Shown piece after piece: positions 1-35,900 of a DNA stretch of 35,900 nt. The stretch is taken from the NCBI GenBank assembly GCA_017853685.1, contig JAFMJD010000007.1:1-35900 (forward strand), written 5' to 3'. The notes below the pieces were generated by a model. The model was not told the origin of the DNA. It saw only the letters and a list, made by a program, of their open reading frames with translations, and did no database searches. The DNA is from Actinomycetota bacterium. GTDB taxonomy: Bacteria > Actinomycetota > Acidimicrobiia > Acidimicrobiales > Ilumatobacteraceae. Each line of letters opens with the position of its first letter. The first letter of the stretch is position 1. Both the position numbers and the translations under genes were made by a program.

Positions 1-801
1 AAGCGTGCCGGTTCCGCCGAGGAGGCCATCAGCCTCATCGCCCAGGCCGGTGACGAGGCCAAGTTCCTCGCCGGCGGCCACAGCCTGCTGCCGATGATGA
101 AGCTTCGCCTTGCCACTCCGTCGGTGCTCATCGACATCGGCCGCGTGAGCGATCTCTCCTACGTGAAGGACGCCGGCGCACACATCGCCATCGGCGCTCT
201 CACACGTCACACCGAGGTCGAGAACTCCAGCGTGCTGAAGCAGCACGTGCCCCTGCTGGCGCACGCCGCAAGCCACGTGGGTGATCCCCAGGTCCGCCAC
301 CGCGGCACCATCGGTGGTTCCATCGCACACGCCGATGCCGCATCAGACCTTCCGGCCACCACGCTGGCGCTCGGCGCCACGTATGTGGTGCAGGGCCCCA
401 AGGGTCGCCGCAACATCGCTGCCAAGGACTTCTACACCGGCTTCCTCGAGAACGCGATGAGCGCCGACGAGATGCTCGTGGAGATTCAGGTCCCCAAGAT
501 GAACGGCGCCGGCTGGAGCTTCCAGAAGTTCAACCGTCGTGCTCAGGACTGGGCAATCGTGGGTGTTGCGGCGTGGCGTCGCGGCAACGAGAGCGGAGTG
601 GGCCTCGTGAACATGGGCAGCACGCCGATCCTCGCCACCTCGGTGGCAGCAGCCATCGCCAAGGGCGCTTCGGTGGCCGATGCCGCTGCAGTTGCCGCGG
701 CCGAGGCCGAGCCCCAGGGCGACCTCAACGCCTCCCCCGAGTACCGCGAGCATCTGGCCAAGGTGCTGGTGCGTCGTGCGCTCGAGGAGTCGTCGAAGTA
801 A
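1..801 (+). CDS. coxM: FAD-binding medium subunit of a molybdenum hydroxylase (CoxM-like), 5' end missing
   Basis: Open from the first base in frame 1, so the gene starts upstream; 266 residues are visible and the stop is TAA at 799-801. Two FAD-binding motifs of the CO dehydrogenase/xanthine dehydrogenase FAD subunit are seen: AGGHSLLP at visible residues 24-31, followed by MKLRL, and GTIGGS at 102-107 followed by IAHADAASDLP. In this family the subunit passes electrons from the Fe-S subunit to FAD and on to the quinone pool or another acceptor. The C-terminal CO_deh_flav_C region is complete. Probably only about 10-25 N-terminal residues are missing. The downstream coxD, coxE, xdhC, MobA-like and coxG genes support a cox-type locus, but the catalytic coxL is outside the window, so true CO oxidation (form I) versus another substrate cannot be decided. 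Confidence 0.93.
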   Translation, partial: KRAGSAEEAISLIAQAGDEAKFLAGGHSLLPMMKLRLATPSVLIDIGRVSDLSYVKDAGAHIAIGALTRHTEVENSSVLKQHVPLLAHAASHVGDPQVRHRGTIGGSIAHADAASDLPATTLALGATYVVQGPKGRRNIAAKDFYTGFLENAMSADEMLVEIQVPKMNGAGWSFQKFNRRAQDWAIVGVAAWRRGNESGVGLVNMGSTPILATSVAAAIAKGASVADAAAVAAAEAEPQGDLNASPEYREHLAKVLVRRALEESSK

Positions 802-820
802 CCATCCCCACCAACTGCTC

Positions 821-839
821 CGGCCGGCCACTGCGGCCG
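821..839. terminator. Candidate hairpin between convergent genes
   Basis: CGGCCG at 821-826 and again at 834-839 can pair as a 6-bp stem with a 7-nt loop. It lies in the 67-bp gap between the convergent ends of coxM (801) and the SDR gene (869). There is no T-tract, so termination is only a guess from position. Confidence 0.3.
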
Positions 840-868
840 TGCCGAGCGTTCTGGGTAATCCGGTTGCG

Positions 869-1615
869 TTACTGCAGACCGGCGAACTGTCCTCCGTCGA
901 TGGGCAGGTGCGCGCCTGTGATGAACCGTGCGTGCTCACTGCACAGGAACGCCACGGCATGACCGAAGTCGATGGGGTCGCCGAGCGTGCCGCTCGGGAT
1001 GCCCATGGCCACCGGATCGGCGTTGGGCCCGTAGACCTGCTTGATGCGATCGGTGAGATGCACACCCGGCTGCACGCTGTTCACCGTGACACCGTCTTTG
1101 GCTACTTCCCGAGCAACCGTCTTCAAGAATCCGGTGACACCTGCCCGTGCGGTGTTCGACAAGATGAGCGTGGGGATCGGTTGGCGCACACCGTATGAGG
1201 TGATGGCCACCACCCTGCCCCAGCCGCGTTCCTGCATGGCGGGGATCGCCGTCTTGCACATACCCACGACCGACATCAGGCTGAGGTCCAGGGCACCCTG
1301 ATATGCCTCGAGCGCAGTGGACGCAAACGTGCCCGGCGGCGGACCGCCGGCATTGCACACCAAGATGTCCACGCCGCCGAGCAACTCGACACTGCGGTTC
1401 ACGAACTCCACACCGCCGTCGGCATCGGAGACGTCGCAGACGAAGTAACGACACCCGTGCCCGATCCGTGCGACGGCGTCCCGGAGTTTGGTCTCGTCAC
1501 GACCGCAGATCACCACCTCGGCGCCATCGTTCGCGAGCGCGAGGGCCGAGCCGAAGCCCAGTCCCGCCGAGCCCGCCGCCACTGCTGCACGTCGACCGGT
1601 CAGTCCGAGATCCAT
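869..1615 (-). CDS. Atypical short-chain dehydrogenase/reductase (BKR-like)
   Basis: A 248-residue SDR-fold protein starting at ATG (1615-1613) and ending at TAA (871-869). It has a glycine-rich nucleotide loop GSAGLGFG (15-22), a D61 after the fourth strand, the LVCNAGG motif (85-91) and a C-terminal LPIDGGQ (237-243), all typical of 3-oxoacyl-ACP reductase-like SDRs. The catalytic region is odd: after ITS (138-140) the expected YxxxK is absent, and the segment reads TLILSNTARAG (149-159). A known SDR-like subgroup deviates in just this way in the catalytic tetrad and NAD motif. The substrate is unknown. It is antisense to its surroundings and diverges from the FAD oxidoreductase at 1700. 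A TAAGGT box lies 7 nt upstream of the start. The start was chosen because the fold begins immediately (MDLGLTGRRA). Confidence 0.85.
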   Translation of the reverse strand: MDLGLTGRRAAVAAGSAGLGFGSALALANDGAEVVICGRDETKLRDAVARIGHGCRYFVCDVSDADGGVEFVNRSVELLGGVDILVCNAGGPPPGTFASTALEAYQGALDLSLMSVVGMCKTAIPAMQERGWGRVVAITSYGVRQPIPTLILSNTARAGVTGFLKTVAREVAKDGVTVNSVQPGVHLTDRIKQVYGPNADPVAMGIPSGTLGDPIDFGHAVAFLCSEHARFITGAHLPIDGGQFAGLQ

Positions 1616-1622
1616 GTCCGCC

Positions 1623-1628
1623 ACCTTA
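1623..1628 (-). promoter_or_regulatory. Putative -10 box (TAAGGT) for the SDR gene
   Basis: TAAGGT on the minus strand with a 7-nt spacer to the ATG at 1615. This fits the TANNNT spacing expected when transcription begins at or next to the start codon. The AGGTGG inside could also act as a weak ribosome site. Confidence 0.4.
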
Positions 1629-1699
1629 GGGCCGCACGTACGCGACTCCGGAACGCCATGGGCCCGTGTTACCTTCGGTTGCGAGAGGACGTGAGAGTC

Positions 1700-3112
1700 A
1701 TGCTCGAGGACCAGAGATACCTCGATGCCATCGCAGACGCAGATCCGTACCCGTACTGGTTCGACGATGCCGACGAACCCGACAGCAACCCCACGCTCGT
1801 CCGGAGCGAGAACTGCGACCTGTGCGTCGTCGGGGGTGGCTATACGGGCCTCTGGACCGCCATCATCGCCAAGGAACGTGACCCATCGCGCGATGTGATC
1901 CTCATCGAGGCCCACGAGGTGGGGTCGGCGGCCAGTGGACGCAACGGCGGGTTCGTCGACGCAAGCCTCACCCACGGCGTCACCAACGGAAAGACCCGTT
2001 TCCCCGACGAACTGCCGGTGCTCGAGGATCTCGGCAAGCGCAACCTCGACGAGATCGAGCACGCCATCAAGCGGTACAACATCGACTGCGACTGGGAGCG
2101 CACCGGGGCCATCGATGTGGCCACCACGTTCCACCCTGCGAGCTATCTCGACGAACTGCGCGAAGAGTTCGGTCTGCTCAAGAGCCTCGGGCAACCTGTG
2201 GAGTTCCTCGACAGTCAGGCGATGCAGCTTCAGGTGAACTCCACCACCTATCGCGGTGGACTGTGGCGCCGTGACCGAGCGGCGCTCGTGGACCCTGCAC
2301 GACTTGCGTGGGGACTCAAGGCAGCAGCCGAATCGCTCGGAGTGCGGATCTACGAAGACACCAAGGCCACTGCAATAGAACGCGACGGCGTGGGTGTGCT
2401 CGTCACCACACCGCTCGGGCGCATTCGCAGCGGCCGCGTCGCACTCGGCACGAACGCGTTCCCGCCGTTGCTGCGCCGACTTCGCCACTACATCGCGCCG
2501 GTCTACGACTACGTGCTCGTCACCGAACCGCTCACGCCCCAACAGATGGACTCGATCGGCTGGGTGAACCGTCAGGGACTGTCCGACATCCCGAATCAGT
2601 TCCACTACTACCGGCTCACGGCCGACAACCGAATCCTGTGGGGCGGCTACGACGCCGTGTACTACTTCCGCGGCAAGGTGCGCAGCGAACTTGACTCGCG
2701 TCCCGAGACCTGGGCCAAGCTCAGCCGCCACTTCTTCGACACATTCCCCCAACTCGAAGACCTCCGCTTCTCTCATGCGTGGGGTGGGGCCATCGATACG
2801 TGCGCTCGGTTCTCGGTGTTCTGGGGACGTGCGATGCAGGGCCGTGTGGGGTACGCGTTGGGCTACACCGGTCTCGGAACCGCATCCACCCGCTTCGGCG
2901 CCGAGGTGATGCTGGACCTCCTCGACGGAAAGCGCTCACGGGCCACCGAGACCGAGTTCGTACGCAGCCATCCCCTGCCCTTCCCGCCCGAACCGTTCCG
3001 ATTCCTCGGCATCCAGGCCACTCGCTGGTCGCTCGATCGCGAGGACCGCACGGGTCGGCGCAACGCTTGGCTGCGCGCGATCGACCGCCTCGGCCTCGGC
3101 TTCGACTCGTAG
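1700..3112 (+). CDS. FAD-dependent oxidoreductase, DAO family
   Basis: A 470-residue flavoprotein of the D-amino-acid oxidase fold (DAO, PF01266), related to gamma-glutamylputrescine and sarcosine oxidase-type enzymes. The Rossmann motif GGGYTG is at residues 45-50, the acidic end of the second strand at about E70 (VILIE), and the SGRNGG motif typical of PuuB-like proteins at 79-84. The C-terminal FAD-contacting segment includes GYTGLGTASTRFG. It probably oxidises a C-N bond of an amine or amino acid; the substrate cannot be told from sequence. ATG at 1700 was chosen over GTG at 1691 because GAGAGG (1683-1688) sits 11 nt before it. A possible -10 (TACCTT) lies about 25 nt upstream. It diverges from the SDR gene and is followed after 28 bp by coxD. 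A link to the Mo-enzyme is not evident beyond position. Confidence 0.88.
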   Translation: MLEDQRYLDAIADADPYPYWFDDADEPDSNPTLVRSENCDLCVVGGGYTGLWTAIIAKERDPSRDVILIEAHEVGSAASGRNGGFVDASLTHGVTNGKTRFPDELPVLEDLGKRNLDEIEHAIKRYNIDCDWERTGAIDVATTFHPASYLDELREEFGLLKSLGQPVEFLDSQAMQLQVNSTTYRGGLWRRDRAALVDPARLAWGLKAAAESLGVRIYEDTKATAIERDGVGVLVTTPLGRIRSGRVALGTNAFPPLLRRLRHYIAPVYDYVLVTEPLTPQQMDSIGWVNRQGLSDIPNQFHYYRLTADNRILWGGYDAVYYFRGKVRSELDSRPETWAKLSRHFFDTFPQLEDLRFSHAWGGAIDTCARFSVFWGRAMQGRVGYALGYTGLGTASTRFGAEVMLDLLDGKRSRATETEFVRSHPLPFPPEPFRFLGIQATRWSLDREDRTGRRNAWLRAIDRLGLGFDS

Positions 3113-3126
3113 CCCACTCCACCTCG

Positions 3127-3132
3127 TACGCT
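3127..3132 (+). promoter_or_regulatory. Putative -10 box (TACGCT) for the coxD-coxE-xdhC run
   Basis: TACGCT is followed by an 8-nt spacer (GGGCCCAT) and the ATG at 3141, with no Shine-Dalgarno sequence. This indicates a leaderless transcript for the coxD-coxE-xdhC genes, independent of the upstream FAD oxidoreductase. Confidence 0.5.
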
Positions 3133-3140
3133 GGGCCCAT

Positions 3141-4061
3141 ATGGCCAACCCCCGATCCGTCAACGAGGTCAGTGCCGCGCTGGCACAACACGGCTACCTG
3201 CCCGATGAAGGACTCGCCACCGCGATCTTCCTCGCCATGACGCTGCAGCGCCCACTGCTGCTCGAGGGCGAAGCCGGCGTCGGCAAGACCGAAGTCGCCA
3301 AGGTGCTCACGCGCTGGACACAGGGCGAACTGATCCGACTGCAGTGCTACGAGGGCATCGACGCATCGCAGGCGGTCTACGAGTGGGACTACGCGAAGCA
3401 GTTGCTGCACCTGCGTGCTGCCGAGGCAACCGGCGAGGCCGCCGGACGCGGCACTGCGGCCATCGAGGGCGAGCTGTACTCCGAACGCTTCCTCGTCAAG
3501 CGCGCATTGCTGCGGGCGATCGCTCATCGCGAAGGTCCGCCGCCCGTGCTGCTCATCGACGAGATCGACCGCGCCGACGACGAGTTCGAAGCCTTCTTGC
3601 TCGAGGTCCTGTCGGATTACCAGATCACCGTGCCCGAGCTCGGCACGTTCTCGGCCGTTACACCGCCCATCGTCATCCTCACGTCGAACCGCACACGAGA
3701 CGTGCACGATGCGCTGAAGCGTCGCTGTCTCTATCACTGGGTGGAGCACCCCGATTTCGAGCGCGAGGTCGCCATCGTGCGGCTGCGCGTTCCCGATGTG
3801 TCCGAGCAACTCGCCCGACAGGTGGCCGGCGCCGTGGAGGCCATGCGCGGCCTGAACCTGTACAAGCCACCGGGTGTCGCCGAAACCATCGACTGGGCAA
3901 CCGCGCTCGGCCGACTCGGTGCCACCACGCTCGATGAGTACGTCGTGCGCACCACGCTCGGCACGGTGCTCAAGTACCGCGAGGACCAAGACCGCGTGCG
4001 GGTGCATGCTGCCGAGACCATCGTGCGCAAGGCGCTCGAGCGCGCCATCACGAATGCCTGA
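3141..4061 (+). CDS. coxD: MoxR-family AAA+ ATPase, CoxD-type
   Basis: A 306-residue MoxR/CoxD AAA+ ATPase. Walker A GEAGVGKT is at 43-50, Walker B VLLIDE at 136-141, sensor-1 TSN at 181-183, and the conserved RR of ALKRRC at 192-197. LIRLQCYEG (64-72) and YEWDY (80-84) are hallmarks of the CoxD branch. In the Oligotropha CO dehydrogenase system CoxD, an AAA+ chaperone, works with the VWA protein CoxE to insert sulfur and copper into the Mo-Cu active site; a similar metallocentre maturation role is inferred here. The stop overlaps the start of coxE by 8 nt (ATGCCTGA, 4054-4061), so the pair is translationally coupled. A paralogue lies at 26335-27201. Confidence 0.93.
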   Translation: MANPRSVNEVSAALAQHGYLPDEGLATAIFLAMTLQRPLLLEGEAGVGKTEVAKVLTRWTQGELIRLQCYEGIDASQAVYEWDYAKQLLHLRAAEATGEAAGRGTAAIEGELYSERFLVKRALLRAIAHREGPPPVLLIDEIDRADDEFEAFLLEVLSDYQITVPELGTFSAVTPPIVILTSNRTRDVHDALKRRCLYHWVEHPDFEREVAIVRLRVPDVSEQLARQVAGAVEAMRGLNLYKPPGVAETIDWATALGRLGATTLDEYVVRTTLGTVLKYREDQDRVRVHAAETIVRKALERAITNA

Positions 4062-5283
4062 GCTCCAGCGTTTCGCGGGTCCCATCGGTGCAGGCGCACC
4101 CGTGGTGACCTCCGACGCCATGCGCATCGCCGTGGCATACGCCCGAGTGCTCCGGGGTGCCGGCATCGTGGTGCCGATCGGCTGCGTACTCAGCTTCGCC
4201 GAGGCGGTCGAGGTGGTGGGCATCAACGACCGCAACGCCGTGTACTGGGCCGGTCGCTCCACACTCCTGCACCGTCCCGAAGACATCGAGATGTACGACC
4301 GCGCGTTCGCAGTGTTCTGGGAGGATCGCGGATCCTCCACGGACTTCGTCGTGGAACTGCCGCCGATGCGCATCCAACTGGCGGTCGACAGCGACGACGA
4401 GACCGACGACGACAACGGCCCGCCGCCCGAGGAACCCGACGACACCCCCACCATCCACTTGCGATTCTCCGCAGCGGAGATCCTGCGCGAGAAAGACTTT
4501 GCGCTCTACTCGCCCGACGAACTCCAGGAGTCGCACGCGCTCATGGCAGATCTCCGGCTTGCGGGCGCACCGCGCCGCAGTCGTCGACTCGTGCGCGCGC
4601 GCCGGCGAGGCGCGCACCCCGATCTGCGGCGCACCATGCGTGCGGCGCTGCAGGCAGGCGGTGAGCCGATCGAGCGCGCGTGGCGTGAGCCGGGCGAAAA
4701 ACTCCGACGACTCGTGCTGCTGCTCGACATCTCCGGCTCCATGGAGCCCTACGCACGAGCACTGGTTCGTTTCGTGCACGCTGCCGTTGCCGGGCGCCAG
4801 AAGGTGGAGGCCTTCACCCTCGGCACGAGGCTCACACGCATCACGCGCGAACTGCACAGCCGTGATCCCGACCGCGCCATGCAGCAGGCCGCTCAGCGTG
4901 TTGCTGACTGGAGCGGTGGAACCCGTCTCGGCGAGGGTCTGCGCGCCTTCAACGACGAATGGGGTGTACGCGGCATGGCCCGAGGCGCCATCGTCGTGGT
5001 GCTCAGCGACGGATGGGACCGCGGCGAACCCGAGGTGCTGGCCGCACAGATGGAACGCCTGCACCGGGTGGCCTACAAGGTCATCTGGGTGAACCCGCTG
5101 AAGGTCACCCCCGGATATGCCCCTTTGGCCCGTGGAATGGCTGCTGCCCTGCCCTACGTTGACGATTTCGTGGAAGGACATTCGATCGACGCCCTCGAGG
5201 AACTCGCCCGGGTGATCTCCACCGAACTCGACACGACCAACCGCCGCAGGATGCGGCCCGACCATCAGGTGGTGACGGGATGA
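4054..5283 (+). CDS. coxE: VWA-domain protein, CoxE-type partner of MoxR
   Basis: A 409-residue protein with a C-terminal von Willebrand A domain carrying the metal-ion-dependent adhesion site DISGS at 225-229. An acidic low-complexity stretch (about 112-130, DSDDETDDD then PPPEEPDD) is followed by an Arg-rich region (about 183-202). It is the usual partner of the preceding ATPase in Mo-hydroxylase maturation. The start at 4054 lies inside the end of coxD, and the TGA at 5281-5283 overlaps the next ATG (ATGA), so coxD, coxE and xdhC form a coupled unit. The acidic spacer is longer than I would expect of a minimal CoxE and may be a flexible linker. Confidence 0.9.
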   Translation: MPELQRFAGPIGAGAPVVTSDAMRIAVAYARVLRGAGIVVPIGCVLSFAEAVEVVGINDRNAVYWAGRSTLLHRPEDIEMYDRAFAVFWEDRGSSTDFVVELPPMRIQLAVDSDDETDDDNGPPPEEPDDTPTIHLRFSAAEILREKDFALYSPDELQESHALMADLRLAGAPRRSRRLVRARRRGAHPDLRRTMRAALQAGGEPIERAWREPGEKLRRLVLLLDISGSMEPYARALVRFVHAAVAGRQKVEAFTLGTRLTRITRELHSRDPDRAMQQAAQRVADWSGGTRLGEGLRAFNDEWGVRGMARGAIVVVLSDGWDRGEPEVLAAQMERLHRVAYKVIWVNPLKVTPGYAPLARGMAAALPYVDDFVEGHSIDALEELARVISTELDTTNRRRMRPDHQVVTG

Positions 5284-5597
5284 AGGACATCCTCGACGAC
5301 ATCGATCGCTGGCGCAGTGCCGGCAAGCGCGTGGCAGTTGCCCGCGTGGTGAACATCGAGGGCTCGGGCCCGCGTGACCCGGGTGCCGCCATGGCAGTGA
5401 ACGAGGACGGCGAAGTTGCCGGATCGGTGTCGGGTGGATGTGTGGAGGGCGCCGTGGTGGGTGAGGCGCTCGGCATCCTGCAGGGCGACGGCACGCCGAG
5501 ACTCGTGAAGTTCGGGTACAGCGACGACGAGGCCTTCGCAGTGGGACTCACCTGCGGTGGCATCATCCATCTCTTCATCGAACCGCTGAGCTGGTAG
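5280..5597 (+). CDS. XdhC/CoxI family protein, N-terminal domain only
   Basis: A 105-residue protein that is just the XdhC_CoxI N-terminal domain (PF02625). It shows the conserved run GSGPRDPGAAMAV (29-41), then GSVSGGCVEGAVV (48-60), ending with TCGGIIHLFIEPL. XdhC binds molybdenum cofactor and hands a sulfurated form to the hydroxylase. The ATG overlaps the coxE stop by 4 nt. Its C-terminal Rossmann partner is the next gene, 7 nt downstream and in another frame. Both halves start and end at domain boundaries, so this looks like a real gene split and not a fresh frameshift. Confidence 0.88.
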   Translation: MKDILDDIDRWRSAGKRVAVARVVNIEGSGPRDPGAAMAVNEDGEVAGSVSGGCVEGAVVGEALGILQGDGTPRLVKFGYSDDEAFAVGLTCGGIIHLFIEPLSW

Positions 5598-5604
5598 GCC
5601 CACC

Positions 5605-6405
5605 GTGCTCTACGAGTTGTTGCGAGATCGCATCCGCGCATCGGAACCCGTGGTGCTCGCCACGGTGATCGAGGGTCCGGGCGTGGGCGGAAGATTGCTG
5701 GTGTGGCCCGGCGCTGATGCCCAGGGAAGCCTCGGTAATTCCGAATTGGACCGCATCGTCGCCCGCGACGCGCTCGGCGAACTCGAGGCCGGCAACACCC
5801 TCGTACGGCACTACGGCCCGAACGGCGAGACCACCCCCGAAGATCTCGCAAACACCCCGATGGTGAGCGTGTTCATCGAATCGTTCGCCCCGCCGCCCCA
5901 GATGTGGATTTTCGGTGCAGTGGACTTCACGGCCGCCTTGGCGAAGGTCGCCAAGGTGCTCGGCTACCGCGTGACCGTGTGCGATGCGCGCGAGGTGTTC
6001 GCCACGCGCCGCCGCTTCCCGATGGCCGACGAAGTGCTCGTGACCTGGCCCGGGCCGGTCTTCGAAGAGCGCGGATCGTCGCTCGGCCCGCGCGATGCGG
6101 TGTGCATCCTCACCCACGACCCCAAGTTCGATGTCCCTGCGGTGCGCGGCGCGCTCGCCACCCGTGTGGGCTACGTGGGCGTGATGGGCTCGCGCAAGAC
6201 GCACAGCAAGCGTCTGGAGCGCCTCGCCGAGGTGGGGGTGTCGTCGCCCACGGATCTCGCCCGTCTCATGTCACCGATCGGACTCGACCTCGGCGCACGT
6301 ACGCCCGAGGAGACTGCGGTGTCGATCTGCGCGGAGATCATTGCGCTGCGCACCGGTCGGCGGCCCCCATCGCTGCGTGATGGATCGGGACCGATTCACG
6401 CCTGA
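5605..6405 (+). CDS. XdhC family protein with C-terminal Rossmann domain
   Basis: A 266-residue protein beginning at GTG (5605) with an XdhC-like N-terminal portion (VVLATVIEGPGVGGRLLV) and a full XdhC C-terminal Rossmann domain (PF13478). Typical features are WIFGAVDFTAALAKVAKVLGY, the strand VTVCDAREVFA, LTHDPKFDVPA and GYVGVMGSRKTHSKR. It probably works with the short protein upstream (5280-5597) in Moco sulfuration or delivery for the cox enzyme. The first nucleotide-binding glycine motif reads FGAVDF, not the usual GxGxxG, so dinucleotide binding may be altered. It ends 22 bp from the convergent NlpC/P60 gene. Confidence 0.87.
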   Translation: MLYELLRDRIRASEPVVLATVIEGPGVGGRLLVWPGADAQGSLGNSELDRIVARDALGELEAGNTLVRHYGPNGETTPEDLANTPMVSVFIESFAPPPQMWIFGAVDFTAALAKVAKVLGYRVTVCDAREVFATRRRFPMADEVLVTWPGPVFEERGSSLGPRDAVCILTHDPKFDVPAVRGALATRVGYVGVMGSRKTHSKRLERLAEVGVSSPTDLARLMSPIGLDLGARTPEETAVSICAEIIALRTGRRPPSLRDGSGPIHA

Positions 6406-6427
6406 ACCGTCAACGTCGTTGGGCCGG

Positions 6428-7138
6428 TCAGTTGCCGGGTGAGCCGACTTTCATCCAACGCACACGACGCACGATCGCCGGGCTCACCGTGACAGTGGCA
6501 CCGCGATTGGGTGAGTGCACCATGGCTTGTCCCACACCGAGGGCCAGCATCACGTGACCCGGGTAGTACAACAAGTCGGCCGGTTGCACGGCGGCGCGTG
6601 ACGAACGACGCACCATCCGGATCTGCTTGAGCGACTGCCGGGGCAACGACACACCCACCTGCGACCACGCCCAAGCGGTGAGACCCGAGCAGTCGAAGGC
6701 CTGGCCGGGATTCGCCTGGAACTTGCGATACGGCACGCCCACCTGCGTGAGCGCCGACAGCAACACCACCATGCGCTCCTGCGACGCAAACCGCCACGCA
6801 CGAGCCAGATCGACTGCAGAGATTCCGGCCGCGTCGGCCACGAGGGGCACGAGTTCGTCGAGGCGTTCGTCGTACTCGGACACGCCGTACCAGAGGCTCC
6901 ACAGTGCCGCTGACGCCGCACGCGCAATGGCGTTGGGGCGGGCTGCCACCGCGGGGCGTGCGGCAGAGAACACCCGAGCGAAGCCGGGTGTACCCACCAC
7001 CGGCGTGCGCACCGACACCACCGTGGCGTGGGCCGCATTCGAACCAACCAAAGGAGCGGCACCCACGACGAGCGTGGAGATGCCAAGCGTCGCCACGACA
7101 ACACGCGCCGTCCATCGCTTGTTGGCTCCACGACCCAT
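6428..7138 (-). CDS. Secreted NlpC/P60 peptidoglycan hydrolase
   Basis: A 236-residue exported protein. Residues 1-37 form a signal peptide: basic GRGANKRWTAR, a hydrophobic core, then AHA before TVV, a plausible signal peptidase I site. The C-terminal NlpC/P60 domain (about 120-230) has the catalytic Cys150 in FDCSGLT, His195 in YPGHVMLAL and a third polar residue around His208. Such enzymes cut D-Glu-mDAP or similar bonds in stem peptides of peptidoglycan. ATG at 7138 was chosen for its strong ribosome site (AAGGGGA, about 5 nt upstream) and the signal peptide that follows directly. It sits antisense within the cox gene run and has its own promoter region with direct repeats (7207-7263), so it is probably regulated separately and is not a cox gene. 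Confidence 0.9.
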   Translation of the reverse strand: MGRGANKRWTARVVVATLGISTLVVGAAPLVGSNAAHATVVSVRTPVVGTPGFARVFSAARPAVAARPNAIARAASAALWSLWYGVSEYDERLDELVPLVADAAGISAVDLARAWRFASQERMVVLLSALTQVGVPYRKFQANPGQAFDCSGLTAWAWSQVGVSLPRQSLKQIRMVRRSSRAAVQPADLLYYPGHVMLALGVGQAMVHSPNRGATVTVSPAIVRRVRWMKVGSPGN

Positions 7139-7206
7139 GACGTCCCCTTGGCAACGACTCCGCCCTCGGCGCACCCGGGCGAACCGAGCGCAAAGAGATT
7201 GCGGAA

Positions 7207-7236
7207 AGGTTACAACCGCTGCGACGGTTCCGTCAC
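7207..7236 (-). promoter_or_regulatory. Putative sigma-70-type promoter of the NlpC/P60 gene
   Basis: Read on the minus strand: GTGACG (-35, 7236-7231), 18 nt, then TAACCT (-10, 7212-7207). This would give an untranslated leader of roughly 60 nt before ATG 7138. The leader contains a possible stem CTCGG/CCGAG. The -35 overlaps the first GTCACAT repeat. Confidence 0.45.
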
Positions 7237-7263
7237 ATCCGGACCGGTCTCTGTCACATTCGG
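7232..7263. repeat. Two direct repeats GTCACATYCGG spaced 21 bp (candidate operator)
   Basis: GTCACATCCGG at 7232-7242 and GTCACATTCGG at 7253-7263 differ at one position, and their starts are 21 bp apart (two helical turns). A weaker relative, GTTACA, is at 7209-7214. They lie over and upstream of the inferred NlpC/P60 promoter, so one or two response-regulator dimers could bind one helical face. In mycobacteria the regulator MtrA recognises GTCACA-like repeats near cell-wall hydrolase genes; assignment to MtrA here is a guess. Confidence 0.45.
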
Positions 7264-7292
7264 CTCTGGGTTCGGCCCGCCCGGGGTTGCCT

Positions 7293-7321
7293 CCCCCCGA
7301 GACGGGGCCCACAGTGGGGGG
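7293..7321 (+). promoter_or_regulatory. Hairpin that could mask the ribosome site of the MobA-like gene
   Basis: CCCCCC (7293-7298) can pair with GGGGGG (7316-7321), which abuts the ATG at 7322 and contains its only ribosome-site-like sequence. A competing smaller stem, CCCCG/CGGGG with loop AGA, would free the G-run. Functional relevance is unproven; C- and G-runs are common in high-GC DNA. Confidence 0.25.
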
Positions 7322-7876
7322 ATGCAACGCAGCGTGGCCGTTCTGCTCGCCGCCGGGGGAGGCACCCGGTTCCAGGGGGCCACCCACAAACTCCTCGCTC
7401 CCCTGCGGGGTCGCCCGGTGTACCAGTGGGCCGTGGAGCACGCCCGGTCCGCGGGCCTCGAGGTGTGGGTGATCACCGGAGCCGCCCGGCTCGAGCCCAT
7501 CGACGGGGTGCGGTTCGTGCACAACCCCCGATGGTCCGAGGGCCAGGCCACCTCGCTGCAGTGCGCCGTGCAGGCGGCCGCGGCCGAGGGACTCGATGCC
7601 ATCACCGTCGGCCTCGCCGACCAGCCATTCGTGGCCCCCTCCACATGGCGCGCCGTGAGCACCGCAACGAGCCCGATCGCCGTTGCCTCCTACGACGGCG
7701 TACGCGGGAATCCGGTTCGACTCGCCGCATCGGTCTGGGACCTGCTCCCGGCCGAAGGGGACCTTGGAGCACGTAGCCTGATGATCGAACGACCCGATCT
7801 CGTCGAGGACATCGCCGCAGACGGATCGAGCGCCGACATCGACACCCTGGAGGACCTCGCGCGATGGAACTCGTGA
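7322..7876 (+). CDS. MobA-like NTP transferase (molybdenum cofactor cytidylyl/guanylyltransferase)
   Basis: A 184-residue nucleotidyltransferase of the MobA/MocA type. The nucleotide-binding motif LAAGGGTRF is at 9-17 with Lys23 in the following THKLLAPL, the metal-binding Asp100 in LADQPF (98-103), and later GNPVRL and ADIDT motifs. In bacteria with xanthine dehydrogenase/CO dehydrogenase-type enzymes, this family attaches CMP (MocA) to molybdopterin, which fits the cox context. The start at 7322 follows directly on a G-run. The stop overlaps the start of coxG by 13 nt, showing coupling between the two genes. MocA is more likely than MobA from context, but sequence alone does not settle CTP versus GTP. 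Confidence 0.87.
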   Translation: MQRSVAVLLAAGGGTRFQGATHKLLAPLRGRPVYQWAVEHARSAGLEVWVITGAARLEPIDGVRFVHNPRWSEGQATSLQCAVQAAAAEGLDAITVGLADQPFVAPSTWRAVSTATSPIAVASYDGVRGNPVRLAASVWDLLPAEGDLGARSLMIERPDLVEDIAADGSSADIDTLEDLARWNS

Positions 7877-8583
7877 ACGAATTCACCGTCAACCGTCCGA
7901 TCGAGCAGACATGGGCCACGCTCACCGACGTGCCCACCATTGCACCGTGCCTGCCGGGGGCCGCGCTCGAGGGTGTGGACGGCTCCACCTATCACGGCGT
8001 CGTAAAGCTCAAGGTGGGCCCGATCCTCGCCAACTTCAAGGGCGATGCGTCGTTCGTCGAGAAAGACGATGTCAACCACCGCGCCGTGCTCAAGGCCTCG
8101 GGCCGCGACACCGGCAACAAGGGCAACGCCGCCGCCGACATCACTGCCGAACTGCACGCAGTCGACGCCAACACCACCAAGGTGAGGGTGGCCACCGATC
8201 TCAAGATCACCGGCAAGTTCGCCCAGTTCGGACGCGGAGCAATGCAGGAGATCTCCAACAAGCTCCTCGCCGAGTTCGTGAGCAACTTGGAACAGCTCAC
8301 CGCCGCGCAGGCCGCCGCCCCCGCCGCATCGGCAGGTGCTGCCGAGAGCGCCGATGGCGCAACGCCCACGGCAACCGAGAGCGCGGCTGCCACTGATCGT
8401 CCGGCCACCGCGAATGCCGGCAGCGGCACGTCGTCGGTGTCTGCACCCAAGGCCGCCGATCACGACAACGTGCTCGACCTCGGCAAGTACGCCGGCGGTG
8501 CGATGCTCAAGCGCTTCACGCCCGTTGCCGGCGGACTCTTGGTGCTCATCGTGCTGTTCCTCCTGCGTCGCCGCCGCAGCTGA
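7864..8583 (+). CDS. coxG: CoxG: SRPBCC-domain protein with C-terminal membrane anchor
   Basis: A 239-residue protein. Residues 1-145 form a CoxG/SRPBCC lipid-binding-type domain, starting MELVNEFTVNRPIEQTW and including CLPGA, hallmarks of carbon monoxide dehydrogenase subunit G. An Ala/Thr/Ser-rich linker (about 148-200) leads to one transmembrane helix (about 217-234, ending LLVLIVLFLL) and the basic tail RRRRS, so the globular domain should face the cytoplasm. CoxG is known to link Mo-CO dehydrogenase to the membrane and to shuttle quinone. It overlaps the MobA-like gene by 13 nt. Its presence favours a membrane-respiratory role for the Mo-hydroxylase of this locus. Confidence 0.9.
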   Translation: MELVNEFTVNRPIEQTWATLTDVPTIAPCLPGAALEGVDGSTYHGVVKLKVGPILANFKGDASFVEKDDVNHRAVLKASGRDTGNKGNAAADITAELHAVDANTTKVRVATDLKITGKFAQFGRGAMQEISNKLLAEFVSNLEQLTAAQAAAPAASAGAAESADGATPTATESAAATDRPATANAGSGTSSVSAPKAADHDNVLDLGKYAGGAMLKRFTPVAGGLLVLIVLFLLRRRRS

Positions 8584-8603
8584 CCGACCCTGCTCCGTCC
8601 AAC

Positions 8604-9053
8604 ATGGTCCCCAACGATCGCGAGATGGTTCGTGAACTGCTGGGGAGAGAGCCACTCGCCGATTTCGATGTGGTGGTTCGCGATGCCTCCGGTTGGCCCG
8701 TGGTGATCCGCAACGGCCCGTTGCTGCCCGACGGCACGCCCATGCCCACTCGCTACTGGCTCGTGGGGCGTCGCGAGACCCTGCTCGTGAGCCGCCTCGA
8801 GGCCGCTGGCGGGGTGCGCCGTGCCGAGCACGAGGTAGATCCGGACATGCTCGCCGGAGCCCACGCCCGCTACGCACTCGAGCGTGACGCAGCGATACCT
8901 GCGAGTCATGTCGGGCCACGACCTGCGGGCGGTGTGGGCGGCACCCGTCTCGGCGTGAAGTGCTTGCACACGCATTACGCGTGGTTCCTCGCCGGCGGCG
9001 ACGACCCGGTTGGCCGTTGGGTGCACGAGCACCTCGCCGAGGTGGCCTCATGA
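8604..9053 (+). CDS. DUF501 family protein
   Basis: A 149-residue protein of the DUF501 family, recognised by the C-terminal conserved segment GGTRLGVKCLHTHYAWFLAGG and by position directly before ppx, the usual actinobacterial arrangement. The function is unknown. The conserved Cys-Leu-His-x-His could bind a metal, but that is inference. ATG at 8604 is the first in-frame start, 20 bp after coxG; there is no strong ribosome site, so expression may depend on the upstream genes. The TGA overlaps the ppx ATG (ATGA, 9050-9053). The commonly associated eno and divIC genes are not upstream here; coxG is. Confidence 0.85.
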   Translation: MVPNDREMVRELLGREPLADFDVVVRDASGWPVVIRNGPLLPDGTPMPTRYWLVGRRETLLVSRLEAAGGVRRAEHEVDPDMLAGAHARYALERDAAIPASHVGPRPAGGVGGTRLGVKCLHTHYAWFLAGGDDPVGRWVHEHLAEVAS

Positions 9054-10012
9054 CGAACGCGGATGCCTCGAAGGTCCCGAAGGGTCCGGTGGCCGGTGTG
9101 GACATCGGCACCAACTCGGTGAAGATGCTGATCCGTGACGGCGCACGACGGCACTTCGAAACCGCCGAAGTGCGTCTGGGCCAGGGCGTGGACGCCTCCG
9201 GAGTGCTGCACCCCGACGCCGTGGCGCGCACCCTGGACGCGCTGCGCACCTTCCGACGCTCGATCGACGAGCACGGGGTTGCGCTGACCGGTGCCGTCGC
9301 CACCTCGGCGGTCCGTGACAGTGCGTCGCGCGACACCTTCCTCCAGTCGGTCGCCGAGGTGCTCGGCGTTGCGCCTGTCGTGCTGTCGGGCGAGTCCGAG
9401 GGTCGCCTTGGGTATCTGGGTGCCATGTGCGATCTCCCCGATGGGGTCGCCGATCAACGCCTCGTGCTCGACATCGGCGGCGGTTCCACCGAGTTCGTGG
9501 TCGGCCAGCAGTCACCCGTCGGGGCGGTGTCGATCGACGTCGGATGTGTTCGACTCACCGAGTCCGAACTCCGCCACGACCCCCCACGACCCGAAGAGCT
9601 GTCCAACGCCATCGGTCGGGTGCAGGACCACCTCGACGATGTGCTGCGAGACCTGCCGAGCGCATCCGAGGCAGGCTCGATCATCGGTATCGGTGGCACC
9701 ATCACGGCCGTGGCGGCGGTGGAGATCGGCACGTGGGAGCGAGATCCCCTGCACGGTTTCTGGCTCTCCCGCGAGGCCGTCGAGGACGTCTTTCGCACCC
9801 TCGCAACCGAGTCGCTCGCCGACCGGCTGCACAACCCGGGTCTCACCGCCGGTCGGGCACCGGTGATCGTGGGGGGTCTCTGTGTTCTGGTGGCCGTGCT
9901 GCGCCGCTTGAAGGCCGATGGTCTGGTGGTGTCTACTCGCAGCGTGGTGGACGGGATCTGCACAGCACTCACAGCCGGGGTACCCCCCACTGCGCTCGGG
10001 GCCGCACGGTGA
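9050..10012 (+). CDS. ppx: Exopolyphosphatase / pppGpp phosphohydrolase (Ppx/GppA family)
   Basis: A 320-residue single-unit Ppx/GppA protein of the ASKHA fold, without the extra C-terminal HD domain of long forms. Seen motifs: GVDIGTNS (16-23, phosphate 1), ATSAVRD (84-90), SGESEGRLGY (113-122, containing the catalytic glutamate region), DIGGGSTEF (141-149, phosphate 2) and GIGGTIT. The family removes terminal phosphate from polyphosphate or hydrolyses pppGpp; which activity applies is not visible. The ATG overlaps the DUF501 stop by 4 nt, and the stop overlaps the GTG of the next gene (GTGA, 10009-10012), so three genes are translationally coupled. Confidence 0.93.
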   Translation: MTNADASKVPKGPVAGVDIGTNSVKMLIRDGARRHFETAEVRLGQGVDASGVLHPDAVARTLDALRTFRRSIDEHGVALTGAVATSAVRDSASRDTFLQSVAEVLGVAPVVLSGESEGRLGYLGAMCDLPDGVADQRLVLDIGGGSTEFVVGQQSPVGAVSIDVGCVRLTESELRHDPPRPEELSNAIGRVQDHLDDVLRDLPSASEAGSIIGIGGTITAVAAVEIGTWERDPLHGFWLSREAVEDVFRTLATESLADRLHNPGLTAGRAPVIVGGLCVLVAVLRRLKADGLVVSTRSVVDGICTALTAGVPPTALGAAR

Positions 10013-10641
10013 CCAGCCTGCAGCACCCCGCCGCGGGGACCTCCACCAACCTGCGTCTGTATGGCCGGCGCGTCCTGCTGCGGCCACTCATGCCGACCGA
10101 TTTCGACGCGTACCGAGAAGTGCGCACACGCAATGCCGACTGGCTCCTGCAGTGGGAGCCGAGCCGACTCTCACTCGCAGCCGACCCCATCCACGATCGA
10201 GGTGCGTTCAACTCGCGATGCAGTCTGCGTGACCGCGAGCGACAGGCCGGCGCCGCGTACGGGCTCGGACTCTTCGTGGACAACACGTTCTGTGGTGAGG
10301 TGAACCTCAACAATGTGCAGCGCGGGGCGCTGCAGAGCGGCACGGTGGGGTACTGGGTCGATCAGGCTTTCGCCGGACACGCGTACGTGGCCGAGGCAGT
10401 GGTGGTGCTCGCACGATTCGCGTTCGAGCAACTCAGTCTCCACCGACTCGAGATCTGCATCATTCCGCGCAACCACCGCAGCCGTCGCGTGATGGAGAAA
10501 CTCGAGATCCGGGACGAAGGCATCGCCCAACGGTTCCTCGAGATCAACGGCGTGTGGGAAGACCACATCCGCTACGGCATCACCGTGGAGGAGTGGCGGG
10601 CGCGCCACGACGAACTGTCACGCGCCTGGCTCACGACCTGA
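10009..10641 (+). CDS. GNAT-family N-acetyltransferase, RimJ-like
   Basis: A 210-residue acetyltransferase. Its N-terminal strand is RRVLLRPLMPTDFDAYREVR, followed by GEVNLNNVQRG, GYWVDQAFAGHAYVAEAVVVLARFAF and LHRLEICIIPRNHRSRRVMEKL. This is the layout of RimJ/RimL-type enzymes that acetylate protein N-termini, for example of ribosomal proteins, using acetyl-CoA. The GTG start at 10009 was chosen because it overlaps the ppx stop (GTGA) and gives the normal family length. The target is not known. It converges on the small minus-strand gene ending at 10662. Confidence 0.88.
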   Translation: MTSLQHPAAGTSTNLRLYGRRVLLRPLMPTDFDAYREVRTRNADWLLQWEPSRLSLAADPIHDRGAFNSRCSLRDRERQAGAAYGLGLFVDNTFCGEVNLNNVQRGALQSGTVGYWVDQAFAGHAYVAEAVVVLARFAFEQLSLHRLEICIIPRNHRSRRVMEKLEIRDEGIAQRFLEINGVWEDHIRYGITVEEWRARHDELSRAWLTT

Positions 10642-10661
10642 CAGCGTCGACGGTGTGGGTG

Positions 10662-10976
10662 CTATTGCCCCGCGAGGCGAAAGGCGAGTGCTCGCGCCCT
10701 GCGCTGCGCAGTGCGTCGCTTCCACTCCTTGCGCTTCCAGTGGCGGGACTTGGCCCGTGACCGCACGCGGTCCCGAGCGCGACCCGCATCGTGGTGATGC
10801 ATCGGCTTCCATGCCACGCCGGGCTCGTCGGCTTCGTCCACCTCGACCACAGCACCGACCGCATGGGACAGCAACTGCAACTCAGAGTGGATCCGATGCC
10901 GCTCGGCGTGGGCGTGGGCTCGCAACTCCTGCCTCGGCAGCATCACTGCCGACTCGGAACGATGCCTTTGACTCAT
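10662..10976 (-). CDS. Small His/Arg-rich basic protein of unknown function
   Basis: A 104-residue reading frame starting at ATG 10976, preceded by a perfect AGGAGG ribosome site (10991-10986) with a 9-nt spacer, one of the best such sites in the window. No known domain is recognised. The N-terminus is rich in His/Arg (RAHAHAERHRIH), the middle is acidic (VVEVDEADEPG), then comes MHHHDAGRARDR, and the C-terminal third is extremely basic (SRHWKRKEWKRRTAQRRARA). Nucleic-acid or ribosome binding, and metal binding by the histidines, are possible but unproven. It sits alone on the minus strand between the GNAT gene and a crotonase gene. The ribosome site is the main argument that it is real. Confidence 0.65.
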   Translation of the reverse strand: MSQRHRSESAVMLPRQELRAHAHAERHRIHSELQLLSHAVGAVVEVDEADEPGVAWKPMHHHDAGRARDRVRSRAKSRHWKRKEWKRRTAQRRARALAFRLAGQ

Positions 10977-10985
10977 CCTGACCGA

Positions 10986-10991
10986 CCTCCT
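10986..10991 (-). promoter_or_regulatory. Strong Shine-Dalgarno site (AGGAGG) deciding a start
   Basis: AGGAGG on the minus strand, 9 nt before ATG 10976. It selects this ATG over an upstream in-frame GTG at 11033. Confidence 0.7.
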
Positions 10992-11078
10992 CACCGGGGT
11001 GAGATTGGGGTTTTGGTATGACTCACGCTGCACCTCCGACCATACCCGGGCCGGGCCCGCCGTGCGAGACTTTCAACC

Positions 11079-11834
11079 ATGACTTTGGTACTCCTCGATG
11101 TCGCCGACCGCGTGGCAACGATCACCCTCAACAACCCGGCCGAGCGCAACACGCTCACCCAGCCGATGGTCACCGAGATCATCGCTGCGGTGGAGGAGAT
11201 CGAGTCGAACCCGAACATCGGCGCCATCGTCGTCACCGGCGCTGCCCCTGCGTTCTGCGCCGGCGCGAACCTCGGCAACCTCATGGAATCGACACCCGAG
11301 AGCCTCGGCACGATCTATGAGGGCTTCTTGCGCATCGCTCGCAGTCCACTGCCCACGATCGCCGCAGTGAACGGCGCGGCCGTCGGTGCGGGCATGAACC
11401 TCGCACTCGGCTGCGATGTTCGTCTTGCCGCACGACGGGCGAAGTTCGACACGCGTTTCCTGCAGATCGGCATCCACCCCGGTGGCGGCCACACGTGGAT
11501 GTTCCGACGGATCGCCGGACCGCAGGCCACGATGGCGGCGGTCGTGTTCGGCGAAGTACTCGATGGCGCCGAGGCCGAACGAATCGGACTCGTGCACCGA
11601 TGTGTCGATGACGATGCACTGCTCGACGCAGCGCACGCCATGGCAGCGCGCGCCGCCGATGCGCCCCGTGAACTCGTGATTGCCACCAAGCAGACCATCA
11701 AGGACATGGCCGACATCGATGCGCACCCGTCGGCAGTCGAGCGCGAACTCGAGCCCCAGTTGTGGTCAACACGCCAGCCGTGGTTCGCCGAACGAATCGC
11801 CAAGCTGCAGTCGCAGATCAGTTCGAAGAAGTGA
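11079..11834 (+). CDS. Crotonase (enoyl-CoA hydratase/isomerase) family protein lacking both catalytic Glu
   Basis: A 251-residue crotonase-fold protein. The CoA/oxyanion motif AFCAGANLGNL (58-68) and the second oxyanion segment GAAVGAGMNLALGCD (99-113) are present. The positions equivalent to rat crotonase Glu144 and Glu164 are Asn107 (GAGMN) and Phe127 (FDTRF), so normal hydration of 2-enoyl-CoA is unlikely; the protein may act as an isomerase, lyase or thioesterase of the superfamily. It diverges from the small basic gene and is followed after 23 bp by a Nudix gene. No clear Shine-Dalgarno or TANNNT box is seen before the ATG. It resembles the crotonase at 13157 only in its N-terminal strand pattern. 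Confidence 0.88.
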   Translation: MTLVLLDVADRVATITLNNPAERNTLTQPMVTEIIAAVEEIESNPNIGAIVVTGAAPAFCAGANLGNLMESTPESLGTIYEGFLRIARSPLPTIAAVNGAAVGAGMNLALGCDVRLAARRAKFDTRFLQIGIHPGGGHTWMFRRIAGPQATMAAVVFGEVLDGAEAERIGLVHRCVDDDALLDAAHAMAARAADAPRELVIATKQTIKDMADIDAHPSAVERELEPQLWSTRQPWFAERIAKLQSQISSKK

Positions 11835-11857
11835 CCCAACGAGCGACGTGACCCATC

Positions 11858-12502
11858 ATGAGTGACCTGCCCCCCGCCGTACCCGCCGCCACCGTCATGG
11901 TGGTGCGCGATGTGAAGCCCGGTCTCGAGGTGCTGATGCTCAAGCGCAGCGCTGTCGGTGCGTTCGCGAACTTCTGGGTGTTCCCCGGTGGTCGCATCGA
12001 TGATGCCGACGAAGGGGCCGACGAGATCGAACGTGCGCGCAGCGCTGCAGTGCGCGAGGCGATGGAAGAAGTGGGGCTCGCGGTCGATCCGCAGAACACC
12101 CATCCGTACTCGCACTGGACCCCTCCCGCGATCCAACCGCGACGCTTCCTCACGTGGTTCTTCGTCGCCCACTGGGGCGGCGACGACGTACGCATCGACG
12201 GCCACGAGATCGTCGACTATCGCTGGATGCGACCACACGAGGCCATCGAGGCACAGTTGCCGATGGCGCCGCCCACCATCGTGAGCCTGCACGAGCTCGC
12301 CGAGGCCGGATCCTTCGCAGCCACGCGTCGCACTGAGTATCCGCGCTGGGTCACGCGTCCCACGAAGTCAGCCGATGGAGTTCCGGTTCTGCTCTGGCAC
12401 GGCGATGCCGGCTACGACTCGCTCGACGCCGAAGTGCCCGGACCACGCAACCGCCTGTGGTACCCCACCGATGCGCCGTGGACGTACGAGCGGACCGTCT
12501 GA
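11858..12502 (+). CDS. Nudix hydrolase
   Basis: A 214-residue Nudix protein. The Nudix box is interrupted after FPGG (42-45) by an acidic insert and resumes with REAMEEVGL (66-74), giving the metal-binding REUxEExGU core. The longer gap resembles NUDT19/CoA-diphosphatase-like proteins, in which an insert precedes the core; acyl-CoA or CoA hydrolysis would suit the crotonase neighbours, but this is inference. The C-terminal 70 residues contain a WYPTDAPWTYERTV ending. The stop is 3 nt from the next ATG, so it is probably cotranscribed with the unknown gene that follows. Confidence 0.87.
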   Translation: MSDLPPAVPAATVMVVRDVKPGLEVLMLKRSAVGAFANFWVFPGGRIDDADEGADEIERARSAAVREAMEEVGLAVDPQNTHPYSHWTPPAIQPRRFLTWFFVAHWGGDDVRIDGHEIVDYRWMRPHEAIEAQLPMAPPTIVSLHELAEAGSFAATRRTEYPRWVTRPTKSADGVPVLLWHGDAGYDSLDAEVPGPRNRLWYPTDAPWTYERTV

Positions 12503-12505
12503 CCC

Positions 12506-13123
12506 ATGCTCGACCACGTGTTCACCGACGCCATCGGGGCGTTGCGCGAGGCATTCGAGGGCGCGTTCCTCGAGCGACAGGCCTTCGAGGAACACTTCCA
12601 GGTGGATGTGCTGCTCGGCGACGTGACCTGGGAGACCAGTTACGGGCTTCCCGGTGAGGGGCAGCCGCCGCGGGTGATCTCGCACATCACCTTCGACTGG
12701 CCCTCGTGGAGCCAGACCGCATACCGACGCTGGTACGTGAACGAGACGTTCGAGGAATCACCCGCCATCGAACTCGAGATCGTGTTCCGCGCCCAACGAC
12801 TCGCCGAGCAACCCGAACCGGGCGCTGTGCAACGGATCATGGACGAGACGAGCCCACTCATCGGCGCTGGGCGCCTCGAGCAGGCCGGCATCACGGTGGA
12901 GATCGGCTACCTCGCCGAGCCGGACTCCACCCCCGAGTACGCGATCGAAGTGACCTACGAGGGTCTCTACGAACTCGAGGAATCCACCCTCGCCGACGGA
13001 GCATCGAATCTGCTCGACGAACACTTCGGGGCGCTCGGCGGATGGATCGCCGCAACGCTCGTCCGCCTCGGCGACCTCGGTCTGCGCTACCTGCCAGGCG
13101 AAGACTCGTCCACCGGCGACTGA
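12506..13123 (+). CDS. Protein of unknown function
   Basis: A 205-residue protein I do not recognise. It is acidic, with an alpha/beta look: DVTWETSYGLPGEGQPPRVISHITFDWPSWSQ in the first third (split here only for reading), RRWYVNETFEESPAIELEI in the middle and AIEVTYEGLYELEESTLA near the end. No signal peptide or membrane helix is evident. It begins 3 nt after the Nudix stop and ends 33 bp before the second crotonase, within a co-directional run. Tight spacing and codon use like its neighbours support a real gene. Confidence 0.75.
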   Translation: MLDHVFTDAIGALREAFEGAFLERQAFEEHFQVDVLLGDVTWETSYGLPGEGQPPRVISHITFDWPSWSQTAYRRWYVNETFEESPAIELEIVFRAQRLAEQPEPGAVQRIMDETSPLIGAGRLEQAGITVEIGYLAEPDSTPEYAIEVTYEGLYELEESTLADGASNLLDEHFGALGGWIAATLVRLGDLGLRYLPGEDSSTGD

Positions 13124-13156
13124 GCCGCAGTCCGCACGGCATGACAGCATGTCGGC

Positions 13157-13936
13157 ATGTCCGACATCGTCCTGCTCGACGTGAGCAACCGCATCGCCAC
13201 CATCACCCTCAACCGGCCCGAGGCGCGCAACGCGCTCAGCAGTGCCCTGCTGCGTGACCTCAATGCCGCTATGCGTCAGGCCAACGATGATGCCGCAGTG
13301 GATGTCATCATCCTCACCGGCGCCGATCCTGCGTTCTGTGCCGGCCTGGACCTCAAAGAACTCGGTGACAACGCGGGAAATCTCGGCGGCGAGCCTCGTT
13401 CCGGAGCCGGCCCCACGGGGGCCGACCGCAACTCGTTCCACTTCGTGGACAAACCGCTCATTGCGGCAGTCAACGGCGCGTGCATCACGGGCGGATTCGA
13501 GCTTGCGCTCAACTGCGACTTCATCATCGCCTCCGAGCGCGCCAAGTTCGGCGATACGCACTCGCGTGTCGGCGTCATGCCGGGCTGGGGTCTCACGGTG
13601 CTGCTCCCCCAGGCCATCGGCGTGCGACGCGCCCGCGAGATGAGTTTCACCGGCAACTTCCTCACCGGCGAGGAGGCCTTCCAGTGGGGTCTCGCCAACC
13701 ATGTGGTGCCCCACGATGAGTTGCTGCCCACCGCGCGTCGCGTCGCTCTCGACATCATCGGCAACGACCAACCCGGCGTGCGGCAGATCCGCCGCACCTA
13801 CAACGAGATCCACCGCGAGGACGCAGGCTGGGACATCGAGGCGCGCGACGGCAAGCGCTGGCAGAAAGAGATGTTCAGCAAGGAACGGGTCGCCGAGCGG
13901 CGCGGCGCCATCATGGACCGCGGCCGGCACCAGTAG
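13157..13936 (+). CDS. Enoyl-CoA hydratase/isomerase family protein
   Basis: A 259-residue crotonase. Oxyanion motifs AFCAGLDLKEL (59-69) and GACITGGFELALNCD (107-121) are seen. The Glu144 equivalent is kept as Glu115, but the Glu164 equivalent is His135 in FGDTHSRVGVMPGWG, a variant I associate with several actinobacterial EchA-like paralogues. It probably acts on an acyl-CoA in fatty acid or aromatic/steroid degradation; the exact reaction is unknown. It carries an extra Gly-rich loop (about 70-90, NAGNLGGEPRSGAGPTGAD) after the first oxyanion motif. It ends 3 nt before cytidine deaminase. Confidence 0.9.
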   Translation: MSDIVLLDVSNRIATITLNRPEARNALSSALLRDLNAAMRQANDDAAVDVIILTGADPAFCAGLDLKELGDNAGNLGGEPRSGAGPTGADRNSFHFVDKPLIAAVNGACITGGFELALNCDFIIASERAKFGDTHSRVGVMPGWGLTVLLPQAIGVRRAREMSFTGNFLTGEEAFQWGLANHVVPHDELLPTARRVALDIIGNDQPGVRQIRRTYNEIHREDAGWDIEARDGKRWQKEMFSKERVAERRGAIMDRGRHQ

Positions 13937-13939
13937 TCC

Positions 13940-14368
13940 ATGGCCACGAACCCTCCGAGCCACCCGCGCCACATCGACTGGGCATCACTGCGCGCACATG
14001 CACTCGATGCCGCCGATGCGGCGTACTCGCCGTACTCGGGGTTCGCCGTGGGGGCCGCAGCACTCATCGACGACGGGCGGGTGGTGGTGGGCGCAAACAT
14101 CGAGAACGCCTCCTACGGACTCACACTGTGCGCCGAGACCGTGATGGTTGCGGCGCATCGCATGAGCGGTGGCGGCCGGATCGTCGCCGTGGCAGTCGTG
14201 GGCAACGGTGCACCCACCACCCCGTGCGGTCGTTGCCGACAGGTGATCTGGGAGTTCGGCGGCCCCGACTGTCTGATCGACGTGAACGGCACGCCCATGA
14301 GCCTCGGTGATCTGCTCCCGCACGCCTTCCCCGACGCGTCCACATTCCGCAAGGAACCCGGTCGATGA
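13940..14368 (+). CDS. cdd: Cytidine deaminase
   Basis: A 142-residue homotetrameric-type cytidine deaminase, hydrolysing (deoxy)cytidine to (deoxy)uridine for pyrimidine salvage. Zinc ligands and catalytic acid are seen as Cys64-Ala-Glu66 and Pro95-Cys96-Gly-Arg-Cys99; the substrate motif [12 protein letters not shown] is at 29-40 and [10 protein letters not shown] at 51-60. The length is normal. The stop overlaps the adenosine deaminase ATG (ATGA, 14365-14368), so pyrimidine and purine deamination are translationally coupled. It lies 3 nt after the crotonase gene and could share its transcript. Confidence 0.95.
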
Positions 14369-15432
14369 ATACGCCCGACTTTGCCGCCATGCCCAAGGTG
14401 CTCCTGCACGATCACCTCGACGGTGGACTGCGCCCGCACACGGTGGTGGAACTGGCAGGCGAGTTCGGCTACCGCTCGCTGCCGTCGACCGATGTGGAGA
14501 CACTTGCCCGCTGGTTCCACCGCGGAGCCAAGCGCAACGATCTCGTGCTCTATCTCGAGACATTCGCGCACACGGTCGGGGTGATGCAGCACCGTGATGC
14601 CATCGAACGCGTGGCCTTCGAGTGTGCACAAGACCTTGCAGCCGACGGCGTGGTCTACGCCGAGGTTCGCTTTGCGCCGGAACTCCACACCGAGGCCGGC
14701 CTCACGCTCGATGAGGTGATGGAGGCCGTCATGACCGGACTGCGACGGGGCGCAGCCGGCTCCGATCTCACCGTGTACGCGATCTGCTCGGCCATGCGCA
14801 CAGCCGCGCGCTCGCTCGAGATCGCCGAGCTCGCCGTTCGCTGGCGCGATGCAGGCGTGGTGGGCTTCGACATCGCCGGCGCCGAGGCGGGGTATCCGCC
14901 CACCCGTCATCTCGACGCGTTCCAGTACGTACAGCGAGCCAACTTTCACGCCACCATTCACGCGGGTGAGGCCTTCGGGCTCCCGTCGATCTGGGAGGCC
15001 GTGCAGTGGTGCGGCGCAGAGCGACTCGGCCACGGTGTGCGCATCGTCGACGACATCTCGGGCGAACCGGGTGCCGAGGTGCTGGGTCGGCTCGCGTCCT
15101 ACGTACGTGACCGAAGGATCCCACTGGAGTTGTGCCCCACATCGAATGTGAACACCGGTGTGGTGCCCTCGATCGCACAGCATCCGATCGGCCTGTTGCG
15201 ACGCCTGCGGTTCCGTGTGACGGTGAACACCGACAACCGGCTCATGAGCGACACGTCGATGAGCAACGAGTTCGCCCAGTTGCATGCAGCCTTCGGGTAC
15301 GGCGTCGACGACTTTCGCTGGCTCACTGTGAACGCCATGAAGTCCGCCTTCGCCCCGTTCGAGGAACGACTCGGCCTCATCGAACGAGTCATCAAGCCGC
15401 GCTACGCAGCAATCGCTACCGGCGCCCGCTGA
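14365..15432 (+). CDS. add: Adenosine deaminase
   Basis: A 355-residue adenosine deaminase of the metallo-dependent hydrolase fold, converting adenosine to inosine. Zinc ligands begin with HDHLDGG (H15, H17); further motifs are [27 protein letters not shown] (zinc His and catalytic Glu), [20 protein letters not shown] and [10 protein letters not shown], in which the usual DD of the last zinc motif reads DN as in other actinobacterial Add. It is coupled to cdd by a 4-nt overlap. The length is normal for the bacterial enzyme. Confidence 0.95.
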
Positions 15433-15516
15433 GCCGGACCAGCATCCCCTCGCTGCGGACAGTGGCCGCGAACCACGCGACGCAGTAGGCGACACCACCG
15501 CCCTGCGACGACCCGG

Positions 15517-15522
15517 TAGCGT
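15517..15522 (+). promoter_or_regulatory. Putative -10 box (TAGCGT) of the LCP gene
   Basis: TAGCGT with a 6-nt spacer to the GTG at 15529 and no Shine-Dalgarno site: leaderless-type promoter. Confidence 0.5.
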
Positions 15523-15528
15523 ACTCAC

Positions 15529-17145
15529 GTGTCCAATTGGTGGGACGAACACGCCGAGCAAGTCGAAAACGGCGCCGAGCCCCTCGGGTCAGGCACGCAG
15601 GCCCCGTCGTATCACGAGGTCTATCCCGACCCTGTGCCGATGCCGTGGTGGCAGCCACTCGCACCCCTGCTTGCGGTGCTCGGATTCGGCTACATCGCCA
15701 TCCGCTCGGGTCGCCGCAAACTCGGTTACACGCAGTTGGCGCTGTACCTCGCCCTCGGCATTGCGGCACTCATCGTTTGGTACAACGACTTCTGGGTCGA
15801 GATCGTGGTCACCGAGTGGTACCTCATCGGCACACTCGCTGCCGTCTTCATCGTGTGCGCAGTGGCCCTTGCTGCCGCGGTGGTGGCATGGCGTGACTGC
15901 GAGCACTGGACACCGAGCGCCGCACAGGTGTGGAGCGCCCGTCTGATGACCGTGATGGCAGTGGCCGCAGTGGGCGCTCCAGCCGCCGCAGCCACCTACG
16001 TCATCGGCCCCCAGATCCAAGTGGCTCGCAACAGCTTCGTCGATGCGCCGGTGGCCATGCCGTCGGAACTCGACTCCACCACGCCCACCAGCGAGGTCGG
16101 TACCACCACCACGCTGGCAGTGCCGGGACAACCCACCACCCCGCTCGAGACCGTGCTCAGTGCCACCACCGATGTCCCCGACACATCGGCGCCCACCACC
16201 GAAGCACCCGCGGGCGAATCCCGCCGCGTGAACATCCTGCTCCTCGGCGGGGATGCCGGCCCCGGCCGCTGGAACCTGCGAACCGACTCGATGAATCTCG
16301 TGTCGATCGACATCAAGACCGGCGACTCGGCCATCATCGGTATTCCGCGCAACCTGAAGAATGCTCCCATGCCGCGCGGCGAACTGCGCAAGCAGTTCCC
16401 CAACGGCTTCGACGACCTCATGAACGCGATGTTCGTGTGGGGTGACCGCAACGCGAAGAAGGTGCGAGCCGCGTTGGGCGACACCGACGTACCCGGCGCC
16501 TCGCTCGTGTCGGCGAGCGCAGCGGAACTGCTCGGCGTGCGTATCGACGCGTGGATTCTGGTGGACATGGCCGGTTTCATCGATGTGATCGACGCACTCG
16601 GTGGCCTCGACGTCTACGTACCCAAGAAGGTGCCGGCGCCCGGCAACGTTCCTGCAGGCAAGCATCGGCTGCAGAAGTACTACACCAAGGGCTGGCACCG
16701 CATGGACGGCACCGACGCCCTGGGATTCGCCCGCTCGCGCACGGCCGACTCGGACTACTTCCGCATGGCGCGCCAGCGTTGCCTGCTCGCCAGCATCGCC
16801 GCGCAGAAAGGTGCGGGCGAATTGGCGACACACTGGCCAGCGCTCAGCAAGGTGATCGCCAAGCGTCTCCGCACCAACCTCACGAGTTCGCTGCTGAAGG
16901 ATCTGCTCAAACTGGCCGGAGTGGGTGTACAGGCCGCCCGATCGGTGGCGCTCACCCCGCCGCTCGTGCCTGGTGTGGGCTGGAACGCCAAACTGGTGCG
17001 CGAAGTCGTGGCCGACGCCATCGACAACGAGGGCAAGTACGCCCCGGCTCCCACCGACTCGGTCACCGGGACCACCAAGCCGATCGGTCAGGCCCCGAAC
17101 TCGGGCGTCTCCACTATCGGTGAGTCCTGCCGCACCAAGCCCTGA
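15529..17145 (+). CDS. LytR-CpsA-Psr (LCP) family cell-wall glycopolymer ligase
   Basis: A 538-residue membrane protein. Four hydrophobic segments are seen at about 41-58, 66-86, 95-121 and 138-160, then a Thr/Ser/Pro-rich linker (about 175-225) and an extracellular LCP domain (about 230-420). The LCP domain has VNILLLGGDAG, RTDSMNLVSID, IGIPRNL and DGTDALGFARSR, with the conserved Arg/Asp residues that handle pyrophosphate. LCP proteins attach polyprenyl-phosphate-linked glycopolymers to peptidoglycan. Most relatives have one N-terminal helix, so four is notable. The start at GTG 15529 is supported by the TAGCGT box 6 nt upstream. The C-terminus (to 538) is a low-complexity tail. Confidence 0.88.
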   Translation: MSNWWDEHAEQVENGAEPLGSGTQAPSYHEVYPDPVPMPWWQPLAPLLAVLGFGYIAIRSGRRKLGYTQLALYLALGIAALIVWYNDFWVEIVVTEWYLIGTLAAVFIVCAVALAAAVVAWRDCEHWTPSAAQVWSARLMTVMAVAAVGAPAAAATYVIGPQIQVARNSFVDAPVAMPSELDSTTPTSEVGTTTTLAVPGQPTTPLETVLSATTDVPDTSAPTTEAPAGESRRVNILLLGGDAGPGRWNLRTDSMNLVSIDIKTGDSAIIGIPRNLKNAPMPRGELRKQFPNGFDDLMNAMFVWGDRNAKKVRAALGDTDVPGASLVSASAAELLGVRIDAWILVDMAGFIDVIDALGGLDVYVPKKVPAPGNVPAGKHRLQKYYTKGWHRMDGTDALGFARSRTADSDYFRMARQRCLLASIAAQKGAGELATHWPALSKVIAKRLRTNLTSSLLKDLLKLAGVGVQAARSVALTPPLVPGVGWNAKLVREVVADAIDNEGKYAPAPTDSVTGTTKPIGQAPNSGVSTIGESCRTKP

Positions 17146-17163
17146 GCATCCGCCACTTGCGCC

Positions 17164-17169
17164 TACGCT
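17164..17169 (+). promoter_or_regulatory. Putative -10 box (TACGCT) of upp
   Basis: TACGCT with a 9-nt spacer to ATG 17179. The spacer includes GAGG, so a weak ribosome site is also possible. Confidence 0.45.
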
Positions 17170-17178
17170 GCGAGGCGC

Positions 17179-17835
17179 ATGAGAGTCACGGTCATCGACC
17201 ATCCGCTCGTGGCCGAACGCCTCGCCGACATTCGCCATGTCGACTCCGATCGGCCCGCCTTCCGCACGGCACTCGAGGAACTCGGGTCCATGCTCGTCTA
17301 CGAGGCGTGTCGCGAGTACCCGACGCTTGCAGTCACGGTTGACACACCCCTCGGCCCAGCTGCGGCCCGGAGACTCGCTCATCCGCCCGTGCTCGTTCCG
17401 GTACTGCGAGCCGGCATCGGCCTGCTCCATCCGGCGCTGCAACTCCTGCCGCACGCCGAGGTGGCCTTCATCGGCGTGACACGCGATGAGACGACCTTTC
17501 TGCCCGACGAGTACGTCGTGAAGATCCCGGCCAACCTGAGCGGGCGCACGTGCATCATCCTCGATCCCATGCTCGCCACCGGCGGGTCGCTCGCCCACAC
17601 TGCTCGACTACTCATCCGGCGCGGTGCAGATACCACGATCCTCGTGGTCTGCGCACTTGCCGCACCCGAAGGATTGGCGCTGCTCGAGGAGTCGGGTCTC
17701 GATCTGCATGTCATCACGGCGGCGATCGACGAACGCTTGAACGAACGCCGGTACATCGTGCCGGGCCTCGGCGATGCAGGTGACCGACAGTTCGGCGTTC
17801 CCTACAACCCCGACACCGGACCTCGTGGCCACTGA
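17179..17835 (+). CDS. upp: Uracil phosphoribosyltransferase
   Basis: A 218-residue UPRTase making UMP from uracil and PRPP. The PRPP-binding loop is IILDPMLATGGS (126-137); VPVLRAGIGLL (73-83), the conserved Arg-Asp-Glu of VTRDET and the C-terminal uracil-binding GLGDAGDRQFG are present. The length is normal. It carries its own TACGCT box, so it is probably expressed separately from the LCP gene 33 bp upstream. It ends 4 bp from the convergent phosphomannomutase gene. Together with cdd it supplies pyrimidine salvage. Confidence 0.95.
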   Translation: MRVTVIDHPLVAERLADIRHVDSDRPAFRTALEELGSMLVYEACREYPTLAVTVDTPLGPAAARRLAHPPVLVPVLRAGIGLLHPALQLLPHAEVAFIGVTRDETTFLPDEYVVKIPANLSGRTCIILDPMLATGGSLAHTARLLIRRGADTTILVVCALAAPEGLALLEESGLDLHVITAAIDERLNERRYIVPGLGDAGDRQFGVPYNPDTGPRGH

Positions 17836-17839
17836 GCCC

Positions 17840-19477
17840 TCAGGTCGACGTACCCGAGACCACGGCGTCGAGACCGTCGAGCAGCAGAGTCGGATCGACC
17901 CCCTCGGACTCCACGTACAACTTCACCTTCGCCTCGGTGCCCGAGGGTCGGACCTGCAGGCGCGCACTGCCGCACCACAGTCGCAACAGATCCGCTGCAA
18001 CTACATGCTCCACGGCCGTGACCGCGTACCCGCTCACTTCGCGAGGCGGGTGCTGAGCGAGTGATGCGACCCTGCGTGCAGATTCTGCAGGACTCATACG
18101 GATGGAACGCTCCGCTGTCCGGAGGTCCCCGAACGTGGAACGGATCACGCGGAGTCGCTCCTCGATGGTCGAACCCTCGGCTGCGGCGCAGGCTGCCACC
18201 TCTGCCATGAGGACTGCGGCGCTGATGCCGTCTTTGTCCAGCGGTCGTTGCGCCACGAGATAGCCGAGTGCTTGTTCGTAGCCGAACACGAAGCGCAGTT
18301 CGGGGTGATCGAGCATGGCCCGAGCAATCCACTTGAAGCCCGTGAAGGTCTCGATGTGGTGGACACCGTGCGCAGCGGCCAGACGCGCCAGCATCGACGA
18401 CGACACCAGGGTGGTCACCACCAAACGATCCGAACCACTCGTATGCCGCAGGATGTGATCGGCAAGGAGCCAACCGATCTCGTCACCCGTCAGTCGACGC
18501 CAGGCAACCGCTGCACGATCGGCCTCCGTGGTGCTCCCCGCGCGGTCGGGAATGGCTACCCCGAGCCGGTCGGCGTCGGGATCGTTCGCCAACGCGAGCG
18601 CGGCACCCGATGCACGGGCCAGTGCGATCACCCGATCCATCGCACCCGGTTCCTCGGGATTCGGGAACGGAACAGTGGGGAAATCGGCATCGGGAACCTG
18701 TTGCTCCGACACCGTGATCGGGGCGGCGAAACCCGCCCGTTCGAACACTGCGGCAAGCAGTCCGCCGCCAACGCCATGCAGTGCCGTAGCGGCGACGGGC
18801 ACACCTCCCACCGACGGCACGAGTCGCACTGCAGCCGCAAAGTCTGCATACCGATCGATGATCGATGTGTCCACGCGCTCCACCAGCACACGGTCATCCG
18901 GGGCAAGGGCCACGTCGAGGCCGACCGCCTCGATGTGTTCTGCGATGTTCGAGTCATGCGGCGCAACAATCTGCGCGCCATCCGCGAGATACACCTTGTA
19001 CCCGTTGTCCTGAGGCGGGTTGTGGCTCGCTGTCACCATCACACCGGCCGAGGCGCCGAGTTCGGTCACCGACCACGCGAGCACCGGAGTGGGCACCAGC
19101 GCGGGCAGGAGTCGGGCCCGGATCCCACGGGCAGCGAACACGCGGGCCGAATCCATTGCGAACTCGGCGCTGCCGTGTCGTGCGTCATGCGCGATCACCA
19201 CACCACGAGTGCGGCAGGAAGCATCGGTACGCACCAGATAGTCCGCGAGACCGGCGGCGGCACGACGCACCACCAGTCGGTTCATGCGATTCGGGCCGGC
19301 GCCGAGCGCGCCACGGAGTCCGGCAGTGCCGAATCGCAGCGAAGCACCGAATCGGTCGACGAGCCCGACGGAGTCGTGTGCATCGAGCAGCGATTGCGCC
19401 TCGGCTCGGGTCAGTGGATCGGGATCGGCGGCGATCCACTCCCGCACCGAGCGCACCAGCGATGCGTCCAGAGCCAT
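17840..19477 (-). CDS. Phosphomannomutase/phosphoglucomutase (alpha-D-phosphohexomutase)
   Basis: A 545-residue four-domain phosphohexomutase interconverting hexose 1- and 6-phosphates. The phosphoserine loop TASHNP is at 149-154 (Ser151), the metal loop DPDADR at 299-304, the sugar-binding GYEQALGY in domain 3 and the phosphate loop RPSGTE at 510-515. The length matches the PmmB/PGM-like branch of Actinobacteria. The products feed nucleotide sugars for envelope polysaccharides. ATG 19477 lies 4 nt after the stop of the PfkB gene, so the two are likely one operon driven from 20507-20512. Confidence 0.92.
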   Translation of the reverse strand: MALDASLVRSVREWIAADPDPLTRAEAQSLLDAHDSVGLVDRFGASLRFGTAGLRGALGAGPNRMNRLVVRRAAAGLADYLVRTDASCRTRGVVIAHDARHGSAEFAMDSARVFAARGIRARLLPALVPTPVLAWSVTELGASAGVMVTASHNPPQDNGYKVYLADGAQIVAPHDSNIAEHIEAVGLDVALAPDDRVLVERVDTSIIDRYADFAAAVRLVPSVGGVPVAATALHGVGGGLLAAVFERAGFAAPITVSEQQVPDADFPTVPFPNPEEPGAMDRVIALARASGAALALANDPDADRLGVAIPDRAGSTTEADRAAVAWRRLTGDEIGWLLADHILRHTSGSDRLVVTTLVSSSMLARLAAAHGVHHIETFTGFKWIARAMLDHPELRFVFGYEQALGYLVAQRPLDKDGISAAVLMAEVAACAAAEGSTIEERLRVIRSTFGDLRTAERSIRMSPAESARRVASLAQHPPREVSGYAVTAVEHVVAADLLRLWCGSARLQVRPSGTEAKVKLYVESEGVDPTLLLDGLDAVVSGTST

Positions 19478-19481
19478 GACG

Positions 19482-20498
19482 TCAGAAATCGACGAGTCGT
19501 CGCAGTTCGACCAGTGGTCGCGGCCCCACGTGCGAGATCACCTCGGCGGCCGCAATGGAGCCGAGTCGCCCGCACTCCTCGAGCAGACGGCCGGTGGTGA
19601 GACCGTGCAGGAAGCCGGCGGCGTAGAGATCACCGGCACCGGTGGTGTCCACCACTCGCTCGACGGGCACGGCATCCACATGGATCACCCGATCCCGGGT
19701 GACGATCACCGAACCGGCCTTGCCGTTGGTGATGGCCGCCAGATGGCAATCGGCACGCACCGCTTCGATGGCCGCGTCGAACGACGACACCTCGTAGAGC
19801 GCCCGCAATTCGTCGGCGTTCCCGAACAGCACATCGACATCGTGGGCAACGAGCGAACGGAAGTCGCTCCGATGGCGGTCCACGCAGAATGAGTCCGACA
19901 GTGTGAGCGACACCAGTCGACCGGCATCGTGTGCAGTGCACGCTGCCACGCGATAGGCGTCCTTGGCTTCGTCCCGGTCGAAGAGATACCCCTCGAGGTA
20001 CACCACGCGCGATGCGGCGATTGCGTCGGTATCGAGATCGCCCGCGTGCAACCACGACGACATGCCGAGGAAGGTGTTCATCGTGCGCTGGGCGTCCGGG
20101 GTCACCAGGATCAGACAACGTCCGGTGCGCTGCGAGCCCTCGGGACGTCCGGGCCGGAACGCAACGCCCACAGCACGCAGATCATGGGCAAAGACGAGAC
20201 CGAGGTCATCGTCGGCCACCTTGCCGATGTAGGCCGCGCGACCTCCGAACGAGGCAATCCCACACATGGTGTTTGCGGCGGAACCACCACTCATCTCCAC
20301 GGCGGTTCCCATCGAGTGATAGAGGCTCACCGCGCGATCGGCCTCGATGAGTGTCATCGAGCCCTTCAGGAGGCCCTCGCGCTCCACAAAGTCGTCGCTC
20401 GCATGGGCGATGACATCGACGAGTGAGTTGCCGACACCCATGACGTCGTACTTGGCGCCGTCGGAAGTCGGGTCGATCGACAACGGGTGGTCGGGCAC
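19482..20498 (-). CDS. PfkB-family carbohydrate/nucleoside kinase
   Basis: A 338-residue ribokinase-fold kinase. The N-terminal strand is KYDVMGVGNSLVDV, the substrate glycine motif SGGSAANTMCGIASFGG, and the PfkB signature DTTGAGD at 284-290, with the catalytic base Asp290. Proteins of this shape in Actinobacteria are annotated as adenosine kinase or sugar kinase; the nearby adenosine deaminase makes nucleoside attractive but not certain. GTG at 20498 was preferred over ATG 20441 because a TAGCGT box stands 8 nt upstream and the first beta strand would otherwise be cut. It is probably cotranscribed with the phosphomannomutase gene. Confidence 0.88.
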   Translation of the reverse strand: MPDHPLSIDPTSDGAKYDVMGVGNSLVDVIAHASDDFVEREGLLKGSMTLIEADRAVSLYHSMGTAVEMSGGSAANTMCGIASFGGRAAYIGKVADDDLGLVFAHDLRAVGVAFRPGRPEGSQRTGRCLILVTPDAQRTMNTFLGMSSWLHAGDLDTDAIAASRVVYLEGYLFDRDEAKDAYRVAACTAHDAGRLVSLTLSDSFCVDRHRSDFRSLVAHDVDVLFGNADELRALYEVSSFDAAIEAVRADCHLAAITNGKAGSVIVTRDRVIHVDAVPVERVVDTTGAGDLYAAGFLHGLTTGRLLEECGRLGSIAAAEVISHVGPRPLVELRRLVDF

Positions 20499-20506
20499 GT
20501 CGCCTG

Positions 20507-20512
20507 ACGCTA
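20507..20512 (-). promoter_or_regulatory. Putative -10 box (TAGCGT) of the pfkB operon
   Basis: TAGCGT on the minus strand, 8 nt before GTG 20498; no clear ribosome site. It faces the pepN -10 at 20534-20539 in the 48-bp shared region. Confidence 0.5.
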
Positions 20513-20533
20513 CCGCCCGAGGGGGCGTCGGCC

Positions 20534-20539
20534 TAGCCT
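20534..20539 (+). promoter_or_regulatory. Putative -10 box (TAGCCT) of pepN
   Basis: TAGCCT with a 7-nt spacer (CTCGGGG) to GTG 20547. It is divergent from the pfkB box, and each -35 region would overlap the other promoter's -10. Confidence 0.5.
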
Positions 20540-20546
20540 CTCGGGG

Positions 20547-23078
20547 GTGACCCCCGACCCGTATCGACTCCCCCGGACGGCGGCTCCCGTCCGCTACGAC
20601 CTCGAACTGGCCCCCGAGCTCGACGCTGCCACCTTCACGGGCCGGGTGCGTATCGAGTTGAGCGTGCTGGAACCCACCCGGGAACTCGTCCTCAATGCGG
20701 CAGAACTGGGGATCGAGTCCTGTGCAGTGAACGGTCAACCATGCGCAGTGTCGCTCGACGAGCCGCTCGAACGGCTCACCATCGCACTCCCCGCACCGCT
20801 CGGGCCGGGTACGGCAACGGTGGAGATCGTCTTCAACGGCACGCTCAACGACAAGTTGCGTGGGTTCTACCGATCCACGTTCACCGACGACAGCGGCGTC
20901 TCCCGGGTCATCGCCACCACCCAGATGCAGTCCACCGATTGTCGACGTGCGTTCCCATGCTGGGACGAGCCCGACTTCAAGGCGGTGTTCTCGATCACGC
21001 TCGTGGTGGAGCCCGAACTCGTTGCCATCTCGAACGGCCCCGAGTTGCATGCCGAGCTCCGCGCCGACGGCCGCCGAGCCGTCCGTTTCGCCGACACGAT
21101 GCCGATGTCCACCTATCTCGTTGCGATGGTGGTCGGTCCTCTCTCGATCACACCGGCCGTCGATGTCGACGGCACGCCGATGCGCATCGTGCACGTACCC
21201 GGCAAGGAGGCGCTCACGGAGTTCGGCATGGACGCTGCTGTGGCGGGACTGCGGTTCTTCGAACGCTTCTACGGCATTGACTACCCCGGCAAGAAGATCG
21301 ACCTCATCGCGCTGCCCGACTTCGCTGCGGGAGCCATGGAGAATCTCGGGTGCATCACCTTCCGGGAGTCATTGCTGCTCATCGATCCCGAGACCTCGAC
21401 ACAAGCCGATCAGCAGCGCGTGGTGGACGTCATCACCCACGAACTCGCCCACATGTGGTTCGGTGACCTCGTCACCATGAAGTGGTGGAACGGCATCTGG
21501 CTCAACGAAGCATTCGCCACCTTCATGGAGGTGGACGCCACCGACACCTATCGTCCCGACTGGAAACGCTGGACGAACTTCGCGCTCGAGCGAGCCGTCG
21601 CTTTCGAGGTGGACTCCTTGGCCTCCACCCGTACAGTGGAGTTCGAGGTGCGCTCGCCCCAGGATGCCGAGGGCATGTTCGACGTGCTCACGTATCAAAA
21701 AGGTGGGGCCCTGCTGCGCATGCTGCAGCAATACCTCGGACCCGATCGATTCCGTGATGGCATCCGGCACTACCTGTCGCTCCATGCCTACGCCAACACC
21801 GAGACGAGCGACCTCTGGGATGCCATCGAGCACGTCACGGGGGACCCCGTACGTCGTCTCATGGACTCGTGGATCTGGCAGCCCGGCTTCCCGTTGGTGA
21901 CCGCGTCGCTCGACGGAACGAACCTTGTGCTCCAACAGGAACGATTCGGTTACACCGACGAGGCACGCGGCGACGGGACGACCTGGCTCGTACCGGTGCA
22001 CATCCGCGAACTGGGCACCGACACTCGGCACACCGTGCTGCTCAGCGAGGCCACTACCCGGGTGGCGCTCGCCGGCCAGGGCGCGGTGATCGTGAACAGC
22101 GGCGGCCACGGATACTTCCGGGTCGCCTACGACGACACGCTCCGGAGTCGGATCGGGCGCGCTGAACTGACCCGCCTCGAGACCATCGATCGTTTCAACC
22201 TCATCGCCGACACGTGGGCCGCAGTGGTCGCAGGACGCCTGCACTGCGCCGACTTCCTCGCTCTCGTCGATGGATTCGTGGACGAAACCGATCTCGCTGT
22301 CTGGCAGGCCATCGAGGTGGGTCTGCGCGGATGCGACCGTCTGGTCGACGACGCCGCTCGACCGCTGCTCGCTGCCCGCATCGCCGACCTGGTGGGCCCC
22401 GCTCTCCAGCGACTCGGCTGGGACCGAGCACCCGGAGAGGACCAGTTGCAGTCACAGCTGCGCGGGTTGCTCGTGCAGATCCTCGGCACGCGCGGAGCCC
22501 ACGCAGCCACGGTGGATCGTTGTGTGCAGCTGTTCACCGACGGAATCGCCTCGCCCGCTGCAGTCGACCCCGAACTCTTCGCAGCAGCGATCGCCGTGGT
22601 GTCGTCGCTGGGTCAGTCGCAGCACTACGACATCTGCCTGCAGGCCTTCCGGGCCGCCAGCACACCACAAGACGCAGTGCGATTCCTCTACGCCCTCGCA
22701 GACTTCGATGCACCCGAACTCGTTGCGCGCACGGTGGAGTTCGCGTTCTCCGACGAGGTGAAGACTCAGAACGCCCCGTTCGTCATCGGACGAACCATCG
22801 CCAACCGCGTCCATGGACATCGGGCGTGGTCCATGCTGCGTGAGCGGTGGGCCGAGGCCAACTCCCGCTTCCCCACCAACACCATCGTGCGCATGGTCGA
22901 TGCGGTCAAGACGCTGGATCGCGCCGCAGCAGTGCAGGAGACGGCTGCGTTCTTCGCCGCTCACCCGATTCCGCAGGGAGCCAAGACGCTGGCGCAGATC
23001 CTCGAGCGTCAGCGGGTGAATGCCGCGATGCGCGAGCGGGAGTCAGGTGCCTTGGCCGCAGCGCTTCAGCGGCGCTGA
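20547..23078 (+). CDS. pepN: Aminopeptidase N, M1 metallopeptidase
   Basis: An 843-residue M1 zinc aminopeptidase that removes N-terminal residues from peptides in the cytoplasm. The exopeptidase motif GAMEN is at 262-266, the zinc site HELAH at 298-302, and the third ligand Glu321 in WLNEAF, the exact HEXXH-X18-E spacing. The N-terminal beta domain and a long helical ERAP1_C-like C-terminal domain (about 520-840) complete the normal eukaryote/actinobacterial-type architecture. No signal peptide is seen. Its GTG start has a TAGCCT box 7 nt upstream. The 3' end overlaps the convergent prenyl synthase gene by 13 nt. Confidence 0.95.
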   Translation: MTPDPYRLPRTAAPVRYDLELAPELDAATFTGRVRIELSVLEPTRELVLNAAELGIESCAVNGQPCAVSLDEPLERLTIALPAPLGPGTATVEIVFNGTLNDKLRGFYRSTFTDDSGVSRVIATTQMQSTDCRRAFPCWDEPDFKAVFSITLVVEPELVAISNGPELHAELRADGRRAVRFADTMPMSTYLVAMVVGPLSITPAVDVDGTPMRIVHVPGKEALTEFGMDAAVAGLRFFERFYGIDYPGKKIDLIALPDFAAGAMENLGCITFRESLLLIDPETSTQADQQRVVDVITHELAHMWFGDLVTMKWWNGIWLNEAFATFMEVDATDTYRPDWKRWTNFALERAVAFEVDSLASTRTVEFEVRSPQDAEGMFDVLTYQKGGALLRMLQQYLGPDRFRDGIRHYLSLHAYANTETSDLWDAIEHVTGDPVRRLMDSWIWQPGFPLVTASLDGTNLVLQQERFGYTDEARGDGTTWLVPVHIRELGTDTRHTVLLSEATTRVALAGQGAVIVNSGGHGYFRVAYDDTLRSRIGRAELTRLETIDRFNLIADTWAAVVAGRLHCADFLALVDGFVDETDLAVWQAIEVGLRGCDRLVDDAARPLLAARIADLVGPALQRLGWDRAPGEDQLQSQLRGLLVQILGTRGAHAATVDRCVQLFTDGIASPAAVDPELFAAAIAVVSSLGQSQHYDICLQAFRAASTPQDAVRFLYALADFDAPELVARTVEFAFSDEVKTQNAPFVIGRTIANRVHGHRAWSMLRERWAEANSRFPTNTIVRMVDAVKTLDRAAAVQETAAFFAAHPIPQGAKTLAQILERQRVNAAMRERESGALAAALQRR

Positions 23079-24091
23079 GGCGGCACTTTCTCGGCGATGA
23101 TGCCGTCGAGGTACCGCTGCGGCACCTCGAGCAAACCGTCACGAGTGCGGCTCGCGGGCACCACTTCCAGCGCGTTGCGTGCCAGTTCGTTGTAGCGGTT
23201 CACGAGGCCCATTGTGGCCTCTACTGCGCTGCTGGCGAGCACCGTCGCATGGAACTCGGCCGCTGCCGCAGCGTCGGTGGGCGCAGCCAGCATGGCGGTC
23301 AGGAGTCGATCCCGCGCAGTACCGGTGGCTTCCTGCACCGCGAACAGCGCCGGCACGGTGTACACACCGGCACGCACATCGTTGTTCACGGGCTTGCCCA
23401 TGAGTTCCTCGGTGGACAGCAGGTCGAGCAGATCGTCGATGAGCTGGAACGCGATGCCGAAGTTCATCCCGTAGCTGCCGAAGGCATCCGCAAGATCCGT
23501 GCGACCCACAGCAAGTGCGCCGATGTCACAGGCAGCTCGCATGAGAGCGCCGGTCTTGCCCTTGATCGACTCGATCGCGTCGTCCACGGTGCGGGTGGGC
23601 TGGCCCTGATAATTGCCCTCGAGACTCTGGCCGTCGCACAGGTCCGAGATCGTGACGGCCAGACTCATCGCCACGTCGGCCGATACGCGTGCGGCCTCCA
23701 CGCCGGCGCGGGCCAACATGAAGTCACCCACCAGAAGCGCCTGATTGGATCCCTCCACCGAGTTCACCGTGGGGACACCGCGACGCGAGAGCGCTTCGTC
23801 CATGATGTCGTCGTGCACCAGCGAGCCGACGTGCACGAGTTCTACTGCTGCGGCGCCCCGGCGCACCCGCATGTCCAGCGGCCGCATCGACATGGTGGGG
23901 TCGCTCGCCACGGCCGAGGCGATGGTGAGCAGGGGGCGCAGCCGCTTGCCGCCGGCGCGCAGCATCCGCCTCGACGGCTCGACCAGTTCGCCGGTGCCGA
24001 GCATGGACAGATCGAGTGTCTCGTCCACCTCGGTGAGGCATGCATCGAGATGTTCGATGGCCAGGAGTGCGTGGAAATCGGCAGCCTTCAT
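23066..24091 (-). CDS. Trans-isoprenyl diphosphate synthase
   Basis: A 341-residue polyprenyl synthetase. Substrate motif GKRLRP is at 48-53, the first aspartate-rich motif DDIMD at 94-98 (HDDIMD) and the second DDLLD at 219-223, both binding Mg-diphosphate. It elongates allylic diphosphates with IPP in the trans configuration. Chain length (geranylgeranyl for carotenoids/lipids or longer for menaquinone) is not certain; the residues before the first motif (VELVHVGSLV) suggest a longer-chain polyprenyl enzyme. The ATG overlaps the uppS stop by 4 nt (ATGA), so trans and cis prenyl synthases are coupled, and GGAGGT lies about 10 nt upstream. The tail overlaps pepN by 13 nt. Confidence 0.92.
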   Translation of the reverse strand: MKAADFHALLAIEHLDACLTEVDETLDLSMLGTGELVEPSRRMLRAGGKRLRPLLTIASAVASDPTMSMRPLDMRVRRGAAAVELVHVGSLVHDDIMDEALSRRGVPTVNSVEGSNQALLVGDFMLARAGVEAARVSADVAMSLAVTISDLCDGQSLEGNYQGQPTRTVDDAIESIKGKTGALMRAACDIGALAVGRTDLADAFGSYGMNFGIAFQLIDDLLDLLSTEELMGKPVNNDVRAGVYTVPALFAVQEATGTARDRLLTAMLAAPTDAAAAAEFHATVLASSAVEATMGLVNRYNELARNALEVVPASRTRDGLLEVPQRYLDGIIAEKVPPQRR

Positions 24092-24846
24092 GTGCGGTCC
24101 ACCTCCGTTCCCGAGGAACCCATGCGACGTCGACGCTGTTGGAATTCGGCAACCGCCGAATAGAGGTGCCCCTCGCGGAAGTCGGGCCACAACGTGTCCA
24201 TGAACACGAACTCGGCGTACGTCGAGTGCCACGGGAAGAAGTTGGAGAGTCGGTACTCCGACGAGGTGCGGATGAGCAGATCGATGTCGGGCATGTCGGG
24301 CTCGTACATGGCACCATGCAGCAGCGCCTCGTCCACCTTGTCCGAGGAGATCCCCGAGTCCACGATGTGACGGACGGCCTCCACGATCTCGGCCCGCCCG
24401 CCGTAGTTGAAGGCGATGCAGAACTCGAGACGGTCGTTCTCGGCCGTGAGTTCCTCGCACTCACGCAACCAGTTCCGGCAGGCGTCGGGGATGCGGGGAT
24501 CGTCCAGATCGCCCCGGAAGCGCAGGCGTACTCCGATGCGCTTGAACCGCTGACGCTTCTCTTCGCGCAGGAGCCACTCCTGCAGACTCATGAGGAACGC
24601 CACCTCGGCGGGCTCGCGCTTCCAGTTCTCCGTGGAAAAGGCGTACACCGTGAGCCACTTCACCCCGAGCGCCAGGCATCCGTCCACCACGGCGTCCACC
24701 GACTCCTCAGCGGCCTCATGACCCGTCGAGCGATTGAGTCCACGCATCTGGGCCCAGCGCCCATTGCCGTCCATGATGCACGCAATGTGGCGGGGAATCT
24801 CTCCCTCGGCCACCATCGCCATCTCGGATGCTTCGACGATCCGCAC
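24088..24846 (-). CDS. uppS: Isoprenyl transferase, cis-prenyl (undecaprenyl diphosphate synthase family)
   Basis: A 252-residue cis-prenyltransferase. The catalytic MDGNGRWA is at 25-32 (Asp26), STENW at 71-75, and the C-terminal IPP-binding motif reads RTSSEYRLSNFFPW (193-206), where RTSGE or RTGGE followed by LLW is usual. It makes the polyprenyl carrier for peptidoglycan and other envelope polymers, or a shorter cis-prenyl precursor. The GTG start (24846) is chosen because a TAGCGT box lies 8 nt upstream; ATG 24822 is the alternative. The stop overlaps the trans-prenyl synthase ATG. It follows the second VWA gene after 35 bp. Confidence 0.92.
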   Translation of the reverse strand: MRIVEASEMAMVAEGEIPRHIACIMDGNGRWAQMRGLNRSTGHEAAEESVDAVVDGCLALGVKWLTVYAFSTENWKREPAEVAFLMSLQEWLLREEKRQRFKRIGVRLRFRGDLDDPRIPDACRNWLRECEELTAENDRLEFCIAFNYGGRAEIVEAVRHIVDSGISSDKVDEALLHGAMYEPDMPDIDLLIRTSSEYRLSNFFPWHSTYAEFVFMDTLWPDFREGHLYSAVAEFQQRRRRMGSSGTEVDRT

Positions 24847-24854
24847 GTCAGGTG

Positions 24855-24860
24855 ACGCTA
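24855..24860 (-). promoter_or_regulatory. Putative -10 box (TAGCGT) of uppS
   Basis: TAGCGT on the minus strand, 8 nt before GTG 24846, with no ribosome site; supports the GTG start and a promoter inside the 35-bp gap after the VWA gene. Confidence 0.5.
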
Positions 24861-24881
24861 TCGCCGCCCGGCAACCGAGCG

Positions 24882-26321
24882 TCAGGCCAGCTTGTCGACG
24901 AAAGACTCCAGTTGGCGCAGGTTGCGGCACTCGTAGACGCCGTCGGTATGGGTGCCGTACTCACCCACGATCGAGTCGCCCGTGTTCCAGTAGCTGCGTG
25001 GCTCGGGGTTCAGCCAGTACACGTGGCGGGCCTTCTGGCGGATGGACTTGATCACCCATGCCTGCGACGCGTGGTAGTTGTTCCGGGCGTCACCGAGGAG
25101 CAGCACCGTGGACTTCGAGCTGATGTCTCGCCCCCAGCGCTCCCAGAACACCTCGAAGGCATGCCCGTAGTCGGAGTGGCCATCCACCCACACCACGTCG
25201 GCCTCGGTGTTCACCCGGTGCACCGCTTCTTGTACGTCCTCGACACCCTTGAAGAACTCGGTCACCTCATCGATGCCGTCGATGAAGACGAACGAGCGCA
25301 CCTTGGAGAACTGGTGCTGGATCGCGTACACGAGCATCAGCGTGAACCGCGCGAACGCAGCCACCGAACCGGAGATGTCGGCGATGACGATGAGTTCGGG
25401 CTTGGACGGGCGCGGGTACTTGAACTTCGGTTCGGCCGGCACACCGCCGTAGCTGAGCGAGTGACGCACCGTGTTGCGGAAGTCGAGCGGACCCTTGCGG
25501 CCGTGCCGACGCTTGCGGGCCAGGCGTGCGGCAAGTTTGCGCGTGAGGGGCTGGAGCGCCTTGCGCAGCAGTGCCATTTCCTCGCGCGAGGCGTGCATGA
25601 ACTCGACGTCTTCGGGCAGCGGCTTGCGCAGGGTCTTGGCCATGGCCTCCACACCGCGGTCGGCAACCAGGCGGCGGCGGATCTCGGCCTCGATCTCTTT
25701 CTTGAAGTTCTCGATGCGCTCGTTGAACTCGTCGCGCTCGAGGCGTTCCTCGAGGTCCGTGAAATCGGCTTGATGCAACTGCGCCGATTCCTTCTGGGCC
25801 TCCATCAACTTCTCGAGCATGCCGTCGAGGTCCAGGTTCCGCAGTGTCCGATAGAGGTAGTACGTGCCACCCACCGGTCGCCCGGGTTCCATCCCGGCGA
25901 AGCGCTGCACAGCCTGACGGGCGAGCGCCTTCATGAGCGCCTCGTCGCCGTTCATGAGGGCGTTGTAGAGGAGTTGCATCATCTCCTCGGGAGTGAGCGA
26001 CTCCATCGACCCCGGGCCGCCCTTGCCCTCCCCCTGACGCATCTGTTCCTGCATGTCGCGCCAGAACTCGTCGGCAGACTCGTCGTCTTTCAACTGGTAC
26101 TGCGGGCCTCGCAGCGAGAAATACACCTCGAACACGGTCTCGAAGGCCCGCCAGTGCGATGCGTTCTTCACCATCGTTGCGGCGAGCGCGAACTTGAAGG
26201 CCTCTCGGTCCTCGATCGGGATGTACTTCACGGCCTCGAACGCGTCGAGGTTCTCGGTGAGAGACACCGGGATCCCCGCATTGCGGAGTTCGCCGACGAA
26301 GCCGTTGATGAGGTCGAGCAT
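24882..26321 (-). CDS. VWA-domain protein, CoxE-like (second copy)
   Basis: A 479-residue CoxE-family protein. Residues 1-70 (LDLINGFVGELRNAGIPVS) resemble the N-terminal region that contacts the ATPase, and a long charged helical middle (about 170-235, ERLERDEFNERIENFKKEIEA) may be a coiled coil. A very basic patch (270-287, RKLAARLARKRRHGRKG) precedes the VWA domain with MIDAS DISGS at 315-319. It is about 70 residues longer than the VWA protein at 4054-5283. It follows its MoxR partner after 13 bp and is remote from Mo-cofactor genes, so its client is unknown; MoxR/VWA pairs often remodel or metallate enzymes. Confidence 0.88.
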   Translation of the reverse strand: MLDLINGFVGELRNAGIPVSLTENLDAFEAVKYIPIEDREAFKFALAATMVKNASHWRAFETVFEVYFSLRGPQYQLKDDESADEFWRDMQEQMRQGEGKGGPGSMESLTPEEMMQLLYNALMNGDEALMKALARQAVQRFAGMEPGRPVGGTYYLYRTLRNLDLDGMLEKLMEAQKESAQLHQADFTDLEERLERDEFNERIENFKKEIEAEIRRRLVADRGVEAMAKTLRKPLPEDVEFMHASREEMALLRKALQPLTRKLAARLARKRRHGRKGPLDFRNTVRHSLSYGGVPAEPKFKYPRPSKPELIVIADISGSVAAFARFTLMLVYAIQHQFSKVRSFVFIDGIDEVTEFFKGVEDVQEAVHRVNTEADVVWVDGHSDYGHAFEVFWERWGRDISSKSTVLLLGDARNNYHASQAWVIKSIRQKARHVYWLNPEPRSYWNTGDSIVGEYGTHTDGVYECRNLRQLESFVDKLA

Positions 26322-26334
26322 GTTCGGGGTTCTG

Positions 26335-27201
26335 CTACTTCGACGTCGTACTGAGTTCCTTGGCGGCCTTGGCAATGTCGCTCTGGTACTTCAGCAGGAT
26401 GTGCAGGGTGTCCTTGGCTACCTGGGCATCGATCGAATCGATGTTCAGCAGCATGAGCGTGCGGGCCCAATCGATCGTCTCGGACACGCTGGGTGCCTTC
26501 TTCAACTCGAGTTGGCGGATGGAGCGCACGATGCGGGCGATCTGGTCGGCGAGGTTCTCGGTGATGCCCTCCACCTTGGCGAGCACGATCTCTTTCTCGC
26601 GGTCCATGTCCGGGTAGTCGATGTGCAGGAACAGGCATCGACGCTTGAGTGCCTCGGACAACTCACGGGTGTTGTTGGAGGTGAGGAACACCAGCGGGAT
26701 CTGGCGGGCCTGCACGGTGCCCATCTCGGGAATCGACACCTGATATTCCGAGAGCAACTCGAGCAACAACGCCTCGGTCTCGACCTCGACGCGGTCCACC
26801 TCGTCGATGAGCAGCACCACCGGGTCGGTTGCACGAATGGCCTCGAGCAGCGGACGGGTGAGCAGGAACTCCTCGCTGAAGATGTCGTCGTGGATGTCGG
26901 CCCAGTTCTCGCTCTTGCGCTCGGCCTGGATCCGGAGCAGCTGCTTCTTGTAGTTCCACTCGTAGAGCGCCTTGGACTCGTCGAGACCCTCGTAGCACTG
27001 CAACCGGATCAGACGGGCACCGGTGAGTTCGGCCACGCTCTTGGCGAGCTGGGTCTTGCCCGTACCGGCCGGCCCCTCCACGAGGATCGGCTTCTGGAGC
27101 CGATCGGCGAGGAACACGACCCCGGCGATGCCCTCGTCGGCGAGGTAATTGACGTTACGGAGGCCATCGCGGACCGAGGGCACGGTTTCGAAACGAGACA
27201 T
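26335..27201 (-). CDS. MoxR-family AAA+ ATPase, CoxD-like (second copy)
   Basis: A 288-residue MoxR AAA+ ATPase. Walker A GPAGTGKT is at 43-50, Walker B VVLLIDE at 128-134, then sensor-1 TSNN and the conserved ALKRRC. The diagnostic LIRLQCYEGLDES and YEWNY are shared with the CoxD-type ATPase at 3141, so the two are paralogues. It is co-directional with the VWA gene downstream (13-bp gap), forming a second chaperone pair. ATG at 27201 was chosen because TACGCT lies 7 nt upstream and the motif spacing equals the first copy; there is no Shine-Dalgarno site. It diverges from murJ. Confidence 0.92.
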   Translation of the reverse strand: MSRFETVPSVRDGLRNVNYLADEGIAGVVFLADRLQKPILVEGPAGTGKTQLAKSVAELTGARLIRLQCYEGLDESKALYEWNYKKQLLRIQAERKSENWADIHDDIFSEEFLLTRPLLEAIRATDPVVLLIDEVDRVEVETEALLLELLSEYQVSIPEMGTVQARQIPLVFLTSNNTRELSEALKRRCLFLHIDYPDMDREKEIVLAKVEGITENLADQIARIVRSIRQLELKKAPSVSETIDWARTLMLLNIDSIDAQVAKDTLHILLKYQSDIAKAAKELSTTSK

Positions 27202-27208
27202 GGGGGCG

Positions 27209-27214
27209 AGCGTA
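27209..27214 (-). promoter_or_regulatory. Putative -10 box (TACGCT) of the second MoxR gene
   Basis: TACGCT on the minus strand, 7 nt before ATG 27201; no ribosome site. Confidence 0.5.
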
Positions 27215-27289
27215 CTTGCAGCACACTCCCGGGCCGGTATCCGGGCGTGTTCGCCCTGCAGGCGGCACTCCACGGCTTCGGTGGCGTTC

Positions 27290-27295
27290 TACCCT
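27290..27295 (+). promoter_or_regulatory. Putative -10 box (TACCCT) of murJ
   Basis: TACCCT with a 6-nt spacer to GTG 27302. The in-frame GTG at 27296 directly after the box is too close to be used with this promoter. Confidence 0.45.
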
Positions 27296-27301
27296 GTGGC
27301 C

Positions 27302-28921
27302 GTGGAGCAGGCTGGCCAGACGTCGGGGCGCCGCCGACCCGATTCGGTCCTGCAGGACAACCTGGTGGTGGGTCTCGGCACGGCCCTGTCCCGACTCACT
27401 GGATTCATCCGATTCGCAGTGTTCGGCATCATCTTCGGCCGCACCGCTCTCTGGGACGCCTACAACGCGGCGAACAGCTCGCCCAACATGATCTACGAGC
27501 TCGTGCTGGGGGGTGTGCTGTCGGCCACGCTGGTACCGGTCTTCACGCGGTTCTTCGCCGATCAGGACGACGACGCCGCAGGGGCCGTGGTGAGCAGCAG
27601 CATCGTCGCCGTTGCCGGCCTCACCGTGGTTGCGGTTGCGGCCTCGCCCTGGATCTTCCGGCTGTCGTCGTTCCGAGTGTCGAACGACGTCGACGCTGCC
27701 GACTACCGATCGCTCGGCGCCTCGCTCGCACGCATCCTGCTCATCCAGATCTTCTTCTACGGCTTGAGCGCGATCTGGGGCGCACTGCTGAACGCGAAGA
27801 AGCGGTTCTTCGCACCTGCATGGGCACCGATCCTGTCGAATGTCGCCATCGTGGTGTCGCTCGTCGTGGCCAAGATGCAGATGGACAGCGACGACGGATT
27901 CACCGAGGCCGTCTCGAGTGCATCGTTCCGGAACACCTTGGCGATCGGCGCCACGGTGGGCATTGCACTGCAGGCGATCGCCCACCTGCCCGCACTCCGC
28001 TCGGCTGGGATCTCGGTGCGATTCCGACCTGCGTTCTCGCACCCGGCCGTTCGTCAGGTGTTCCGCATGTCTGCATGGACCATCGGGTACGCGGCCGCCA
28101 ACATCGCTGCAGCGCTCGTGGTGCAGAACCTCGCAGAACCCGGCAGCGGTGATGCGAGCGCCTACACACTCGCCTACACCTTCTTCCAACTGCCACATGC
28201 ACTGCTGGCGATGTCGATACTCACCACCTTCATGCCAGACCTTGCGGGTTCGGTGAAACGAGCGGACCGTCCTGCATTCGTCGGACGCATGTCACTCGGC
28301 ATCCGAGTGGTGGCCCTCATCACCGTGCCTGCAGGGTTTGCGCTGTTCGTCTTGCGCCGGCCCATCATCGGTCTGCTGCTGGAACACGGCAGTTTCGACG
28401 CGAGCGATGCGCTGGTGACGAGCCGAGCACTGGCCGGTTTCGCCCTCGGCCTCGGCGGCTACTCGCTCTACCTCTTCGTCATGCGCGGCTTCTACAGCCA
28501 CCAGGACACGCGTACGCCGTTCAAGCTGAACCTCGTGGAGAACGTGCTGAACGTGGCGCTCGCGTTCGCCCTCTATCCGCACTTCGGCGTACTCGGGCTC
28601 GGGCTGGCATTCGCACTCGCCTACCTCATCACCGCCGCATGGGCACTGCAGATCCTGCACTACAAGGTGGGGGGCTTCGAGCTGCGTGGGCTCTTCATCT
28701 CGATCGGCAAGACTGCATTGGCCGGTCTGGTGATGGCCGAACTGGTGTGGTTCGCCTATCGCTCCGTGGGTTCCAACACGGGTGTGGGTGCTGCGGCGCG
28801 TCTCCTTATTGCCGCAGTGGTGGGTCCAGCCGTGTACGTGGGCGTGATGTGGCTGCTCGGGTCCGACGAGCTGCGACGGGCGCGGGAACTCGTGGCTGGC
28901 CGCCTCAGTCGAGCTCGATGA
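27302..28921 (+). CDS. murJ: Lipid II flippase MurJ / MviN-family integral membrane protein
   Basis: A 539-residue membrane protein of the MOP superfamily with about 14 hydrophobic helices. The start of the transport domain, LGTALSRLTGFIRFAVFGIIFG, with GRTALWDAYNAANSSPNMIYELVLGG following, is the MviN/MurJ signature. Helix 7-8 region and C-terminal FALYPHFGVLGLGLAFALAY are also typical. MurJ moves lipid II across the membrane for peptidoglycan synthesis. Actinobacterial MurJ proteins often carry an extra kinase-like domain; this one does not. The GTG at 27302 follows a TACCCT box. The 3' end overlaps the convergent SIMPL gene by 17 nt. Confidence 0.92.
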   Translation: MEQAGQTSGRRRPDSVLQDNLVVGLGTALSRLTGFIRFAVFGIIFGRTALWDAYNAANSSPNMIYELVLGGVLSATLVPVFTRFFADQDDDAAGAVVSSSIVAVAGLTVVAVAASPWIFRLSSFRVSNDVDAADYRSLGASLARILLIQIFFYGLSAIWGALLNAKKRFFAPAWAPILSNVAIVVSLVVAKMQMDSDDGFTEAVSSASFRNTLAIGATVGIALQAIAHLPALRSAGISVRFRPAFSHPAVRQVFRMSAWTIGYAAANIAAALVVQNLAEPGSGDASAYTLAYTFFQLPHALLAMSILTTFMPDLAGSVKRADRPAFVGRMSLGIRVVALITVPAGFALFVLRRPIIGLLLEHGSFDASDALVTSRALAGFALGLGGYSLYLFVMRGFYSHQDTRTPFKLNLVENVLNVALAFALYPHFGVLGLGLAFALAYLITAAWALQILHYKVGGFELRGLFISIGKTALAGLVMAELVWFAYRSVGSNTGVGAAARLLIAAVVGPAVYVGVMWLLGSDELRRARELVAGRLSRAR

Positions 28922-29660
28922 CGACTGCCACGTTCACGGTGATCGACTCGGTGCCGGGCTCGAAGGGCACGTTCGGCGATGCGCCTTCACCTTTGTCGTC
29001 GGTCGGCCGGTCGTACGACGGCGGCTGCACGCTCTGACTGGACTCGGAGATCGAGATCACGTCACCAAGCCTCACGTCACCGGCTTTGGCAAGAACACTC
29101 GCTCGGTTGATTGCGTCCTTCATCGCTGCCGTTCGTGCATCATCGAGTGCCGCACTCGGATCGTCTACCGCCCATGCCATCGAACGGAGGCGCAGCGTGT
29201 TCCCCGCAATGCCCGAGAGTCCGTCCAACAGGGCCGTCGCCTTGGATGTATCACGCATGCGGACGTCGATGGTGACCGATGCCTGATAGCCGGTGATCCG
29301 TGACGTGCCGTTGTTGTAGTCATAGGTCGGACTGAGGAACACCTGCGAGGTCCGGATGTCCTTGGCATCGACATCCGCAGACTTCAGGTACTTCACCATG
29401 GCATCGGCCGAGTTGCCCGCAGTGGTGAGGGCCGCCACTGCGGTGGGCGCGAAGGCTTCGGACCCGAAACTGAGATCCAGCACATCGGGCACCACCTTCA
29501 CGATGCCCACCCCGTTCACGGTCACTGCGTGCGCGGGCGCAGGCGACTGCGTCGCACCGGTGGAACTCTCATCGCTGCAGGCGACGAGCGTTGCGAGGGC
29601 GCCCACCCCCAGAACAGCGGCCAGAACACGTGAGGTGGATCGCATCGTGGTAGTTCTCAT
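28905..29660 (-). CDS. SIMPL-domain (DUF541) lipoprotein
   Basis: A 251-residue predicted lipoprotein. Residues 1-27 are a type II signal peptide (RSTSRVLAAVLGVGALATLVA) with lipobox LVAC and lipidated Cys28, followed by a Ser/Thr linker. The rest is a SIMPL/DUF541 domain: VTVNGVGIVKVVPDVLDLSFG at its start, the INRASVLAKAGDVRLGDVISISES motif near the end, then a closing strand SITVNVAVVIELD. The molecular role is unknown; relatives are outer-surface or periplasmic proteins linked to stress. Start ATG 29660 has GAGGA 8 nt upstream. It overlaps murJ convergently by 17 nt. Confidence 0.88.
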   Translation of the reverse strand: MRTTTMRSTSRVLAAVLGVGALATLVACSDESSTGATQSPAPAHAVTVNGVGIVKVVPDVLDLSFGSEAFAPTAVAALTTAGNSADAMVKYLKSADVDAKDIRTSQVFLSPTYDYNNGTSRITGYQASVTIDVRMRDTSKATALLDGLSGIAGNTLRLRSMAWAVDDPSAALDDARTAAMKDAINRASVLAKAGDVRLGDVISISESSQSVQPPSYDRPTDDKGEGASPNVPFEPGTESITVNVAVVIELD

Positions 29661-29695
29661 GCACCCATCCTCGGGCGCGCATGCACCACTCCGTA

Positions 29696-29709
29696 GGGCC
29701 GTTCGGCCC
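29696..29709. terminator. Small hairpin GGGCC-GTTC-GGCCC
   Basis: A 5-bp GC stem with a 4-nt loop in the gap between the SIMPL start and the LLM gene end, next to the larger hairpin at 29721. It may add to termination of the LLM gene. Confidence 0.3.
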
Positions 29710-29720
29710 GAAACTCCTGC

Positions 29721-29746
29721 GGACGCACGACGCGGTATGTGCGTCC
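29721..29746 (-). terminator. Hairpin downstream of the LLM oxidoreductase gene
   Basis: A perfect 8-bp inverted repeat, GGACGCAC (29721-29728) and GTGCGTCC (29739-29746), with a 10-nt loop, 8 nt past the stop of the LLM gene on the minus strand. There is no long T-tract, so efficiency is uncertain. Confidence 0.5.
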
Positions 29747-29753
29747 CGTCGGC

Positions 29754-30620
29754 TCAGCGGAGCGAGACCACCTGTTCACCGAACGCGCGCAGCCGATCCA
29801 ATCCGCCGGGGCCAGCGAAGAAGAACGCCGGCACCATGGCGCGGTCCACGCCGATCTCGGCCAGTTGCTCGGCACCGCGCACCGGATCGGCCATCTGCGC
29901 GCCGAACATGGCGTTGATGGCGATGCTGTTGGGGTCACGGCCGTGATCCTGTGCAGCCTGACGAACCCGGGTGATGAGCGCCGCGAGACGATCGGGCTGA
30001 CCCTCACCGGGGAAATAGCCGTCGGCGAGGCGCGCCGCCCGATTGATGGCGGCGGTGGTATCGCCACCGACCACGATCGGGATGTGAGCCTGAGTGGGTC
30101 GCGGACTGCATGTCACGCGCGGGAAGTCGACGAACTCACCGTGGAACTCTGCGTGCGGGCCGGCCCAGAGCGCCTGCATCGCTGCGAGGTACTCGTCGTT
30201 GCGTGCACCGCGTCGTTCCCACGGCACACCGATGGCGTCGAACTCCTCCTGCAGCCAGCCCACGCCGATGCCGAGTTCGACTCGACCGCCCGAGAGTCGG
30301 TCCAGGGTGGCAATTTCTTTGGCCAACACCACTGGGTTGCGTTGCGGGAGGATGAGGATGCACGTGCCCAGTCGGAGCGAGGGTGCCGCGGCAGCCACGT
30401 AGGCGAGCCAGATCAGCGGATCCGGGATCAGCGTGTCGGGCTCGGCAGGAATCTTGCCGTCGGCCGTGTACGGGTACTTCGAATCGATGACATCGGGCAG
30501 GATCACATGCTCGCCACCCCACACCGACTCGAAGCCGAGTTGTTCGGCGATCCTGCAGATCTCGAGTGCCGTATCAGGCTCGGTTCCTGCACTGCTCGCA
30601 AACGCCAGTCCCCACTTCAT
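29754..30620 (-). CDS. LLM-class F420-dependent oxidoreductase
   Basis: A 288-residue luciferase-like monooxygenase-fold protein (TIGR03619-type). N-terminal MKWGLAFASS, AEQLGFESVWGGEHV, the LGTCILILPQRNPVVLAKEIATLDRLS segment and GRVELGIGVGWLQEEF are characteristic of actinobacterial coenzyme F420-dependent enzymes of this class. The substrate is unknown. Start ATG 30620 is preceded by GAGAGGGG, an excellent ribosome site. A TACGCT box at 30665-30670 (minus) would give a leader near 40 nt. It is flanked by hairpins on the downstream side and by the proB terminator on the upstream side, so it is likely its own unit. Confidence 0.88.
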   Translation of the reverse strand: MKWGLAFASSAGTEPDTALEICRIAEQLGFESVWGGEHVILPDVIDSKYPYTADGKIPAEPDTLIPDPLIWLAYVAAAAPSLRLGTCILILPQRNPVVLAKEIATLDRLSGGRVELGIGVGWLQEEFDAIGVPWERRGARNDEYLAAMQALWAGPHAEFHGEFVDFPRVTCSPRPTQAHIPIVVGGDTTAAINRAARLADGYFPGEGQPDRLAALITRVRQAAQDHGRDPNSIAINAMFGAQMADPVRGAEQLAEIGVDRAMVPAFFFAGPGGLDRLRAFGEQVVSLR

Positions 30621-30664
30621 CGTGTTCCCCTCTCGTGCGCTCTCGTGCGAGCACCGCTCCGGGA

Positions 30665-30670
30665 AGCGTA
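30665..30670 (-). promoter_or_regulatory. Putative -10 box (TACGCT) of the LLM gene
   Basis: TACGCT on the minus strand about 45 nt before ATG 30620. This promoter, unlike most here, would make a leader with a true ribosome site. The leader contains CACGAGAG twice in tandem. Confidence 0.4.
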
Positions 30671-30724
30671 GACGAACAACCGCAATCGGCCCCCGGTCCA
30701 GAGCCCGACCGGCACACCGGTAAA

Positions 30725-30742
30725 CCCACTCCCAAGAGCGGG
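30725..30742 (-). terminator. Terminator hairpin after proB
   Basis: On the minus strand CCCGCTC and GAGTGGG pair (7 bp, one G-U) around a TTGG loop, followed by GTTTACC, starting 7 nt after the proB stop. A second hairpin, ACCGG/CCGGT at 30708-30721, follows. This is a plausible intrinsic terminator. Confidence 0.55.
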
Positions 30743-30749
30743 CCGCGCG

Positions 30750-31838
30750 CTAGGGAAGGATCACGAGATCGTCACGGTGGACGATCTCGGGTGTGACCTC
30801 ACTCGGCAGGTCCGAGGTGCGCTTGCCCGCAACCGAGCGGGCGGTTTCGGCCGACATGGTGACCATGCCGCGAGCGAACACGGTGCCATCGGAGGCAGCA
30901 ATGTCGACATTGTCGCCCTCGTCGAAGTCGCCCACCACCGACACCACACCCGCAGGCAACAGCGACACACCCCGGTTCACCAGTGCGTTGCGCGCGCCGT
31001 CGTCCACCGTGAGCACGCCCTCGGCCGCTGCGGCGAAGGCAATCCAGAGCTTGCGCGCCGAGAGTCGTCGGTCATGCGGATGAAAGGTGGTGCCCAGACC
31101 CGCATCGCCCGCCACTGCGCGCTGCAGCACGGAGTCCTGGCCCGAACGTGCGATCACCGTGCGAACGCCCGACCACGAGGCGATGCGCGCCGCAGCGAGC
31201 TTGGAGGCCATGCCTCCGCTGCCCCGGTTCGTACCGCTGCCGGAGGCATTCACCGACAGCAACGGATCATCGGCATGCACATCGGTGATGAGCGTGGCGG
31301 TGGGATCGGTGCGCGGATCAGCCGTGTACAGACCTGGGGTATCGGTGAGCAGCACCAGCACATCGGCCGACACCAGATGCGAAAGGAGCGCTGCGATGCG
31401 ATCGTTGTCGCCGAAGCGGATCTCATCGTTCGCAATCGCGTCGTTCTCGTTGATGACGGGGACGCATCCGAGCTCGAGCAGACGCACCAGCGTCTGGCGC
31501 GCGTGCAGGTATTGCCGCCGGTTCATGAAGTCGTTCGGAACCATCAGTGCCTGAGCCGGCACCAGTCCGTGTCGGGCGAGTTCGGCGCCGTACACCTCCA
31601 TGAGGCGCGGCTGGCCGGCAGCGGCGAGTGCCTGCAGGGTTGGCATGTCGGTCGGGCGACTGGGGAGTCCGAGCGCAGCAACACCCGAGGACACCGCACC
31701 CGAGGTGACGATCAGTACCTCGTGGCCCGCCGCACGCAGCGCAGCGGCCTCATCGCAGAGTTTGGCGATGGCGTTGCGCTGGATGACACCGAGTGCGTCG
31801 GTGAGCGACGACGATCCGATCTTGGCAACGACGCGCAT
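30750..31838 (-). CDS. proB: Glutamate 5-kinase
   Basis: A 362-residue glutamate 5-kinase, the first step of proline synthesis from glutamate and ATP. The amino-acid kinase domain shows VAKIGSSSLT at its start, TSGAVSSGVAALGL, PVINENDAIANDE and IRFGDNDRIAALLS; a C-terminal PUA domain (about 275-362) is present, giving the full-length form. ATG 31838 overlaps the obgE stop by 1 nt (TGATG); GTG 31841 one codon upstream is an equal alternative. The obgE-proB order is common in Actinobacteria. proA is not next; a terminator and the LLM gene follow. Confidence 0.95.
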   Translation of the reverse strand: MRVVAKIGSSSLTDALGVIQRNAIAKLCDEAAALRAAGHEVLIVTSGAVSSGVAALGLPSRPTDMPTLQALAAAGQPRLMEVYGAELARHGLVPAQALMVPNDFMNRRQYLHARQTLVRLLELGCVPVINENDAIANDEIRFGDNDRIAALLSHLVSADVLVLLTDTPGLYTADPRTDPTATLITDVHADDPLLSVNASGSGTNRGSGGMASKLAAARIASWSGVRTVIARSGQDSVLQRAVAGDAGLGTTFHPHDRRLSARKLWIAFAAAAEGVLTVDDGARNALVNRGVSLLPAGVVSVVGDFDEGDNVDIAASDGTVFARGMVTMSAETARSVAGKRTSDLPSEVTPEIVHRDDLVILP

Positions 31839-33085
31839 CACAGCTCCGGCACGTAATCGAACGAGAAACCGCCGATGTGGATCACATCGCCCTCCTGCGC
31901 GCCGGCGCGCTGCAGCGCCCGGGCCACCCCGAGGCGCTTGAGGCGGTTGTCGATGTACGAGAGCGACTCGGGCGTGGTGACATCGTTCAGTGCAACGGCA
32001 CGTTCCACCTCGCGACCGCTCAGTCGGAACTCGTGCTCGTCCAATCGTTCCAGTACGAAACCGACCGGATCTGGGCGCAGGATGACAAAGCCCTCGCGCT
32101 CGGGTTCCTGGCCCCGTGCTTCACGAACGAGATCGGCCAACTTGTACAGCACGGGTCGCACGCCCTCGCCGGTTGCAGACGACATGCGAAGACCGGTCCA
32201 ACCATCGAGCTCGGCGATAGTGGCATCGGCCTTGGTGCCCACCACGATGCGCGGACGCTCCAGCAACTCGGGGCGGTAGGCCTCGAGTTCGTGCAGCAGC
32301 ACGCGTTCCTGTTCCTCGGGTGACACCTCACTGTCGTTCACGAGGTCGATGAGCAGGCACAGCACCCGCGCACGTTCGATATGACGAAGGAACTGGTGCC
32401 CGAGCCCCTTGCCCTCGGCGGCACCCTCGATGAGACCGGGAATGTCGGCCACGATGAACTCGGTGGTGTCGTCGAGGCGCACCACACCCAGATGCGGCTC
32501 CAAGGTGGTGAAGGGATAGTTGGCGATCTTGGGCTTTGCTGCCGAGATCGCCGAGATGAACGTGCTCTTGCCGGCATTGGGGAACCCCACCAGTGCCACA
32601 TCGGCCATCAACTTGAGTTCGAGTCGCATCCAGCGCTCCTCGCCCTCCTCGCCCTGCTCGGCGAACATCGGCGCGCGGCGGGAGTTGGACAAGAACCGCG
32701 CATTGCCGCGCCCGCCCCGACCACCGGCTACCGCCATCCAGCGATCACCGTGATGCACGAGGTCGGCGAGCACCTCGCCGGTGTAGAGGTCTTTCACCAC
32801 CGTGCCCTCGGGCACCTGGATCTCGAGGTCCTCACCCCTGCGGCCGTGCATGTCCTTGCCCTGACCGTGCACGCCGTTTCCGGCGCGTCGGTGCGGGTAG
32901 TCCTTGAAGGCCACGAGCGATGCCACGTTCCGGTTGGCCACGAGCCACACATCGCCGCCCTTGCCGCCGTCGCCGCCGTTGGGCCCACCCATGGCCACCG
33001 GACCCTCGCGGCGCATGCTGACGCAGCCCGCGCCACCATCGCCACCGCGAACGTTCAGTTGTGCTTCGTCGACGAAACCAGCCAT
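31838..33085 (-). CDS. obgE: Obg GTPase
   Basis: A 415-residue Obg/CgtA GTPase acting in late 50S ribosome assembly and stress. Its three domains are the glycine-rich Obg fold (1-158, for example GGPNGGDGGKGGDVWLVA), the GTPase domain with G1 GFPNAGKS at 167-174, DIPGLIEGA and GTKAD, and the Obg C-terminal OCT domain (about 338-415). ATG 33085 is chosen since GAGGT lies 7 nt upstream; a GTG at 33094 is also in frame. A TACCCT box (33098-33103) would start transcription a few bases before the ribosome site. It is coupled to proB. Confidence 0.95.
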   Translation of the reverse strand: MAGFVDEAQLNVRGGDGGAGCVSMRREGPVAMGGPNGGDGGKGGDVWLVANRNVASLVAFKDYPHRRAGNGVHGQGKDMHGRRGEDLEIQVPEGTVVKDLYTGEVLADLVHHGDRWMAVAGGRGGRGNARFLSNSRRAPMFAEQGEEGEERWMRLELKLMADVALVGFPNAGKSTFISAISAAKPKIANYPFTTLEPHLGVVRLDDTTEFIVADIPGLIEGAAEGKGLGHQFLRHIERARVLCLLIDLVNDSEVSPEEQERVLLHELEAYRPELLERPRIVVGTKADATIAELDGWTGLRMSSATGEGVRPVLYKLADLVREARGQEPEREGFVILRPDPVGFVLERLDEHEFRLSGREVERAVALNDVTTPESLSYIDNRLKRLGVARALQRAGAQEGDVIHIGGFSFDYVPEL

Positions 33086-33097
33086 AGGGGACACCTC

Positions 33098-33103
33098 AGG
33101 GTA
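33098..33103 (-). promoter_or_regulatory. Putative -10 box (TACCCT) of obgE-proB
   Basis: TACCCT on the minus strand, 12 nt before ATG 33085; leaves a very short leader with a GAGGT ribosome site. It makes obgE-proB independent of the rplU-rpmA promoter. Confidence 0.4.
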
Positions 33104-33143
33104 CCCACCCCACCCCGCGGCGAAGCGTGCAACACCCCATCAG

Positions 33144-33149
33144 TACGCT
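33144..33149 (+). promoter_or_regulatory. Putative -10 box (TACGCT) of the dGTPase gene
   Basis: TACGCT with a 7-nt spacer (GCAATCC) to GTG 33157 and no ribosome site; leaderless-type promoter. Confidence 0.5.
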
Positions 33150-33156
33150 GCAATCC

Positions 33157-34275
33157 GTGGAACTCTCCGAACGTGCCGAGCAATGGGCCGCAACCATGTC
33201 GGGTCTCGGCGACGAACACATCACCGTGGCCCACCGGGATTCACACGCCAGAGTGTCGGTCGCCCGGGTGTTGGATCGCCGGGCCCGTGAGGACGCAGAG
33301 GCCACATCACTCGCTGCCGAGGCAACACGAGGGCACGGCGCCGGCAACCGAGCCATCGCCGAAGAGCCCGACCGGTATCGAACCTGCTTCGAACGTGACC
33401 GTGACCGCATCCTGCACGCATCGGCCTTTCGTCGCCTCGCCGGCAAGACGCAGGTGTTCATCTTCCCTGACGACCACCAACGCACCCGCCTCACCCACGC
33501 GCTCGAGGTTGCACAGGTGGCTCGATCGGTGTCCGCCGCGCTCGGATTGAACCTTGCGCTCACCGAGGCCATTGCCGTGGGGCACGACTGCGGTCACGGT
33601 CCCGGTGGTCACGCCAGCGAGGACGCTCTCACTCCCTACGTCGCCGAGGGATACGACCACGCCGTCTGGGGCGCCGATGTCATGCTCACCTCGCTCAACT
33701 TGTGCAGCGAAACCCTCGACGGCATCCGCAACCACTCGTGGTCACGGCCGGCGCCGTCCACACCCGAGGGCGAAGTCGTCTCGTGGGCCGACCGCATTGC
33801 GTACGTCTGCCACGACTTCGAAGACGCCGTCGCCGCCGGCGTGGTCACACCCGAGATGCTCCCCGAGGTCGTGCGGGCCCGAGCAGGCACCACGCGCAGT
33901 GCGCAGTTGCACGCCTTCATCACCGGCATGATCGATGCGGCACGTGAGACCGGACGGATCGGCATGGTGCCTGCGGTTGCCGAAGCACTTGCTGCGTTCC
34001 GTCGATTCAACTACGAGCACGTCTACCTCCGGCCCGCTGCACAGGCGCAGGGCACGGCAGTGGTGCACCTGTTGCAAGCACTCGTGGAGCACTACGCGGA
34101 TCGGCCGCATCTGCTGGGCGAACAGCGCACATCGGGCACCGATGCGGGGTCGCCCGAGGCATTGCGCCATGCAGTCACCTATGTGGCCGGCATGACCGAT
34201 CGTTTCGCATGCCGTCAGGCGGTCTCATTGCTCGACTGGGATCGGTCACGACTCCCACGCGGCATCGACGTCTGA
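33157..34275 (+). CDS. dgt: Deoxyguanosinetriphosphate triphosphohydrolase-like HD protein
   Basis: A 372-residue HD-domain dNTPase. The conserved entry is RDRDRILHASAFRRLAGKTQVF, followed by RTRLTHALEVAQVAR (metal His114), GHDCGHGPGGH (HD pair His143-Asp144) and WADRIAYVCHDFEDA (later metal Asp). It should hydrolyse dNTPs to deoxynucleoside and triphosphate. About 70 residues precede the usual start of the family; this N-terminal region is charged and has no domain I recognise. The GTG at 33157 with a TACGCT box 7 nt before it argues that the extension is translated. It diverges from obgE and converges on the P450 gene (15-bp gap). Confidence 0.9.
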   Translation: MELSERAEQWAATMSGLGDEHITVAHRDSHARVSVARVLDRRAREDAEATSLAAEATRGHGAGNRAIAEEPDRYRTCFERDRDRILHASAFRRLAGKTQVFIFPDDHQRTRLTHALEVAQVARSVSAALGLNLALTEAIAVGHDCGHGPGGHASEDALTPYVAEGYDHAVWGADVMLTSLNLCSETLDGIRNHSWSRPAPSTPEGEVVSWADRIAYVCHDFEDAVAAGVVTPEMLPEVVRARAGTTRSAQLHAFITGMIDAARETGRIGMVPAVAEALAAFRRFNYEHVYLRPAAQAQGTAVVHLLQALVEHYADRPHLLGEQRTSGTDAGSPEALRHAVTYVAGMTDRFACRQAVSLLDWDRSRLPRGIDV

Positions 34276-34290
34276 CCCGCCGTCTGCGCC

Positions 34291-35469
34291 TCACCACCCA
34301 ACGAGCAGACGACGCCGACCCCAGAGGAACTCCGGCGCAATGCGCTCGGTGGGTCCGGCGAGGTGCAACGTCGGGAACCGTTGCACCAGTGCCTCGAGCG
34401 CGGCGCGGGCAGTGAGACGCGCGAGTGGCGCCCCGAGGCAATGGTGCATCCCCCAACCGAACGAGTAGTGGCGGCGCAACTCGCTCCACGGGCGGTCCAG
34501 CCGGAACGTGTCGGGATCGGTGAAACCCGACGGATCACGGTTCGCCGAGGCGTACAGCACCATCACCTTGGTGTCCGGTTCGAGGTGTTCGTCGCCGAGT
34601 TCCACCGGTTCGTTGTTGGTGCGGCACAGGCCCAGTACCGGCGGGTCGAACCGCAGGCTCTCCTCCACCGCTACTTCACTCAGCGAGGGATCCGCGCAGA
34701 CCTGCTCCCACAGTTCGCGGCGCTCGAGGAGTCGGAACACCATGTTGGTGATGAGCGAGGTAGTGGTCTCGTGGCCGGCCACCATGAGCTGCGACAGCAT
34801 GTTGGCCACTTCACCCTCGGGCAGCGGTGCCCCGTCGAACTCGCGGGTGGCGTAGGTGCGCAGCAGTCCGTCGTTCATCGGTGCACCCGACCGCACCGAG
34901 CGCACCCGCTCCAGCAGATAGCGGCGCAGTTCGCCGATTGCCGGCCCGGCGAGGTACGGATCCGAGAGCCCCTTCACGAGTTCGTCGGCCCACTCCTTGA
35001 TGCGCACCCGGTCTTCGCGGTCCACGCCCATCATGTCGATGAACCCGAGGATGGGGATGGGCAGAGCGAACCCGTCGTGCAACTCGAACGGTTGCGGTGC
35101 GCCGGCCATCTCGTCGGCCATCTGTGCAGCGAGTGCACGCACCTTGGGCTCGAGCGACGCGACCTCCACCGGGTTGAACTCGGGTCGGGCGAACTTGCGC
35201 CGTGCGGTGTGCTCGGGCGGATCGAACCGTTGGATGTCGCCGGTGCGTTCGGCGCCTGCATAGCCCACACCGGGACCGAGCCGGTTGGACCAACTCCAGG
35301 GATCGGTGAGGATCCGGTGGACATCCACCCGACGGGACACTGTGTACACGGGATGGCCGAACTGCTCGGTCTTGTGCACCGGGCACTGGTCCCGCAGCCA
35401 TGCGTAGGCGGGGAACGGATCGGCCACCGTGTCGGGCGCCAACGGGTCGTAGGAATGCACCTCGGTCAT
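34291..35469 (-). CDS. Cytochrome P450
   Basis: A 392-residue soluble class I bacterial P450. The oxygen-binding I-helix motif AGHETT is at 231-236, the ExxR motif is E270-R273, and the heme-binding loop FGWGMHHCLG has the ligand Cys344. It needs a ferredoxin and reductase, neither of which is in the window. The substrate is unknown; this size and shape are common among CYP families of actinobacteria oxidising steroids, fatty acids or terpenes. ATG 35469 has a TAGGGT box 6 nt upstream, and the terminator at 35537-35570 separates it from rpmA, so it is an independent unit lodged between rpmA and obgE. Confidence 0.93.
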   Translation of the reverse strand: MTEVHSYDPLAPDTVADPFPAYAWLRDQCPVHKTEQFGHPVYTVSRRVDVHRILTDPWSWSNRLGPGVGYAGAERTGDIQRFDPPEHTARRKFARPEFNPVEVASLEPKVRALAAQMADEMAGAPQPFELHDGFALPIPILGFIDMMGVDREDRVRIKEWADELVKGLSDPYLAGPAIGELRRYLLERVRSVRSGAPMNDGLLRTYATREFDGAPLPEGEVANMLSQLMVAGHETTTSLITNMVFRLLERRELWEQVCADPSLSEVAVEESLRFDPPVLGLCRTNNEPVELGDEHLEPDTKVMVLYASANRDPSGFTDPDTFRLDRPWSELRRHYSFGWGMHHCLGAPLARLTARAALEALVQRFPTLHLAGPTERIAPEFLWGRRRLLVGW

Positions 35470-35475
35470 GGCCGA

Positions 35476-35481
35476 ACCCTA
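35476..35481 (-). promoter_or_regulatory. Putative -10 box (TAGGGT) of the P450 gene
   Basis: TAGGGT on the minus strand with a 6-nt spacer to ATG 35469 and no ribosome site. Confidence 0.45.
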
Positions 35482-35536
35482 GAACACCTCCCGGCGGTCA
35501 TCCCACGGAACTCCCACCCATGCGGCCGCCAAAACT

Positions 35537-35570
35537 GCAACGCCCCCGGCCACGTGGCCGGGGGCGTTGC
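35537..35570 (-). terminator. Strong intrinsic terminator of the rplU-rpmA operon
   Basis: A perfect 34-nt palindrome with 17-nt arms: GCAACGCCCCCGGCCAC (35537-35553) and its complement (35554-35570). On the minus strand it begins 21 nt after the rpmA stop and is followed by AGTTTTGG, a T-run. It is the clearest terminator of the window. Confidence 0.85.
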
Positions 35571-35591
35571 ACACACTGGTTGTGAACGGAG

Positions 35592-35846
35592 TTACTCGTT
35601 CGGCAGCACGTCCACAATCTTGCGACCGCGGCGCTCACCGAACTTCACGGTGCCGTGAGCGGTGGCGAACAGGGTGTCGTCGCCGCCGATGCCCACGTTC
35701 TTGCCCGGGTGGAAGCGGGTGCCGCGCTGGCGCACGATGATGGTGCCGGCGTGGATCTGCGTGCCGTCGAACACCTTCACGCCGAGGCGCTGTGCGTTCG
35801 AGTCACGGCCGTTCTTGGTAGAGCCTGCGCCCTTGGTCTTTGACAT
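35592..35846 (-). CDS. rpmA: Large ribosomal subunit protein bL27
   Basis: An 84-residue bL27, normal length. It starts [22 protein letters not shown] and contains [15 protein letters not shown] and the closing [14 protein letters not shown] typical of the family; no N-terminal propeptide is present. ATG 35846 follows the rplU stop after 3 nt, with AAAGG at the rplU end as ribosome site. The terminator at 35537-35570 ends the two-gene operon. Confidence 0.97.
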
Positions 35847-35849
35847 GGC

Positions 35850-35900
35850 TCAGCCTTTCGTGATCTTGGTGATCTCGACGGTGTGGTAGTGCTGACGGTG
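35850..35900 (-). CDS. rplU: Large ribosomal subunit protein bL21, C-terminal fragment
   Basis: Only the last 16 codons and the TGA (35852-35850) are in the window, reading HRQHYHTVEITKITKG, the usual bL21 C-terminus. The 5' part lies beyond the window. Its position directly before rpmA is the conserved order. Confidence 0.93.
   Translation of the reverse strand, partial: HRQHYHTVEITKITKG

Follow-up and report, generated by a model that had tools for sequence, protein, structure and literature searches.

The window (the whole 35.9-kb stretch of DNA analysed here) comes from a 2.8-Mb draft genome in 234 contigs, 85.7% complete and 6.8% contaminated. It encodes a 236-residue NlpC/P60 domain protein (nlpC, 6428–7138, minus strand; Pfam NLPC_P60, 45 bits against a cut-off of 23), whose translation begins with what looks, by eye, like a signal peptide. 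Divergent from it lies a MobA-like nucleotidyltransferase gene (7322–7876, plus strand; Pfam NTP_transf_3, 95.6 bits), and the two start codons (nlpC ATG at 7138, minus strand; MobA-like ATG at 7322, plus strand) flank an intergenic region of 183 bp (7139–7321), the putative promoter of nlpC and the location of the site studied here. Ahead of the nlpC ATG, direct reading gives a Shine–Dalgarno-like AAGGGG (7144–7149, minus strand). XdhC/CoxI-like and CoxG-like genes surround the divergent pair (5605–8583). A search with the window's NlpC protein gave a match in all but one of 150 genomes of the Ilumatobacter family (149). The MobA-like neighbour is kept in many relatives: of 91 upstream regions, 59 show a MobA-like motif on the opposite strand.

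The first-pass annotation described helically phased GTCACAT repeats in this gap. Its words are present where it placed them, all on the plus strand: GTTACA at 7209–7214, GTCACATCCGG at 7232–7242 and GTCACATTCGG at 7253–7263, the latter two lying 21 bp apart and matching at 10 of 11 positions. Oriented towards nlpC, they read TGTGAC at −120 and −99 and TGTAAC at −76 relative to the ATG. As evidence the literal GTCACAT repeat is weak, because a direct repeat of this quality (at least 10/11, spacing 9–33) arises in 5.25% of 2,000 shuffles of the 183-bp gap and because paired GTCACA words (gaps 2–20) are not enriched across the window's own genome, with 4 pairs against 3 in a reversed control. 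The whole window holds 32 such direct repeats, against 13.5 in 30 shuffles. GTCACATNCGG occurs six times in the genome and not at all in the reversed control; the four sites outside the window fall in or between genes, none recognised by eye as a wall gene. The expected enrichment of the literal words near envelope genes was thus not seen, no wall-hydrolase gene being recognised at the other copies, and we rejected the 21-bp GTCACAT pair as a conserved element.

The words could instead be parts of some other control element of nlpC. Riboswitches are known upstream of actinobacterial wall-hydrolase genes, and TGTGAC resembles half a CRP site. Control by a riboswitch or a CRP/GlxR-type site is nevertheless extremely improbable: the window gives no Rfam match at gathering score (and one chance-level match at a relaxed score), and the gap has no TGTGA-N6-TCACA with fewer than three mismatches, its best candidate (three mismatches) lying outside 7207–7263. 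Both candidates were rejected.

An 11-bp array at nlpC promoters of relatives

A different repeat is visible upstream of nlpC in related genomes. Among 28 of 30 fetched upstream regions (L034 and L040 were omitted, their contigs ending before the promoter) we noticed recurring words such as ATGACGAA, GTTACGAA and GTTGCG. With TKDCG as the half-site, this motif-defining set contains 37 pairs at a spacing of exactly 11 bp; shuffles give 0.81 ± 0.88 and the opposite strand gives 5. Because the motif had been derived from these same sequences, a fresh set of promoters was fetched from 40 other genomes, mostly stronger NlpC matches; a second G140 copy and a G073 promoter close to a contig end were excluded. 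The fresh set holds 47 pairs (2.60 ± 1.76 in shuffles). At least one pair occurs in 30 of the 40 promoters, compared with 2.5 after shuffling and 3 on the opposite strand, and none occurs in the other 10. A helically phased direct-repeat site is therefore present at related nlpC promoters in the family, which supports this part of the first-pass annotation.

The consensus half-site is close to RTKACG, arranged as direct repeats exactly 11 bp apart. A fuller layout appears in L243, where ATGACGAAAAGGTTACGAACGAG is followed by TTGATT and then by ATTGCAGTTTGATGTCGATAGTCT; here the first pair can be read as lying upstream of a −35-like TTGATT and the second inside the spacer, with a TANNNT −10 directly after it. 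Across 65 promoters from 17 genera carrying the array, a pair is present in 53 (in at least one promoter for 15 of the 17 genera) and at least two pairs in 36. In 34 of the 65, TANNNT follows a pair of the spacer type. Genera g2, g4, g6, g10 and g25 together have a pair in 2 of 23 promoters, the division into array and non-array genera having been made after the result was known. A strict pattern for the second pair plus its −10, run over 150 genomes, returned 45 matches in 39 genomes; 31 adjoin nlpC, and 17 of these come from genomes outside the motif-defining set. Away from nlpC the strict pattern gave 14 matches, fewer than the reversed control's total of 25, and these were not used as a set; one of them (G004) is probably an nlpC promoter split over contigs.

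The fixed distance at which one pair precedes TANNNT in many nlpC promoters would also suit promoter elements of an alternative sigma factor, with no operator involved. Extra pairs farther upstream argue against this, as do the pairs beside other genes and those within the window's genus, whose orientation and distance from the start both vary. We regard the sigma-factor explanation as very unlikely.

The window's copy of the putative operator

Excluding the window's genus, we derived a weight matrix from 100 pairs spread over 55 promoters. Within the gap it matches best at 7196–7218 on the plus strand (AGATTGCGGAAAGGTTACAACCG, 14.5 bits), with half-sites ATTGCG and GTTACA 11 bp apart (7198–7214). 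This is the top score in the whole window, and 1 of 3,000 shuffles of the gap does as well. The GTTACA that the first-pass annotation had called weaker is thus one half of the best pair, ATTGCG-N5-GTTACA, whose partner at 7198 it had missed; this 11-bp pair describes the helical phasing better than the 21-bp GTCACAT spacing does. Among single half-sites of the gap the best, GTGACG (7231–7236, minus strand, score 11.0), overlaps the GTCACA at 7232. The second GTCACAT corresponds to a weaker half-site, GTGACA (7252–7257, minus strand, score 2.7), which lies 21 bp farther from nlpC and aligns with ATGTCGA in two genomes of the same genus, G023 and G042.

By the standards of the family this copy is weak and rearranged, its 14.5 bits falling below the tenth percentile (15.2) of array-bearing genera, and a site inside an open reading frame at 2744 scores almost as much (14.2 bits). 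The nlpC promoters of G023 and G042 carry stronger pairs (17.7 and 21.8 bits; 0 of 500 shuffles as good). In the alignment these share the strand of the window's pair but are placed differently; operator sites have apparently undergone turnover in this genus. Arrays in relatives conform to tandem RTNAC half-sites with an 11-bp period, and so does the window's own pair, whose first half-site has G in place of A. From the best match at 7196–7218, together with the best half-site falling within the annotated word at 7231–7236, we conclude that the window site is probably real but degenerate, and that the governing rule is 11 bp rather than GTCACAT at 21 bp. The window copy would then be a plausible, if weak, member of a family operator.

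The same low score and rearranged layout, with literal words near chance, could also arise if the array were real in relatives and the window copy had decayed, the words and the 7198–7214 pair being leftovers or coincidence and control of nlpC having been lost in the window's species. We think this unlikely, given a match equalled by 1 of 3,000 shuffles at a location fixed a priori, the stronger pairs at the nlpC promoters of G023 and G042, and the operator-like pairs that other wall genes of the window's genome retain.

The −35/−10 pair proposed for nlpC by the first-pass annotation found no counterpart in a sigma-70 consensus scan (0 matches). A putative −10, TAACCT (7207–7212, read 7212–7207 on the minus strand), is suggested by the alignment, where it falls opposite GTACCGT and GTACTCT, immediately upstream of the G023 and G042 start codons. 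The GTTACA half-site overlaps it, so that an initial assignment of GTTACA at 7209 as a −10 box and nothing else was revised to allow both readings. GTGACG (7236–7231, minus strand) is possibly the −35, judging from its 18-nt spacing to TAACCT. In two genomes of the same genus (L014 and L015) nlpC looks leaderless, TANNNT ending 6–7 nt before the ATG; the window's nlpC, unlike these, has a longer leader with AAGGGG.

Other genes beside operator-like pairs

We searched seven genomes for RTKACG-N5-RTKACG and obtained 72 sites, against 19 for the reversed pattern. Within a subset of 32 pairs containing TTACG (chosen after the matches had been seen), 8 adjoin peptidoglycan hydrolase genes: NlpC twice, M15 twice, SpoIID, M23 twice and an SLT/peptidoglycan-binding protein. 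This last gene belongs to the window's own genome and starts 7 nt from its site, and a second kind of M23 protein also adjoins an operator-like pair. Further neighbours of TTACG pairs include WhiB, secreted proteins with no Pfam match and sdhC (by eye). Two more, DapB and a DUF4015 glycosyl hydrolase, sit beside pairs in the genome of the window itself. Among the 40 pairs lacking TTACG, whose neighbours were scanned in part, one nlpC (G042) and one ftsE were recognised; many of these pairs fall in coding sequence. Genes around the matches were called with a home-made codon-position heuristic, followed by a Pfam check for named genes; by eye or from coordinates we recognised sdhC, the ftsE of four genomes out of five, and the nlpC neighbour in G038.

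A tighter pattern, adjusted after G019, G038 and G012 and then run on twelve different genomes, found 8 sites in 5 of the 12, against 1 in the control. Their neighbours are a YkuD protein, an Rpf-type transglycosylase, WhiB (twice), a NAGPA phosphodiester glycosidase, a mechanosensitive channel, one protein without a Pfam match and one unclear case, several of the eight being on the divergent side. The wall-hydrolase share here is 2 of 8 (YkuD and Rpf-type). The notion of a conserved wall-regulon site thus holds for the lineage (30 of 40 nlpC promoters, other peptidoglycan enzymes, WhiB and secreted proteins) but not for the GTCACAT motif in which it was first framed.

Some targets are restricted in range. 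In the strict pattern, three ROK sites and five ftsE sites recur, each confined to a single genus, and ftsEX was rejected as a family-wide target: five g20 genomes carry the site there, compared with 2 of 28 ftsE promoters elsewhere. The ROK-family gene (Pfam in two of three) is preceded by TTGCG-N6-TGTCG-N-TANNNT in three genomes of one genus (L188, L189 and L190), with a sigma-factor-like gene, identified by eye, divergent from it in two of them. All three genomes examined of the window's genus have an RTKACG 11-bp pair in a divergent promoter between genes that, by eye, are sdhC-like and membrane pyrophosphatase-like (G000:C135, L146; G023:C56, L157; G042:C163, L305). WhiB genes lie near operator-like pairs in three genera (L286, L378 and L379). 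Another recurrent neighbour of such pairs is a protein type that lacks a Pfam match and has an RILDTR-like or RIYD-like motif (L281, L283, L289, L296 and L376).

A candidate regulator and its proposed mode of action

OmpR-type regulators commonly use direct repeats about one turn apart (PMC3353115). MtrA sites are given as an 8-bp repeat with a 3-bp linker, RTAACAAT, in Corynebacterium glutamicum (PMC3353115), as a 9-nt repeat spaced by 2 in Mycobacterium tuberculosis (PMC6265350) and as KTRACC-N5-GTKACN in Streptomyces coelicolor (PMC5650626); a GTCACAgcg motif appears in PMC2945938, and PMC9602371 concerns Dietzia. The C. glutamicum targets include mepA, mepB, nlpC and rpf2, with repression from sites near the −10 and activation from sites upstream of the −35 (PMC3353115). 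The family array shares with these systems the direct repeat, the 11-bp period, a half-site near R-T-N-A-C and wall-enzyme targets. It differs in that the half-site mostly ends in G (RTKACG), that nlpC promoters often carry two pairs, one of them in the −35/−10 spacer, and that the pair is inverted relative to nlpC in the window's genus. In Staphylococcus aureus, the 17-bp WalR motif TGTHH-N6-WGTNDD (PMC10746227) likewise places half-sites about one helical turn apart and directs autolysin genes. WalKR of Firmicutes therefore resembles the family system in spacing and in its wall-lytic targets, but half-site letters and phylum differ.

The window's own genome has two response regulators close to MtrA, at C13 (271 bits) and C2 (242.6 bits), both below the 300-bit cut-off of the curated NCBI equivalog. 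That cut-off is reached in none of 61 family genomes, compared with 1 of 14 control genomes, presumably Corynebacterium glutamicum. For the C13 regulator, MtrA is both the best NCBIfam match and the best solved match (M. tuberculosis MtrA, 2gwr, 207.7 bits), just ahead of RegX3 (200.7 bits); its score to YycF is 228 bits, against the 271 to MtrA. C13 DGRLVDVHVRRLRTKV aligns opposite DTRLVNVHVQRLRAKV of MtrA, a segment that we take to be the recognition helix. A kinase-like open reading frame lies downstream of regulators of the C13 type. C2 scores higher to CseB (255.6 bits, also below cut-off) than to MtrA. A regulator tree separates the C13 and C2 types into clades of their own, beside a third that appears RegX3-like; of the tree's 29 inner branches 7 are starred, the C13 clade not among them, and two rows are very long.

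These regulators leave room for another OmpR-family protein as the reader of the array, either the C2-type second MtrA-like system or a RegX3- or WalR-like one. Besides its 242.6 bits to MtrA, the C2-type regulator of the window's genome (G000) adjoins a kinase whose best NCBIfam match is MtrB (183 of 450 bits). In G019, a Germane-domain lipoprotein comes after the divergent kinase of the second MtrA-like system (L356:9901–12056); the order resembles that of MtrB and LpqB, with LpqB after MtrB. One-turn direct repeats are moreover common among OmpR-type proteins (PMC3353115) and also fit WalR (PMC10746227). Against C2 stands the g2 genome G001, whose best regulator is of the C2 type yet whose nlpC promoter has no pair (1 of 5 promoters in g2 overall). 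We consider another OmpR-family reader unlikely.

The MtrA-like OmpR-type regulator at C13 is accordingly our best candidate for binding the site, and a mode of action like MtrA control is the best-supported mechanism. The nlpC promoter of the window would be a degenerate member of a family-wide operator, consisting of tandem half-sites near RTKACG with an 11-bp period, or one helical turn. A phosphorylated response regulator of the OmpR/PhoB type, most likely the MtrA-like one at G000:C13, would bind these half-sites head-to-tail, in many relatives at one pair upstream of the −35 and at a second within the −35/−10 spacer. Once bound, the regulator would obstruct RNA polymerase or adjust its activity at the peptidoglycan endopeptidase gene, in keeping with the other wall enzymes of the regulon; in the window repression is the likelier outcome, because the pair overlaps the putative −10. 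Taken as a whole, a degenerate copy of the family operator under the MtrA-like C13 regulator is the explanation towards which we lean, with modest confidence. Counting against it are the narrow lead of MtrA over RegX3 as C13's solved match, the 10 fresh promoters without a pair, the low score of the window copy and the shifting operator position within its genus. The link to MtrA-type regulators drawn by the first-pass annotation is supported by the half-site and the 11-bp period, which match published MtrA sites. We do not claim membership of the MtrA regulon proper, because none of the 61 family genomes has a regulator above the curated MtrA cut-off.

A broader proposal is possible, if doubtful: that one MtrA-like regulator, distinct from curated MtrA and reading RTKACG tandems, runs wall hydrolases of the Ilumatobacter family (NlpC/P60, M15, M23, SpoIID, SLT, L,D-transpeptidase and Rpf-type), together with WhiB and possibly DAP synthesis, with a double operator in the nlpC promoter and with regulator and sites lost together in small-genome genera. 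If true, this undescribed wall-remodelling regulon, with a defined operator in a little-studied actinobacterial family, would show MtrA-type wall control of actinobacteria in an early form and would bear on the origin and divergence of MtrA/WalR-type wall control. Among the matches listed by literature searches (MtrA motif; lineage), no paper describes such a regulon by title or abstract. Co-occurrence of regulator and array by genus hints at a link but does not prove one, and small genome size is a confounder. Genera g6 and g10 possess a divergent C13 type with no array (0 of 5 and 0 of 4 promoters). Among the genomes placed on the tree, those of g2, g4 and g25, and likewise of g3, have their best-scoring regulator outside the C13 clade; g2, g4 and g25 promoters carry a pair in 2 of 14 cases, compared with 53 of 65 in array genera.
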